DNA of 64,000 bases, from the NCBI GenBank assembly GCA_024690885.1, contig JAILOI010000060.1, positions 1 through 64,000 on the forward strand, written 5' to 3'. This DNA comes from Lachnospiraceae bacterium. GTDB lineage: Bacteria > Bacillota > Clostridia > Lachnospirales > Lachnospiraceae. Within the stretch, counting starts at the first letter, position 1; every line of letters begins with the position of its first letter. The translations under genes were made by a program, and so were the position numbers. Below the pieces are notes generated by a model, which did not search any database, was not told the origin of the DNA, and saw only the letters and a list, made by a program, of their open reading frames with translations. Positions 1 to 64,000 of the stretch are shown here, in pieces.

Positions 1-1
1 A

Positions 2-1156
2 CTAGTCTTTCTTCTTGTTCATCTCAGCTTTGTGCTCCGCCATCCACGGTTTGAACTGCTCGTGATAGAGGATGTTTAGGATCGCTGCGAATGGAATCGC
101 AAGTAAGATACCGGGGATACCAAACATCTTGCCACCGAGAATGATGGCAATCAAGGTCCAAACCGCCGGGATTCCGAAGGAACCACCGAAGAGACGAGGC
201 TTTAAGATGTAGCCGTCTATCGTCTGGATAATGGCTGTAATAATAATAAAGTATAGCGCCTGAATCGGGTTGTTCAATAACAGGATGATGGCTCCAACTG
301 CACCACCGGCAATCGGGCCGAAGGTAGGAAGTAGATTGGTAACACCCACAACCACAGAAATCAGGGCAACATACGGCATACCGAAGATGGCCATAATGAT
401 GGCATTCACCAAACCAACGATGAAGCCGTCCAATAAATCATAACCGATGAACTGGATAAAGATTTCATGGACACGCTTCCAGAAGGTGTTGTGCTTCTTT
501 AACTGGTCCGCCGGAATGAACGCTTTGCGAATATCATAGATGCCGTTGAGTAGGTACTTTTTGCCAAGCAAAAAGTATACACCGATGATAAATCCGATGA
601 CTGCATTGAACAGGGATCGGCCAAAGTTGGTGGATGCAGATAGAATACTGTCCGAATTCTGGTTCATATATGTAAGTAACATGCCAAGTGCCTTGTCCGT
701 GTATTCCACCAACTTGGATGGATCCAAGTGGAAGCCCAGATGCAATGCATTGAGCTGCTTCATCAGGCTTCGGATATTGGCTGCATAGTTGTCTGCATTG
801 GAAGCAAGACCAACCACGCTACTTACCAGGGATGGCACCAGTGCAACGAAGAATAAAACAATCAATAGGAGTACCACTACCAGGGCCAGGATGACCGCAA
901 TGGTACGTCGCACCTTCTCGTTTTTGATCTTATGCAGTACGCGGAATTCCCAAAACTTCGTAAAGGGATCGATGATGTAAGCAATGATCAGACCCACAAC
1001 AATCGGTGCAATGGTATCCATGATTGCCGCAAATGCACCGGCAAACATGTATAAGTGTGTCATTAATAAGTAAAACAAAATACCGGCGCAAACCACAAAC
1101 AGGTTTGCAAACCAACGCTTTTCCAATAACTCGTGAAACTTCTTCATAGCTGCCAC
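2..1156 (-). CDS. AI-2E family transporter (multi-pass membrane protein)
   Basis: 384 aa; hydrophobic segments and AI-2E-like C-terminal region (GFIVGLVNAIIMAIFGMPYVALISVVVGVTNLLPTFGPIAG); stop codon at 2-4. Confidence 0.88.
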   Translation of the reverse strand: MAAMKKFHELLEKRWFANLFVVCAGILFYLLMTHLYMFAGAFAAIMDTIAPIVVGLIIAYIIDPFTKFWEFRVLHKIKNEKVRRTIAVILALVVVLLLIVLFFVALVPSLVSSVVGLASNADNYAANIRSLMKQLNALHLGFHLDPSKLVEYTDKALGMLLTYMNQNSDSILSASTNFGRSLFNAVIGFIIGVYFLLGKKYLLNGIYDIRKAFIPADQLKKHNTFWKRVHEIFIQFIGYDLLDGFIVGLVNAIIMAIFGMPYVALISVVVGVTNLLPTFGPIAGGAVGAIILLLNNPIQALYFIIITAIIQTIDGYILKPRLFGGSFGIPAVWTLIAIILGGKMFGIPGILLAIPFAAILNILYHEQFKPWMAEHKAEMNKKKD

Positions 1157-1161
1157 CTCTC

Positions 1162-2184
1162 TTACAGATAACCGTACATACCTCGTACACTCACTTCACC
1201 GGAATTCAAGGCCTCCATGGTCCCATCCGGATACTTCACTTGAATGGAAAAATCCTGATTGATTCCAAGAACCACCGCATGACGCGGTGTATGTGCTGCA
1301 TCCTTGCCAATTTCCGCTTCCGATGCCGGCGCCACGGAAATCACGGAGACTTCCTTGGCCGTCATCTTGCAACGACGCTGATACTCTTCCAGAAATTCAT
1401 CAGCTGCCTGGGGCCAGGACGCGTACATGCAATCCAACTCTTCGATGAGCGCTGCCGCAAGCTTCGCGCGGGAGAACTTCTCCCCGCTTACCATACGAAG
1501 GGATGTCGCCTTAGAGCGAAGTTCCTTCGGAAAGTCGCTTTCCAGCTCATTCACGTTGATTCCGATACCGATGATAATACTCTGAATGCGTCCGGTCTCG
1601 GACTCCAGAGACATCTCGGTGAGAATTCCACTCACCTTCTTCTGCTGTAATACGATGTCATTGACCCACTTAATCTCCGGGGAGATGTTGCAGGCCTTCT
1701 CGATGGCACGGCACACTGCCACTGCCGTCCAGGCCGTAATGGTGGTGGCATCCGATGGTGCCACATCCGGTTTCATTAAATAGGATAAATAGATGCCCGT
1801 ATCCTTCGGTGATTCAAAGGAACGTCCCAGACGTCCGCGTCCTGCGGTCTGTTCGTTGGCGACTGCCACCAAACCGTCTGCCGCCTCGTAGGCAATTCCA
1901 TGTAAATATAAATTGGTAGAGGGGGTGGTTTCCAAACAAACCACACGCTTCATCCGCTCTTCCCCAAGATAGGATTGGATTTCACCGGCCTTCAGATGGT
2001 CCGGCCCATGCATCAGGATATATCCCTTGTTGGTTACCGAATCGATGGTATAGCCTTCACTCCGCAATGCTTTTACCGCTTTGTTTACTGCTGCCCGTGA
2101 AATTCCAAGTTCCTTACTGATTGCTTCACCGGATACGTAATCTTCTGCATTTTTCAAAATGGATACTATGTTGTCTTTTGTCAT
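1162..2184 (-). CDS. birA: Bifunctional biotin-[acetyl-CoA-carboxylase] ligase / biotin operon repressor
   Basis: N-terminal HTH (GEAISKELGISRAAVNKAVKALRSEGY), TTPSTN...NEQTAGRGRLGR and KWVNDI ligase motifs. Confidence 0.93.
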   Translation of the reverse strand: MTKDNIVSILKNAEDYVSGEAISKELGISRAAVNKAVKALRSEGYTIDSVTNKGYILMHGPDHLKAGEIQSYLGEERMKRVVCLETTPSTNLYLHGIAYEAADGLVAVANEQTAGRGRLGRSFESPKDTGIYLSYLMKPDVAPSDATTITAWTAVAVCRAIEKACNISPEIKWVNDIVLQQKKVSGILTEMSLESETGRIQSIIIGIGINVNELESDFPKELRSKATSLRMVSGEKFSRAKLAAALIEELDCMYASWPQAADEFLEEYQRRCKMTAKEVSVISVAPASEAEIGKDAAHTPRHAVVLGINQDFSIQVKYPDGTMEALNSGEVSVRGMYGYL

Positions 2185-2238
2185 ATACGCACCTCGTAAA
2201 CTACTTCTATTTTAGTAGTCCACCAGCCATTTCGTCAA

Positions 2239-2619
2239 TCAATTCATATCCTCTAAACGTCCATGTTTTTCGTAATTCGTCTGACGGGAAATCTGATTTT
2301 GTTCGTCCACAAATACCACCTTCGGCTTGTGGGTTTTCACTTCTTCCTCCGACATATGGGCATAGCACATGATGATAACATGGTCTCCCACCTGTACCTG
2401 ACGGGCTGCTGCGCCATTCAAACAAATCATACCGCTGCCCGGCTCGCCGGCGATGGTATAAGTTTCGAAACGGTTGCCGTTCTCCACATCCACAATCTGC
2501 ACCATCTCATACTCGTAGATACCAGCTGCCTCCAACAACTTGGTATCCACGGTAATGCTTCCCACATAATCCAGTGCCGCCTGGGTTACGACGGCACGAT
2601 GGATTTTTCCTTTTAACAT
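2239..2619 (-). CDS. panD: Aspartate 1-decarboxylase proenzyme; start assigned at MLKGKIHRA inside the longer ORF
   Basis: [25 protein letters not shown]...; GS self-processing site; adjacent to panC. Confidence 0.9.
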
Positions 2620-2638
2620 TGTCAGTTCCATATACTTC

Positions 2639-3481
2639 TTACTCCACAATAAAATTATCAATCAAACGGGTCTTACCAATATATACGGCCACTGCCACCA
2701 GTACTTCCTTCGGTACTTCGGTCTGTGGCTGCAACTCGTTCCAGTCCACCAGTTCCACATAGTCAACACGTGCCAGCGGTTCGCTTTCGATTTCTGCTGT
2801 GATGGTTGCAACTACCTTGGCTGCATCCTTCTCACCACCACGCACCATGGCATCACCTTTTTCCAGGGCGCGATGCAATACCACTGCAGCCTTCCGTTCT
2901 TCTGCAGACAGGTAGGTGTTACGGGAACTCTTGGCCAATCCGTCTTCCTCACGAATGATTGGGCATCCCACGATTTCAATGTTGTAATCCAAATCTCTGG
3001 CCATACGACGTACGATTGCCAACTGCTGTGCGTCCTTCTGTCCGAAGTATGCGCGGTCTGCCTGGCTTAGCATAAAAAGCTTGGTGACTACGGTGCACAC
3101 ACCATTGAAGTGAATCGGACGGCTCTTGCCGCAGAGATTCTCGGACAGTACATTCACGCCTACATAAGAATGGAAATTCTCGGCGTACATTTCTTCCGGT
3201 TCCGGATGAAAAATCAAGTCTGCTCCCAGACTTTCACACAATGCGCAATCTGCCTCGAAGTCTCTTGGATAAGTGGCCAAATCTTCCTTCGGTCCAAACT
3301 GAATCGGGTTTACAAAATCAGAAACGATGACACGATCGTTTTCCTTTCTTGCCCGGGCAATCAAGCTGCCGTGGCCCTCATGAAGATATCCCATGGTTGG
3401 TACCAATCCGATGGAGAGGCCCTCCTGCTTCCATTTCTTTACCTGTTCTCTTACTTCCTGCTTGGTTGTTGTTCTTAACAT
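2639..3481 (-). CDS. panC: Pantoate--beta-alanine ligase
   Basis: [45 protein letters not shown] motifs. Confidence 0.96.
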
Positions 3482-4323
3482 GCCTGATCCATTCCCTTTC
3501 TTACTTCGTCCATGATTTCATCGGAAATCTTAAATGTATGCTCTTCTGCCGGATATGCTCCGCTTTTGACCTCTGCATCATAGGCTGCAAATGCATTGCG
3601 CATGGTCTCGCCAATCTCTGCAAAGTGCTTCACGAACTTCGGCTTCATGCCGGAGAACATGCCAAGCATATCCTGATATACCAATACCTGTCCGTCGCAT
3701 CCGGCTCCTGCGCCGATTCCGATGGTCGGGATATCCAAGATCTCTGTAATATAGCTTGCCAATGCGGCCGGAACGCACTCCAATACCACCATGAATGCGC
3801 CTGCTTCCTGTACAGCCAATGCATCCTCTACCACCTGGCGTGCTCTGGCTGCATCCTTACCCTGGACCTTGAATCCACCGAAGGTGTTCACGGACTGTGG
3901 AGTCAATCCGATATGGGCGCACACCGGAATATCTGCCTTAACGATGGCACGAATCTGCTCACATACCGCTGCACCTCCCTCTAACTTAACGGCCTGTGCA
4001 TGGCCTTCCTTGACCAATCGTCCGGCGTTTACCACCGCATCGTAATTATTGGTCTGATATGATAAAAACGGCATATCTGCTACCAGGAAGGTATCCTTCA
4101 ATCCACGGGATACGGCTCTGGTATGATGAATCATATCCTCCATCGTGACCGGAAGGGTATCCTCATATCCAAGCATGGTCATGCCCAGAGAATCTCCAAT
4201 CAGGACTGCATTGACGCCTGCCTGCTCTACCAAGCAAGCGGTCGTATAATCATAACAGGTCAGCATGCTAATCTTGCTGCCTTCTTCCTTTTGCTTGCGT
4301 AAGGTTGTTACCGTGTTTTTCAT
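3475..4323 (-). CDS. panB: 3-methyl-2-oxobutanoate hydroxymethyltransferase
   Basis: MLTCYDYTTACLVEQAGVNAVLIGDSLGMTMLGYEDTLPVTMEDM; IGIGAGAGCDGQVLV. Confidence 0.96.
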   Translation of the reverse strand: MKNTVTTLRKQKEEGSKISMLTCYDYTTACLVEQAGVNAVLIGDSLGMTMLGYEDTLPVTMEDMIHHTRAVSRGLKDTFLVADMPFLSYQTNNYDAVVNAGRLVKEGHAQAVKLEGGAAVCEQIRAIVKADIPVCAHIGLTPQSVNTFGGFKVQGKDAARARQVVEDALAVQEAGAFMVVLECVPAALASYITEILDIPTIGIGAGAGCDGQVLVYQDMLGMFSGMKPKFVKHFAEIGETMRNAFAAYDAEVKSGAYPAEEHTFKISDEIMDEVRKGMDQAC

Positions 4324-4328
4324 GTTTC

Positions 4329-5201
4329 TTATTCCTCCTCGTCTTCATACAGAAGCTCTGTTAATCTGATGTCATCCATTGTCCCATTTTTCTCTTGCGC
4401 CAGGCGCAGCACCTCCCGTGACAACAACCGATAGATTTCTCGGCTATCTCCGGAAAAGGCCTTCAGGTGTCCCTCCACGGTACTTGCATCCCCGCGCTGG
4501 ATTGGCCCGGTCAATGCCGTCACAAACGGCTTCTCTTCGGCCTTTATGGCATTGGCTAGATTTCCTTCTGCCAGGGACAGTATGGCTTCGGTCGCTCCCT
4601 GTTCACTAAAGCCGGCGGCCTGCAGCTCTCTTTTTGCCACAGACAAAAGGCCCAGCATCAAGTTACTGGCCATCACCGCCGCTCCATGGTATGCCGCCTT
4701 GGATTCTGCTGTGATTTCTTCCACCTGCAAGTCCAAATCCTGCAACAGCGCAAGCATTGCTTCCTTATGTTCCTTGCGTATGGGCTTACTTTCCATGGTA
4801 AAAATCGTATGGGGTAAATTCTGGTATGACTCATGGCGACTACTAATCGCCACAAACGGATGAATGGAAAAAGCGGACGCGCCGTATTTCTCTATTCCTT
4901 CAAAGACTGCAGTAGACAGTGCTCCACTGCAATGACATATGATTTTATCGACTAGTTTTGTTGGATCCAGGCTCTCATACACGCTTCGTATGGACTGGTC
5001 CGGTACGGTCAAAAACAACACATCACTTACATCCAGTAACTCATTGATTTCTTCAAAATGCGTTGTATTTGTAAATTGTGCTGCCCAGGCAGCGGAACTT
5101 GGACTCCGACTATATATGCCGCTTACTTGTTTCCCGCGCTCGGTAAGCAACTTGGCCAAACTACAGCCCACTTTCCCTGCGCCAACAAATCCAATGTTCA
5201 T
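4329..5201 (-). CDS. Rossmann-like NAD(P)-binding protein of the DUF2520 type
   Basis: MNIGFVGAGKVGCSLAKLL Rossmann motif; FSIHPFVAI region typical of DUF2520; directly upstream of panB. Confidence 0.8.
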   Translation of the reverse strand: MNIGFVGAGKVGCSLAKLLTERGKQVSGIYSRSPSSAAWAAQFTNTTHFEEINELLDVSDVLFLTVPDQSIRSVYESLDPTKLVDKIICHCSGALSTAVFEGIEKYGASAFSIHPFVAISSRHESYQNLPHTIFTMESKPIRKEHKEAMLALLQDLDLQVEEITAESKAAYHGAAVMASNLMLGLLSVAKRELQAAGFSEQGATEAILSLAEGNLANAIKAEEKPFVTALTGPIQRGDASTVEGHLKAFSGDSREIYRLLSREVLRLAQEKNGTMDDIRLTELLYEDEEE

Positions 5202-5330
5202 GCAACCACCTCCTATCGTACCAAGGAAGTGATGTATGGTCTTGTTCCATCACCGGATACAAGCCGATAAAACTGAAAAAATATAGTAAACATCAGCGGT
5301 ACAGCTTCTTACGAATGCCATCCGCCCTAT

Positions 5331-5359
5331 ACTATAGCACGGCCCCACCCCATTGTAAA
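5331..5359 (-). promoter_or_regulatory. Putative sigma-A promoter for the DUF2520-panBCD operon: TTTACA-N17-TATAGT
   Basis: Minus strand TTTACA (5354-5359), 17-nt spacer, TATAGT (5331-5336). Confidence 0.55.
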
Positions 5360-5959
5360 CGTCAGATTTGTCCCGGCCCCGCCGACCGCCTCCCTCCCTT
5401 GCGCCAAGGTTTGGTGCTTGCGCAATGATTTTCTAAGCATCCCATGCCCATACGATATAAGTCGTGTGTTCTTTACACGTTTTACAATTCTTCTCAGGCG
5501 GTTTGTCTCCCGCTGACATTGGTTTTATATTGGTCCCTGCCATCCATGTGTTCCCGGTTTTTTGTGACTTGGAGTGAGCCGTAGAAAAATAAAAGTATGG
5601 TTTGCAACAGCTGCGGGGATGACGCGCCAAGGATGGCGCGGAAAGCAAAATCGAAGAACGGATTCGATTATTTTGCGACCCCGCAGCAGCAAACCATGCT
5701 TTGTAATTTTTCTAGGCGAATGGAACCGGAGCAAAAAACCCGGGGACATATGTGGTGGCAGGGACGAAGAATTTATATTGTCAGCGGTGTGGACAAACAG
5801 CCTGCTCGAATGGTAAAAGCGAGTAAAGGACACACGAGACGTATGGGCATCCGGGATGCAAGAAAATGGATTGCGCGCCCACAAGAACCTCGGCGCAAGG
5901 GAGGGAGGCGGCCGGCGGGGCCAGGGGAATTGAGATGCATGCTAGATGGGGTGGGGCCG
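5340..5959. repeat. Very long imperfect palindrome (about 620 nt) with a branched tip; candidate large structured ncRNA or palindromic element
   Basis: Arms read by eye: 5340-5353 vs 5946-5959 (14 bp perfect); 5375-5405 vs 5892-5922 (30/31); 5420-5454 vs 5840-5876; 5462-5490 vs 5808-5837; about 5530-5564 vs 5732-5767; apex GTATGGTTTGC / GCAAACCATGC enclosing two sub-hairpins. Confidence 0.85.
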
Positions 5960-5970
5960 GGCAGAAAGAA

Positions 5971-5992
5971 AAGCACCCCCGGATGGAGGTGC
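5971..5992 (-). terminator. Intrinsic terminator downstream of the YitT-family gene
   Basis: Minus strand AGCACCTCCATCCGGGGGTGCT followed by TTTTCTTTCT. Confidence 0.7.
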
Positions 5993-6002
5993 TAAGAGAG
6001 CG

Positions 6003-6863
6003 TTAATCTTTGGGGCGCATGTAGAAGGAGCCCTGAAGTTGTTCGGTACGGATGACGTTGACGAAGGCGTTTTCATCGATGTTGTCGATGATTTTGAGGA
6101 CCTTGTTGATTTCTTCCGCGTTGATGACGGTATAAAGCATGCGGCGGCGTGCACCCTGGTAGGTGCCCTGGGCGTCCAGTTGGGTGGCACCGTGGTTGGT
6201 GCGTTTGTAGAGGGCCCTTGCAATTTCCTCCGGATAGTCTGTGACAACGAAGAGGGTCATCTTCTTGTAGTGCATGTAACGGGCATTTAAAATCTGGGTG
6301 GTTACAAACTGGAAGATAATGGAGTAGAGGGCTTTGTCCCATCCGAAGAGGATACCGTCTACTGCAAGAATCACCGCGTTAAATAACAGCACATAGTTCC
6401 AGGCGTCTTTGTGGAACTTCTCCGATACGTAGATGGAGATGAAGTCCGTTCCACCGCTGGTGGCGCCGGCGATGAGACAAAGCATAATGGCAACGCCATT
6501 GATCATACCACCGAAGATGCTGATTAACAGGATGTCCTGGGTAATCACATAGCTTGGGATGACGTCCGTTAGGATGGCAACCGTACCGATGGTTACACAG
6601 GAGAAGATGGTGAACTTTTTGCCGATTTTACGATAGCTTAAGATAATCGGAAAAAGGTTGGTTAACAAGTATAGTGGTGCATAGGGCATATTATAATTGA
6701 AGAATGTGCGGCTGATTTGTTGGATTAACAACACAAAACCTGCAAAGCCACCGGGCAATAGCCCTCCGGTATGAGCAAAGGTATTGTAGTTAATTGCCAT
6801 CATCGTACCGGCAAGAACACATAGAAAAACTCTACGTCCATCAGATTTTACAGTTTGAATCAA
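6003..6863 (-). CDS. YitT family membrane protein (DUF161 + DUF2179)
   Basis: NYNTFAHTGGLLPGGFAGFVLLIQQ ... GATSGGTDFISIYVSEKF ... C-terminal DUF2179-like domain. Confidence 0.9.
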   Translation of the reverse strand: MIQTVKSDGRRVFLCVLAGTMMAINYNTFAHTGGLLPGGFAGFVLLIQQISRTFFNYNMPYAPLYLLTNLFPIILSYRKIGKKFTIFSCVTIGTVAILTDVIPSYVITQDILLISIFGGMINGVAIMLCLIAGATSGGTDFISIYVSEKFHKDAWNYVLLFNAVILAVDGILFGWDKALYSIIFQFVTTQILNARYMHYKKMTLFVVTDYPEEIARALYKRTNHGATQLDAQGTYQGARRRMLYTVINAEEINKVLKIIDNIDENAFVNVIRTEQLQGSFYMRPKD

Positions 6864-6964
6864 GATACTACCCCTTCTGGTTCCGGAACGGAACGAAACA
6901 TATTACTTCACTATTATATACACTCGGCGTGGGAGTGCAACGAATAAATTACGCCAATTGAGAT

Positions 6965-7693
6965 TTAAGAACAAGCAAAACAATCATAGCGGATGGCCTT
7001 GCCCTTGATGGTGTAGCCCGGCTTTCGTCCGGCCAGATACGGGCCCTTCAACGGGCGCTTGATTACCAGCTTCTTCGGAGCCGCTGCATAGGCACTTTGG
7101 AAGAGGGCTTCCTCGTCATCGCACGGGCGTTCCAGCTGCTGCATCAATTGGAATTTTTTCTTTATTAAGCCACTCTTCTGGCGTTCCGGAAACATGGGAT
7201 CTAAGTAAATCAAATCCACGGTGCCCGCACTGGCGGCAATTCCCGCAATGCTATCTCCCGGCACAAATTCCATACGTGCCACCACTTCTTCCAACTCCGG
7301 GATGAAAGCTGCACGACGTAGGCTATCCTGCAAGAGGGCTGCGATGACCGGATTGTATTCGAATAATTTCACTTGGTATCCGGCTGCTGCCAGTACCAGG
7401 GAATCCTCTCCCATTCCTGCGGTGGCATCGATGGCCACCAGCGGATGTTCAGCATCCTTGATACGTGCTGCCTTTACCAACATCTCCTGTGATAGGCGGC
7501 GAATGCGTGGCAACATGGTGGTCAGATCCCCATGCATCTCCAGGTTCCCCTGCTCCAGTGATACCAGCTCCGGCGTGAAGTGGAGTACCAATTCCTCCGG
7601 CGGGATCCATGCGGCCTCCCGCACCACGGTGGCGTGATATTGTGCTTCGATTTCGGCGGTCTTCGCCTCTGTCTGATCTAAAAAAATATACAT
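6965..7693 (-). CDS. Class I SAM-dependent methyltransferase, RsmJ-like
   Basis: DATAGMGEDSLVLAAAGYQVKLFEYNP; IYLDPMFPERQKSGLIKKKFQLMQQL. Confidence 0.8.
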   Translation of the reverse strand: MYIFLDQTEAKTAEIEAQYHATVVREAAWIPPEELVLHFTPELVSLEQGNLEMHGDLTTMLPRIRRLSQEMLVKAARIKDAEHPLVAIDATAGMGEDSLVLAAAGYQVKLFEYNPVIAALLQDSLRRAAFIPELEEVVARMEFVPGDSIAGIAASAGTVDLIYLDPMFPERQKSGLIKKKFQLMQQLERPCDDEEALFQSAYAAAPKKLVIKRPLKGPYLAGRKPGYTIKGKAIRYDCFACS

Positions 7694-7962
7694 ACAAGCT
7701 TCTTTCTATATCTAGTCGAACGCAACCTGCTTCTTCTGCGCTACGTATCTTACCATTCTTATTTTACTCCATAAAGAACCAGAATCATAACCTTTTCCAT
7801 ATAGGTAGGATAATACATCCTTGTCCCATTCTTATCCGATTCCCACCCATCTATATAGAAGAAACTCATTTGCAATTCATGAACGACACCTTTTTGCGAC
7901 CAACGACATTCCCCATCCCACCACAAAAATAAAATTTTGTAACATTTTCCTTACGAAAACGT

Positions 7963-7991
7963 TTGACATGTCCCTGGGATTATGCTATTTT
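7963..7991 (+). promoter_or_regulatory. Promoter TTGACA-N17-TATTTT for ptsG leader
   Basis: TTGACA 7963-7968, 17-nt spacer, TATTTT 7986-7991. Confidence 0.75.
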
Positions 7992-8011
7992 ATCAAAGGC
8001 AATTTAATAAC

Positions 8012-8089
8012 TTATGTAGTATGTAACTTTAAGTAGGCATAAACGACACAAAACACACGGGGTGTTTTATTTGTTTATGTCCTTTTTTT
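8012..8089 (+). promoter_or_regulatory. BglG/LicT-type antitermination leader: RAT-like sequence overlapping an intrinsic terminator
   Basis: RAT-like TGTAACTTTAAGTAGGCATAAAC overlaps hairpin GGCATAAACGACACAAAACAC...GTGTTTTATTTGTTTATGTCC (8036-8082) followed by TTTTTTT; BglG-type regulator gene downstream. Confidence 0.75.
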
Positions 8090-8146
8090 ATACTTTTTTA
8101 CATAAACACGATAAATCATCTCGGAACAAATCTAAGGAGGTTTATT

Positions 8147-10282
8147 GTGAAAGACAAGATTTTTAGTGTTTTGCAGCGAATTGGACGAAGCTTCATGCTT
8201 CCAATCGCACTTCTTCCAGTAGCTGGTTTGCTTCTGGGAATTGGTGGATCATTCACCAATACTACAATGTTGGAGACCTATCATTTATTAGGTGTTATGG
8301 GACCGGGAACCGTATGGAACGCTCTCTTCACCGTAATGAGCCAGGCTGGTGACATTGTATTCGGTAACTTACCGGTTATCTTCGCCATGGGTGTTGCAAT
8401 CGGTATGGCTAACAAGGAGAAGGAAGTTGCTGCTCTTGCAGCTGCTATCGCATTCTTCATCATGCACGCTTCCATCAGCGCTATGATTACTATTCATGGT
8501 GGTGCTGATCAGATGTTAAGCGGTGCTGTTGCTTCTGTTTGTGGTATTCAGTCCCTGCAGATGGGTGTATTCGGTGGTATCATCGTAGGTCTTGGTGTTG
8601 CTGCATTGCACAACAAGTTCTACAAGATTCAGTTACCTAGAGTACTTTCCTTCTTCGGTGGTACTCGTTTCGTGCCGATTATCTCCGCTTTGGTTTATAC
8701 CTTCGTCGGAATCTTGATGTTCTTCGTATGGCCACCAGTACAGGCTGGTATCTATCACGTAGGTGACATCGTATTACAGTCCGGTTACGCTGGAACATGG
8801 GTATACGGTTTGATGGAGCGTTTGTTAATCCCATTCGGTCTTCACCATGTATTCTATCTTCCATTCTGGCAGACCGCTGTTGGTGGTACTTTGGAAGTTG
8901 CCGGCGAAACCATCGAAGGTGCACAGAACATCTTCTTTGCTCAGTTGGCTGATCCTACAGTTGAGCACTTTGCTGTATCCGCTACCCGTTTCATGTCCGG
9001 TAAGTTCCCGCTCATGATCTTCGGTCTTCCGGGAGCAGCTCTTGCTATGTATCGTTGTGCTCGTCCTGAGAAGCGTAAGGTCGTTGGTGGTCTTCTTCTC
9101 TCCGCAGCTTTAACTTCTATGTTGACCGGTATTACTGAGCCGATCGAGTTTACATTCTTATTCGTAGCTCCTGCTCTGTATGGTCTTCACTGCGTATTCG
9201 CAGGTGCTGCATACATGTTCATGCATATGTGTGGCGTTGGTGTTGGTATGACTTTCTCCGGCGGATTAATCGATTTATTCTTGTTCGGTATCCTTCAGGG
9301 AAATGCAAAGACCAGCTGGATTTATGTAGTTATTGTTGGTATTGGATATTTTGTTGTATACTATTTGTTGTTCTCTTTCTTGATCAAGAAGTTCAACTTA
9401 AAGACTCCTGGTCGTGAAGATGACGATGAAGAAACCAAGCTCTACACCAGAGCTGATTACAACGCTAAGGGACAGAACCTCTCTGAAGAGGATGCTGTAT
9501 CCGATCAGATCATGAAGGGTCTCGGCGGTAAGAAGAACATCACTTCTGTTGACTGCTGTGCAACCAGACTTCGTGTCAGCGTTGAGAATGCAGACCTTGT
9601 TAACGATGGTATGTTGAAGGCTACCGGTGCTTCCGGAGTTGTTCACAAGGGACAGGGCGTTCAGATTATTTATGGACCTCATGTAACTATCATCAAGTCT
9701 AACTTGGAAGATTACTTGGACAAGGCTCCAAACACCCTCTATGATGCAAACAACACAGTTGTTGCTGCAGCTGCTGAGGAAACTAAGGCGGTTGATAAGT
9801 CCGCTATGAAGGTTGTTAAGACCGCTGTTGTATATAGCCCGGTTGATGGTACTTGTGATGATATCTCTGCTACACCGGACGAAGCATTCGCTAGCCGTAT
9901 GATGGGCGACGGTGCTGTTGTAACTCCTGAGACCGGCGTAATTTACGCTCCTGCTGATGGTGAAGTTGGTTTCGTATTCGACACCAAGCATGCCATTGGT
10001 TTCAACACCGAGGATGGTGTAAGCTTATTACTTCACATCGGAATTGATACCGTTAAGTTGAATGGTCAGGGATTCGAAGTATTAGTTGAGAACGGCCAGA
10101 AGGTTAAGAAGGGTGACGCTTTAATGAAGGTTGATTTAGATTACTTAAAGTCTAACGCTCCTTCCGTTGCATCTCCTGTTCTTTGCACCGATATGGACGA
10201 AGATAAGATTAACATTCGCCTTGTAAAAGCAGGCGCAATCAAGGCTGGAGAGCCTTTGTTTGAGGTAGACTTTTTAGCGTAA
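8147..10282 (+). CDS. ptsG: PTS transporter subunit IICBA, glucose family
   Basis: 711 aa; EIIC membrane domain, EIIB (DCCATRLRVSVENADLV), EIIA (LLLHIGIDTVKLNGQGFEVLVENGQKVKKGD). Confidence 0.92.
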   Translation: MKDKIFSVLQRIGRSFMLPIALLPVAGLLLGIGGSFTNTTMLETYHLLGVMGPGTVWNALFTVMSQAGDIVFGNLPVIFAMGVAIGMANKEKEVAALAAAIAFFIMHASISAMITIHGGADQMLSGAVASVCGIQSLQMGVFGGIIVGLGVAALHNKFYKIQLPRVLSFFGGTRFVPIISALVYTFVGILMFFVWPPVQAGIYHVGDIVLQSGYAGTWVYGLMERLLIPFGLHHVFYLPFWQTAVGGTLEVAGETIEGAQNIFFAQLADPTVEHFAVSATRFMSGKFPLMIFGLPGAALAMYRCARPEKRKVVGGLLLSAALTSMLTGITEPIEFTFLFVAPALYGLHCVFAGAAYMFMHMCGVGVGMTFSGGLIDLFLFGILQGNAKTSWIYVVIVGIGYFVVYYLLFSFLIKKFNLKTPGREDDDEETKLYTRADYNAKGQNLSEEDAVSDQIMKGLGGKKNITSVDCCATRLRVSVENADLVNDGMLKATGASGVVHKGQGVQIIYGPHVTIIKSNLEDYLDKAPNTLYDANNTVVAAAAEETKAVDKSAMKVVKTAVVYSPVDGTCDDISATPDEAFASRMMGDGAVVTPETGVIYAPADGEVGFVFDTKHAIGFNTEDGVSLLLHIGIDTVKLNGQGFEVLVENGQKVKKGDALMKVDLDYLKSNAPSVASPVLCTDMDEDKINIRLVKAGAIKAGEPLFEVDFLA

Positions 10283-10303
10283 ACCTCATTGGAGTGGATG
10301 GTT

Positions 10304-11140
10304 ATGTATAAGATTAAAAAAGTTCTAAATCATAATTCGGTGATAGCAGTTGATACCGATGCGTTGGTTGAATATTTGATCATGGGCAAAGGTGTAGGCT
10401 TCGGAATGAAGCCTACACAGGAGCTGGTAATTACACCGGATTCCAAAATCTTTTCCCTGGCAGAATCATCCGAACGAGGTAATGCGAAAGAAATCGTAAA
10501 GCATGTTGATCCTGTGTTCTTAGAAATTGCGGAAGCAGTGCTTCAACATGCGGAAACGATTTTCGATGTTGTTGATCATAATATCGTTTTTCCTATGGCA
10601 GATCACCTTGAATATGCTGCCAAGCGTATTGCAGATCGTGAGCAGATTTCCAATCCGTTGTTAAACGATATTAAGATATTGTTCCATGCGGAATATAAAA
10701 CCGCTGAGATTGTAAGACCTTTGCTCAAAGAGAAATTGAATCTCGACATCTCCGATGACGAAATCGGCTATGTCGCATTGCATATACATTCTGCGACTTC
10801 TTCTGACAAGATTTCGCAATCCATCGAAACAGCTCAGGCCGTTCGAAATTGCATCTCTAAGATTGAAGAGATTACGCAGAAAACCATATCCGTTGATTCC
10901 CTTTCATACAATCGTATGATGAATCACATTCGATATATGGTTGCCCGCATTCAAAAATCTGAGCCCCTAAAATTAGATATGAATGATTATGTTTTAAACG
11001 CTTTTCCACAATCCTTTGAGATTGCCAAATCCATCTGCGAGGAATTGAGCAATAGCATTGGATCCCCTTTTGACCAATTGGAAATCGGCTATCTTGCAAT
11101 GCACATCGAGCGTGTCAAAGCAGATGTTATGGACGTATAA
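10304..11140 (+). CDS. BglG/LicT-family transcription antiterminator (CAT-RBD + two PRDs)
   Basis: MYKIKKVLNHNSVIAVD...GKGVGFG RNA-binding domain; two PRDs with conserved His (FHAEYKTAE, YVALHIHSA, YLAMHIERV). Confidence 0.92.
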   Translation: MYKIKKVLNHNSVIAVDTDALVEYLIMGKGVGFGMKPTQELVITPDSKIFSLAESSERGNAKEIVKHVDPVFLEIAEAVLQHAETIFDVVDHNIVFPMADHLEYAAKRIADREQISNPLLNDIKILFHAEYKTAEIVRPLLKEKLNLDISDDEIGYVALHIHSATSSDKISQSIETAQAVRNCISKIEEITQKTISVDSLSYNRMMNHIRYMVARIQKSEPLKLDMNDYVLNAFPQSFEIAKSICEELSNSIGSPFDQLEIGYLAMHIERVKADVMDV

Positions 11141-11168
11141 AAGAGGACCTTACGGTCCTCTTTTTTTA
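11141..11168. terminator. Bidirectional intrinsic terminator between convergent genes
   Basis: AAGAGGACCTTACGGTCCTCTTTTTTT. Confidence 0.85.
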
Positions 11169-11843
11169 TTAACAGCATGGTACACATGCATCACATTCAT
11201 CGTAATTCCAGCGGTATCCAATGCCCCAGATGGTTTCGATTGGATTCACCGCTACTTCTTTGCACTTCTTTCGAATGGAATAGATATATTCCGTTATGGT
11301 TTGAATCTGTGTATCCTTTTCCAAATCGTAGATGTATTCATAGATATGATCCTTGGTAAAGGTCCTCTCCGCATTCTTCGCCAGGGTCTTACAGATTCGA
11401 TATTCATTCTTGGTTAGATAGATCCATCGATTATTGATGTATACCTTCAGTTCCTGGTTACTAAACAGTACCCCATTATAATTTTCCACCTGCGCTTGTT
11501 TCTTGCGCAGCAAACACTTTACTTTTACCATCAGCTCTCTGCTTCGAAGAGGCAGGAAAATGTAGTCATGCACTCCGGCATCCGCACACTCCTGCAGTTG
11601 CTCCACAACCTCGTCCCGAACGATGGCAATCACCTTGCATTCAAAGGTATTGATTAAATCCTTGAAATACAAATCTGCACCATCCTCCGGAATCTCAGAT
11701 AGAATCAAATCACAGGCTTCCTTTTTTATCAGTGCGTAATCATAATCACGGACAACTTCTACGTCGTATCCTTCCGGAATTAACACCTTGCTTACTTCTG
11801 CCTCAAATTCTAGTTCTTCCCCAATGATAAAAATTTTCTCCAT
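11169..11843 (-). CDS. OmpR-family DNA-binding protein with degenerate (pseudo-)receiver and Cys-rich C-terminal tail
   Basis: C-terminal winged helix (YLTKNEYRICKTLAKN...ETIWGIGYRWN) but receiver lacks the canonical residues; tail DECDACVPCC; last gene after lanFEG-lipoprotein. Confidence 0.85.
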   Translation of the reverse strand: MEKIFIIGEELEFEAEVSKVLIPEGYDVEVVRDYDYALIKKEACDLILSEIPEDGADLYFKDLINTFECKVIAIVRDEVVEQLQECADAGVHDYIFLPLRSRELMVKVKCLLRKKQAQVENYNGVLFSNQELKVYINNRWIYLTKNEYRICKTLAKNAERTFTKDHIYEYIYDLEKDTQIQTITEYIYSIRKKCKEVAVNPIETIWGIGYRWNYDECDACVPCC

Positions 11844-11851
11844 GTAGTCTC

Positions 11852-12556
11852 CTATTCTTTGCTCGTAGCCACAAAATAATGATTGTTCATGACAACAACA
11901 ATTGCATCATCGCGGTCGTTCAAAGAATAGATTCCTTCATACATTCTCTGTTCCCTAGGCGCTATTTCGTCTGTCTCAGACATCACGATTTCACCCAATT
12001 CATCCTGTGGTATGACGGTTTTGGTATCCGTATTCACCACATAGCTCATGCCGATGAATGCAATCATGTTTCCGAGCTGCGCTTGCTCTACCTCCTCTCC
12101 GGATAGCAGGTAGCAGCGGTCGCCGACGTACACCTCATCCATATTCCCTTCATTCACTCTCGCTCCCCCGCCTGCTGCCGTATCTTGAGCGGCCTGGGAA
12201 ACATTGGATGGATTTAATGGTAGATCTGTGTCCGTCAAAGCGTCCTTACGCTTCGCTCTGTAGTTTACACCATTAACCATAACAGAGACCTCCCCGTCTA
12301 TACCGGAATTGACGGAACTAACATATAAATTGCCGGAAAATGCATCGACGCGACCGATCCATGCACCTAACTCCGAATTTTCTACCGTTTGTTCCAGGAC
12401 CACATATTCCGTGGTTCCATCCGACACCGTGATGGTATCCGCCACCTCTGCGGTGTAGTCTGCAACGTCCTCATAGTCCGCCGCCGCATCCCGTACACCG
12501 CATCCCATAAGGCTTGCAGCCACCAGGATGCCGGCCAATAATACGCGCATCTTCAT
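11852..12556 (-). CDS. Lipoprotein, candidate lantibiotic immunity protein (LanI-like); start re-assigned to MKMRVLLAG
   Basis: Signal peptide with lipobox LMGC; start overlaps lanG stop (TAATG); position after lanFEG. Confidence 0.65.
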   Translation of the reverse strand: MKMRVLLAGILVAASLMGCGVRDAAADYEDVADYTAEVADTITVSDGTTEYVVLEQTVENSELGAWIGRVDAFSGNLYVSSVNSGIDGEVSVMVNGVNYRAKRKDALTDTDLPLNPSNVSQAAQDTAAGGGARVNEGNMDEVYVGDRCYLLSGEEVEQAQLGNMIAFIGMSYVVNTDTKTVIPQDELGEIVMSETDEIAPREQRMYEGIYSLNDRDDAIVVVMNNHYFVATSKE

Positions 12557-13251
12557 TACTTCTTTCTTCCTTCCCAACGACAAAACCATGCACAAAACAG
12601 TGCCATAGCAATCACAATCAATCCAACGCAACTACCCCAGAATGGAAGTTGTCCACCCCATGCCTGATTCATAACGTCACTTTTCCACTCCATCGGCCAA
12701 GCCGTCGGCAGATATTTCCAGATACCAACGATGGTGATATTACTGTACATCACGCTCTGCAATAACTCTAAGATTGCAAAAAACATGGATAAGGCAACGC
12801 CAAACTTTAAGTTCAACCAGAGATGGAAGGTCACACCTAACATGGATAGCAACGCTTCTCCCAGGATAAACAGCAGCACCTGCTTGCCACAAACCATCAT
12901 ACCAACCTGTAGGCCAACCAATCCGAAGGTTAATAACAGACGGATGCTTTCCATACTCCAAACCATAAAAGCCAGGGTCAAAAACTGGGTAATTCTTCTC
13001 TTGACGGAAAGCAGCTGATACATATTCGCCATCTGTTCTTCCGGGTTGATAATGAAGAATACGGTCAGTGCGTGCAGCAATGGCAAAAATGTGCCATATA
13101 TCTCAAAAAGCAATTGTAATCGCTCCTCCACCGGTTTGTAGTTGTATAACACGTTATACAGAAGAAACATGCCGATCAAACCAACGGTGGATAGGAATAA
13201 GTACCACGCAAACGGGGTGCGTTTCATTTTAATCAACTGTGCTTGAATCAT
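12556..13251 (-). CDS. Lantibiotic immunity ABC transporter permease, LanG-type
   Basis: Six-TM permease; follows lanE with one-base overlap. Confidence 0.82.
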   Translation of the reverse strand: MIQAQLIKMKRTPFAWYLFLSTVGLIGMFLLYNVLYNYKPVEERLQLLFEIYGTFLPLLHALTVFFIINPEEQMANMYQLLSVKRRITQFLTLAFMVWSMESIRLLLTFGLVGLQVGMMVCGKQVLLFILGEALLSMLGVTFHLWLNLKFGVALSMFFAILELLQSVMYSNITIVGIWKYLPTAWPMEWKSDVMNQAWGGQLPFWGSCVGLIVIAMALFCAWFCRWEGRKK

Positions 13252-13988
13252 TACTTTCTCACCTTCTTTTCACGGAATCCACGCTCATATAACTTCGACT
13301 CCCAAATAGATAATGCCAAAAATACAATGAGTGATAATACCAATGCCAGAATTACGGTCAGGTTCCATCCCTGTGGAGCGATTAAATCACCGCTGATCTT
13401 CACGCCAGCCAATGCTTCAATTGCCTTCGGGCCGTAGCAATATGGACATACCACCCACAGTGGGGTATCTGCTAAAAATGGAGGAAGCAATAAGTTCAAC
13501 ATCACCTGTACGCCCAGTAGAATGTACGCATTGAAAAAGCGACTTAACAACATGCATGCCGGCAGCATCCATAATCCACAGAGAAACAGCACCAGATATG
13601 CCAATACATTGGTTGTTAAAGGGAAGGAAATATATCCAAGGAACATCACTGCAACAACGGATACCACCGCCATCACCGCATATACCGCCAATAACTTGAT
13701 TGCCAAGGCAACAATGCCAGCGTTACGGAACCGATACAAGTCGATGGGGTAGGTATAAAGCATCTTATCATTGCCGGACTTCTTGTTCTGGCGTTCATGC
13801 TCGGAACAAAACAGCGCTGCAAGTGCCGGTGCCATAAAAGTACTCCACCAATACAGACTAAAACTCTCCAAATTATAAAATCCTGCAATCAACATACAAA
13901 GTAACAGGTTAATAATCGGTGCTACCACAACAAAGTAGGATACGATGGTTCTTCTGGTTTTGATTGATTCTGCAATTACATAATTCAT
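13251..13988 (-). CDS. Lantibiotic immunity ABC transporter permease, LanE-type
   Basis: Six-TM permease following the ATPase; translational overlap. Confidence 0.82.
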   Translation of the reverse strand: MNYVIAESIKTRRTIVSYFVVVAPIINLLLCMLIAGFYNLESFSLYWWSTFMAPALAALFCSEHERQNKKSGNDKMLYTYPIDLYRFRNAGIVALAIKLLAVYAVMAVVSVVAVMFLGYISFPLTTNVLAYLVLFLCGLWMLPACMLLSRFFNAYILLGVQVMLNLLLPPFLADTPLWVVCPYCYGPKAIEALAGVKISGDLIAPQGWNLTVILALVLSLIVFLALSIWESKLYERGFREKKVRK

Positions 13989-14680
13989 CCTGCTAACCTC
14001 CGATTCTTGGTGTGCTCCATGAAGATGGCGTTCAAATCATCCTCCGGTGTAATCATTCCCTGATATACCACATGTCCTTCTGAAATAATTCCCACCGCAT
14101 CTGCAATCATCTGTACTTCACTTAAGATGTGGCTGGACATAATAATGGAAATTCCCTGCTTGGAAAATCCCTTCAACAGTTCTCGCAGCTCCTCAATTCC
14201 GTATGGATCCAATCCATTGGTTGGCTCATCTAAGATGAGAAGCTTCGGATCGTTTAAGAGGGCCAGGGCAATTCCAAGTCTCTGCTTCATGCCCAGGGAA
14301 AAATCTCCTGCCTTCTTCCGTCCGGTTTTCGCAATTCCGGTAATCTCCAACTTCTCTTCAATCTTATTCTTCGATACACCAAGAAGCTTTGCTTTCACCA
14401 GCATGTTCTCATATGCGGTTAAGTTCGGATAAATCGGTGGCATCTCAATCAGTGCGCCAATATCGGAAAGTGCATTTCTTGTCCAAGGCTTTTCATTGAA
14501 ATAAATTGTTCCGCTTGTTGGCGTTGCAATACCGGTTACCATCTTTAGGATGGTGGATTTTCCGGCACCGTTAGGTCCAAGCAATCCGTAAATCTTTCCT
14601 TCCGGAATCTCCAGGTTGACATCTTCTACTGCGGTAAATCCGCGAAACTTTTTGGTTAAATCTTCTGTTCTTAAAATCAT
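13985..14680 (-). CDS. Lantibiotic immunity ABC transporter ATPase, LanF-type (BcrA-like); start at MILRTEDLTKKF
   Basis: GLLGPNGAGKST, LGMKQRLGIALALLNDPKLLILDEPTNGLDP. Confidence 0.9.
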   Translation of the reverse strand: MILRTEDLTKKFRGFTAVEDVNLEIPEGKIYGLLGPNGAGKSTILKMVTGIATPTSGTIYFNEKPWTRNALSDIGALIEMPPIYPNLTAYENMLVKAKLLGVSKNKIEEKLEITGIAKTGRKKAGDFSLGMKQRLGIALALLNDPKLLILDEPTNGLDPYGIEELRELLKGFSKQGISIIMSSHILSEVQMIADAVGIISEGHVVYQGMITPEDDLNAIFMEHTKNRRLAG

Positions 14681-14822
14681 AGGTATCTCCTCCTTATCTA
14701 CTTCTATATTAGAATCCAATTTTTAAGATTTTATAAAGATTTCAAAAGATTTTTTATTTTCGTTAAAAAAACAATAGCAATCAATTATCAAGAAAGTATA
14801 AATTTTCTCAGGCACAAGAAAA

Positions 14823-14847
14823 ATCCCGCACCTTTTGGGTGCGGGAT
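14823..14847 (-). terminator. Terminator after the lanA genes, before lanF
   Basis: Minus strand ATCCCGCACCCAAAAGGTGCGGGATTTTT. Confidence 0.85.
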
Positions 14848-14871
14848 CGTGTATTGGTTCACATTCGAATC

Positions 14872-15048
14872 TTACAACTCAATGGTAACACCACAGTTGC
14901 AGGTTGCAGTCTGGTTGTTGCATCCCTGTAAACATCCGGTAATGCATCCGGGTGTGCAAAGAAACTTGCTGGTAATCTGTACGTCTGCTCTCTTAGCGTC
15001 GTCCTTAGAAGCTGTTACATCCAAATTGAAATCATTCATCTTTTCCAT
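14872..15048 (-). CDS. Nisin-family lantibiotic precursor, lanA1 (58 aa; absent from the ORF track)
   Basis: MEKMNDFNLDVTASKDDAKRADVQ|ITSKFLCTPGCITGCLQGCNNQTATCNCGVTIEL; FNLD box; SD AAAAGGAG upstream. Confidence 0.93.
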   Translation of the reverse strand: MEKMNDFNLDVTASKDDAKRADVQITSKFLCTPGCITGCLQGCNNQTATCNCGVTIEL

Positions 15049-15227
15049 TTTTAATATCTCCTTTTGTATTCACGACGATCTCGTGATTCTTCTTGTTTTT
15101 GTTACTTTCTTTCAAGTAATAGCTAAAGGCTATGATATCGAAACGAATATCACTATCATATGCCATGGTTCTTATCTCTTTTTGCCTGCTTACGATTCAA
15201 ATGCAGGCGTTCGATCTACAAGATCAA

Positions 15228-15407
15228 TTATTTTGCCTCGATTGTTACAGAGCAGTTGCAAGAAGCGGTCTTGTTGTTGCATCCCATTAACCAACCGGTT
15301 ACACATCCAGGTGTGCAAAGGAACTTGCTGGTGATCTGTACATCAGCCTTCTTGCTGTCATCCTTAGAAGCAGTTACATCAAGGTTAAAATCGTTAAAGT
15401 TTGTCAT
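15228..15407 (-). CDS. Nisin-family lantibiotic precursor, lanA2; start at MTNFNDFNLD
   Basis: MTNFNDFNLDVTASKDDSKKADVQ|ITSKFLCTPGCVTGWLMGCNNKTASCNCSVTIEAK; GGAG SD before ATG. Confidence 0.95.
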   Translation of the reverse strand: MTNFNDFNLDVTASKDDSKKADVQITSKFLCTPGCVTGWLMGCNNKTASCNCSVTIEAK

Positions 15408-15475
15408 AATTCTTATCTCCTTTTTTCTTGCGGTTTCCAACACATGGGTGTTGATTTGCTTGTTTTTTTAATAAA

Positions 15476-15655
15476 TTACTTTACATCAATTGTTACAGAA
15501 CAGTTGCATGAAGCAGATGAACCATTGCATCCCATCAACCAACCGGTTACACATCCAGGTGTGCAAAGGAACTTGCTGGTGATCTGTGCATCAGCCTTCT
15601 TCGCATCATCCTTAGAAGCGGTAACATCCAATGTGAAATCATCGAAGTTTGCCAT
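15476..15655 (-). CDS. Nisin-family lantibiotic precursor, lanA3; start at MANFDDFTLD
   Basis: MANFDDFTLDVTASKDDAKKADAQ|ITSKFLCTPGCVTGWLMGCNGSSASCNCSVTIDVK. Confidence 0.95.
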   Translation of the reverse strand: MANFDDFTLDVTASKDDAKKADAQITSKFLCTPGCVTGWLMGCNGSSASCNCSVTIDVK

Positions 15656-15713
15656 CGTATTTGCTCTCCTTTCTCTTGTTTTCCTGTCGACAAGAGAAAT
15701 ATACCAAGCATTT

Positions 15714-15729
15714 ATCAAGAAAAAATCAA
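15714..15729 (-). promoter_or_regulatory. spa-box-like LanR site upstream of lanA3 (TTGAT-N6-TTGAT)
   Basis: Minus strand TTGATTTTTTCTTGAT, 10 nt upstream of TATATT (-10). Confidence 0.75.
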
Positions 15730-15739
15730 GAACCAAAAC

Positions 15740-17116
15740 TTATTTTAAAATTAATTTTATTTGTGCTCCGCCCTCATTTCTGTTGGCAATCAAAAGCTGT
15801 CCATGGTGCAGTTTTGCGGTGTTTTGTGCCATATATAAACCGATGCCGTAATGCTTCTTACTGCTTCGACTACTCTCTCCCATCTTAAAAAGTTCCACGC
15901 CGGAATGAAGCATCTCCTGAGAAAATCCGGGTCCCTGATCTTCTACCGTTACTGTCACTATTCCATCCGCGGCATGGGCATGCAGCGCTACAGTGCCACC
16001 CTCCGGGCTATAGTCGATTGCATTGGATAATAAGTTTAGAATTGCTCGCTCCACGCGATTGCGATCCCCCAGATAGTTCGTATCCATAAAATGATAATCG
16101 GTTCGAATTGCCACCTTCTTCTGTTCTCCAATAAGGCGCGCCTTGCTTTCGATTCCATCAAAGAAAGAGGCTAACTCGATAGATGTTTTCATCAGCTCCA
16201 CCTCACCGGTATTCTTGGCCATATCCACCAGAATTCCAATGTAATCCTCGCTGTGTTTCACCTCGCCGATTGCCACATCAATCATCTGCTTTTGATCTTC
16301 GCTCACCCCGGTTTCCGCCAGCAAATCCAGATTTCCTAAAATCACGGTCAACGGTGTTTTTAAGTCATGGGCCAGGGCCGCAATCTGGGCCCGGCGATTC
16401 CGTTGTGCCTGCCACTCTCTTTCCAGAGAATCCGACAGTTCCTGCTTCATCTTAAGGAAGGAATCTGAAACACGGGCCACCTCGGATACGGTTGCAGGTG
16501 GAAGTTCCACCTCCAAATTATCCAGGGAAATCCGTTCTGCTGCCGCTCCCAGAGGCTTTAATTCTCCCTGGAAAAAGCGTTCCAATCGACGTACATTACC
16601 GATGACCACAAGAAGAATCATCAGAAACGCAAAAAAGCCCATGGCATACGCCGGGCATAAAAAGTACCGATTCAAATAGGTGGATGCGTAGAAGGAACGC
16701 ACATAATATTCTAAATACAAGGTTCCGTCAGAAAACTCCTGCTGTAGCCAGCCACTGCGACCAACCAGCAGTCCCTCCTTCGGTTTCGGATTGATGGTCT
16801 CCCCGATTTTGTTGGGATGATTCGATGCAATCACCGCACCGCTTTCATCCACCAGATAGTAGTTCACATAATCCTGAATGTTTTCTACCACATCCGATGC
16901 CCGGTCCACCGCTTCCAGCTCTTGCATCACATTCTTCGCATACTGCTCCGAAAAATTTGCCGGCAAAATCCAGCCGAAATACAAGCCCAAGGTGAAGATT
17001 CCAACCAACAACAAACCGCCGGCAACCATTTCGGCCCCGACGCGTAAAATAAATTCCGTAAAAATACGGCGTAATGTTTTCTCTTTTTTTAGTTCCATTT
17101 GTATCCGGTCCCCCAT
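15740..17116 (-). CDS. Sensor histidine kinase, LanK-type
   Basis: Two TM helices; H-box ALAHDLKTPLTVILGNLDLLAET; N and G boxes NLLSNAIDYSPEGG, VEDQGPGFS; adjacent to LanR. Confidence 0.9.
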   Translation of the reverse strand: MGDRIQMELKKEKTLRRIFTEFILRVGAEMVAGGLLLVGIFTLGLYFGWILPANFSEQYAKNVMQELEAVDRASDVVENIQDYVNYYLVDESGAVIASNHPNKIGETINPKPKEGLLVGRSGWLQQEFSDGTLYLEYYVRSFYASTYLNRYFLCPAYAMGFFAFLMILLVVIGNVRRLERFFQGELKPLGAAAERISLDNLEVELPPATVSEVARVSDSFLKMKQELSDSLEREWQAQRNRRAQIAALAHDLKTPLTVILGNLDLLAETGVSEDQKQMIDVAIGEVKHSEDYIGILVDMAKNTGEVELMKTSIELASFFDGIESKARLIGEQKKVAIRTDYHFMDTNYLGDRNRVERAILNLLSNAIDYSPEGGTVALHAHAADGIVTVTVEDQGPGFSQEMLHSGVELFKMGESSRSSKKHYGIGLYMAQNTAKLHHGQLLIANRNEGGAQIKLILK

Positions 17117-17763
17117 ACTGTTGTAATTGGCGCAATGCCAACTTTATCTAACTTGGTTCGTATATTGGCCACGTGGGTGGAGATGGTGGTACTGTCACTG
17201 TCCTTGTCCAGTCCAAATACTTCCTCAAAGATTTGTTCCTTGGAAAAGACCATCCCCGGATGCTTCGCCAAATACTCACATACACTGTACTCCGTTTTGG
17301 TCAGCGGCACCTCTCGATCTGCCACAAGCAGACGCTTGGCATCCAAATCCAGACTGCAACTTTCAAAATTTAGGAAGTGTGTTTTCTCCCGATGCTCCCG
17401 TCGCAGATGGGCCTTCACACGGGCACGCAACTCTGCCACCCGGAACGGCTTCACAATATAATCATCCGCTCCGATTTCCAGACCATGGGTGATATCCTCT
17501 TCCAATACCTTGGCGCTTAAGAATACGATAGGAATATCCACCTTGTTTCGAATCCGTTCACAAAACTGATATCCGTCTTCTCCCGGCATCATAATATCCA
17601 GCAAGGCCAAATCGAAGTGTCCCATATTGCCGATATCAATCTCAGCGGTCCCCACATATCCGGATACCGCGTGCCCATCCAACTCCAGGGCACGTTTGAT
17701 AATCGCTACGATTTCCGGTTCGTCATCCACAACCAAAATATTTGCCATCTCGTCCTCCCACAT
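17089..17763 (-). CDS. OmpR-family response regulator, LanR-type
   Basis: Canonical receiver (VVDDE, LLDIMMP, LSAK, VKPF) and winged-helix DNA-binding domain. Confidence 0.92.
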   Translation of the reverse strand: MWEDEMANILVVDDEPEIVAIIKRALELDGHAVSGYVGTAEIDIGNMGHFDLALLDIMMPGEDGYQFCERIRNKVDIPIVFLSAKVLEEDITHGLEIGADDYIVKPFRVAELRARVKAHLRREHREKTHFLNFESCSLDLDAKRLLVADREVPLTKTEYSVCEYLAKHPGMVFSKEQIFEEVFGLDKDSDSTTISTHVANIRTKLDKVGIAPITTVWGTGYKWN

Positions 17764-17773
17764 GTCATCTTAC

Positions 17774-19075
17774 TTATAAGCCAAATGCACTTTGGTATAC
17801 GGCGCGTTTCTTGCCGTCATCCTGAAGTGCCAATACAATTCCGGTACTTCCACACAGAAGTCCCGGTTCATGATAATCCACAAACTCCTTCTGATCGGAG
17901 CTGAATTCATGGTCACAAAAGCCAAAATGCAAGGTTGCATCATAGGAATCTAAAATCATCTGCTCTAAGGTATCACACTCTTCCTGTAGGAAGTTATGCT
18001 CCACCAAACGCTGGGATGCCTTGGCAATTTGCAGCAGGCCGGCATATCCATGGCAGTAGGTCGGGGAATAAATCGCATCCCGATGCTGCAGTGCCTTCTT
18101 CATGGTTTCCATTGCCATCTGTCTGGTTTTCCCATCGGCCACCACATCCGTTGCCTGCAGAAGGCCGTAACATATTCCCGGCGCACCATAGCACCATGCA
18201 TCCCGACGGAAGAAATCTCCATCCACCGGATTCTCGGCTCCGGCATCGATTGCTTCCAGCTCCTCGATTCCCATCTGGCCCTTCCAGATATAGCGATCAT
18301 CCTCAAAGATTTTGAATCGATCATAGTATTCCATGATTCGTTTGATTGCATCCATCTGACCCGGGCGCACGATTCCTCGCTTGCAAGCCTTCGCTAATAA
18401 TCCTAACACACCTGCGATGCCATGTGCATACCCGGAATTAAATGCCCCACGTGGGAATTGTTCTCGTTCCAAATCGCTGAACAAAAAATGAGGCGGAACC
18501 AGCCATCCATAACGGCCCTCATCGCCCAAGCTAAAGCGAATCAGCGCATCCACGAAGGCTTCGAGGGTGTGGTATACCGTATCATCTTCGGTATGCAACA
18601 ACAGATATCCGGCAATACCGGAAAGTCCGGAGATGATATCGTATCCAATGATGGCCTTGGCATCTACCGCCGCAATCAAATCATCGGCATGGGCTGCAAT
18701 GGCCTGATGGATGGTTCCAAGTACCTGCTCATATCCTCCGGTTTTCTTGGCCAGGGACGTAATTCCAAGTCCTAATCCAGCCAATCCGCTATGCAAACTG
18801 CAATCACTGCTACCGTTCTGATTAAATAGTTCCACCGCCCGGCCCAAGTGAGATTTGGCGGTTTCCTCCAAGCCTTCCACGCCCGTATCTGTTCCAATCA
18901 ATTGGGAAAAAGCAAGGCTGATGCCCGGAAGACCTGCACACAAGGATGTGGTGTCCCAGGGAATCACATTCCCCAGGGCTGTTCGGCTGTTGGCCGGATC
19001 CATCATCACTTGTTTCATCTGCTCATAGTTTTTTAGTTTCTCAACTGTCGTTGCAATCACATCTCTTTTGTTCAT
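17774..19075 (-). CDS. lanC: Lanthionine synthetase C family protein (cyclase)
   Basis: AHGIAGVLGLL, WCYGAPGICYGLL, YCHGYAGLLQI, GLLCGSTGIVLAL zinc-site and repeat motifs. Confidence 0.95.
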   Translation of the reverse strand: MNKRDVIATTVEKLKNYEQMKQVMMDPANSRTALGNVIPWDTTSLCAGLPGISLAFSQLIGTDTGVEGLEETAKSHLGRAVELFNQNGSSDCSLHSGLAGLGLGITSLAKKTGGYEQVLGTIHQAIAAHADDLIAAVDAKAIIGYDIISGLSGIAGYLLLHTEDDTVYHTLEAFVDALIRFSLGDEGRYGWLVPPHFLFSDLEREQFPRGAFNSGYAHGIAGVLGLLAKACKRGIVRPGQMDAIKRIMEYYDRFKIFEDDRYIWKGQMGIEELEAIDAGAENPVDGDFFRRDAWCYGAPGICYGLLQATDVVADGKTRQMAMETMKKALQHRDAIYSPTYCHGYAGLLQIAKASQRLVEHNFLQEECDTLEQMILDSYDATLHFGFCDHEFSSDQKEFVDYHEPGLLCGSTGIVLALQDDGKKRAVYQSAFGL

Positions 19076-19080
19076 TCTTA

Positions 19081-20886
19081 TTAACCTGCCTCTGCGTAAT
19101 TTTCTGCGTCATACATATCCTGATATACGCTGCAACGTGCAATCAGTTCCTCATGGGTTCCGATATCCACCACGTGACCCTGTTGCATTACAATAATTTC
19201 ATCCGCCATCTTGGCCGCACACAACCGGTGAGAAATATAAACCCCCAGCTTATCCTTGGAGAGACGGAAGAATCGATTGAATGCATCCTTCTCGGATAAG
19301 GTATCCAGTGCTGCGTTTGGTTCATCCAGCAGGTAGCAATCCGCCTCCTTCATATAGATGCGGGAGAGTGCCACCTTCTGCCACTGTCCCTGGGACAATT
19401 CTCTGCCCCCTTCGAACCAGTTGCCCAGCTGCATATTCAAATCGATTTCTTCATCCTTGTTTGCCAAGAAACCTGTGCCCACTTCCTGCAAGGAATCCCG
19501 AATCCGATCCTCCTTGTCCATGTTTTGTACATCGCCAAATCCGATATTCTCCTTCAGGGATAACTCATACTTTACAAAATCCTGGAAGAGCACGGAAATG
19601 CGACGATAGAAGCTTTCCTTCTCCACCTTGGCACTGTCCATACCATTGACCCGAACCACGCCCTTCTGCGGTTTATACAGGCCTACAATCAATTTCAACA
19701 AGGTACTCTTACCGGAACCGTTAGGGCCTACAATGGCAATGCGTTTTCCACGCTGCAATCGCAGGGACACATCGTCCAATACCGGACGGCTTCCATCATA
19801 GGAATAGCTGATGTGGTCCAAGCAGATTTCCTCAATGGGTTCATTGAGCTTGCAAATCGGTGCTTCCTTCTGTACATTCTCCTGTAAGAATTCCTGAAGC
19901 ATCTGCATGTAGAGGGAGCAACTATAGATGATATAGAGGCCGCTCATAATGCCTTTTGCCTCTCCTTGTACGGTGGAGACGGAACGGATGATACTCATCA
20001 CATTACCCACCAGAATATGGCCCACATAGGCATCGAATACGGATAATCCGATGACAATTCCGCTAATTGCATAGATGACACATCCATACAACAGGTTAAA
20101 GCCCGTTTTCTGATTGAGAATGCGCTTATTCTGTGCAATAAATCCATCGGAAGCTTCCTTGTATTTTCCTAAAATGTAGTCTCTTAAGTTTAATACCTTC
20201 ATTTCCTTGAACGAAAAATCATGGGTCATCAGGTAGTTGTAATACCACAGTTTTCGCTCCGCTCCGGCCCGATTCCACATCAAATCAAATTCCTTCTGTC
20301 CGATGCGCAGATAATACGCCATCGCCAACAGTGGTACCACCAGCATACCCAGTGCCACCAGCGGCTTCCACAAGAAGAGAATCACCAGCACCGATATCAA
20401 TGACATCAGTGAGGTAAAAAGGGAAATCACCGCCATAAACATCTGATACGGACGAAAGGCAATTTCGGTGGTCAGTTTCTCCACCCGGTCGTAGGTTTCC
20501 GCTTTTTCAAATTTACTTAACTCCAACTCCGAGCATTCCCGCATCATACGCAGTTGCAATCCGTATTGGAGTTTATACTGATACACGGTAGTGATGTAGT
20601 TATACCACTCTCCCAAGAAATAGGCGATGACGTTGTAAGCTACAAACGCTCCCACCAACATCATGGTACGTTCCATGGTGCGATTGCCAATCTCCACAAT
20701 GGAGTTGATCAAATTCTGGGTAATGAGAATGCTTGCGACCGGAAGTAATCCGGATACAATGCTCAGTGCCACCAATAATATGAACAACCGCTTGTCTACG
20801 GAGGATAGAATCTGTATGGTCCCCGGCAACTGCCGCAGGGCTTTTCCGATATCTTTGAGTGTTACTTTTCCGTTTTCCTGTTCCAT
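19081..20886 (-). CDS. lanT: Lantibiotic ABC exporter (TMD + NBD, no peptidase domain)
   Basis: VGPNGSGKSTLLKLIVGLYKP, LSQGQWQKVALSRIYMKEADCYLLDEPNAALD; located between lanB and lanC. Confidence 0.93.
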   Translation of the reverse strand: MEQENGKVTLKDIGKALRQLPGTIQILSSVDKRLFILLVALSIVSGLLPVASILITQNLINSIVEIGNRTMERTMMLVGAFVAYNVIAYFLGEWYNYITTVYQYKLQYGLQLRMMRECSELELSKFEKAETYDRVEKLTTEIAFRPYQMFMAVISLFTSLMSLISVLVILFLWKPLVALGMLVVPLLAMAYYLRIGQKEFDLMWNRAGAERKLWYYNYLMTHDFSFKEMKVLNLRDYILGKYKEASDGFIAQNKRILNQKTGFNLLYGCVIYAISGIVIGLSVFDAYVGHILVGNVMSIIRSVSTVQGEAKGIMSGLYIIYSCSLYMQMLQEFLQENVQKEAPICKLNEPIEEICLDHISYSYDGSRPVLDDVSLRLQRGKRIAIVGPNGSGKSTLLKLIVGLYKPQKGVVRVNGMDSAKVEKESFYRRISVLFQDFVKYELSLKENIGFGDVQNMDKEDRIRDSLQEVGTGFLANKDEEIDLNMQLGNWFEGGRELSQGQWQKVALSRIYMKEADCYLLDEPNAALDTLSEKDAFNRFFRLSKDKLGVYISHRLCAAKMADEIIVMQQGHVVDIGTHEELIARCSVYQDMYDAENYAEAG

Positions 20887-20895
20887 GTTTTTCTC

Positions 20896-23800
20896 CTAAG
20901 CAATGACTTCCGTCGCTTGCATCATCTGATATTTTTTGCTGTGTAAAATTCCTTCGGCGTAGCACATTGCTCTGGCTTCTTCCTCCCGATTGATTCCAAG
21001 CATCCGGTTACAATGCAGGTGCAATACGCTATATAAAATTTCCTTCTTCCGCTGATAGCCCGCTCCATCCAACAGTTTCTGATAACGACGGATCGCCGGG
21101 GTACGATAATCCATCACCTTCATCATCCAACCCTCATCTCCTCTGGCGAAGGAATGCCAGTTTTGTTGGATATCACACAAAGCCATGAATCGCTCCTTGT
21201 CCTGCTTGAAGGCCGGCTGATGTTTCATGGTATGGAACCGTTCCAGAAAGTCCACCTGTTCCTCCACCGTCGGGAAGAATTCCTGGGTATATCGAAGAAT
21301 GGATATCACCGTCATGGTAAAGGCGTCTAACTTGCTGTTTCCTAATCGTCGTTGCAATAACAACTGTTCCACCACATGGCTGTCTGCCACAAACAACTGC
21401 TCTGCCAGCGGAATCATATGCTCACCGCCATAACGTTCCGTCTCCTGCTCGTATACGCTGATGGTGTAGTCTCCCACCAATCGTAATTCCATCATCTCGT
21501 TCAACCAGTTTAAAATCTTCGGCATGGCCCCGTAGAGCTTCTCCGGTTCTCCACCGAATCGAATCCGCAGATGGGTGCGAGTATCTACATAACGCATGAA
21601 GAAGTGATGTAATCCATAGGTTTCTTCCAGTTTTTTTGCAAATGGATGTAACTCCATGGTAATCAGTTCCTCTTCTCTGGACTGCTTGCAATACACCTTG
21701 AAATACAGCCACTGTTCCAACGGTTTCTTCTGATATTTCTCCCGGGCCACCGAAATCCGCTCTGGCACCTGTATCTCTGTCATCAATTTCTTCCGCTTGG
21801 TCATATTGGTGACGATTTCCATGGTATGTGCACCGTCTCCCATAATCAGCGATTCTTCCTCATAGGCTTCGATGATCACTTCTTGATCGGATGATTTTTT
21901 GACCAAATCATAGAGAATTTTCTGTCCCCATGGTGTGGTGGTATCCAGTCGCATCTTGTTATCTGCTTCCACCAGCTGAATCACCGATGGAATGTGGTGC
22001 TCGGCTGCATATCCTTCATAGGCCTTGGCAAAACTTTCCGGTGACAGCTTCTTACCACTTAATTGCAAGCATTCCTTTGATAGATGCCAATTGGCTCTCA
22101 TCACACAGATATCCTTGTAATAGATGGCCGGAACATACGGGAAGTCCTTGAACAGACGATCCCATGGATAGTCATACCAGGTATAGGCGCCGTCATTGCA
22201 GATTTCCAGTAAGAATCGATATACGTTTGGATACATCAACTTATTAAACATGTTGCTGCTGCCGAATCGAAGAATTTCGCCGGTTCTTACATTTTTTGCA
22301 TAGAAGCGCTGATTCCAAACGCCTACCACCACATCTTCGATGCGGACTTCCCTCTGCGCATCCACCCATGGGCCCATAACATAATCCCGATGGGTACAAG
22401 AACGGCATACATTGCCGTTTCGAGTATCCTGTGGAAGGAACTGAATCTCACAGGTTTTTTCTCCTTCCCTGGCTACATGATTCTGGACATCCCCCAATAA
22501 GTTCCGAATCCGGTCATCATGCACCGAGAATCGTCCCAGGGTTGCCCCTGCGATTGGGGAACCGCCGCTGGCATTGTAATACAGACGATAATCCCCGTCC
22601 TTTTGTGCCAGATGGAAATATAAATCAAAGGAATCATAAGCTTCATAAGCCTTCGTATCTGTCAGCAACTCCTGCAGGCCTGCATCCTCCAATTGAATGT
22701 TGCCACCGTGCTCCACAGCCTCTTCGTAAAGCATAGACAAGTACTTACGTACCTTGTCATCCGTATGATAATCAATACTCTTCTCACTCTGATAATCCCA
22801 TGGGTTTAAATATCCATAGGGTGCTCCGATACCCACGGTCGCATCCAGAAGTTCCAATACCGGTACTTCCCGGTCTTCTCCGTATTTTTCCAGGAAGCGA
22901 TTGCGATATTGTTCGATCACGCGATAATCAATGCTGGACTTCGTTGCCAAGGCCGAGAGGAAATTAGCGAATTCTTCCACCTGGGTTTTGATCTCATAAT
23001 TTAGATGGGTTCCATCATCCTGTAGGATGCAATCCACCTGTACACATTCCTCGCAAGGAAATACCGCTCGCATCTTCTCCTGCAGAGTGTCATAGAATTC
23101 CATGCCACGTCCTGCATCCGCATGTACATATGCTTGCATGGTAGCCCAGATTTCTTCCAAGGCTGCCACATCTCCTACCCCATATGTTTTACAAGCCTCC
23201 AACAAATAAGCGAAGGGCTGACGTTCCTCTAAACTTGGTCGCAGGGAAGACACCAGGATATGGTGTTCCACCAGCTCATGCAAATAGCGTTCAATCACTT
23301 CATCCCCCACATCCAGATACTGGCTGCGGATTGCCTGCACCAATGCATCATAGGAGGAATATCGCTTCGCCTTGGATTCTACAATCTCAAATACTCTGGT
23401 ATTTCGAATACTCTTCTCATCTGCTGCTTCCTCATTGGTATATAAAAGGGTAATACGGTTTCCATCATGAACTGCAGCTCCGGTCACTTTCCAATCCAAT
23501 TCCTTCAAGTAGGCCTTCTCTAAGGTTTCAATATACCCATACAACCACTTGGCATCCGGCAGGATATGCTTCTCAGTGGTATGTTGTACTTCCAACAAAT
23601 CTCCTTCTTTTTCAAAACTGCCCACGCCCACGCCGGAAAACAAACCGAATGGGGTGGTTCGATATGCAGAACGAATGTAGTACTTATAAACCGAAGTCAG
23701 TACTTCCTTTCTTCGCTTTGCAGAAATTCCTTCCACATCTTCCGCTAGCTGGCGCATGCTCTCATATAGTCCGGGACTTGCGATGCGCACCTTCTCCAAA

Positions 23801-23913
23801 AATACTTCATCCGAGCACAATCCAAGCAGGAATTCCTCGGTCACTTCCGGATTAGCCTCGGTTAATGGCATCCGGTACATAAATTGTTTCTCACAGTTAT
23901 AATATTTCTCCAT
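20896..23913 (-). CDS. lanB: Lantibiotic dehydratase, full-length class I LanB
   Basis: 1005 aa; SVYKYYIRSAYRTTPFGLFSGVGVG, N-terminal glutamylation-type region, C-terminal elimination-domain-like region (WLYFKVYCKQ...FFMRYVDTRTHLRIRF). Confidence 0.95.
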   Translation of the reverse strand: MEKYYNCEKQFMYRMPLTEANPEVTEEFLLGLCSDEVFLEKVRIASPGLYESMRQLAEDVEGISAKRRKEVLTSVYKYYIRSAYRTTPFGLFSGVGVGSFEKEGDLLEVQHTTEKHILPDAKWLYGYIETLEKAYLKELDWKVTGAAVHDGNRITLLYTNEEAADEKSIRNTRVFEIVESKAKRYSSYDALVQAIRSQYLDVGDEVIERYLHELVEHHILVSSLRPSLEERQPFAYLLEACKTYGVGDVAALEEIWATMQAYVHADAGRGMEFYDTLQEKMRAVFPCEECVQVDCILQDDGTHLNYEIKTQVEEFANFLSALATKSSIDYRVIEQYRNRFLEKYGEDREVPVLELLDATVGIGAPYGYLNPWDYQSEKSIDYHTDDKVRKYLSMLYEEAVEHGGNIQLEDAGLQELLTDTKAYEAYDSFDLYFHLAQKDGDYRLYYNASGGSPIAGATLGRFSVHDDRIRNLLGDVQNHVAREGEKTCEIQFLPQDTRNGNVCRSCTHRDYVMGPWVDAQREVRIEDVVVGVWNQRFYAKNVRTGEILRFGSSNMFNKLMYPNVYRFLLEICNDGAYTWYDYPWDRLFKDFPYVPAIYYKDICVMRANWHLSKECLQLSGKKLSPESFAKAYEGYAAEHHIPSVIQLVEADNKMRLDTTTPWGQKILYDLVKKSSDQEVIIEAYEEESLIMGDGAHTMEIVTNMTKRKKLMTEIQVPERISVAREKYQKKPLEQWLYFKVYCKQSREEELITMELHPFAKKLEETYGLHHFFMRYVDTRTHLRIRFGGEPEKLYGAMPKILNWLNEMMELRLVGDYTISVYEQETERYGGEHMIPLAEQLFVADSHVVEQLLLQRRLGNSKLDAFTMTVISILRYTQEFFPTVEEQVDFLERFHTMKHQPAFKQDKERFMALCDIQQNWHSFARGDEGWMMKVMDYRTPAIRRYQKLLDGAGYQRKKEILYSVLHLHCNRMLGINREEEARAMCYAEGILHSKKYQMMQATEVIA

Positions 23914-23970
23914 AAACCTCTCCTAACATTCCACAATTCTTAGGTTATGCCTGAAGTCTACCGAAGAATT

Positions 23971-23986
23971 ATCAAGAAAATATCAA
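23971..23986 (-). promoter_or_regulatory. spa-box-like LanR site upstream of lanB (TTGAT-N6-TTGAT)
   Basis: Minus strand TTGATATTTTCTTGAT, 10 nt upstream of TAGACT. Confidence 0.72.
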
Positions 23987-23997
23987 CGCATAAAAAA

Positions 23998-24024
23998 ACG
24001 CCCCGGGAGCACTCCCGAAGCGTT
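23998..24024 (-). terminator. Terminator downstream of the fructokinase gene
   Basis: Minus strand AACGCTTCGGGAGTGCTCCCGGGGCGTTTTTTT. Confidence 0.8.
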
Positions 24025-24050
24025 CTCGTGGCATTCGCCATCTTGTGAAT

Positions 24051-25016
24051 TTATGATTGATGCAGCAATGCCTGGATTTCTTCCACGCTTGGCATCACCT
24101 TCAATGCGCCCCGTCGTGTGGTGATAATCGACGCAGCAGCATTGGCTTCTGTTAATATTTCTTGTAAGCAGTCCTTGGTCAAACCTTCCAGCCCATGGGT
24201 TAATATACCATGGAGCACACCGGCCATGAAGGTATCTCCGGCCCCTGTGGTTTCGATGGTATTGGGATTTACAAAGGGAGCAGCTTCCACCACCTCACCT
24301 CCATACAATCCATAGCTGCCATCCTTACCTAAGGTGGCACATACCAGAGGAATTCCATACATCTTCTGAATCTCCTTGGCCCCTTCTAACACATCCGTAC
24401 AACCGGTGAAAAAGGTAATCTCATCATCGGAAATTTTAAGGATATCGCACTTGGACATACCATAGGCCATCTTCTCCTTAGCGATGGCCAAATCCGACCA
24501 CAGCGGCGGACGAAGGTTTGGATCGAAACTGATTAATTTCTGATTGGCCTTGGCCAGATCTATGGCCTTCCTGGTTGCAGCTTCACAGCTTGGATGGGTC
24601 ATGGATAGGGTTCCAAAATGAAAGATTTTGGTTCCTGCAATCAGCTGCTCATCCACCTCTTCCTCTCTCAGCATCACATCTGCCCCCGGATTTCGATAGA
24701 AGGAGAAGCTCCGATCTCCATCCGGCTTGGTATGTACGAAGGCTAAGGTGGTTGGAATGACGTCATCCATGCACAATCCGCTTGTCTCAATTCCTAAGGA
24801 TGCCACCGTATCCCGTAAATATTCGCCGAAATTATCCTTGCCCACCTTGCCGATAAACGCCGTCTTGTGCCCATACTTCTGCAACATGGCCAGTACGTTG
24901 CAAGGTGCACCACCTGGGTTTGCTTCCAATATGGGATTTCCCTGGTTACTCTGTCCGTTCTCGGTAAAGTCAATCAGTAGCTCCCCTAGCGCTACCACAT
25001 CGTAGTTATTTTCCAT
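24051..25016 (-). CDS. scrK: Fructokinase / PfkB-family carbohydrate kinase
   Basis: ALGELLIDFTENG, GGAPCNVLAMLQKYG, TTGAGDTFMAGVL. Confidence 0.9.
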   Translation of the reverse strand: MENNYDVVALGELLIDFTENGQSNQGNPILEANPGGAPCNVLAMLQKYGHKTAFIGKVGKDNFGEYLRDTVASLGIETSGLCMDDVIPTTLAFVHTKPDGDRSFSFYRNPGADVMLREEEVDEQLIAGTKIFHFGTLSMTHPSCEAATRKAIDLAKANQKLISFDPNLRPPLWSDLAIAKEKMAYGMSKCDILKISDDEITFFTGCTDVLEGAKEIQKMYGIPLVCATLGKDGSYGLYGGEVVEAAPFVNPNTIETTGAGDTFMAGVLHGILTHGLEGLTKDCLQEILTEANAAASIITTRRGALKVMPSVEEIQALLHQS

Positions 25017-26496
25017 TCCGTTCTACTCCATTCTTGGTAACATCAAATTCTGCAGACCCGTAGGATTGGAAGGATATCCCCCTCGCATCATCCCCCTCAG
25101 AAAGCATCATAGAACAACACCAACGTCCGTCGTTTACAAATACTTCCAGACAGTTTTTATCTTTTAACATACGTAGCTTCAATGCTTGTTGGTCCAGCGT
25201 AACATGGAATGCACAGACGGACGGAAGTTCTCTGCGATTGTAATTGCAACTGCGATCCACATAGAGCATCCCTTCTGTGGCGTCGTACTTGATTACTGTC
25301 TTATAATCCCCCTGTACCCCTACATTCACCTTGAACCAGTTCATATCTGCGTTGGGTCTTATGGTTACAGTCATATCATAGACCTTTCCACACACATCCT
25401 CAAGCACGCAATCTCCCTGAATGGCCACATTGGAATGGGACACGCAGTCCGTATAATAGGAGGCCAGTTCTCGCACCGGTGTTTGACGCAGCGTTCCATC
25501 CACAATCCGGAGTTCCCGCGGGAAGGTCATCTGTCCGAAGAAACGCTTGTCATCATGGCCTACGTTACAGGTATCCCAGCTCTGCATCCAGGCAATCATG
25601 ACCCGACGACCATCGGTTGTCTCCAGGGTTTGTGGCGCATAGAAGTCGATGCCCTGGTCAATGGGTTGTACACTTTCCCGTTGGAATTCCAACAAACCAT
25701 CCCCATGTCCTAAGAGAGCGATGGTCTTATTTCCCGCACGCAAACAACCTTCCTTCGGCAGCATATCCTGTGGGCTCGTCAGCATTACCTGATAATCATC
25801 CAGAGCAAAGTAATCCGGACATTCCCACATCTTACCGTATTCATCGTTGGAGCGATCGATTACGCCCACATACTCCCAGGACTTGGCATCCATGCTGCAA
25901 TATAACAGGATGGCACCACTGGTATCTGCCGTACGGTTTCCCACAACCAGGTAATACTTCCCATCTTTGGAAAAGACCTTGGGATCCCGAAAATCCATAC
26001 GATGATTTCCACTGGGAATTGCACTTGTAGTAATCACCGGGTTTGCTACATACTTCTCATAATCCACTCCATCTCCGATGGCAATACACTGTTGCTGATA
26101 GTCCGCCTTGGTTCCATCTGCTTCAGTACACTCACTGACACCGGTATACACCAGAAGCTGTTTTCCATTGGGCAGCTCCATAGCACTTCCGGAGAAACAG
26201 CCCTTGTTGTCATAGGCCTCATCCGGCGCCATGGCAATGGGTAGGCGTTCCCAGGTCACAAAGTCCCTGGTTTTCACATGTCCCCAATGCATGGGTCCCC
26301 AAAATGTAGAATATGGATGATACTGAAAAAATAAATGATACTCCCCTTGATATACCGAGAATCCGTTGGGATCATTGATCCATCCCACTGCACCGGTCAC
26401 GTGAAATACCGGTCTCGTACTCTCTTCAATTGTTGCTAACTCTGCCTGTTCGTATTCACGTGCTTGTTGTAGTTTTTCGCTTCTCATAAATACCAT
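25006..26496 (-). CDS. GH32 sucrose-6-phosphate hydrolase / beta-fructosidase
   Basis: GWINDPNGF, FRDPKVF, WECPDYF motifs. Confidence 0.94.
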   Translation of the reverse strand: MVFMRSEKLQQAREYEQAELATIEESTRPVFHVTGAVGWINDPNGFSVYQGEYHLFFQYHPYSTFWGPMHWGHVKTRDFVTWERLPIAMAPDEAYDNKGCFSGSAMELPNGKQLLVYTGVSECTEADGTKADYQQQCIAIGDGVDYEKYVANPVITTSAIPSGNHRMDFRDPKVFSKDGKYYLVVGNRTADTSGAILLYCSMDAKSWEYVGVIDRSNDEYGKMWECPDYFALDDYQVMLTSPQDMLPKEGCLRAGNKTIALLGHGDGLLEFQRESVQPIDQGIDFYAPQTLETTDGRRVMIAWMQSWDTCNVGHDDKRFFGQMTFPRELRIVDGTLRQTPVRELASYYTDCVSHSNVAIQGDCVLEDVCGKVYDMTVTIRPNADMNWFKVNVGVQGDYKTVIKYDATEGMLYVDRSCNYNRRELPSVCAFHVTLDQQALKLRMLKDKNCLEVFVNDGRWCCSMMLSEGDDARGISFQSYGSAEFDVTKNGVERNGK

Positions 26497-26557
26497 TCCC
26501 AGAAAAAGTCATACCGCCGGGGGATACCATCCCCCGGTGTATGAACGTTATTTGTTC

Positions 26558-28228
26558 CTATTGCGCTTCCTTGTAACGATCGTAAGCATCCTGATATACC
26601 TGCAGTAACTCCGACATACCGCAGTTCGAGTTTAACATCTCCTTGTATGCTTCCCACTCCTCGTCAGTTGGGCCACCTTCCTTGATCCACAAGCCTTCCT
26701 GCTCTGCGACTGCATCACAGAAATCCTGCTTGTACATATCGATAGTGTCCAATTCCTCATTGGTGAATACACAGTCGATTGGATAGGTTGTAGTATCCTT
26801 CACCTGTGGCATCCAGTAATCATAGAGGTCCGTCAAACGCTCGATGGCACGATCCTCCATATTGAAGGTATCTGCATAGTAATGAGAGAGAATCAACTTC
26901 GGTCCTGCAACCTCATAGTAGCTCTTCAGCTCACCGGCACCCTTGCCGTACTTTTCCTGTGCCTCATCCTCGGTGATGGAGTTCCATACACCCTTGTCAT
27001 CCTTGCCGGTGAAGTACACATCGATTGGACCATACTGTAACTGCATCACATTCTCGCCCACATACCACTGATCGAAGAATTTCAACAGGTTTACCGGGCT
27101 CTCACATGCAGAGGTGATGGAGAGGTTTCCGGAAGACGTACCGCCGCCGGTACGTACGGTTACGTTGCTCTTGCCTTCATACTCACTGTCCTTCGGTCCG
27201 GTTAAGATTGGAAGGAATACATAATCATCGGCATAATCGCCCATCAACTCCTCGATGTACCACCAGGTAGATACACCCACATAGCCCTGCTGGCATTTTG
27301 CCATTAGCTGGGTATCATCCTGGGAGAACATCTCCTGGTCCATTAAACCTTCCTGATACCAATCACTAAAGTACGTCAGCGCATCACGATAATTATCATC
27401 ATCACAAACGAAGTTTACACTTCCGTCCGGATTTAATACCAAATCATCACATACATCATTGATCCAGTTGGTGAAACCAAAGCCTGCATAGAAGACATTC
27501 TGTCCCCAGCACCACTGATCGTATCCGGTCGACATCGGGATGGTGGATCCGGCAGGTGCACCGTAGTACTTTGCCGCCATATCGTTGTCCTTGAAGGCCT
27601 TCAGTGCATCGTGTAACTCGTCCAAGGTGGACGGAACTTCTAATCCCAAATCATCCAGCCACGCTTTGTTAATCATAGAAAACTGTGGTACGGTAAAAAT
27701 GGAGTAATCCTCATCCTTTCCAATACCTGCCGTACCCATCTGCTCTCCGGAAGGAAGACCATAGATGCATCCATCGTCCATGGTAATGGCTGCCTTGATT
27801 TCCGGATGTTCCTCCAGAATGGCTGTCAGATTCGGCATGGTCTCTGCATTCAGATAAGGTGTTAAATCAATAAAGGTACCGTCTCCACCATAGGTAGAGA
27901 GGTCGTAGTTGGAAAAACCAACCCCCATATATGCATCCGCCAAATCGCCACCGGCAATCTGGATATTCACCTGCTCTGCAAGAGAATCGCTCATGGTATT
28001 CCAGGAAATCTTCACTCCCGTATCTTCCATCATCTTGTTTAATACCACGTTATCATCGTATCCCGGAGACAAAGCAGACTGTCCGCCTACGATGGTAAAT
28101 TCGGTCTGGTCGGTGGATGTATTTACTTCTCCTGTATTGGTATTTCCCCCTTTTCCTCCAGAGCCACATGCAGTGCATGATACAACCATGGAAGAAAGCA
28201 AAATAGCTGCTACTATTTTCTTTTTCAT
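26558..28228 (-). CDS. Extracellular solute-binding lipoprotein (LplA-like sugar ABC transporter)
   Basis: Lipobox-type signal VVSCTAC; large type-1 SBP; beside two permeases. Confidence 0.88.
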   Translation of the reverse strand: MKKKIVAAILLSSMVVSCTACGSGGKGGNTNTGEVNTSTDQTEFTIVGGQSALSPGYDDNVVLNKMMEDTGVKISWNTMSDSLAEQVNIQIAGGDLADAYMGVGFSNYDLSTYGGDGTFIDLTPYLNAETMPNLTAILEEHPEIKAAITMDDGCIYGLPSGEQMGTAGIGKDEDYSIFTVPQFSMINKAWLDDLGLEVPSTLDELHDALKAFKDNDMAAKYYGAPAGSTIPMSTGYDQWCWGQNVFYAGFGFTNWINDVCDDLVLNPDGSVNFVCDDDNYRDALTYFSDWYQEGLMDQEMFSQDDTQLMAKCQQGYVGVSTWWYIEELMGDYADDYVFLPILTGPKDSEYEGKSNVTVRTGGGTSSGNLSITSACESPVNLLKFFDQWYVGENVMQLQYGPIDVYFTGKDDKGVWNSITEDEAQEKYGKGAGELKSYYEVAGPKLILSHYYADTFNMEDRAIERLTDLYDYWMPQVKDTTTYPIDCVFTNEELDTIDMYKQDFCDAVAEQEGLWIKEGGPTDEEWEAYKEMLNSNCGMSELLQVYQDAYDRYKEAQ

Positions 28229-28324
28229 TATTCTCTCCTTTCAAAAAGAGCATTTTTATTTCTTATATTCTAATGGGCGCTCATTGAACTGCCGGCATAA
28301 TGCTCAATGTTCTCCCCCAATTAG

Positions 28325-29257
28325 CTACCCTTTGACTGCGCCGGACATCATCCCTTTTTCAAAATACTTCTGAATGAACGGATAGATGACCAGCATTGGT
28401 GCTGCCGCCACAACGATGGAGGAGAATTTAATCATCTCCTTCACCTTGTTCAACTCTGCGTATCCGCCGGATACCGTACTTGCCTGGGCTGCACTGGCCG
28501 AGCTCTTGATTAGGATATTTCTTAAAACCAGTGGTAAGGGGGCCATGTCCGGATTCGGTAAATAAATCAAAGCCGTAAACCAGTCGTTCCAATAGGCCAC
28601 CATACTAAACACCACCATTACCGATAAAATCGGCATGGACAGCGGAATCACAATCTTCACTAGCGTTTGTATCTTGGTACAGCCGTCAATCTCCGCCGCT
28701 TCAATGAGCTCGTGCGGGATACTGTTCTGAAAATAATTCCGAACCAGAATCATATTCGCAACCGACACACCACCCGGAATAAAGAGGGCCCACATGTTTC
28801 CGATTAAGCCACTGTCCTTGACCACAAGGTAAGTCGGAATCAGGCCTCCGCCAAAGTACATGGTGATGATGAAAAAGATGCTAATCCACTTCCGGCCCGG
28901 CAAATCCTTCTGCGCTAAGGGATATGCAGTTAAGTAAAGCATCACCACAGAAAAGATGGTTCCGATCACGGTGTATTTAATGGAATTGATATAACCGCTG
29001 AAAATGCTTGGGTCTGCAAAAACCGCCTGGTAACCTTTGAGACTAAAATCACTTGGAAGCAGGAAGGTTTTGCCCGCATACACGTCATACGGATTCGACA
29101 CGGATGCAATCAGTACGTAATACAAGGGATAGGCCACAATCAAAGTCATGGCCAATGCAATGAGTACCAGAATTACATCACTGACTCGATCCGATAATCC
29201 AAGGGATGCACGTTTTGTTCTCTTCATGGAAGTTCTCCTTCTAGACAAACTCCACAT
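28325..29257 (-). CDS. Carbohydrate ABC transporter permease (LplC/YtcP-like)
   Basis: EAAEIDGCTKIQTLVKIVIPLSMP EAA loop. Confidence 0.92.
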   Translation of the reverse strand: MWSLSRRRTSMKRTKRASLGLSDRVSDVILVLIALAMTLIVAYPLYYVLIASVSNPYDVYAGKTFLLPSDFSLKGYQAVFADPSIFSGYINSIKYTVIGTIFSVVMLYLTAYPLAQKDLPGRKWISIFFIITMYFGGGLIPTYLVVKDSGLIGNMWALFIPGGVSVANMILVRNYFQNSIPHELIEAAEIDGCTKIQTLVKIVIPLSMPILSVMVVFSMVAYWNDWFTALIYLPNPDMAPLPLVLRNILIKSSASAAQASTVSGGYAELNKVKEMIKFSSIVVAAAPMLVIYPFIQKYFEKGMMSGAVKG

Positions 29258-30125
29258 CGGAATGTTTCTTGGCGATGCGGTTTACTATAATCAACAGAAT
29301 TAAATTGACCACCGTATTAAACAACCCGACGGCGGTAGAGTAGCTGTACTTGGCATGTTCAATACCCTGTTCGTACACATAGACAGCAATGATATCGGAG
29401 GCTGCCTTATTCAAGTCGGTTTGCAACAACCAAACCTTCTCAAAGCCGATGTTCATCAGGGAACCGGCGCTCATAATTAAGTTCAAAATTGCCATGGGAA
29501 GCAGTGCCGGAATATCAATGTGACGGATGCGCTGCCATACACTGGCGCCGTCCACCTTGGCTGCTTCATAGAGGGAGGTATCCACCGTTGCCAGGGTTGC
29601 TAAGTAGATAATGCAGCCCCATCCGGCATCCTGCCAAATTCCGGAAGCAATATAGATGGTACGGAAGGCTGCCGACTCCGTTAAGAAATCGGTGCTTGTT
29701 CCAAGGATTAAGTTCAAAAGTCCACCGGATGGGCTTAAGAACATCTTAATCATTCCACAGATAACCATAGTCGAAATAAAATGGGGTGCATATAACACCG
29801 TCTGCGTAACACGCTTTAACTTTGGGAAGCGAAGCTGATTGATACATAGGGAGAGTATGATTGGAATCGGAAATCCCCAAAGTAAGCTGTACGCACTGAG
29901 CAGGAAGGTATTTTTAATCATGCGGAAACAATTCGGTGAAGTAAAAAACCGCTTGAACCAATAGAGGCCAACCCACTCACTTCCGGTGATGCCCCGTGAA
30001 GCCTTAAAGTCACGGAACGCAATTTGAATACCGTACATCGGTATATATTTGTAAATAAAAGTAATAACAACCGGGATGAGTAATAACACATACATCTGCC
30101 AGTTTGCTTTTAGCTTCTGTTTCAT
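29241..30125 (-). CDS. Carbohydrate ABC transporter permease (LplB-like)
   Basis: YEAAKVDGASVWQRIRHIDIPALLP EAA loop. Confidence 0.92.
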   Translation of the reverse strand: MKQKLKANWQMYVLLLIPVVITFIYKYIPMYGIQIAFRDFKASRGITGSEWVGLYWFKRFFTSPNCFRMIKNTFLLSAYSLLWGFPIPIILSLCINQLRFPKLKRVTQTVLYAPHFISTMVICGMIKMFLSPSGGLLNLILGTSTDFLTESAAFRTIYIASGIWQDAGWGCIIYLATLATVDTSLYEAAKVDGASVWQRIRHIDIPALLPMAILNLIMSAGSLMNIGFEKVWLLQTDLNKAASDIIAVYVYEQGIEHAKYSYSTAVGLFNTVVNLILLIIVNRIAKKHSDVEFV

Positions 30126-30141
30126 GATTTCCTCCTGTGTG

Positions 30142-30153
30142 TGAAACGTTTCA
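30142..30153. promoter_or_regulatory. LacI-family operator TGAAACGTTTCA
   Basis: Perfect 12-nt palindrome in the divergent promoter region; related TGAAACGTTATTTCG at 30201-30215. Confidence 0.7.
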
Positions 30154-30426
30154 TTCTATTTCATACAGAAAGCGTGGTCACTTTAGAACCCGCTATTTGG
30201 TGAAACGTTATTTCGTAAACCAACGATACCATCCGAACCGGTTTGTGTCAACGAGTTTATTCTTGATTCTTCATGTTTGTAAAGCTTTCACGAATAACTA
30301 TTTCTTTTTTTGTGCAACTTTTCTTTTTTCATTTTTCCCTTTACGCTGTCCTCGTTTTGTTCTAATATAGAGTCAATCGGTGAATTGTTTCACCATTATT
30401 TCACGTAAATTTCACAGGAGAATCAT

Positions 30427-31413
30427 ATGAGCAAATCGGCAAAACTTCCTACCATGAAGGATGTGGCCAAGAAGGCCGGAGTCGCCCTGGGCACGGTATC
30501 CAAAGTATTTAACGGCATCCCGGTAGGGGATGAATATCGAATCAAAGTAGAACAGGCAGCCAAGGAATTGGGCTATCAAGTGAACGTCTATGCCCGGGGC
30601 TTACGCGCCAGCAAGACTAACACCGTGGCGGTTATTCTGCCCAACCTGATTCACCCTTTCTATTGTAATATGGCGGATTTGTGTTGCCAGGACCTAGCAG
30701 CCAGAGGCTATCGGATGTTGTTATCCACCACCTCTTATGACCCAAAAACTGAACAGGGTTGCATCGATATGGTCCAGCAGAACAAGGTGGATGGCATCAT
30801 TGCCATTACTTATAATCCGGATTTGGAAGTGAAGGAAGACATTCCCTTTGTCATCATCGATCGTAAATTCCATAACACCGTGCCCTGTGTTTCCTCTGAC
30901 AACTATGCCGGCGGACAATTAGCAGCCGAAAAGCTCTCTGAGAAAGGCTGTAAGCACCTTCTATTCCTCGGCATTTCTTCCCGGGTTCCCGGTGAGGCCG
31001 ATAAACGAAGTTTAGGATTTGAAAGCTACTGTGCAAGTAACCACATCGATTACACCATAGAGAAGGTCTGGGATGACGAAGGCATTGATGCATTGATTGC
31101 CTTCTTGGATGGAGCCACGGCCAAGAAGAATTTTCCATATGATGGCATCTTCTGTGGTACGGATATGTTGGCGCTACAGATCATTGATTATCTAGAGAAA
31201 CATCAGCTTTCGGTTCCGGAAGACATCCAGGTTATCGGATACGATGGTATTCCTAAGTTTGCTTTGGATGAATATTACTGTTCTACCATCCGCCAGCCCC
31301 TGGATCAGATGGCCGCAACCGCGGTGGATATTCTACTATCGGATCGATCCGCTGCACCGGCTTTGGTTTGTCTTCCGGTTACCTTCTGTGAAGGTGGCAC
31401 TACGAAACGTTAG
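30427..31413 (+). CDS. LacI-family transcriptional regulator
   Basis: PTMKDVAKKAGVALGTVSKVFNG HTH; periplasmic-binding-like domain. Confidence 0.95.
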   Translation: MSKSAKLPTMKDVAKKAGVALGTVSKVFNGIPVGDEYRIKVEQAAKELGYQVNVYARGLRASKTNTVAVILPNLIHPFYCNMADLCCQDLAARGYRMLLSTTSYDPKTEQGCIDMVQQNKVDGIIAITYNPDLEVKEDIPFVIIDRKFHNTVPCVSSDNYAGGQLAAEKLSEKGCKHLLFLGISSRVPGEADKRSLGFESYCASNHIDYTIEKVWDDEGIDALIAFLDGATAKKNFPYDGIFCGTDMLALQIIDYLEKHQLSVPEDIQVIGYDGIPKFALDEYYCSTIRQPLDQMAATAVDILLSDRSAAPALVCLPVTFCEGGTTKR

Positions 31414-31430
31414 AAAGGAATCTTTCCATT

Positions 31431-32180
31431 ATGGGTTTGTTAATTCGTGATGATGAATATGACGAAAGCAGACGTATGGTTGGCTTTCGCCGCTACAAAC
31501 AACTCCTATCCTTCCATACCGGTCATTGGGTAAAGCTTGGAATGCTCACCTTCCTTGGTGGTCTGCCACTGATGCTTGGTATTACCTATGCCATCCTATC
31601 CTCCTCTTCCTTAGTTGCTCTGGTTGCAGGGGTATTGGGCGGCATCATCTTGGGGCCTTTTGTTGCAGCCCACATAGACAGTCTCTATCGCGCCATGCGA
31701 GATGACAGCGGCATGCGATGGGCCGGCTATCGGAAGGGATTTCGACAAAATTGGAAGGATAGCCTGCTGCCCGGCGGACTCCTCGGATTATTTATAAGCA
31801 CTTCTGTATGGTTACTCTACATGAGCATCTACACCGATGCCTTTCCCTTAAGTCACGGCACTCTGGTGTTATTATTCGTGGCCTTGGGCGTATTCCTGAT
31901 AGTTTCCGATTTGTTTTGGCCACAGTTGGTACTGTTTCGCCAACCCCTTTTGCAAACCATACGAAACATCCTGTTATTTACATCCAAGTATCTATGGATG
32001 ATGGGTAAGATTTGCCTGCTGCAGATTCTGTTTCTGGCCTTTCACCTTGTGTTTGCACCCTATACGCTGGTATTCCTGCCATTCTTCAGCATCTGGTATT
32101 TCCTGTTCTTTTCACAGTTTCTGCTATACGATGCCCTAAATGAAGAATTACAAATCGAAGAAAAATACAAAACCCCATAA
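31431..32180 (+). CDS. Multi-pass membrane protein, possibly YesL/DUF624-like
   Basis: Predicted TM helices; directly follows lacI-type gene in a sugar operon. Confidence 0.5.
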   Translation: MGLLIRDDEYDESRRMVGFRRYKQLLSFHTGHWVKLGMLTFLGGLPLMLGITYAILSSSSLVALVAGVLGGIILGPFVAAHIDSLYRAMRDDSGMRWAGYRKGFRQNWKDSLLPGGLLGLFISTSVWLLYMSIYTDAFPLSHGTLVLLFVALGVFLIVSDLFWPQLVLFRQPLLQTIRNILLFTSKYLWMMGKICLLQILFLAFHLVFAPYTLVFLPFFSIWYFLFFSQFLLYDALNEELQIEEKYKTP

Positions 32181-32206
32181 ACCCGGTCTCCCGGATTTAT
32201 GGGGTT
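32171..32206. terminator. Bidirectional terminator
   Basis: AACCCCATAAACCCGGTCTCCCGGATTTATGGGGTTTTT. Confidence 0.8.
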
Positions 32207-32232
32207 TTTACTTATCCAAATAATTTCATGAA

Positions 32233-32970
32233 TTAATGGCAACCATGAGATCCGCAATCGCCGTGGTGGCACTCATGACCCTCTTCGTGATCATGATGTT
32301 CATGGTGATGATGGTCGCACTGGGTGTTTGGATCGTAGTTTAAGGTACCGTTCAAATAATCGGTCACAACTGCGTCTGCTTCCCCACTGACACCCGGGAA
32401 TAACTGGATACCCACATCGCCTAAGGCATTTCTGGCACCCATTCCGATTCCGCCGCAGATTAACACTTCCACCTCTGCAGCGCGTAAGAATCCGGCCAAT
32501 GCTCCATGTCCGGTTCCATTGGTATCAATAACCTGTGAAGACTTCACTGCCTGATTCTCGATTTCATAAATCTTAAACTGCTCGGTCTTACCGAAATGCT
32601 GACCGATCAATCCGTGTTCATATGTAACTGCAATTCTCATGATTTGTTCTCCTTTTGCACTGAGTTTGGCACTGGCAGGAATGGAATCAATCCGATAGGA
32701 TCCTCCGGTGATCCGAATCCGCTTCCCGTTGACCAAGGCATCCGCCAGCTTGCTGCGGGCCTGCTCATAAATTCCGGTTACCGTCGCTCGGGATACCCCC
32801 ATCAACGCGGCACACTCCTCCTGGGTCATCTTCTCGTAGTCAATGCACCGAATGGTTTCATACTCATCCAGCATGAATTCAATAGTTTCCCGATTTGCGC
32901 ATCCCTCAGGAGCAAAGCTCCAGAAGTCCGGATATCCGCAAATTCTCCTGCATCGTTTGGATCTAGGCAT
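32233..32970 (-). CDS. DUF134 HTH fused to NifX/NifB-type iron-molybdenum-cofactor-binding-like domain, His-rich C-terminus
   Basis: MPRSKRCRRICGYPDFWSFAPEG...VSRATVTGIYEQARSKLADAL then MRIAVTYEHGLIGQHFGKTEQFKIYEI; tail CDHHHHEHHDHEEGHECHHGDCGSHGCH. Confidence 0.88.
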   Translation of the reverse strand: MPRSKRCRRICGYPDFWSFAPEGCANRETIEFMLDEYETIRCIDYEKMTQEECAALMGVSRATVTGIYEQARSKLADALVNGKRIRITGGSYRIDSIPASAKLSAKGEQIMRIAVTYEHGLIGQHFGKTEQFKIYEIENQAVKSSQVIDTNGTGHGALAGFLRAAEVEVLICGGIGMGARNALGDVGIQLFPGVSGEADAVVTDYLNGTLNYDPNTQCDHHHHEHHDHEEGHECHHGDCGSHGCH

Positions 32971-32979
32971 AGAAATTCC

Positions 32980-33039
32980 TTTCTGACATATGTCAATTAT
33001 AACTGTATGCTAACACCATTTCTGACATATGTCAATTAT
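32980..33039. promoter_or_regulatory. Twin 21-nt operator TTTCTGACATATGTCAATTAT (two copies)
   Basis: Identical copies at 32980-33000 and 33019-33039, each with palindrome TGACATATGTCA, upstream of the DUF134 gene. Confidence 0.75.
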
Positions 33040-33076
33040 CTACGCCCTGCCGATTGCAAAAGGATATGAAGTTTTT

Positions 33077-34510
33077 TTATGATTTCTTCGCTTCCAAGGA
33101 CTTCTCCCCCACCAGAAGCTCTGGTGGGTTTTGGTCCTCAGGAAGAAATACAAGGATGGAAACATAGGGACGTTCCGGAATAAAGCCTGCCAATTCGTCT
33201 CCGTGCTCATCTCGGAGCGAGATTGGTTTGCCTTCCCCCGGTACATTCCCTAAATCATATTGCCGGCAACCCATGTAACTGCCCACTGTGGGAGGTATGG
33301 CAGTTTCCGCGCTCGTGGTTGCCAGCAGGTATCCATCGTGAAATTCAATGGGCATATCCCGGTCCAAGGAATCATCCCCCTCATGGATGGGGGCTTCCAC
33401 ATAGACCTTGCCGCCATCCATATAGAAGGTTCCGTTGGAATCTAAGCCGTCCCCGAGGGAATTCACATATAACTCTCCTCCGGACATATGAATGTAGGGT
33501 TTCTCTCCCCCTTTACCGGAGGCATTGATTCCGTCATCCACCGCATGCAATCCCAATTTGCCGTCCCATATATTTACGAAGCGTGCTTCCACGCCTTCAC
33601 GACTTTCCGTAATATCGTAGGTTCCCCCACGCATAGCAAAAAAGTGTTCCGCATGCACGGCGTCATCTCCACAGGAAATTTGAAGGGTTCCTCCTTCCAT
33701 GTAGAAAAAGCCCTTGTGCGCATCCTTGTCATTGGAAATCTGAATGCCATCGTCACTGGCGTTGATGTGAAGAACTCCGTCTGCCATGCGGAAGGAATCC
33801 TTGGCAATGATGCCCATATCCCCTGCTTTGACAAACACCTGCCCACCGGTAATCGAGACATCCTTCCGACACTCGATTGCAGTTCCATATTTGGCATTCA
33901 CATCCAGCATGCCTGCTCCAAGAAATACCAGATCCACATCACTGTAAATCAGAGGTTGCGGTTTCGCGCCCTCGTTGGCAGCTCCACTATTGATATAGTT
34001 TTCGCTGCCTTCTTCCAACTGGAAGTACACACAGTCTCCGGAGATAATATCAATCAGGGGCTCTGTCCCGTATAGCGTGGCCCCGTCGAAAATCAAAGAT
34101 ACGCTTTCGTCCTTTGGCACCTGTACCGAAAGCTTGGCTGAGGTGCTCTTGCCCCTGAGCCGATATGCGCCACCGGCAGTAATCTCATAGGTTCCATCCA
34201 CCGTATCCAAATCCACGACTTCCGTTTCATCAGATTCCACAATGGTGGTATCCTCCAGAGCAAACATCTCTCCACCGTCCGGTTTCAGCCCTTGGTGCAG
34301 ATGCTCCTCATAGGTCGCAACGATGTTATCTTCCGTTCCAACGTCGGTAGCTTCGCCCGGCGCAGCTTCTGTTGTATTTCCAACAGGCTTGGAAGTTTCC
34401 CCGCATCCAAGTAAACTTCCCATCATGGATAAAAAAACCAACCCTACCAGGATGCGCTGTGTTGCGCACCCCGGCCGATTGGTCTTGTTTCTATAACTCA
34501 TCTCCCACAT
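33077..34510 (-). CDS. Carbohydrate-binding-domain (DUF4353-like) lipoprotein with beta-helix-like repeats
   Basis: Signal peptide with lipobox SLLGCG; repeated DDGI/ISNDKD/GDDAVHAE motifs. Confidence 0.75.
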   Translation of the reverse strand: MWEMSYRNKTNRPGCATQRILVGLVFLSMMGSLLGCGETSKPVGNTTEAAPGEATDVGTEDNIVATYEEHLHQGLKPDGGEMFALEDTTIVESDETEVVDLDTVDGTYEITAGGAYRLRGKSTSAKLSVQVPKDESVSLIFDGATLYGTEPLIDIISGDCVYFQLEEGSENYINSGAANEGAKPQPLIYSDVDLVFLGAGMLDVNAKYGTAIECRKDVSITGGQVFVKAGDMGIIAKDSFRMADGVLHINASDDGIQISNDKDAHKGFFYMEGGTLQISCGDDAVHAEHFFAMRGGTYDITESREGVEARFVNIWDGKLGLHAVDDGINASGKGGEKPYIHMSGGELYVNSLGDGLDSNGTFYMDGGKVYVEAPIHEGDDSLDRDMPIEFHDGYLLATTSAETAIPPTVGSYMGCRQYDLGNVPGEGKPISLRDEHGDELAGFIPERPYVSILVFLPEDQNPPELLVGEKSLEAKKS

Positions 34511-35171
34511 CTCTCATTCTTGAAAGTGCAACTTCTAAATTTCCGTTACGCTCCCGAATCTTGTCCATAAATTCTTTGGTACTCTTCGATGCATCCAAAA
34601 CCACATCATACTCTAATTTGTACATAGTCCCCATATTGCAGGTCTTCACATGCATAAGCTCAAAGCTCTGTAAATACTGGTGAAAGATATCTTCGAACTT
34701 TCCTTCGTAGTCCAGATTCTCCGGAATCAAAATCCGAAGATTTCTGGATTCCTTCTGCTCCCCACCGAAATTGGTGAGGTAAATCACCAGCTGTACAATG
34801 GAAATCACCAGTGCAAATACCAGTGCCAACCATATATAACCCATACCGTTGGCCAGGCCAACTGCCATCGCCAGGAAGATTCCTGCAATTTCCTGTCCCT
34901 TGCCGGCGATGGAACGATAACGAACCAGGCTGAAGGCTCCGGCCACTGCCACACCGGCTCCGATGTTGCCGTTGACCAGCATAATCACGATTTGCACGAT
35001 GGACGGTAAAATCACCAGGCTGACAATAAAGCTTTGGGTGTGTTTCCGTTTGATCATGTAAATCCCTGCAATAATAAAGCCACATAATAAGGAGCACACT
35101 GTTGCCAACAGCATATTCTCCACTGTAATATTTCCCCCGTTAATAATTGATTGAATCACGTATTCAGGCAT
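34491..35171 (-). CDS. DUF4956 family membrane protein
   Basis: N-terminal TM region, GAFSLVRYRSIAGKGQEIAGIFLAMAVGLANGMGYI; next to VTC gene. Confidence 0.85.
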   Translation of the reverse strand: MPEYVIQSIINGGNITVENMLLATVCSLLCGFIIAGIYMIKRKHTQSFIVSLVILPSIVQIVIMLVNGNIGAGVAVAGAFSLVRYRSIAGKGQEIAGIFLAMAVGLANGMGYIWLALVFALVISIVQLVIYLTNFGGEQKESRNLRILIPENLDYEGKFEDIFHQYLQSFELMHVKTCNMGTMYKLEYDVVLDASKSTKEFMDKIRERNGNLEVALSRMRDVGDEL

Positions 35172-35974
35172 AACCCCTTCTCCCCTTTTCTGTTCTCAAC
35201 TTTTGCTTGTCCTGTTGCCATTCTACAAACGCGCATCCCCTTTACGTATTCCCTATAAGCACTTCCGTACTTAGAATAAGACGTTTGATAGATTTCTTCT
35301 TTGCTAAGGATTGCTGCCACTTCCTTCGGAATCGCTCCCCCGCATTTGATTTCCATTAAGCGATTTCCTTCCTCCAGAAGCTCTTCTCCATAACCTCCTT
35401 CTTGTAAATCCAGATGATCGCAGCGCCAGGTAATGTGGGTATCGAAGGTCACCCGAAAATCCGGGTCCTCCTTACCACGGAAGGCCAGTCGATCATAAGA
35501 AATTACCATCTTGGGTACCAGTGCATCATAGTAATCCGTAAAGCTGTCGATTTCACTCCCAATCTGTGCATCAACAAAGCTTTGGGTGGTTCGCTCCTCA
35601 TCGGCGTCTTCGAAATGTTTCCCCGTATCCAAATGTGCTTTGGCCATTCCGTAAGGCATTCCAATGCGGCGCTTGTAAACCACACCTTTGTACTTCTTTT
35701 TAATTTCGACAAAGCTGTTGGATTCACTGTCCGGTACCAGATACGTTCGAAGCCGTAACTTCTCCTTGTAGGTCGGCTTCTCTATGGACTCACGTATGAG
35801 TCGATAGTTTGGCGTATCGTAGTAAATGTTGTAGATTCTCGTGTCTCCGTATTCATCCGGTTCCACATAGTCTTCCAGCTGCTTCATCAGCCGGTCGTAT
35901 TGCTGTCTACTCAGCATATACTTGGTTTCGATTCTTGCGAAGTTTTCTTTGTAGGTTCCTTTTTTTTCCTCCAT
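35156..35974 (-). CDS. VTC-domain protein (polyphosphate polymerase family)
   Basis: ETKYMLSRQQYDRLM...YNIYYDTPNYRLIRESIEKPTYKEKLRLRTY...FVEIKKKYKGVVYKRR. Confidence 0.92.
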   Translation of the reverse strand: MEEKKGTYKENFARIETKYMLSRQQYDRLMKQLEDYVEPDEYGDTRIYNIYYDTPNYRLIRESIEKPTYKEKLRLRTYLVPDSESNSFVEIKKKYKGVVYKRRIGMPYGMAKAHLDTGKHFEDADEERTTQSFVDAQIGSEIDSFTDYYDALVPKMVISYDRLAFRGKEDPDFRVTFDTHITWRCDHLDLQEGGYGEELLEEGNRLMEIKCGGAIPKEVAAILSKEEIYQTSYSKYGSAYREYVKGMRVCRMATGQAKVENRKGEKGLCLNT

Positions 35975-36106
35975 AAAGCCCCCCTTACTTCCCCCCTTTT
36001 CTAGTTTCTCTTAATAACTATAAATATCGTTAAAATACCTATGCAACCCGAATGTTACGAGCGTTTGGTTTTTGTTGCAAATCTCGAAATTGCTCCTAAA
36101 CTAAGA

Positions 36107-36137
36107 AAAGCGGAGGATTTCTCCTCCGCTTTTTTCT
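36107..36137. terminator. Terminator (AAGCGGAGGATTTCTCCTCCGCTTTTTT)
   Basis: GC-rich perfect stem with T run on both strands. Confidence 0.8.
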
Positions 36138-36216
36138 CATTTCTGCATTCCGACGATATCCCGCCTACGTGCGAAATCTCCATATGCAAAACTCCGATGG
36201 TATGATATCGTTTCCA

Positions 36217-36945
36217 TCAGTACACTGCTTTCCGCCGACAGTATTCCAAAAACTTCTGCTTCAAAGGCAGATAGTATCGGTCGGAAATCTTTAGGCGCAC
36301 ATCTCCCACACGCACGTATTTCTTCTCGTGGCCGTTGCCTTCGATTTTGTCCACATAATTGAGATTTACCATACAACTGCGATGAATCCGGCAGAAGTCG
36401 TAGTCCTGCAGTAGCTCTGCCAATCCACTCAACGATCCCCGATGCAACAATTCCCGCTCATTCTCTAAAACCAGTTTTACATACACCCCGCTGGCCAGGA
36501 CATAGCGAATGTTCTTGCAGGAGACCCCCTCGATAAACACTTCCTCCTGCTGCAGACAGTCGATGGCTCTGCAGAGAAGTTTCGGCAACTGGGTCAAGAG
36601 ATTCTCCTTGTCCACAAATCCCATGACGTGCAAGCCGAAGGAATCAAACACATAATCCGTATGTCCGGACACAAAAATAATAATTACATTCAGCTTGTTC
36701 GCCTCCATGTAATCCTTGATCTGCAGTCCGTTCTCATCCCCCATCTCAATATCCAACAGTAGGATATCGATATTGCGCAGATGCTTCTTCAATTCGCTTC
36801 CGCTGGCAAATTCCAGCAGTTCGAAACAGCGGCCGTCTTTGTGGTTGAGTTTCTCACATTCCCTGCGTATTAAGTTGCGGTATCCTTCGTTATCATCACA
36901 GATTGCTACCTTCATGCTACCCCCGTCTTCCCATCTAGTTTCCAT
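36217..36945 (-). CDS. LytTR-family response regulator
   Basis: MKVAICDDNEGYRNLI, LLLDIEM, FVSGHTDYVFDSF; C-terminal LytTR domain (FCRIHRSCMVNLNYVDKIEG). Confidence 0.9.
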   Translation of the reverse strand: METRWEDGGSMKVAICDDNEGYRNLIRRECEKLNHKDGRCFELLEFASGSELKKHLRNIDILLLDIEMGDENGLQIKDYMEANKLNVIIIFVSGHTDYVFDSFGLHVMGFVDKENLLTQLPKLLCRAIDCLQQEEVFIEGVSCKNIRYVLASGVYVKLVLENERELLHRGSLSGLAELLQDYDFCRIHRSCMVNLNYVDKIEGNGHEKKYVRVGDVRLKISDRYYLPLKQKFLEYCRRKAVY

Positions 36946-37039
36946 TGAGCACTTACGTTAACACAAGAAAGTATAACAAAAAATCCGATACCCCGCTACG
37001 AAAAAGAGGTTATCGGATTTTGTCAGTTTCCATAAATCT

Positions 37040-38359
37040 TTAAAAACGAACCGTCACGGTAGTCCCAACTCCCGGCGCACTGTCCAGAATCAGTTTTGCA
37101 TCATGAATCTCCACAATATGCTTTACGATGGCAAGTCCCAGACCGGTTCCGCCCGTGGCCTTCGAGCGGCTTTTGTCCACCCGGTAGAACCGCTCAAACA
37201 CCCGTTGCTGATCTGCCGCAGGTATTCCGATGCCGTTGTCACGAACCACCAGTACCGGGCGCTGTTCCACATACACCCGCAGTTGTACCTTGCCGCCTTC
37301 GTTGTTGTAACGAATGGCATTGGCCACCAGATTCTCGATTAATTCCTTCACCATATCCCGGTTGCCCCGCATGTTACAGGCGCTACCCTCCAGGGAGAGG
37401 GATACCTGGCGTTGCCCGGCAGCAAATTCCAATCCTTCCATACATTCCGATGCCAACGCATAGAGGTCGAACTCCTCGAAGGCCGGTTCTCTGGGGCTTC
37501 GGTCCAATTCCGATAATCGTAAAATGTCATTGACCAACGTCAACAACCGATCCGTGTTCTTACGAATTTCCTGACAAAAATGATCCTGCTGTTCCTGGGG
37601 AACTCCCTGTTCTAAAAGCTCTGCATATCCGGAAATTGCAGTAATCGGAGTTTTTAACTCATGGGAAACATTGGCCGTAAAATCCTGTCTGGCCTTGGCC
37701 GCCGATAGAATATCCGCATGCTGCGTCTTGATGATTTGGGAGAAGGGTTCCAACTCCTTATAGGGCGCATCATAATCCATGTCATCCAAATTTCTTGCCA
37801 TGGTCTCGATGGGGCGCAATAATTGCTTGGTCAAAAGATGAGACAAAGCCACACACAGCGCCACAATACAGAGAATAATCAGCGCTGTAATGGGAAAGGC
37901 GGATAGGAACACCGACCAAATACTCCTGGCATTATTGGCCACACGCAGGATGGTTCCGTTATCCAGAAGCAAGGCATAATAGAACGTATTCTCATTCATG
38001 GTATCGGAGCGGCGCACAATCTCACCGTATCCATGGGCCAAGGCTTCTTGAATTTCCGGTCGGTCCAAATGATTGGTCAGCCGATCGGACGTCACATCGT
38101 TGTCATAGAGTACCGTGCCATCTGCTGCAATCCAAGTCACACGCAATTCTTCCATATCCGTGGAGAGATGAATGAGTGATATATCCCCATGAACGGACTC
38201 GAAGTACTCCGTATCCCGTAGCAGCTTCGCACAGATTGCCAAATCATGGCGCACCTGTCGTTGATACAGGCTATAATATACCATTGTAATTCCGAGGACG
38301 GTGGCAACCACTGCCAACACGGTAATCCCCACCAGCCGTATATTAATCTGCTTTTTCAT
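37040..38359 (-). CDS. phoR: PhoR-type sensor histidine kinase
   Basis: FTANVSHELKTPITAISGYAELLEQG; GIGIPAADQQRVFERFYRVDKSRSKATGGTGLGLAIVKH; upstream Pho box and Na/Pi transporter. Confidence 0.85.
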   Translation of the reverse strand: MKKQINIRLVGITVLAVVATVLGITMVYYSLYQRQVRHDLAICAKLLRDTEYFESVHGDISLIHLSTDMEELRVTWIAADGTVLYDNDVTSDRLTNHLDRPEIQEALAHGYGEIVRRSDTMNENTFYYALLLDNGTILRVANNARSIWSVFLSAFPITALIILCIVALCVALSHLLTKQLLRPIETMARNLDDMDYDAPYKELEPFSQIIKTQHADILSAAKARQDFTANVSHELKTPITAISGYAELLEQGVPQEQQDHFCQEIRKNTDRLLTLVNDILRLSELDRSPREPAFEEFDLYALASECMEGLEFAAGQRQVSLSLEGSACNMRGNRDMVKELIENLVANAIRYNNEGGKVQLRVYVEQRPVLVVRDNGIGIPAADQQRVFERFYRVDKSRSKATGGTGLGLAIVKHIVEIHDAKLILDSAPGVGTTVTVRF

Positions 38360-39024
38360 TCCACCACATATCCTACGTTGCGCACGGTGCGAATACGATT
38401 CCCGTAAGCACCTAATTTCTGTCGTAAGTTCTTCACATGCATATCCAAGGTACGAGACTCCCCTTCATAAGTGATGCCCCAAACCTCATTTAAAATCTGG
38501 TCCCGGCTTAATACCACGCCTCGGTTTACCAGCAACAAACTAAGCAATTCATACTCCTTGAAGGTCAGCTCCACATGCCGGCCCTCCACCAAAACCTCAT
38601 GCTTCTCATGATTAACATGCAGACCATCCAGTACCAGCTCCTTGGAACGGGGCGGCATGCTGCGACGCAACAGGGCCTTGACCCGGGAGATTAACTCCAT
38701 CACGGAAAACGGCTTCTTGATATAATCATCTGCACCATTCTCAATGCCCTTGACCAAATCCAGCTCCGTATCCTTGGCCGTCACCATAATAATTGGCAGT
38801 CTCATAAAGTCCGGACGTTTTCGGAGGGAGCGTACAATTTCATTGCCATCCTCATCCGGAAGCATCACATCCACCAGACAGAGATTCGGGATTCTCTCCT
38901 CTAAGGCTTGATAGAAATCCCTGGCGCAGCCAAAGCCTTGGACCTGATGGCCTGCATTCTGCAGGGCAAAGGTTTCGATTTCTCGTATATTTTCATCATC
39001 TTCAATAATATAAATCAGTGCCAT
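38356..39024 (-). CDS. phoB: PhoB-type OmpR-family response regulator
   Basis: Receiver plus winged helix LFKEYELLSLLLVNRGVVLSRDQILNEVWG-type motif; operon with phoR and Na/Pi transporter. Confidence 0.85.
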   Translation of the reverse strand: MALIYIIEDDENIREIETFALQNAGHQVQGFGCARDFYQALEERIPNLCLVDVMLPDEDGNEIVRSLRKRPDFMRLPIIMVTAKDTELDLVKGIENGADDYIKKPFSVMELISRVKALLRRSMPPRSKELVLDGLHVNHEKHEVLVEGRHVELTFKEYELLSLLLVNRGVVLSRDQILNEVWGITYEGESRTLDMHVKNLRQKLGAYGNRIRTVRNVGYVVE

Positions 39025-39032
39025 ACTACGTC

Positions 39033-40859
39033 CTATTTTTTCTTGTCTTTCTTCGGTTCCTTCTCCATTTTATCACTGGTTTTCTTCAAGGAATATTGCT
39101 TTTTTAACGCCTGATATTCTGCGTCAAAGGCCGTCCGTTGCTCCTCTGTCATCTCTTCCAGATAATCATGGGTATCACTTGCCTTGCCGGAAAACATCAT
39201 CAGTTCCATTGCGATGTTGGAACAATGATCGGAAACCCGTTCTAAATTCAACAATAAGTCTTCCAGAATCAATCCCATTTCGATGGAGCATTCCCCCTTT
39301 TGCAGACGCTTCACATGACGGTTCTTAATCTTCTTGGTTAAGCGATCAATCACTTCCTCCAAGGGTTCCACATGCACCGCATCCTCTGCGTTCTCATTCA
39401 GATAATCTGCCGTGGTTTTCGTCACAATGTCATCAACTGCCCGACAGAGCACTTCCATCTCCCGCTTGGCTTCTTTCGAAAACTTCAGCTTTTTGTTCTT
39501 CATCTCTTCCGCCGATTCCACCAGGTTCTTGGCGTGGTCGGAGATACGTTCAAAATTGCTGATACTATGCAGCATGCCGGTGACAGCACGGCTGTCCGCA
39601 CCGGATAAACTCTTGGTGGAAAGCTTCACCAAATACGACCCCAGTACATCCTCATAAGAATCTATCTCGGTTTCCAGCGCTCGTACCTGCTCTGCCCCCA
39701 CTGCATCATAGGATAATAAAACCCCGGTGGAAATTCGTAGGGCTTCCTTGGACTTTTCTGCCAGCTCCATCATATAACGACGGCAGATCTCCACTGCAAA
39801 CGACGGCTTTGCCAAAAAGCGTTCATCAATCACCAACCGTGGCTTCGGAACAGAAACTTCCAATGCTTCCTGAGGAGTACGTTCATCCGGAATGGTCCAC
39901 TCTGCCAAACGTACCAATTGATTTGCCAGCGGATAAAGCAGGATGGTTGCCCCAATATTAAAGGCACTGTGAATCAACGCAATTCCTGCTGCGTTGGCTG
40001 CCATATGAAGGAATGCAAAATCAATCCAAATATGCAATCCATAGAAAACCACCATAAACACAATGGTTCCAATCAGATTGAAATATAGATGAATCATGGC
40101 TGCCCGCCTGGCATTCTTCGATGCTCCCACCGAGGAGAGAATGGATGTCACACAAGTTCCGATATTCTGTCCCATAATGATGGGAAGTGCTACCCCATAA
40201 GGGACGGCACCGGTGGCACATAGCGCCTGCAGAATACCGACAGAAGCGGAGGAGCTTTGGATAATCGCAGTCAAAATCGCTCCCATTAACATGCCCAAAA
40301 ACGGATTGGAGAAGGTGGTCATCAAACTTGTGAAGGCCGCATTCTCTGCCAAACCGGAGACCGAATCACTCATGGTTTCCATACCAAACATCAATACCGC
40401 AAAGCCTAACAGAATTCCTCCGATGTCCTTGCGACGATCCTCGCCCTTGCCGCTCATCAACAGGATGATGCCCACTGCTGCAAGAATTGGAGAGAAGGAA
40501 GACGGTTTTAATAACTGTACCCAGATACTACTGCCATCAATACTGGTAAGGGATAACAGCCAGGACGTTACCGTGGTTCCCACATTGGCACCCATGATAA
40601 TGCCCACTGCCTGGGACAATTTCATAATTCCGGAATTGACAAAACCTACCACCATAACGGTTGTGGCCGACGAAGACTGGATCACCGCGGTTACGCCCGC
40701 GCCCAAAAGAACTGCAAAGATGCGCTTGGAGGTTAACTTCTCCAATACGCCCTCTAATTTACCACCTGCCATCTTGGATAAGCCGTTGCCCATGGTATGC
40801 ATTCCATACAGAAACAACGCCAATCCACCAATCATGTTTAATACTTGAAATATATCCAT
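39033..40859 (-). CDS. Na/Pi cotransporter with C-terminal PhoU domain
   Basis: GLALFLYGMHTMGNGLSKMAG...TAVIQSSSATTVMVVGFVN...AIIQSSSASVGILQAL; PhoU-like helices. Confidence 0.95.
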   Translation of the reverse strand: MDIFQVLNMIGGLALFLYGMHTMGNGLSKMAGGKLEGVLEKLTSKRIFAVLLGAGVTAVIQSSSATTVMVVGFVNSGIMKLSQAVGIIMGANVGTTVTSWLLSLTSIDGSSIWVQLLKPSSFSPILAAVGIILLMSGKGEDRRKDIGGILLGFAVLMFGMETMSDSVSGLAENAAFTSLMTTFSNPFLGMLMGAILTAIIQSSSASVGILQALCATGAVPYGVALPIIMGQNIGTCVTSILSSVGASKNARRAAMIHLYFNLIGTIVFMVVFYGLHIWIDFAFLHMAANAAGIALIHSAFNIGATILLYPLANQLVRLAEWTIPDERTPQEALEVSVPKPRLVIDERFLAKPSFAVEICRRYMMELAEKSKEALRISTGVLLSYDAVGAEQVRALETEIDSYEDVLGSYLVKLSTKSLSGADSRAVTGMLHSISNFERISDHAKNLVESAEEMKNKKLKFSKEAKREMEVLCRAVDDIVTKTTADYLNENAEDAVHVEPLEEVIDRLTKKIKNRHVKRLQKGECSIEMGLILEDLLLNLERVSDHCSNIAMELMMFSGKASDTHDYLEEMTEEQRTAFDAEYQALKKQYSLKKTSDKMEKEPKKDKKK

Positions 40860-40910
40860 GTTCTACCTCGTTTTTTCTTCTATGCTCTCATGTTGATGAT
40901 ACGCACCTCA

Positions 40911-40950
40911 GGTAAAAACTATGTAGATGGCGATGTAAATTTTATGTAAA
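40911..40950 (-). promoter_or_regulatory. Pho box: TTTACA-N5-TTTACA-N6-TCTACA-N5-TTTACC
   Basis: Four hexamers spaced 11-12 nt on the minus strand, upstream of the Na/Pi cotransporter gene. Confidence 0.82.
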
Positions 40951-40963
40951 TTTTTTAAAAAAA

Positions 40964-40986
40964 GACCTGCCCCTTCGGGACAGGTC
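40964..40986 (-). terminator. Terminator after ABC-F gene
   Basis: Minus strand GACCTGTCCCGAAGGGGCAGGTCTTTTTTT. Confidence 0.85.
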
Positions 40987-40997
40987 GTCTGTTGTTT

Positions 40998-42794
40998 TTA
41001 TTTCTTTGCGAACTGCTCCACCATATCCTGCAGTTCGATATAACGCTCCATCTTGGCTTCGATGGTAGCGTCCACTTCTTCCTTCTCCTTGCTAAGTTCC
41101 ATCAACTTCGGGAAGTCCGTTGCCGCTGCAACAATCGCTTCCTCCAATGCGGTGCTTCGCTCCTCTAAGGCTTCGATTTCCCCCTCGATGGTATCGTATT
41201 CTTTCTGTTCATTGAAGGACAGCTTGGTTTTCTCCCGAGGTGCCCGATATTTCTCCTTGGCTGTCTTGGTCTCCGTCTTCGTGGACTGCGGTTTCTCGAC
41301 TTCTTCCAAGGACTTCTTATGCATCAGATAATCGGAATATCCGCCCTCACTTTGGAACAATTTTCCCTCACCCTCGAAGGAGAAAATCCGTGTCACCACC
41401 CGGTCTAGGAAGTAGCGATCATGGCTGACGGTAATGATGATGCCCGGGAAACCGTCCAGATAATCCTCTAGAATGCGCAGGGTTTGAATATCCAAGTCAT
41501 TGGTAGGCTCATCTAGGATAATCACATTAGGGGCATCCATCAGCACCCGTAACAGATACAGTCTACGCTTCTCTCCACCGGACAGCTTGCCGATGGGAGC
41601 ATATTGCATCTCCGGGGTAAACAGAAAGCGCTCACACATAGCGGAGGCGGAAATACTGCCGTCCTTGGTTTGGATGTATTCCGCCGTATCCTTGATATAG
41701 TCCAACACGCGGCGGGATTCATCCAGTGCTTCGTTCTCCTGCCCAAAATATCCAATCTTGATGGTCTGTCCGATTTCCACCGAACCGCAATCCGGAGTTA
41801 CCAATCCGACGATACACTTCATGAGCGTGGACTTTCCACATCCGTTGGGTCCGATGATTCCGATGCGATCCAACTTATTGAAGGTATAAGTAAAATCAGA
41901 AAACAATACTCTGCCTTCATAGGATTTAGATAAACCTTCGAGAATGATGGTCTTATTGCCCATCCGGGTTGGAATGGAACTAAGTTCCATGGCACGCTCT
42001 TCTTCCGGTTTCTCTCGATCTCGAAGTGCTTCAAAGCGCTGAATGTGAGCCTTCTGCTTGGTGGAACGGGCTCTGGCACCGCGCAGCATCCATGCTAAAT
42101 CCTTCTTGTAGAGGGTGGCTGCCTTCCGCTCTGCTGCCTGGGCATAATCCAGGCGCTGTTGCTTCAACTCCAGAAATCCGGAATAATTGGCCTCATAACG
42201 ATAGGTGGCCCCCTTGTCAATTTCCAAAATCTGGTTGGTCACCTCATCCAGGAAGTAGCGGTCATGGGTAACCATCAGAATTGCCCCGCGAAAATGCTGT
42301 AAGAAATCCTCCAGGTATTCAATCATCTCCGCATCCAGGTGGTTGGTGGGCTCATCTAAAATCAACAAATCACATGGGGTCATCAGTGCGGCTACCAGAG
42401 CCGCCCGCTTTCTCTGCCCACCGGATAGAATCTGGGGATTGCATTCCGGATTGTCAATTCCAAACTTGCCTAGATTTGCCTTGATTTCTCCCATCTTGTC
42501 CCAGTGATCCCCACCGGCATAAATCCGGTCTGTGATGTTTTGCAGCAAGGTCTTGCTCTCATCAAACACCGGATTCTGGGGAAGATACGAAATCCGAAGG
42601 CCGTTGGCGGTTACCACCTGGCCCCGATCCGGTGTCTCCACCCCTGCAATAATAGATAGGAGGGTCGACTTTCCGGTGCCGTTGGTTCCTACCACGCCGA
42701 TTTTGTCCCCGTCATCAATGCCCACGGTAACATCCGTAAGCACCGGTTTGGACATATAGGTTTTCGATACGTTCTCTACGTTTAAGATATTCAT
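40998..42794 (-). CDS. ABC-F family ATP-binding protein; start at MNILNVENVSKTY
   Basis: Two NBDs (GTNGTGKSTLL, GPNGCGKSTLM), two LSGG motifs, linker and C-terminal coiled coil; no TMD. Confidence 0.93.
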   Translation of the reverse strand: MNILNVENVSKTYMSKPVLTDVTVGIDDGDKIGVVGTNGTGKSTLLSIIAGVETPDRGQVVTANGLRISYLPQNPVFDESKTLLQNITDRIYAGGDHWDKMGEIKANLGKFGIDNPECNPQILSGGQRKRAALVAALMTPCDLLILDEPTNHLDAEMIEYLEDFLQHFRGAILMVTHDRYFLDEVTNQILEIDKGATYRYEANYSGFLELKQQRLDYAQAAERKAATLYKKDLAWMLRGARARSTKQKAHIQRFEALRDREKPEEERAMELSSIPTRMGNKTIILEGLSKSYEGRVLFSDFTYTFNKLDRIGIIGPNGCGKSTLMKCIVGLVTPDCGSVEIGQTIKIGYFGQENEALDESRRVLDYIKDTAEYIQTKDGSISASAMCERFLFTPEMQYAPIGKLSGGEKRRLYLLRVLMDAPNVIILDEPTNDLDIQTLRILEDYLDGFPGIIITVSHDRYFLDRVVTRIFSFEGEGKLFQSEGGYSDYLMHKKSLEEVEKPQSTKTETKTAKEKYRAPREKTKLSFNEQKEYDTIEGEIEALEERSTALEEAIVAAATDFPKLMELSKEKEEVDATIEAKMERYIELQDMVEQFAKK

Positions 42795-42898
42795 ATAATA
42801 AACAATCCCGGAGAACTTCCCCGGGATTTTCCTTCCTAGGTTTGGCAGTTTTTCTGCCTCCCCTAGGGTACCATATATTTTGTTTTCGTGGTGGAAAA

Positions 42899-44638
42899 TT
42901 ATGACATTTTCCATGCTGCTGATTTTAACTGCACCTCTTTCATATGAGCGAAAATACTGTTGGTTTGGCTACTTAACTCCTGCGGATCTCCGCACTCTGC
43001 CACACGTCCATCCTTAAGCACTACAATCTTGTCTGCACCGTCTACGGTACGCATCCGGTGTGCAATAATCAAAACCGTCTTGTCCTTAATGAGGGCAGAC
43101 AATGCTTCCTGAATAGCGGTCTCGTTCTCCACATCCAGGGAGGCCGTCGCCTCATCCAAGAGAATGATTGGCGCATCCTTTAGGAAGGCACGGGCGATGG
43201 AAATTCGCTGACGCTCTCCGCCGGACAATTCCGATCCGTTCTCTCCAATGACGGTGTCGTAGCCCTCCGGCAATTGGGATACAAATTCATCACAGTTCGC
43301 CAGCTTCGCAGCCCTTAAGACTTCTTCATCTGTGGCGTCTTTTTTACCAATGCGAATGTTCTCCATAACGGAATTGTTAAACAAGGTGACTTCCTGGAAT
43401 ACAATGGAATACATGGAAAGCAACACCTCCGGATCCACCTGAGAGATATCCATACCACCGACGGTTATGCTTCCACCGTCCACATCCCAGAATCTGGATG
43501 CAAGGCGGGATACCGTCGTCTTGCCGCCACCGGAAGGGCCAATCAATGCGGTAACCTCTCCCTGCTTTGCAACAAAAGATACATCCTCTAACACCGTCTC
43601 ATCACCGGAATATGCAAACTTCACGTGATCGAAGCAGATATCATACCCCTGATTGGTCAAGGTTTCTGCTCCGCTCTGAATTGGATGGGACAATACCTCG
43701 TCCAACCGCTCACACTGAATCTCCGTTGCGATGATGGCAGAAAAATTCTGTAAGCTGGCACTCATCGGATCATACAGTCTGGATACTACCATGAAGAAGA
43801 GGAACAAGGTTAAGAGATTGATTTCTCCCGAAGCAAACAATATTCCTCCCACCAATGCAGTAGTTCCGATGCCTACTTTCAGTAACATCTGCGCAGAAGA
43901 GACAAACACCGCCATGGTAATTTCCGTACGTAGGGTCTGTTTCTCTGCCCGACGAATGATGCCACGAAGTCCTTCCATATAGGTTGCATCCGCATGATTC
44001 GAACGCAAATCCCGCATGGATTCCAGGCATTCCTGTACACCATCCTGCAGCTCCAACTTTTTCTCCAGGTTCTTGCGTACGGCATTCTTCTGCAGGGTGG
44101 ATGAGAATAATACCACCAAAAATGCCATAGGAATCACCCAAAAACTTGCCAAAACCAACCGCCAGTCAAAGAAGAAAAACATACTTACGCCCATAATCAA
44201 TACCGAAATCACCGCGCCGATTAATTCCGGAATCCAATGGGAGGAGGCCGTCTCAATCTGTGAACAGTCCGATAAAATATTAGTGGTTAAGTCCGTCAGA
44301 TTCTTCTTCGCAAAATAAGACAAGGGCAATTTACGAAGTCGTTCTGCTAAACTTTTTCTCCGCACACCACTTTCGATATACGTCGAGAAAAAGGTGGCAT
44401 GATACTGAATGCGCTGGGTAAGTGCGATACACGCAAGAATCACCAGTGACCCCACCACATACACCAGCACATGTTCCCTGGGCATAGCGCCGGCCAATAA
44501 ATCCCCAATCAACAGGTACAGAAGACCGGCCGGTGCCATCAATACGATATAAGAAATTGTACAAGCGACACAGGCCTTGATTAATCCCTGGGCGCCCTTT
44601 TTTGATAATGCATATTTGTGTTGTAATTTTTCTACCAT
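42899..44638 (-). CDS. ABC transporter ATP-binding/permease (subunit 2 of pair)
   Basis: TMD plus IGPSGGGKTTVSRLASRFWD, LSGGERQRISIARAFLKDAPIILLDEATASLD. Confidence 0.92.
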   Translation of the reverse strand: MVEKLQHKYALSKKGAQGLIKACVACTISYIVLMAPAGLLYLLIGDLLAGAMPREHVLVYVVGSLVILACIALTQRIQYHATFFSTYIESGVRRKSLAERLRKLPLSYFAKKNLTDLTTNILSDCSQIETASSHWIPELIGAVISVLIMGVSMFFFFDWRLVLASFWVIPMAFLVVLFSSTLQKNAVRKNLEKKLELQDGVQECLESMRDLRSNHADATYMEGLRGIIRRAEKQTLRTEITMAVFVSSAQMLLKVGIGTTALVGGILFASGEINLLTLFLFFMVVSRLYDPMSASLQNFSAIIATEIQCERLDEVLSHPIQSGAETLTNQGYDICFDHVKFAYSGDETVLEDVSFVAKQGEVTALIGPSGGGKTTVSRLASRFWDVDGGSITVGGMDISQVDPEVLLSMYSIVFQEVTLFNNSVMENIRIGKKDATDEEVLRAAKLANCDEFVSQLPEGYDTVIGENGSELSGGERQRISIARAFLKDAPIILLDEATASLDVENETAIQEALSALIKDKTVLIIAHRMRTVDGADKIVVLKDGRVAECGDPQELSSQTNSIFAHMKEVQLKSAAWKMS

Positions 44639-44641
44639 GAT

Positions 44642-46399
44642 TTACGCCCCCACTTTCCACTGTACAGACTTCTGATACTCCTCGTACATGGAGCAATAAC
44701 GTCCCTGTGCTGTCATCAGTTCTTCATGAGTGCCTGCTTCGACGCAAGTACCCTGTTCTAATACATAGATGCAATCAGAGTTCTCCACGGTGCTCAGACG
44801 ATGGGCAATCATAATCACGGTCTTGTCTTTTGCCAATTCTTCGAAGGCACGTTGTACACTAGCCTCGTTGTCCGGATCGGCAAATGCGGTTGCTTCATCC
44901 AATATGATAATTGGTGCGTTCTTTAGAAACGCTCTGGCGATGGTAATCCGCTGCTGTTCTCCACCGGAGAGGTAGGTACCCTTGGCACCGATTTGTGTAT
45001 GGATGCCTTCCGGTAGTTTCTCAATAATGTCCATGCACTGGGCCTTCTTCAGCGCCTCCATTACCTCTTCATCTGATGCATCCGGCTTTGCAAGTCGCAC
45101 ATTATCTGCAATGCTTCGCTTCAACAGACGACTGTCCTGAAATACGAAAGAAATCTGCTCCATCAATTCCGATTCCCGAATATCTCTGATATCTACACCA
45201 CCGATGGTAATGCTTCCTTCCGTTACATCGAAAAACCGAGCAATCAACTGGGCTGTGGTAGACTTACCACCACCGGATGGTCCCACAAAAGCCACATGTG
45301 CACCTTCCGGAATTTCCAAGGACAGATTCGATAAAGCATTCTTCTTTGCATTCGGATAACGATAGGTTACCTGATGGATTGCAATGTCATGATTTGTCGG
45401 CATTGCCTTGGTACCTGCATCTGCCAACGGTTCCATATCCAGAATGTGGTTTACACGTTCAATGGCATCTACCACCGTCATCTCCTGCTCCCCGGAATAA
45501 GCAAGCTTGGTCATCGCTACCGTCAAGAGTGGTGTGATGATAATGTAATACATCATATTCAAAACCAATTCCGGTGACACCCCATTGCGTCCCCAGAAAT
45601 AAGCTCCGGCAATCAGTGCAACGAAGACGGCATTGATAGCGGTCATGAAGCGGACCATCGGTGCGGTCATCTTCGTGGTATAGTTGGTTGCCCAACCGGT
45701 GAAATCATCGATGGCTGCACCAAAACGTTTAAAACTATGCACCGTCTGACCAAAGGTCTTCACCACCGGAATTCCTCGCACGTACTCCACACCTTCATTG
45801 GAAATTGCTTCCATGGCATTCTGATAATATTTCATGCTTTCCTGCATCTTCGGTCCCATCATTCCGGCAATGAAGCAAAAACCGATGATAATCGGAACCA
45901 TACTCAGCAAACCAATTTTCCAATCAAAGGCCAGCATCAAAACTGCAAGACCAATCGGTGTTGCGGCTGCCACTGCCTTGTCCGGCAAGATATGTGCCAC
46001 GTAGGTTTCTGTTGCTGCGGTGGAATCATTGACAACGCGGCGAATTTTACCACTACCCTCTTCATCAAAAACACCCAGAGGCAATGTCAAAATGTGCTCC
46101 ATCAGTCGCGTACGCATCACTGCTTGAATATGAAACGCCCCAATATGGGTACACATCAATGCCATCACATACATCAGCATGGAGCCAAGCATAATGCCTA
46201 CTGCCGTCCATCCTATGGTTGGAATGGTATCCAAATTTTCTCCTGCAATTGCCAATCGTAAGATTTTCCATATTTCATAATATGGAACCATTGCCAGAAG
46301 CGCACTGACTGCCGCCAGTATCCGTCCCAGCAATATCAAGTTGTCATAGCCATCCATATAGGTGGCCAGAAGTTTTAATGGGTTTACTTTTACTTTCAC
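44642..46399 (-). CDS. ABC transporter ATP-binding/permease (subunit 1 of pair)
   Basis: TMD plus VGPSGGGKSTTAQLIARFFD, LSGGEQQRITIARAFLKNAPIIILDEATAFAD. Confidence 0.92.
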   Translation of the reverse strand: MKVKVNPLKLLATYMDGYDNLILLGRILAAVSALLAMVPYYEIWKILRLAIAGENLDTIPTIGWTAVGIMLGSMLMYVMALMCTHIGAFHIQAVMRTRLMEHILTLPLGVFDEEGSGKIRRVVNDSTAATETYVAHILPDKAVAAATPIGLAVLMLAFDWKIGLLSMVPIIIGFCFIAGMMGPKMQESMKYYQNAMEAISNEGVEYVRGIPVVKTFGQTVHSFKRFGAAIDDFTGWATNYTTKMTAPMVRFMTAINAVFVALIAGAYFWGRNGVSPELVLNMMYYIIITPLLTVAMTKLAYSGEQEMTVVDAIERVNHILDMEPLADAGTKAMPTNHDIAIHQVTYRYPNAKKNALSNLSLEIPEGAHVAFVGPSGGGKSTTAQLIARFFDVTEGSITIGGVDIRDIRESELMEQISFVFQDSRLLKRSIADNVRLAKPDASDEEVMEALKKAQCMDIIEKLPEGIHTQIGAKGTYLSGGEQQRITIARAFLKNAPIIILDEATAFADPDNEASVQRAFEELAKDKTVIMIAHRLSTVENSDCIYVLEQGTCVEAGTHEELMTAQGRYCSMYEEYQKSVQWKVGA

Positions 46400-46414
46400 C
46401 TGTATCCTCCCGTG

Positions 46415-47026
46415 TTATATTCCCAGGATGCTACACCAACCCGGCATAAAAAATGCCTCCACCAAATCCAGATAATGCAATACCTCCTCGTCGGAATAAT
46501 CTTGAATCAGTGGCTCGAACAGCGCCGTTACATAAGCGGTAATCAACACATGCATGTCTTCCTTGGGAATGGTTTTCACTTGGAATCCGTAAGCGGCAAT
46601 ATCTTGTAACCCTTCCCACATTTTCTCCTCGTGTTCGCAAACCAAATCCCGAATAAAATGCTCATAACGCGTTCCGGCACTTTTGCTCATCAATAGGATA
46701 CATTCCTTGCGATAGGGCAACATCACCTGCCGTACCATATCCACTTCGTTTTGACTGTTGAGCCCTTCCACATCCTGTTGCTCCATATAGGCGTAGGATT
46801 TCTTGATATGGTCTTTGAGCCAGTCATGGATGGCTTCCACTGCCGGGCTTACCACCTGCGCAAACAAGTCCTCCTTGTCCTTGCAATGGCGATACAAGCC
46901 GGCAGAAGTAATCCCGGCCAATGAAGCGATTTCTCGAATGGATGCGTTCTCATATCCACACTCTAAAAACTTGGTTCGCGCTGCCTCCAGCACACGCATA
47001 TGCGTATCCGTCTTATCTCTTGGCAT
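46415..47026 (-). CDS. TetR/AcrR-family regulator
   Basis: HTH ENASIREIASLAGITSAGLYRHCKDKEDLFAQV; upstream of the ABC pair. Confidence 0.93.
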   Translation of the reverse strand: MPRDKTDTHMRVLEAARTKFLECGYENASIREIASLAGITSAGLYRHCKDKEDLFAQVVSPAVEAIHDWLKDHIKKSYAYMEQQDVEGLNSQNEVDMVRQVMLPYRKECILLMSKSAGTRYEHFIRDLVCEHEEKMWEGLQDIAAYGFQVKTIPKEDMHVLITAYVTALFEPLIQDYSDEEVLHYLDLVEAFFMPGWCSILGI

Positions 47027-47061
47027 CTTTTCCTCTCCTATCAGTCATACGGTTTGTTTTC

Positions 47062-47090
47062 AAGTTAGCATCACCTAACTTCTGTGTCAA
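47062..47090 (-). promoter_or_regulatory. tetR promoter with embedded operator (TTGACA-N17-TAACTT; AGTTAG-N6-CTAACT)
   Basis: Operator 47063-47080 lies in the spacer and -10. Confidence 0.75.
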
Positions 47091-47135
47091 TGATGTTAGT
47101 GATCAATATTCACTTTTTGATAACAAACAAAAATA

Positions 47136-47156
47136 AAAGAGACCCAAAGGTCTCTT
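47136..47156 (-). terminator. Terminator of the mini transcription unit
   Basis: Minus strand AAGAGACCTTTGGGTCTCTTTTATTTTTG. Confidence 0.75.
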
Positions 47157-47207
47157 CTACTGTGCTCTGTATGAAACTAGAATGATGCCATAAGGCAATA
47201 CGTTCAT
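47157..47207 (-). CDS. Putative 16-aa peptide MNVLPYGIILVSYRAQ
   Basis: ATG preceded by GGGAG at 7-nt spacing, own promoter upstream and terminator downstream. Confidence 0.45.
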   Translation of the reverse strand: MNVLPYGIILVSYRAQ

Positions 47208-47241
47208 CGGTGTTCTCCCGCGTATTAATACTTCGCCTGTA

Positions 47242-47270
47242 ATGTTAGCATTGTCTAACACCATTGTCAA
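47242..47270 (-). promoter_or_regulatory. Second promoter with TetR-like operator (TTGACA-N17-TAACAT; TGTTAG-N6-CTAACA)
   Basis: Same architecture as the tetR promoter; operator 47243-47260. Confidence 0.72.
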
Positions 47271-48181
47271 CGGGACATCATTTCCCGATACCGATTCAAT
47301 TCCTCCACATAGGCTTGTCCATACTCGGAAAGGTTGCTGCCCTTGCGAATAATATAGCCGATGGTGATGGGATCTTCTTCCTTCAGTTTGATGGCTACCA
47401 TGCCTTGTAGGATTGCTTCCTCTCCGGAAAGCATGCCGGAGCCGATGGAATACCCGTGTAGCTGCGCAATCATCTCCATGGTGGTTGCCCGGTCATCCGA
47501 TTTAATCAACTTCGGAAAGTCATAGTCTGCCAACGCTTCCTCCGGAAGGTAGAAATTGCTGTCATCACTCTGGTCGAAGGTGATACAAGGATACTCCGCC
47601 AGTTCTTCCAGGGAAATCTCCGCTCGTCCTGCATAGGGGTGATCGTTCCATACGTAGATGTAGGTGTTTCGCTTCATCAGGGGGACAAACTCCAGTCCAT
47701 ACTCCTTGATGAGCTTCTTCATGACCTGCTCGTTGCCTTCGGAAAAGGAGAGTATTCCCACTTCGCTTTTCAGGCTGGATACATCCTCTAGCACTTCCTT
47801 GGTCTTGGTTTCGTGAATGGAAAAATCGTATTGCTCCAAACCCGCCTGTCGAATCACCTGCACAAAGGCCTTGATGGCCACATTGTAATGCTGGGTGGAG
47901 ACCGAAAAGCGCGCCTTCGTTCTATTCTTTGCCAGAAAGCGGTCCTCTAAAATCTCATACTGATTCAGGGCTTTCTTGGCATACATCAAGAACTCCCGGC
48001 CCTCGTCCGTCAATTGGATGCCCCGATTGGTCCGTTCAAAAATCAAGTGTCCCAGTTCCTCTTCCAATTCATGCACGCTGGCAGAAAGTGCCGGTTGAGA
48101 GACATACAGCTTGGTCGACGCCTCCCGCATGGACTTGGAATTTGCAATTTCCAATACATACCTTAGTTGCGTGATATTCAT
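47267..48181 (-). CDS. LysR-family transcriptional regulator
   Basis: MNITQLRYVLEIANSKSMREASTKLYVSQPALSASVHELEEELGHLIFERTNRGI. Confidence 0.95.
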   Translation of the reverse strand: MNITQLRYVLEIANSKSMREASTKLYVSQPALSASVHELEEELGHLIFERTNRGIQLTDEGREFLMYAKKALNQYEILEDRFLAKNRTKARFSVSTQHYNVAIKAFVQVIRQAGLEQYDFSIHETKTKEVLEDVSSLKSEVGILSFSEGNEQVMKKLIKEYGLEFVPLMKRNTYIYVWNDHPYAGRAEISLEELAEYPCITFDQSDDSNFYLPEEALADYDFPKLIKSDDRATTMEMIAQLHGYSIGSGMLSGEEAILQGMVAIKLKEEDPITIGYIIRKGSNLSEYGQAYVEELNRYREMMSR

Positions 48182-48280
48182 CTTTCGTTCCTCACAGGAA
48201 TACGTTTCAATACTACGCTTTTAATTTATACCATTTGGGTAGGAATTACCATAACAAACGAAAGATTTTCACTTTTTTCT

Positions 48281-49561
48281 TTATACTGCCGCAAATCCCC
48301 TTTCCAAATCCGCAATGATATCATCTACATGCTCCGTTCCGATGGAGAGACGAATGGTGTTTGGCTTGATTCCCTGATCTAGCAGTTCCTCTTCGGAAAG
48401 CTGTGAATGGGTGGTGGAAGCCGGATGAATTACCAGACTCTTCACATCCGCCACGTTGGCCAACAAGGAGAAAATCTCCAGATGGTCAATAAACTTCCAT
48501 GCTTCTTCCTGGCCGCCCTTGATTTCGAAGGTGAAGATGGATGCGCCGCCATTAGGGAAGTAGCGCTCATACAGTGCGTGATCCGGATGATTGGCCAGAG
48601 ATGGATGATTGACATGGGCCACCTTGGGATGATTCTCAAGATACTCTACCACCTTCTTGGTGTTCTCTGCGTGACGGTCCAATCGCAGGGAGAGGGTCTC
48701 CACACCCTGTAACAAGAGGAAGGCGTTGAATGGAGAGATGGTTGCTCCGGTATCACGTAATAAAATTGCTCGAATATAAGTTACGAATGCAGCCGGACCT
48801 GCTACGTCATAGAAGGAAACCCCGTGATAGCTTGGATTTGGCTCTGCAATATTTTTATACTTGCCGCTAGCCTTCCAATCAAAGGTACCCTTCTCAACAA
48901 TAATTCCACCAAGTGTGGTTCCATGTCCACCGATGAACTTGGTTGCGGAATGTACCACAATATCTGCACCATGCTCGAATGGACGAATGAGATATGGGGT
49001 TCCGAAGGTATTGTCTACCACCACCGGAAGTCCATGACGATGAGCCAATTCTGCAATGGCATCAATGTCCGGAATATCGCTGTTTGGATTACCTAAGGTT
49101 TCCAAATATACGGCTCTGGTATCATCCTGGATAGCTGCCTCTACCTCTGCTAAATTATGAGCATCCACAAAGGTTGTGGTAATGCCATACTGTGGCAGTG
49201 TGTGTGCCAGCAAGTTGTAGCTTCCGCCGTAGATGGTTTTCTGCGCTACGATGTGACCGCCGTTGGCTGCCAAGGCCTGAATGGTATAGTTGATGGCTGC
49301 GGAACCGGAAGCCAATGCCAATGCGGCGCTACCACCTTCCAGGGCTGCGATTCTTTTTTCCAATACATCCTGGGTGGTGTTGGTCAGTCGGCCATAGATA
49401 TTTCCCGGATCTGCCAGACCGAAGCGATCGGCTGCATGTTTGCTGTTGTGAAATACGTAAGAGGTGGTCTGGTAAATCGGTACGGCTCTGGAATCGGTGG
49501 CCGGGTCCGCATTTTCCTGTCCTACGTGTAACTGTAATGTTTCAAAACGATATGTACTCAT
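48281..49561 (-). CDS. O-acetylhomoserine sulfhydrylase / Cys-Met metabolism PLP enzyme; start at MSTYRFETLQ
   Basis: TLQLHVGQENADPATDSRAVPIYQTTSYVF; VHSATKFIGGHGTTLGG. Confidence 0.94.
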   Translation of the reverse strand: MSTYRFETLQLHVGQENADPATDSRAVPIYQTTSYVFHNSKHAADRFGLADPGNIYGRLTNTTQDVLEKRIAALEGGSAALALASGSAAINYTIQALAANGGHIVAQKTIYGGSYNLLAHTLPQYGITTTFVDAHNLAEVEAAIQDDTRAVYLETLGNPNSDIPDIDAIAELAHRHGLPVVVDNTFGTPYLIRPFEHGADIVVHSATKFIGGHGTTLGGIIVEKGTFDWKASGKYKNIAEPNPSYHGVSFYDVAGPAAFVTYIRAILLRDTGATISPFNAFLLLQGVETLSLRLDRHAENTKKVVEYLENHPKVAHVNHPSLANHPDHALYERYFPNGGASIFTFEIKGGQEEAWKFIDHLEIFSLLANVADVKSLVIHPASTTHSQLSEEELLDQGIKPNTIRLSIGTEHVDDIIADLERGFAAV

Positions 49562-49666
49562 GATGAAAATCTCCTTCCTTTTTGTGTCCTGTTCTTTTGT
49601 TATTGATATCCTACCATCTTGGTATGAGTTTGAAAAATCCCAAGATTTTATCATGGGTGATAACTT

Positions 49667-51775
49667 CTACTTATCCCAGCCCAATGCCTTCCGCTTCTCT
49701 TTCATATCCTCGATTATCTGGTGAGCCAACTGCACCGGGTCGGTGTTTACATTCATGGTAGAGCCAAGCAGTTCCTCGGTTCCGTGCTTTAAGAATTCAA
49801 TCACGTTCTTGGAGCCATAGATTTGAGCCTCCACGCAGTGATAGGAACTGATGCCGTTTAAGCGGAATCCAAGGGCCGCATCGATTCCCTTCTCATTGCC
49901 CCATTCCGGAGAAGAGAAGGCAAATGGCAGTTCACTTAAGTTTTTGCCAAGCTCATTGGCGATGCCGGCAAAAATTCCGGTGGACCGGGTGTTATCAATA
50001 CACTCCCCCACATGCCATACCGGCGGCAAATCATCTTCCAGGAATTCCTGCAAGGATGCACCTGCCTTCTTGCGACCGGAGATGGCACAATACCCCAGCT
50101 TCATCAATGGGAAGGATGCACATCCGTTGGAAATAATCAGGACGTTGTTTTTCAGCAATTCATCTGCCACATCCACAATGCACTTTTCATAGAGTACCTT
50201 GGGATTGTTGCAACCGACCATATTCACTACGCCTAGAATTTTGCCTTCTTGCAATGCCTTGGCCAGTGGTTTCATACTGCCAAATCTGCGGTGGATGTAT
50301 TCCACAGAAAATCCCACTTCCGCCTCTACTTCATACGGCGGAATATAAACCGGAATTCCCTTACGGGACTCAAAACTCTCAATTGCCCGTCGCACAATCT
50401 TCTCTGCTAAGGCCTTGGTCTCGGAAAGATTGCTGTGGTGATGATCATACTCATACCGCTCTGCTCCCGGAAGGCGTGCCGACTCACTGGTAGTGATGAC
50501 CGCTGTTTGAAAGCACTTGGCCACATCCATAATGGATGGAAAGACATCCTGTACATCGGCCACCCACAAATCCAGCGCGCCGGTACCCAGTACCAGTTCC
50601 GCAGAGACCGCATTGGATAGCGGAATGACACCACTATCTCGATACATTGCAGACAAACCGGAACAACAGATGCCATAGAAACGAATGCCCTTCGCGCCCT
50701 TGGATTTTGCCAGTTCCACCAAATCTTCCCGCTTACCGGCTGCCACAATCTGGCTGACCAACAACGGAAGATGTCCGTGCACCGCAATGTTTACGTAGCC
50801 TTTTTTCAATGCTCCGATGTTCACCTTCGAGGTTACCCGGTCTCCCACACCAAACAAGGCGTCGGTGGCTATGGATGCGCCCACTACACCGGAAAAAGTG
50901 AAGGCAAGTCCGCAGCGTAAGAACTGCTGCATAATGCTTTTCCAGTCTCCGTCCGTGGCGCATCCGCTCTTGTGATATGCTTCAAATACTTCATGATATG
51001 CACTGATTGGAAGGATATCCAATTCCTCCCATACCTTCCGTCGCTCCGGCAAGGCACAAGCGGTTATGGTCTTGTATTCATCCGGTACACTTCTGGACAA
51101 ATCCTCCAACAAGGCATCTGCCAAATCTTTTGCTACATGCTTTAACTGGCGATGCTTCTGTGGAATGCCAAACGCTTCCGCAGTGGAACGAATCTTCTGT
51201 TCCCCGAGAATCGGAATGTCCAATTCTCCTTCTGCCGCCTTCTTTAAGGAGAGCATAACCTCTCTGGCGTGCATACCGTGCTGCGATGCACCTGCTGCCG
51301 CAGAACGCAACAGATTTCTGGACACAATCAAATCTGCATCTGCGCCACAGACCCCTTTCGGTGCCTTGGCCGTCACGCGACAAGGTCCCATATTACAGAC
51401 CTTGCAGCATACACCGGCTAACCCGAAATTACACTGGGGTTTCTGGGCATCGAATCGATCGAACGCCGTATCAATACCTAACTGCTCCATGCGCAGCAGC
51501 ATCTCACGAACCGCCGGATCCGGCGTCTGGTCGATGACATCCTGTTTGGATGGGAATGTCTTCCGATATTCCGCCACTGCCTGCATATAATCTCTGGTAA
51601 AGTCTCCCTCTTCTTCCCCGCCATGATGACTTGCTTTCAATGTCACGGTGGGAATTCCGTGCTCATCAAATCCAATCAGGTTCCGATGCGAATGAATATG
51701 TGCGATCCCACCATGCCCATGTTCATGTTTCTGTTCCTGGGTGTGATGATGGTGATGATGCGTCGTGTTACTCAT
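49667..51775 (-). CDS. Divergent anaerobic carbon-monoxide dehydrogenase catalytic subunit (CooS-like), His-rich N-terminus; start at MSNTTHHHHHH
   Basis: QKPQCNFGLAGVCCKVCNMGPCRVTAKAPKGVCGAD; AVHGHLP; YGICCSG; VGCNNPKV; NGCASFPLM; HVGECIDNTR. Confidence 0.88.
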   Translation of the reverse strand: MSNTTHHHHHHTQEQKHEHGHGGIAHIHSHRNLIGFDEHGIPTVTLKASHHGGEEEGDFTRDYMQAVAEYRKTFPSKQDVIDQTPDPAVREMLLRMEQLGIDTAFDRFDAQKPQCNFGLAGVCCKVCNMGPCRVTAKAPKGVCGADADLIVSRNLLRSAAAGASQHGMHAREVMLSLKKAAEGELDIPILGEQKIRSTAEAFGIPQKHRQLKHVAKDLADALLEDLSRSVPDEYKTITACALPERRKVWEELDILPISAYHEVFEAYHKSGCATDGDWKSIMQQFLRCGLAFTFSGVVGASIATDALFGVGDRVTSKVNIGALKKGYVNIAVHGHLPLLVSQIVAAGKREDLVELAKSKGAKGIRFYGICCSGLSAMYRDSGVIPLSNAVSAELVLGTGALDLWVADVQDVFPSIMDVAKCFQTAVITTSESARLPGAERYEYDHHHSNLSETKALAEKIVRRAIESFESRKGIPVYIPPYEVEAEVGFSVEYIHRRFGSMKPLAKALQEGKILGVVNMVGCNNPKVLYEKCIVDVADELLKNNVLIISNGCASFPLMKLGYCAISGRKKAGASLQEFLEDDLPPVWHVGECIDNTRSTGIFAGIANELGKNLSELPFAFSSPEWGNEKGIDAALGFRLNGISSYHCVEAQIYGSKNVIEFLKHGTEELLGSTMNVNTDPVQLAHQIIEDMKEKRKALGWDK

Positions 51776-51794
51776 AATCTTTTTCCTTTTCTCA

Positions 51795-52577
51795 TTAGAT
51801 GTTGTATTCAATATCTGTTTCCACCTTCATGCTGAGCACGTCGAAAATCTTATCACGTACCAGAAGAAAATCTCCGCTGGTCCGGTCTCTGTCATGATGC
51901 AATGGCACCGGAATCACAGCCTTAATCTTGCCCGGATTTGGTGTCATAACCACCACCCGATCCGCCAGATACGTGGCTTCGTCAATATCGTGGGTAACAA
52001 ATATGATTGTCTTCTTCTCGTTTCTGCATAACTCTACAATGTCGTCCTGCAACTTCATTCGGGTGATGGCATCCAATGCGCCAAACGGCTCATCCATAAA
52101 GATAATATCCGGCTCTACTGCCAGTGCTCTTGCAATTGCCACCCGCTGTTTCTGTCCGCCGGATAATTGTCCCGGGAAGCGATTTTTAAATGCTTCCAGC
52201 TTTACCACCTGCAAATAATGCTCGGCGATGCGGCGTCGCTCCTCTTTCTTTAATGACTTCTGTTCTAATCCCAACTCTACGTTGCGGATTACGGTTCGCC
52301 ACGGGAGCAGTCCATAGTTCTGAAAAATCGTTACATTCTTCGTGCTTGGGGCATTCACCTTTTTCCCATCAATTTCTACTACTCCTTCGTCCAACAAATC
52401 AAAGCCGGCGATGGCATTTAGTAACGTGGACTTCCCACAACCGGAAGGACCAAGCAGACAGATTAGTTCTCCCCGTTCGATATCCAGATTTACATCGGAT
52501 AGGGCGCGAAAGATTTGATCCTGCTCCACATAGGACTTGCCCGCGTGTTCAATATGTATGTATGACATCTTATGCAC
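51795..52577 (-). CDS. ABC transporter ATPase, SsuB/TauB family
   Basis: LLGPSGCGKSTLLNAIAGF, LSGGQKQRVAIARALAVEPDIIFMDEPFGALD. Confidence 0.93.
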   Translation of the reverse strand: MHKMSYIHIEHAGKSYVEQDQIFRALSDVNLDIERGELICLLGPSGCGKSTLLNAIAGFDLLDEGVVEIDGKKVNAPSTKNVTIFQNYGLLPWRTVIRNVELGLEQKSLKKEERRRIAEHYLQVVKLEAFKNRFPGQLSGGQKQRVAIARALAVEPDIIFMDEPFGALDAITRMKLQDDIVELCRNEKKTIIFVTHDIDEATYLADRVVVMTPNPGKIKAVIPVPLHHDRDRTSGDFLLVRDKIFDVLSMKVETDIEYNI

Positions 52578-53346
52578 CTCCCCATGCGCGAAGAATTGCT
52601 TTCTCCAAACGACCGATGAGATAATCCAGAAGCAAACCGATCAAGCCGATGACCAAAATGGTTGCTAACAGATAATCTGCCCGGACATTGTTTCTGGCAT
52701 CAATAATCTGATAGCCCAAGCCGGACTGGGCGCCTACCATCTCGCCGGCTACCAGGAAAATCCAGGCGCTGCCCAAACTGACATGAATGGCGTTGGCGAT
52801 GGATGGAAAGATGGCCGGCAATATAATTTTCCATAACAATGCCGGATACTTGATGCCAAAGCTTTCTGCCACACGAAAATACAAGGGATCCATCCGAAAC
52901 ACCGCGGAGGCAGTGGATAATAGCACCGGAAAAAAAGCGGCGATAAAAATAATAACGATGGCCGGCACATCTCCGATTCCAAACAGCAACACCACAAAGG
53001 GCATCCACGCCGTCGGAGACACCGGTCGCAAGACCTGTAACAATGGATTTACATAGCGATACAACGGTGGAATACAACCCAGCAATAAGCCCAGCATCAC
53101 CGCGCACAAAACGGATAACACATATCCAATCACAAATCGATACATACTTGTTCCAAGAGAGGTAAGCAATTGCCCGGACACAAGCATCTCCCCTAATGCC
53201 TGAAGGGCCATCAGGGGAGATGGGAATAATGCCGCGCTATAATCACTGAACACAAAGGCAATTTGCCACACAATCAACAGAATCAAAATGGAAACAATTA
53301 CGTATCGCAATTCCAGTAGTTTCTTCATGTTCTGCTCCTTATTCAA
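52570..53346 (-). CDS. ABC transporter permease, SsuC/TauC family
   Basis: VAESFGIKYPALLWKIILPAIFPSIANAIHVSLGSAWIFLVAGEMVGAQSGLGY. Confidence 0.93.
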   Translation of the reverse strand: MNKEQNMKKLLELRYVIVSILILLIVWQIAFVFSDYSAALFPSPLMALQALGEMLVSGQLLTSLGTSMYRFVIGYVLSVLCAVMLGLLLGCIPPLYRYVNPLLQVLRPVSPTAWMPFVVLLFGIGDVPAIVIIFIAAFFPVLLSTASAVFRMDPLYFRVAESFGIKYPALLWKIILPAIFPSIANAIHVSLGSAWIFLVAGEMVGAQSGLGYQIIDARNNVRADYLLATILVIGLIGLLLDYLIGRLEKAILRAWGGA

Positions 53347-54262
53347 ACTCTGTTTTTACAAATTCCTCGTAGGTTGGAGGGTTCTCCAACAGGCCGTACT
53401 TTTTGACCTTGTCTGCCAGTTCTGCGTACATCTCTTCCGTGATTTCCAAATCATCAAAGGAAATCCATTCCAAGGAGAGATCCAATACTTCATCTGTCTG
53501 GTTTAGGTTTTCTTTTGCCACACTTAAGGCTTCGTCCCTGGACAGATTACTGCCGGCCGTTTTATAGGTATCTACCACCGTCTTGGCAACCTCGGGCCGC
53601 TGCTCAATGAATGCATCCGTAAGCACCAAACCGCAGCAGATGGAATCCTTCCAAAGCTCTTCCGATTCGCATAACACATGACCGGCTCCGATGGATACAC
53701 CCATGGCTCCAAATGGTTCGGCTACGCAGTATGCGTCAATCGTTCCGGCTGCAAGTGCAGATGGCATCTCGGTTGGTGCAAGTTCCACAATGTGAACGTC
53801 ATCGACGGTTAAATCATTTCTTGCAAGCAAATCATTCACCAAAATATAATGGGAGGACTGGCGGTGGGGAATGGCAATGGTCTTACCGGCCAGCTCTTCC
53901 TCTGTAATTTCATTGGATGCGACGATTACATTACCATCCCGATGTCCCAGGGCAACAGCCTTTAAGCCGACGCCCTCTGCTTTGGATTTCATCGCAAGTT
54001 CAATCAGGATGGATGCACCATCCACATTCCCGGTGTTTAACGCATCCAGCAGTTCCGGCCAGGAGCCATACTTCACCAGTTCAATCTCCACATCCCCGTT
54101 CTCCTCTAACAGTTTTGCTTCCTCCAAAACTGCCAGAGAATGGGTGATGGGCAAATATGCAATCTTGACGGTCTGCTGCTCATTCTGTACGGTTTTGTTT
54201 CCACAGCCCAATATGGTGAGAGCAAGTAAGAGTGCTAAACCAATCGCTTTTACTCGTTTCAT
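53339..54262 (-). CDS. ABC transporter substrate-binding lipoprotein, SsuA/NrtA-like
   Basis: Lipobox ILGCG; VKIAYLPITHSLAVLEEAKLL...; beside SsuB/C-like genes. Confidence 0.9.
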   Translation of the reverse strand: MKRVKAIGLALLLALTILGCGNKTVQNEQQTVKIAYLPITHSLAVLEEAKLLEENGDVEIELVKYGSWPELLDALNTGNVDGASILIELAMKSKAEGVGLKAVALGHRDGNVIVASNEITEEELAGKTIAIPHRQSSHYILVNDLLARNDLTVDDVHIVELAPTEMPSALAAGTIDAYCVAEPFGAMGVSIGAGHVLCESEELWKDSICCGLVLTDAFIEQRPEVAKTVVDTYKTAGSNLSRDEALSVAKENLNQTDEVLDLSLEWISFDDLEITEEMYAELADKVKKYGLLENPPTYEEFVKTEFE

Positions 54263-54282
54263 CTTTTTTCTTCTCCTCTTTC

Positions 54283-55215
54283 TTACTCAGTAAACAGTGG
54301 GGTGGAATAATAACGATCTCCGCTATCCGGTAACAAAGCAACGATGGTCTTGCCACGATTCTCCGGGCGCTTTGCCAACTCGATGGCTCCATACAGTGCT
54401 GCACCGGAGGAAATTCCTACGGAAATACCTTCCTTCTTTGCCAGCAACTTTGCAGTATCAAATGCGCTCTGGTTGGATGCCTTAAAGATTTCATCATAGA
54501 CGGATGTATTTAAGGTATCCGGTACGAATCCTGCGCCGATTCCCTGAATCTTGTGTGCACCTGCAGTACCTTCGGAAAGTACCGGGGAATCCTCCGGCTC
54601 CAATGCCACTACCTGCACCTTGTCATTCTGCTGCTTTAAGTATTCCCCTACACCGGTGACGGTTCCGCCGGTTCCAACACCTGCGATAAAGATATCTACT
54701 TCCCCATCCGTATCCTTCCAGATTTCCGGTCCGGTAGTTGCTCTGTGGATGGCTGGGTTTGCCGGGTTTATAAACTGTCCCGGGATGAAGCTGTTTGGTG
54801 TCTCGGCTGCAAGTTCCTCGGCTTTTGCAATGGCACCCTTCATACCCTTGCTGCCCTCGGTCAATACAATTTCGGCCCCATATGCTTTGATAATGTTTCT
54901 TCGCTCCACACTCATGGTTTCCGGCATGGTTAAAATCACGTGATAGCCCTTGGCTGCTCCGATGGCTGCCAAACCAATTCCTGTATTACCGGAAGTTGGC
55001 TCAATAATGGTTGCTCCGGGCTTTAATGCTCCACGATTCTCTGCATCCTCAATCATGGCTTTTGCAATACGGTCCTTGACGCTTCCTGCCGGGTTTAAAT
55101 ATTCCAGTTTCACTAAGACTTTTGCCTCTAAGCCCAGTTCTTTCTCAATATTTACGACCTCCACCAATGGTGTGTTTCCTATTAACTCTAACGTTCCTCT
55201 ATAAATCTTTGACAT
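54283..55215 (-). CDS. cysK: Cysteine synthase A; start at MSKIYRGTLELIGNTPLVE
   Basis: LEYLNPAGSVKDRIAKAMIEDAE; EPTSGNTGIGLA; GVGTGGTVTGVGEYLK. Confidence 0.96.
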   Translation of the reverse strand: MSKIYRGTLELIGNTPLVEVVNIEKELGLEAKVLVKLEYLNPAGSVKDRIAKAMIEDAENRGALKPGATIIEPTSGNTGIGLAAIGAAKGYHVILTMPETMSVERRNIIKAYGAEIVLTEGSKGMKGAIAKAEELAAETPNSFIPGQFINPANPAIHRATTGPEIWKDTDGEVDIFIAGVGTGGTVTGVGEYLKQQNDKVQVVALEPEDSPVLSEGTAGAHKIQGIGAGFVPDTLNTSVYDEIFKASNQSAFDTAKLLAKKEGISVGISSGAALYGAIELAKRPENRGKTIVALLPDSGDRYYSTPLFTE

Positions 55216-55333
55216 CTTATTGTGCCTCCTTCCTTTTGTTAGACCTATCATATCCGCAATCTCGCGTTTTGAATAATCGTTCGTTTTTATCGTCCGTGAT
55301 AAATCCAGGTTATCCCGGAAGGCAATTAAAAAA

Positions 55334-55366
55334 CGTCCAACGCAGTCATTGCTGCATTGGACGTAT
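55334..55366 (-). terminator. Terminator downstream of cupin gene
   Basis: Minus strand ACGTCCAATGCAGCAATGACTGCGTTGGACGTTTTTT. Confidence 0.85.
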
Positions 55367-55392
55367 CCATCCGTGTTTTCATTTCGGATTGC

Positions 55393-55869
55393 TTAGATGG
55401 TCTCGTAGGCCAGGTATGCCACTTCTTCTGCCACCTTCGGATAGGTTTCATAGATTTCCTGCTTGTTCACCAGGCGAAAGCCTTCGTAGGTGAAGTTTGG
55501 TGTGGTTGCGCAAGAAACAAAGGTATAGCCGTCTTTTTCCAAATTCTCTGCTCCAAAGATGGCGCCCTTGGGAATCAGCACCATGGCGTGCTCCCCGTGC
55601 TCGATGTCATTGCCCAGGGTGAGTTTCTCCATGCGGCCATCCATCAGCATGGTAATCACCATACCGCAGCCCTCGTGATAATACCAAATCTCATCACAAT
55701 CAATCTGATGAAAATGTGAGAGATCTCCGTTGTCCAGAAGGAAGTATATGCTTCCTGCCAGTGGGCGATTGTTGCATTCATAAGGTGCCGTGTAGACTTC
55801 TGCAAACCAGCCGCCTTCCGGGTGCTGCTCCAATTTATATTCCTTCTTTAACACATCTGTTCGACTCAT
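55393..55869 (-). CDS. Cupin-domain protein (DUF985-like)
   Basis: LEQHPEGGWFAEVYTAP...SIYFLLDNGDLSHFHQIDCDEIWYYHEG. Confidence 0.9.
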   Translation of the reverse strand: MSRTDVLKKEYKLEQHPEGGWFAEVYTAPYECNNRPLAGSIYFLLDNGDLSHFHQIDCDEIWYYHEGCGMVITMLMDGRMEKLTLGNDIEHGEHAMVLIPKGAIFGAENLEKDGYTFVSCATTPNFTYEGFRLVNKQEIYETYPKVAEEVAYLAYETI

Positions 55870-55892
55870 GTTTTCCTCCTATTGCGTGCCGG

Positions 55893-56801
55893 CTAAAACA
55901 AATCCAGCGAGCTGTCCAAATAAATTTCCTCCCGCACCACTAAGTGATACTGTGGTTTTGTCATATAATATAATAGAAATTCCAACAAAATAGCACTTCC
56001 CAGGCTTCGCCCCTCGATTTTAAAATTATAAAATCCCTTGGGCAGGTACCTCTGTTGGATATCCTCGATTCCGATGAATCCGGGATTTTTCATCGCATCC
56101 GAAAACCGATAGCCCCGATCCGCCATCGGTGATACACACGCGTGATCCTCGCAGGCTTCTCCCAAGCTTTTGCGGCTGACGTTCTCATAGCAGGCTTGTC
56201 GATCGTAGCAGTCATACCAGCAACATTCATTGCAGAGAAATTCCACTTTCGCTTTTTCTTCCTGCGACAGCCCCTCCAAGTACTCCCAAGCCTTATTCAG
56301 GCGAAAATCGGGCACCACATATTGGAAGTCCCTGCGCTGCAGTTCCGCTTCCATTTGCTTCTCATCCCGCAACACCTTGGTAGTGGAGGATACGTAATAG
56401 AAGTTGGGATAGGTCAGCTTTAAATAAGCCAGCAATCGATCGGAATGCAGGATGATTCCGGTTTTTACACCCGGGATGTTTGAAAACTGTTGGCACAGTG
56501 CATTGCATTGCACATCGGATAAGTGCTTCTCCTCCAACAAGGAATTGCTGAAGGTCAACCGCGGAGATATTCCATATTCCTGCATTAACGCTGCTACGGC
56601 TGCAGGATTTGCTTCTCCAAATCCAACCCGGCCGCCGCCCCACAGGCAATCTCCCGGCGCCCCATAGATAGAGCCAATCTCGCACCAGTCATAGAAGTAT
56701 TCCCGATGTTTCTCATACAACGGAAGAAATACCTGATAAAACTCATAAAATTCAAATAACCCGGGCAGATGATAGACTGCCTTGTTCTGTTGGTTCATCA
56801 C
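55893..56801 (-). CDS. Uncharacterised Cys-rich protein
   Basis: 302 aa ORF with LCNECCWYDCYDRQACYENVSR cysteine cluster; no confident family. Confidence 0.7.
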   Translation of the reverse strand: MMNQQNKAVYHLPGLFEFYEFYQVFLPLYEKHREYFYDWCEIGSIYGAPGDCLWGGGRVGFGEANPAAVAALMQEYGISPRLTFSNSLLEEKHLSDVQCNALCQQFSNIPGVKTGIILHSDRLLAYLKLTYPNFYYVSSTTKVLRDEKQMEAELQRRDFQYVVPDFRLNKAWEYLEGLSQEEKAKVEFLCNECCWYDCYDRQACYENVSRKSLGEACEDHACVSPMADRGYRFSDAMKNPGFIGIEDIQQRYLPKGFYNFKIEGRSLGSAILLEFLLYYMTKPQYHLVVREEIYLDSSLDLF

Positions 56802-57157
56802 GATACCACCACTTTTTATCTTATTTGTGATTCATCACCATTTTTGTTATACATTCTGTTTACAATTCTACCCAATTACAGATATATAAAACAAAGAGTT
56901 TCTTACATAAGCTGCCGTTCCACAAGCTCATGGACAATCTTTGAGTTCAAAGTTTCCTGTCCCGATTCAAATACTTCATATCAAAAGGAACAATGTTAGA
57001 CTTTCTATGTACCGTACTTTTCTCCACAAATATCTGATTTGCTTTCGTCACAAATATTATAATGTTTCACTCTTCGTCTGATTGTAAATGATAGCCTGTG
57101 AAAAATTTAGCCGCTTTTCCATTCCCTGCAATTAACTTATATGAAAGAATTATATGT

Positions 57158-57664
57158 TTATTTTTTATACGTGCGTACAATGCCGATTACCGAGGCAATA
57201 AAAGCAAACGGCGCCAGTCTGACAAAAACAAATTCAAATCCATGCATGATTGTTCCTGCGACTGCTAATTCCGGATTATTATAATCCCAATTCAAATAAG
57301 GACTCTGCATAATCACAAGCATAGCAAATGTAATAACTATAAGTGCGCACACAAAAATCAGTATCCAACGCACAGTTTTTATCTTAGCCATACGGTTCTT
57401 TGCCAGCTGTAAATTAATCATCTCTAACTTTTCAGAAATCACCTTTCGATCATCAATGGTTGGTTCCGTCACCGTTTCTCCCAGTAATACACTCACAGAG
57501 GTCCCTAATTCATCTGCCAATAAAATTAACATGCTTGAATCTGGAACGGATAACCCATTCTCCCACTTCGACACAGTCTGTCTTACCACATTCAGTTTCA
57601 TTGCCAGTTCTTCTTGCGAAAGGCCTTTTGATTTTCTAAGTTTTCTAATATTTTCATTAAGCAT
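57158..57664 (-). CDS. XRE-family HTH regulator with C-terminal TM segments
   Basis: NIRKLRKSKGLSQEELAMKLNVVRQTVSKWENGLSVPD; two hydrophobic segments. Confidence 0.92.
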   Translation of the reverse strand: MLNENIRKLRKSKGLSQEELAMKLNVVRQTVSKWENGLSVPDSSMLILLADELGTSVSVLLGETVTEPTIDDRKVISEKLEMINLQLAKNRMAKIKTVRWILIFVCALIVITFAMLVIMQSPYLNWDYNNPELAVAGTIMHGFEFVFVRLAPFAFIASVIGIVRTYKK

Positions 57665-57780
57665 AACCTACGCCTCCTTGTTTTGCTGACTCAATTCTAG
57701 AATCAAATGAGTCGTTGCAACAAGCAACGCATATTAACATTGGCTTAATATAAGGTCAGGGTCAATACAAATTGCTCGTT

Positions 57781-58242
57781 CTATTTCACCGGTACACAGT
57801 GCTTGTCATTGATATCGCATACCTTCTGCACACGATTTCGATACTTTGGATCCATCAGTGGCTCGGTTGTAAGCCAGGTCTTCACCACTTCCATTGCCAT
57901 AAGGCCACCTATAATTTTTGCCCCAAGGCATAAGATATTGGAATCCGTATGTTGTCTGGCAAGTGTTGCACATAACGGATCCTGACACACAGCTGCATAG
58001 CATCCATTAATTTTATTGGCAATCAATGCACTTCCATATCCGACACCATCGCAGAAAATTCCGCGGTCGCATTCACCCTTGGCGACAGCCAAACTTGCCG
58101 GATATACGAAGTCCGATAAATCGCAGGATGTACTGTCATACGTTCCGAAGTCTTCCACCTCATAGCCCTGTTCCAACAGATACTGCTTTATCTCTTCTTT
58201 CATCTGTGTTCCTGCGTGATCATTTGCCATGGCAATTTTCAT
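57781..58242 (-). CDS. RpiB/LacA/LacB-family sugar-phosphate isomerase; start at MKIAMANDHAG
   Basis: MKIAMANDHAGTQMKEEIKQYLLEQGYEVEDFGTYD; CDGVGYGSALIANKINGCYAAVC. Confidence 0.9.
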   Translation of the reverse strand: MKIAMANDHAGTQMKEEIKQYLLEQGYEVEDFGTYDSTSCDLSDFVYPASLAVAKGECDRGIFCDGVGYGSALIANKINGCYAAVCQDPLCATLARQHTDSNILCLGAKIIGGLMAMEVVKTWLTTEPLMDPKYRNRVQKVCDINDKHCVPVK

Positions 58243-58490
58243 ATCTGATTCCTCCTTGGTCCTGAGACGTATCATGATTTCTATATCCTCACTTTATAAG
58301 TATAGCAAGTGTTCTCTAAAGAAGAAACTCCCTCACTTTTTTCTCTACCAGCGTGACATCCAACGGCTGTTCTGCTGTCTCCATTGTTACAATCAATTCT
58401 CTCGCGCCTCGCATACGAACCCCAGGGCCCGTCCACTGCCACATCCGCGAGGCGCTCTCCTCCCCATCCCCAAAACGCATCGCAATAAAA

Positions 58491-58512
58491 CAGGCGGCAC
58501 CTACGTGCCGCC
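58491..58512 (-). terminator. Terminator after the 72-aa ORF
   Basis: AGGCGGCACGTAGGTGCCGCCT stem followed by GTTTT on minus strand. Confidence 0.7.
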
Positions 58513-58521
58513 TCGTCCATC

Positions 58522-58740
58522 TTATTTCTTGAACAGTTCTCCTGCAATACTCGTTACATCTTTCAGATCCAGCTTTCCATCTGCAAGTGCAGCCTGAACC
58601 TTCTTAATGTCCGCATCATCAATCTTGATGTTTGCCTTCTTCAGAAGCTCCTTGGCCTGAGATAAATCTGCCTTGGAAATCTGCTTCAAGAGATCCTTGT
58701 TTCCACTGATTTGCTTAATAATTGCATTAATATCTGCCAT
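58522..58740 (-). CDS. Small alpha-helical hypothetical protein (72 aa)
   Basis: MADINAIIKQISGNKDLLKQISKADLSQAKELLKK...; own terminator. Confidence 0.75.
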   Translation of the reverse strand: MADINAIIKQISGNKDLLKQISKADLSQAKELLKKANIKIDDADIKKVQAALADGKLDLKDVTSIAGELFKK

Positions 58741-58918
58741 ATGCTACCTCCCAACGAAAAGTTTGTCATTCAACAGCATCATTATACAATAGGTTCCAAA
58801 AATCCTTCAATGCCATCTTATCAACATCTTCTGATAAGACGCAAGATAGCTGGATGACATGGACCCCCGGCACTTATACAATGAATGGGTACCATAGTGA
58901 TTCTGCGAATTTTCGCTT

Positions 58919-59611
58919 ATGAAGAAGGGATTTTTACCAATGAAAATATTACTCATTCGACATGGGGAACCAAATTATGAACTGGATTGTCTAACCGAGC
59001 AGGGCGTGCAGCAGGCAGAGCTTCTCTCCCGCCGCATGGCCAATTTAAAGATCGATGAAATCTATGCATCGCCTATGGGCCGGGCACAGCAGACCGCCAA
59101 ACCAACCCTCGAGAAGCTTGGCATGTGCGCCGAAACCCTACCATGGGCCCACGAATTCTATTACCTTGCACCGGACCCGAAAAATCCGGATGCCTCCTAT
59201 CAGATGTGGGAGACCTTCCCCAGCTGCTGGGCCAAGGACCCGGAATTCTTCGATGCCACCCGCTGGGCTTCCCATCCCATGATTGCCAACAGCGACATCA
59301 AGGCTCTCTATGACGAGGTCATTGAACACCTCAATCAGTTTCTGTCCAAGCAGGGGTTTGTGCGTGAGGGCAACACCTATCGCATGACGAAAAAGAACGA
59401 CAAAACCATCGTCCTCTTCTGCCACTTCGGATTGGCAACACTTGTGATGTCCTATCTTCTAGGCATGTCCCCCTTCCTTCTGTGGCAGGGGGCTAGCATT
59501 GATTTCACCGGGATTTCGGAACTCTTCCATGAAGAGTACGAGGACAACCTGGCCGTCTTTAAGCTCAATCGCTTTAACGACGCCACCCACTTACACCCGG
59601 AGGGACAATAG
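58919..59611 (+). CDS. Histidine phosphatase family (phosphoglycerate mutase-like); likely start at the internal MKILLIRHGE
   Basis: MKILLIRHGEPNYE; IYASPMGRAQQTAKPTLEKL; LFCHFGLATLVMSYLLG. Confidence 0.92.
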   Translation: MKKGFLPMKILLIRHGEPNYELDCLTEQGVQQAELLSRRMANLKIDEIYASPMGRAQQTAKPTLEKLGMCAETLPWAHEFYYLAPDPKNPDASYQMWETFPSCWAKDPEFFDATRWASHPMIANSDIKALYDEVIEHLNQFLSKQGFVREGNTYRMTKKNDKTIVLFCHFGLATLVMSYLLGMSPFLLWQGASIDFTGISELFHEEYEDNLAVFKLNRFNDATHLHPEGQ

Positions 59612-60190
59612 AAGTTTCCCCACATCCTCCGTGGTCATCAGGCTGCTCATCAGGCAAGCCCCCTTGGCCCCGGTGGCGCGCACCCGACTGATATTGCTTT
59701 GCGCAATGCCGCCGATGCCATACACCGGCAGGGACACTTCATCCACTATCTCTTGTAAAAAGGCCAGCCCACGTCCCGGCAGGCCTCTCTTACAATCTGT
59801 TTCAAAAATATGGCCGGCAACCAGATACGTTGCACCAAGGGAAGCTGCTTCTCTGGCATCTTCCAAACTATGGCAGGAGGTCCCAAGTCTGGGAACTCCT
59901 GCCTTTCTTTCTTCCGGCAATTCCCGCAGCAGGGGCAGTGGCAGATGCAAGCCATCCGCTTGTAACCGAAGTGCCACCTCCGGAAAAGTATGGACGATAA
60001 ACGGTACTGCGTTGTCCTTACAGATGGACTGCACCTGCATAGCCAGTGCTTCATATGCTTCCGGCGCCAGATCCTTTTCCCGTAAGATGATGGCAGCCGG
60101 ATGAGCCATGGCAATGCGTTGTACTCTCGTAAGAAATTCCTCTCCGCACAACCTTCGATTGGTAACACAAATCAAATCAGACGTATACAT
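59591..60190 (-). CDS. thiE: Thiamine-phosphate synthase family
   Basis: ICVTNRRLC, ILREKDLAPEAYEALA, GATYLVAGHIFETDCKRG; end of thi operon. Confidence 0.87.
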   Translation of the reverse strand: MYTSDLICVTNRRLCGEEFLTRVQRIAMAHPAAIILREKDLAPEAYEALAMQVQSICKDNAVPFIVHTFPEVALRLQADGLHLPLPLLRELPEERKAGVPRLGTSCHSLEDAREAASLGATYLVAGHIFETDCKRGLPGRGLAFLQEIVDEVSLPVYGIGGIAQSNISRVRATGAKGACLMSSLMTTEDVGKLLLSLRV

Positions 60191-61430
60191 AATCGTTCAA
60201 CACCGGCTGTAATCCTTCCCCAGCCATATCCTCATACATGCTCTGAAAACTACGGGTATCATTAATTTCAAACTGCTCATCCCCTTCAGCTGCATCGCCA
60301 TCGGTTCCGGTATACTTGCTCTCATGATCCCCGATTCCGGTAGATACGCCGGCAGAAATCTTGGTGGCTGCAATTTTAACGATGCCATCCCGGAATTGCT
60401 TGCTTTCTCTCGATGAAACCGTAATGCCCACATAAGGTAGAAACAGGCGATAGGCACAGAGAATCTGGCACAACTGCCGCTCGCCCACATCCAAGGGATT
60501 GATCTGCTCATTATGGATGATGGGGCGCAGGCGCGGACAAGACAGGGACATCTCTGCATGGGGATACTTCCGCTGGAGATAATATACGTGCAGGGCGCTT
60601 GCCAATGCATCTTTACGAAAATCTGATAATCCCAACAAGGCGGAGAATGCTACCCCGCGCATGCCCCCGCGCAATGCACGTTCCTGGGCATCAAATCGAT
60701 AGGGCCAGACCCGCTTATGTCCGGACAGATGCAAAGTCTCATACTTATCGGTATCGTAGGTTTCCTGGAATACGGTGACGTAATCCGCGCCGCAGGTATG
60801 CAGGTAGTGATATTCCTCCGTGTTTACCGGATAGATTTCGAGCCCCACCATACGGAAATATTTTCTGGCCAGTTTGCATGCTTCTCCAATATAGGGTACA
60901 TCACTTTGGGCACGGCTCTCCCCCGTTAGAATCAAAATCTCTTCCATTCCCGAATCAGCAATCACCTTCATCTCATGCTCAATCTGTTGTAAATCCAACT
61001 TCAATCGATGAATGTGGTTATAGCAGTTAAAGCCGCAATACACACAATAATTCTCACAGTAATTGGCAATGTAAAGTGGCGTGAACAGATACACCGTATT
61101 GCCAAAATGCTTGGCAGTCTCCACGCTGGCTTTCTGCGCCATCTCATCTAAAAAAGGTTCCGCTGCCGGAGACAACAAGGCCTTCAAATCCTCGATACTA
61201 CAAGTGTCATGGTCGAGGGCCGACCGTACATCCCGAGCCGTATAACGGGTGTAGTCATAGGTGTTCATCTGCTCCATCACCTGACTGCAAACATCGGAGG
61301 AAATCTGTTCCATCCCCGGCAGATACGTCATATGATTCGTTCTGGAGGACGGGTCATTCTCTAGGGTATGTTTCCGCTTCAACGCTTCCGGAGACAATGC
61401 ATCGGAATCTACATAAAACTGATTTTCCAT
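60177..61430 (-). CDS. thiH: 2-iminoacetate synthase
   Basis: Radical-SAM motif CENYCVYCGFNCYNHIHR; between thiG and thiE. Confidence 0.93.
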   Translation of the reverse strand: MENQFYVDSDALSPEALKRKHTLENDPSSRTNHMTYLPGMEQISSDVCSQVMEQMNTYDYTRYTARDVRSALDHDTCSIEDLKALLSPAAEPFLDEMAQKASVETAKHFGNTVYLFTPLYIANYCENYCVYCGFNCYNHIHRLKLDLQQIEHEMKVIADSGMEEILILTGESRAQSDVPYIGEACKLARKYFRMVGLEIYPVNTEEYHYLHTCGADYVTVFQETYDTDKYETLHLSGHKRVWPYRFDAQERALRGGMRGVAFSALLGLSDFRKDALASALHVYYLQRKYPHAEMSLSCPRLRPIIHNEQINPLDVGERQLCQILCAYRLFLPYVGITVSSRESKQFRDGIVKIAATKISAGVSTGIGDHESKYTGTDGDAAEGDEQFEINDTRSFQSMYEDMAGEGLQPVLNDYVYV

Positions 61431-61432
61431 CC

Positions 61433-62215
61433 TTACGCTCCTTCACTCCGCAAAAATCCGGTCAGCGGATCGGATGCAGATGCTCCACGGGTTAATACAC
61501 GGCCAAGGCCGGATAAGTATGCCTTCCGTCCGGCTTTGATGGCATCCTGAAATGCACTTGCCATCAGCGGCAAATCACCGGCAGTTGCCAATGCTGTATT
61601 GGCCATAATCGCAGCAGCTCCCATCTCCATAGCTTCGCAGGCCTGGGATGGTCGACCAATTCCGGCATCCACAATGATCGGCAAATCAATTTCCTCGATT
61701 AGGATTCGAATGAATTCCTTGGTGGCCAATCCCTTGTTGGAACCTATGGGGGATGCCAGCGGCATAATACTTGCAGCTCCGGCGTTTACCATATCCCGGG
61801 CCGCATTCAAATCCGGATACATATACGGCATGACCACAAATCCCTCCTTGGCCAGGATTTCTGTTGCCTTGATGGTCTCCTGGTTATCCGGAAGCAGATA
61901 CTTGGTATCCCGCATAATTTCTACTTTTACATAATTGCCACAGCCCAATTCTCTGGCCAGTCGGGCAATGCGAACCGCTTCCTCGGCGCTTCTGGCACCG
62001 GAGGTATTGGGAAGTAGGGTGACTCCCTTGGGGATATAATCCAAAATGTTTTCCCGGTCCTTGGTATTGGCACGGCGCACTGCCAAGGTAATAATTTCTG
62101 CTCCTGCATCCTTCACTGCCGCTTCAATCAGCTTCATGGAATATTTGCCCGAACCTAGAATAAAGCGGGAATGAAAGGCATGTCCGCCAATCATCAGTGT
62201 GTCATCGTTGTTCAT
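61433..62215 (-). CDS. thiG: Thiazole synthase
   Basis: [49 protein letters not shown]. Confidence 0.96.
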
Positions 62216-62232
62216 CTTTTTCTCCTTCTATC

Positions 62233-62868
62233 TTATACTTCATACATTCCTGCTAAAATACGTAGTACGGTATGGGCCTGATGTGCCGCACACAACATGA
62301 CCCGAGGCGCCATCAGGCTTGTTGTATTTCCAACGTCGCTGACGCCATCTCCGCACACGTACAATCGCTTCATCTTCTGTCTGGTTTGAATGGTATTAGG
62401 CGTATCCATGCCGGCCATGCCGGACGCCGCCACCACGTAACACCGGGGCAATTGCTCCAGGACTCCGTTCACCAGCATCGCCTTGGCTTCGGCCACATCG
62501 AAAGCTTCGCATACGATATCTGCTTCCTGTAACAGGGAAACCAGATTGGCTTCTGTAACTTTGGTGGCATGAATCTCCACCCTGGTATAGGGCGCAATCT
62601 CTCCAAGAATTTCCTGCAACGCCTCCGTTTTATACTGCCCCACCTGGTTAGCCTTATACTGCTGCCGATGGAGATTGGTAAGATCCACCCGATCAAAATC
62701 CAGCAACCTTAGGGTTCCTATCCCCGCCCGGGCCAATGCAATCGCAATGTTAGAGCCAAGTCCACCTAATCCGCAAATTGCTACCGTAGCGGATGAAAAT
62801 CTCTGTTGCAGTGCTTCGCCGTTGCGGGCAATCCACGCCTGCTGCCATTCTTCCTTTGATGGAATCAC
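62233..62868 (-). CDS. thiF: Sulfur-carrier adenylyltransferase
   Basis: VAICGLGGLGSNIAIALARAGIGTLRLLDFDRVDLTNLHRQQY. Confidence 0.93.
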   Translation of the reverse strand: MIPSKEEWQQAWIARNGEALQQRFSSATVAICGLGGLGSNIAIALARAGIGTLRLLDFDRVDLTNLHRQQYKANQVGQYKTEALQEILGEIAPYTRVEIHATKVTEANLVSLLQEADIVCEAFDVAEAKAMLVNGVLEQLPRCYVVAASGMAGMDTPNTIQTRQKMKRLYVCGDGVSDVGNTTSLMAPRVMLCAAHQAHTVLRILAGMYEV

Positions 62869-63063
62869 TCAACCACCTCCTACAAAGCTTACAATTTCCA
62901 AACAATCTCCATCTGCAAGTATCGTTGCCTCGTAGTTTGCCTTGGGCACGATTTCCCCGTTGCATTCCACTGCAATTCGTGTTGCATCATAGCCTGCATC
63001 CGATAGATACCGGGACAAGGTAACCCCGGCTATATCCAATGCCTGACTGTTCACTTCTACCAT
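62869..63063 (-). CDS. thiS: Sulfur carrier protein
   Basis: 64 aa ending EIVSFVGGG. Confidence 0.94.
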   Translation of the reverse strand: MVEVNSQALDIAGVTLSRYLSDAGYDATRIAVECNGEIVPKANYEATILADGDCLEIVSFVGGG

Positions 63064-63083
63064 ACATTCACCCCCTTCTACAT

Positions 63084-63120
63084 AAAAAAACGGGAAACTT
63101 CCGATTGGAAAGTTTCCCGT
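63084..63120 (-). terminator. TPP riboswitch expression-platform terminator
   Basis: ACGGGAAACTTTCCAATCGGAAGTTTCCCGTTTTTTT. Confidence 0.85.
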
Positions 63121-63130
63121 ATTGCTACAC

Positions 63131-63217
63131 CTACATCCCTACGTTGGCATTATCCAAATCAGGTTTCTGGGTCGAAGTTCGTTTACTTCCTCTCAGCCTG
63201 CCCTACAAGCTCCCCGT
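63131..63217 (-). ncRNA. TPP riboswitch (THI element)
   Basis: ACGGGGAGC...GGCTGAGAGG...GACCCAGAAACCTGATTTGGATAATGCCAACGTAGGGA, upstream of thiSFGHE. Confidence 0.96.
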
Positions 63218-63319
63218 GATTCAATTTTCTTTTTTGTTATACATCCCTTTTTCTCAAAAAACAATACTTCTCTCATGGCTTTTCACATTGTTTTCAAGAA
63301 AAACCATTGCCGGTATTGT

Positions 63320-63568
63320 CTAGAGAAACAGTTCACGAAATTCTTTGCGCCCCGGCACCCATGCCTTCTCGTAGATATGGGTGAAGTGATTTTTGACGGT
63401 TTGTTCCGATATTCCAAACATGTAAGCAATTCTGCGGTTGGAAAATCCGGATACCTTCAGATATCCCAGTTCCAGTTCTCGTTTTGTGAAATGAAATTTC
63501 ACAGCAACACTTAAATACCGTTCCTTGGTTATACCCGTGTTATTCATCCTCGAAGTCCATTTCTTCAT
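63320..63568 (-). CDS. Short LuxR-type HTH protein
   Basis: LTKRELE-like FTKRELELGYLKVSGFSNRRIAYMFGISEQTVKNHFTHIYEKAWVPGRKEF; likely start MNNTGITKERY overlapping upstream stop. Confidence 0.8.
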   Translation of the reverse strand: MKKWTSRMNNTGITKERYLSVAVKFHFTKRELELGYLKVSGFSNRRIAYMFGISEQTVKNHFTHIYEKAWVPGRKEFRELFL

Positions 63569-64000
63569 TCATTTTGCGCTCCGCATTTAAGCGCAGTGGC
63601 AATAACAGAAATTCGAGAATAACCGCGTACAGTGCAGATAAGAAGCAAACCGCCAAGTTTGGACCAATCATCGAGATATCCGGAATGTGTGCAAGTATAA
63701 TCACGGCAGAAATCAGCATGGAAAACAATGCCGCATACACCACAACCTTCTGGGCTGCAGCGACTGCACCTACGATATTTTTTAGTTCCAATAAACGGTA
63801 ATCCTTCATTCCCACAGAGAAGGCTTTCCGAAAATCCTTCCACACCCCCATAATCATAAGTCCCGGTATGGTAAATACCAGCATGAACAGCAGGGACGGG
63901 ATATCCAAATACCATGTGATACTAACCAGATTTCCGCCGCAAGCAAAGAGCACCAAGCCAAATACCAAAAGAATAAACAACAATTCCCCCAGAAGAATTC
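63540..64000 (-). CDS. Membrane protein, 5' end truncated by window edge
   Basis: ORF stays open to the window end (listed start at 63983 is TTG); several TM helices. Confidence 0.65.
   Translation of the reverse strand, partial: ILLGELLFILLVFGLVLFACGGNLVSITWYLDIPSLLFMLVFTIPGLMIMGVWKDFRKAFSVGMKDYRLLELKNIVGAVAAAQKVVVYAALFSMLISAVIILAHIPDISMIGPNLAVCFLSALYAVILEFLLLPLRLNAERKMNEEMDFEDE

Follow-up and report, generated by a model that had tools for sequence, protein, structure and literature searches.

The window, a stretch of 64,000 nucleotides from a Lachnospiraceae bacterium (contig JAILOI010000060.1 of assembly GCA_024690885.1), carries at positions 5337-5962 an imperfect palindrome of 626 bp with inverted arms and a branched apex. 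Among named genomes, those nearest to it are MAGs of Lachnospiraceae, one of them from yak rumen. In the left flank lies a pan motif RNA (RF01749, 5234-5324, minus strand, 40.2 bits against a cut-off of 36.2). The promoter of the pan leader, TTTACA-17-TATAGT (5331-5359, minus strand), matches the consensus at 10 of 12 positions; it belongs to the host flank and its -35 region is common to relatives. In the right flank the intrinsic terminator of a YitT-family gene (Pfam PF02588) is located at 5972-5993 on the minus strand. Elsewhere in the window a TPP riboswitch was detected at 63119-63226 (minus strand, 64 bits).

The extent of the palindrome was set by its inverted arms and its fold. The outermost inverted repeat spans 17 nt (left 5337-5353, right 5946-5962, 94% match), followed inwards by outer arms of 40 nt (left 5372-5411, right 5886-5925, 93% match) and by two pairs of inner inverted arms (5530-5542/5756-5768 and 5553-5564/5732-5743). 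Folded as RNA, the plus strand of the palindrome reaches a minimum free energy of -387.9 kcal/mol compared with -213 for shuffled sequences (z -19.2), and the minus strand -355.9 (z -18.6). The giant imperfect palindrome with branched apex that a sequence-only reading of this locus had described is thus present, and both strands fold strongly. The same reading had regarded the ORFs in this region as by-products of the palindrome, in agreement with the Pfam search of the two longest ones, which gave no match and led us to reject a coding reading.

No named RNA class had been recognized for the palindrome. However, the Rfam search identifies its apex as the TwoAYGGAY RNA motif (RF01731) at 5569-5726 on the plus strand, scoring 48.2 bits where the gathering score is 43, with a match that spans the full model from 1 to 168. 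A second match, to MIR2646 at 5532-5766 on the minus strand, reached only 29.9 bits (cut-off 245) and was dismissed as an artefact of the long hairpin. TwoAYGGAY was described by Weinberg et al. 2010 (PMC2864571), and the window apex, a member by score, shows two GGA hairpins upon a common stem. This stem (5' side 5592-5605, 3' side 5689-5702, plus strand, 14 nt, 93%) supports a first hairpin, GCGCC[AAGGAT]GGCGC at 5624-5639 (plus strand), whose loop, according to the sequence and the family consensus, has six bases including the GGA and is closed by a C-G pair. In the second hairpin, AATCGAAGAACGGATTCGATT at 5649-5669 (plus strand, from sequence and fold), the window copy holds the GGA in a larger loop, whereas the loops of the family read A-N-GGA-N. 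Of the candidate new large structured RNA, the structured part stands, as the apex forms a structured RNA motif in which the stems covary, but the novelty does not, since for the apex this RNA is already known as RF01731.

The element is not restricted to this locus. A search of the window's own genome with RF01731 yielded at least 26 scattered copies, and BLAST with the element as query detected further copies in the same genome, with homology confined to about 5422-5887; the outer arms (5372-5411/5886-5925) are not common to other copies. Near-complete relatives contain 49, 25 and 10 copies, the 49 belonging to a one-contig genome, and the RF01731 motif is carried by 34 of 395 sampled genomes of the order. 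Several copies of the own genome are located at contig ends, as is usual for repeats in short-read assemblies, and a recent inverted duplication or assembly artefact had been named from the start as what would undo the proposal. This explanation is scarcely credible: the 49 copies in a complete one-contig genome exclude assembly as the cause, in most genomes the arms pair within their own copy although they agree between copies at only about 55%, and an Rfam family above its cut-off sits at the palindrome centre. We regard the palindrome, its RF01731 apex and the existence of the repeat family as near certain.

Comparison with related genomes suggests that copies come and go. In the congeners G003 and G001 the alignment ends at window position 5339 and restarts at 6003, with 28 bp between; at this junction the pan promoter region is present and the palindrome is absent. 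In G002 and a named relative (L169) transporter genes are found at the corresponding junction instead. Similarly, at the site of one copy of genome G458 the spacer measures 84 bp in G392 compared with 514 bp. The copies therefore appear to be gained or lost between related species like mobile DNA, and the mobile palindrome envisaged by the sequence-only reading is supported by the 26 own copies, the 49 in the complete relative and the absence from the corresponding junction in close relatives. We consider mobility likely. By eye no target-site duplication was seen at the ends of the window and G458 elements; the junctions in relatives are too diverged for base-level calls. In G458 the sequences CACAACGTAAGG and CCGTACTAT recur immediately outside the palindrome (both were picked by best match and are hence partly circular); CACAACGTAAGG with at most one mismatch occurs 21 times in this genome and, in a comparison by hand, adjoins TwoAYGGAY elements in 16 cases. 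Plasmid and phage collections gave no DNA match to the element, and an origin from either was rejected. The exact 31-base apex pattern had zero matches in viral or genome contigs, which says little as the pattern is strict.

At the window locus part of the left arm is host DNA. The stretch ATTGTAAACGTCAGATTT within this arm is host promoter DNA partly common to congeners, and since such DNA covers positions 5352-5369, the inserted element itself probably begins near 5370. The left side of the outermost inverted repeat (5337-5353/5946-5962) falls into the -35/-10 spacer of the pan promoter, and the spacer sequence of relatives is unrelated.

By fold-based extent the copies are mostly palindromic and vary in length from about 225 to 825 bp: palindromes of about 225 bp were found in G007, G025 and G088, of about 290-390 bp in G040 and G045, and of about 800 bp in G068, while those of the own genome reach 825 bp. 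As long palindromes are known to endanger genome stability, it is unusual to find tens of copies measuring 600-800 bp. Over the innermost 30-150 nt, the identity of a left arm to the reverse-complemented right arm of the same copy is 0.72-0.87, but to those of other copies in the same genome it is 0.53-0.67, and left arms compared between copies agree at only 0.55-0.75. Since the match to the own arm exceeds that to other copies, complementarity is maintained while the sequence drifts. If selection acted on the RNA, G-U rather than A-C mismatches should be left on the transcribed strand, and an excess of G-U compatible differences had been taken as an argument for a transcribed plus strand. 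This asymmetry holds for the window copy, whose outer arms contain 10 G-U and 4 A-C mismatches, but not for the family, where with all elements oriented by their GGA hairpins the ratio is 415:390 (p 0.40). The argument for plus-strand transcription thus fails across copies. On the same ratio strand-specific RNA selection on the arms was rejected. A general strand skew of the arms was rejected as well, the skew being only lineage-specific. Because there is no G-U strand bias, the arms behave like DNA palindromes, which favours a DNA-level process or constraint.

TwoAYGGAY has been an orphan motif since 2010 and is typed as cis-regulatory. The Rfam model comprises 168 positions under this type, whereas here the motif forms the tip of a palindrome of 225-825 bp that occurs in tens of copies in random orientation. 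The new point is that the model covers only the tip of a larger palindrome; in the open-access literature searched, the palindromic, multicopy nature of TwoAYGGAY was not found described. A large palindrome that is multicopy and probably mobile has the known motif as its conserved tip, and this alters what the motif can be. Among 152 elements with ORFs on both sides, 95 lie between tandem ORFs (48 in sense and 47 in antisense orientation), while 35 are flanked by convergent and 22 by divergent ORFs. With an orientation as random as 48:47 the Rfam type 'Cis-reg' is not supported, which is a flaw of the label and not of the membership in RF01731. Promoters were not enriched at the elements in eight genomes, and a promoter of the element's own was rejected on these grounds.

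A structured element retained for a local effect on the host, as a two-way transcription terminator or a stabiliser of mRNA 3'-ends, would fit the own genome, where 9 of 18 copies are situated between convergent genes and where the T- and A-tracts of terminators make up the palindrome base. Across genomes, however, tandem, convergent and divergent sites are all found (95, 35 and 22), and for a terminator the conserved GGA loops and the hundreds of paired bases would be superfluous, so that we hold this explanation to be improbable. Insertion only after terminators was also considered; it holds for several own copies and was rejected for the family in the 152-element context.

The apical hairpins were analysed by ungapped hairpin statistics. 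In the loop A-N-GGA-N, where GGA served as the search key and the other positions did not, the A is present in 261 of 262 hairpins and the closing C-G pair in 255 of 262. Across 209 distinct sequence windows the share of Watson-Crick pairs at stem positions 2-7 is 63-94%, compared with 28-46% after shuffling, and the stems covary; they lean weakly towards G-U over A-C (33:17). The motif CANGGANG occurs on the model strand in 185 of 190 elements and on the opposite strand in 2, and 106 of the 190 contain it twice. The spacing of the two apical motifs is 28-31 nt.

CsrA is a motility regulator, and FliW is its usual antagonist in these bacteria. In the own genome csrA is encoded at G000:C49:2425-2583 (E 1.2e-25). 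Among relatives CsrA is encoded in 18 of 18 carriers compared with 93 of 146 genomes overall (hypergeometric 1.5e-4, uncorrected for relatedness), and in the order in 34 of 34 carriers compared with 228 of 395 (hypergeometric 2.5e-9, by genus 6.8e-5, again uncorrected for relatedness). Flagellin is likewise encoded in 34 of 34 carriers; the co-occurrence is therefore not specific to CsrA, and the link may be with motility generally. Within the relatives set FliW was found in every carrier but one, whose genome is incomplete. The CsrA SELEX consensus is RUACARGGAUGU, and CsrA bridges sites at distances of 10-63 nt (PMC7652899). Compared with these data the apical motif is near the consensus and its 28-31 nt spacing falls inside the bridging range; the exact RUACARGGAUGU is present in only 9 of 190 elements. 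Binding of CsrA has already been suggested for TwoAYGGAY (PMC4333381), and highly stable hairpins may impede it (PMC7652899). By their sequence the apex hairpins look like CsrA binding sites. Whether the apex RNA binds CsrA we judge to be evenly balanced, and a decoy role of the element in the cell seems less likely than not.

The explanation we prefer, with about equal confidence for and against, is a palindromic, MITE-like DNA element that is interspersed in genomes of flagellated Lachnospirales, has TwoAYGGAY as its apex and bears a putative CsrA decoy. The copies would be spread by an enzyme that acts either on their conserved ends or on the single-stranded DNA hairpin, and such mobilisation would also explain why the arms remain complementary although neither strand shows a G-U bias. 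When the GGA strand of a copy is transcribed, one CsrA dimer would be bound by both apical A-N-GGA-N hairpins, which lie about 29 nt from each other, and the apex RNA would then act as a CsrA decoy whose long stem would protect it or be trimmed by RNase III. Against this explanation count the lack of promoter enrichment, the equal co-occurrence of flagellin, the few exact SELEX matches, the possible hindrance by very stable hairpins, the presence of FliW, the larger second loop of the window copy and the target-site duplication that was not seen.

A rival explanation is a purely DNA-level palindrome, in which hairpins and stem would be recognized as single-stranded or cruciform DNA by a transposase or recombinase, comparable to REP hairpins or attC sites, and the GGA loops would be unrelated to CsrA. 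The arms without G-U strand bias, the random orientation to genes together with the promoter enrichment that was not found, the recurrent sequences just beyond the palindromes of G458 and the gains or losses among relatives are all in line with it. On the other hand, loop and closing pair closely fit a known RNA-binding protein on one strand only, CsrA is encoded in every carrier, and the apical stems weakly favour G-U over A-C (33:17). We assign to this alternative a substantial minority probability. In the preferred reading, should CsrA be bound and copy number shift flagellin, CsrA decoys would occur outside Gammaproteobacteria and be spread by a mobile repeat. It is unlikely that the family represents in addition a distinct class of mobile hairpin DNA, which would be conserved at its centre and not its ends, would have its arms rewritten per copy at the DNA level, possibly into the flanks (as in the pan promoter spacer), and would supply tens of putative CsrA-decoy RNAs in Firmicutes with FliW present.

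Several known systems resemble the element in part. Like the CsrA-sequestering sRNAs CsrB/CsrC and RsmX/Y/Z it has GGA in hairpin loops near the CsrA consensus in a genome that encodes CsrA; these sRNAs, however, have many GGA hairpins and one to three loci, whereas the element has two hairpins per copy, many loci and a putative RNA. The Csr sRNA system is moreover described as anticorrelated with FliW (PMC7652899), while TwoAYGGAY carriers also have FliW. REP and BIME elements, which are linked with RAYTs, are interspersed extragenic palindromes as well, are sometimes arranged in head-to-head pairs and are thought to be mobilised as hairpins (PMC3733652). They differ in that a REP measures 20-40 bp and carries a GTAG or CGTC tag; the element measures 225-825 bp and the tag is absent from the window and G458 consensus ends. 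With MITEs it shares being non-coding and multicopy, the inverted repeats and a position that varies between related species. Its inverted repeat, in contrast, reaches almost to the centre and varies per copy, the centre is the conserved part, and no target-site duplication was seen by eye at its ends, the junctions of relatives being highly diverged.

Head-to-head TwoAYGGAY pairs (minus then plus), a few hundred bases apart, are frequent in G088, G040 and G011 (loci L074, L075, L076, L077, L085 and L086). In 4 of the 49 copies that one genome contains, a group II intron lies antisense at an identical place within the TwoAYGGAY apex, on its left side (L250:about 400-2380, from G458:C1, as well as L238, L240 and L241), with Rfam matches to RF02001, RF01998 and domain 5 (RF00029); it seems to use the repeat as a target. 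Outside the window, contig G000:C49 combines csrA (2425-2583), fliW (2631-2987) and two TwoAYGGAY copies (9858 and 16105). Extra CsrA-like genes are present in several carriers, and at L100 (G045:C54:9000-13500) an open frame of 132 aa with a second, more distant CsrA-like domain has a TwoAYGGAY element at a distance of about 1.2 kb.
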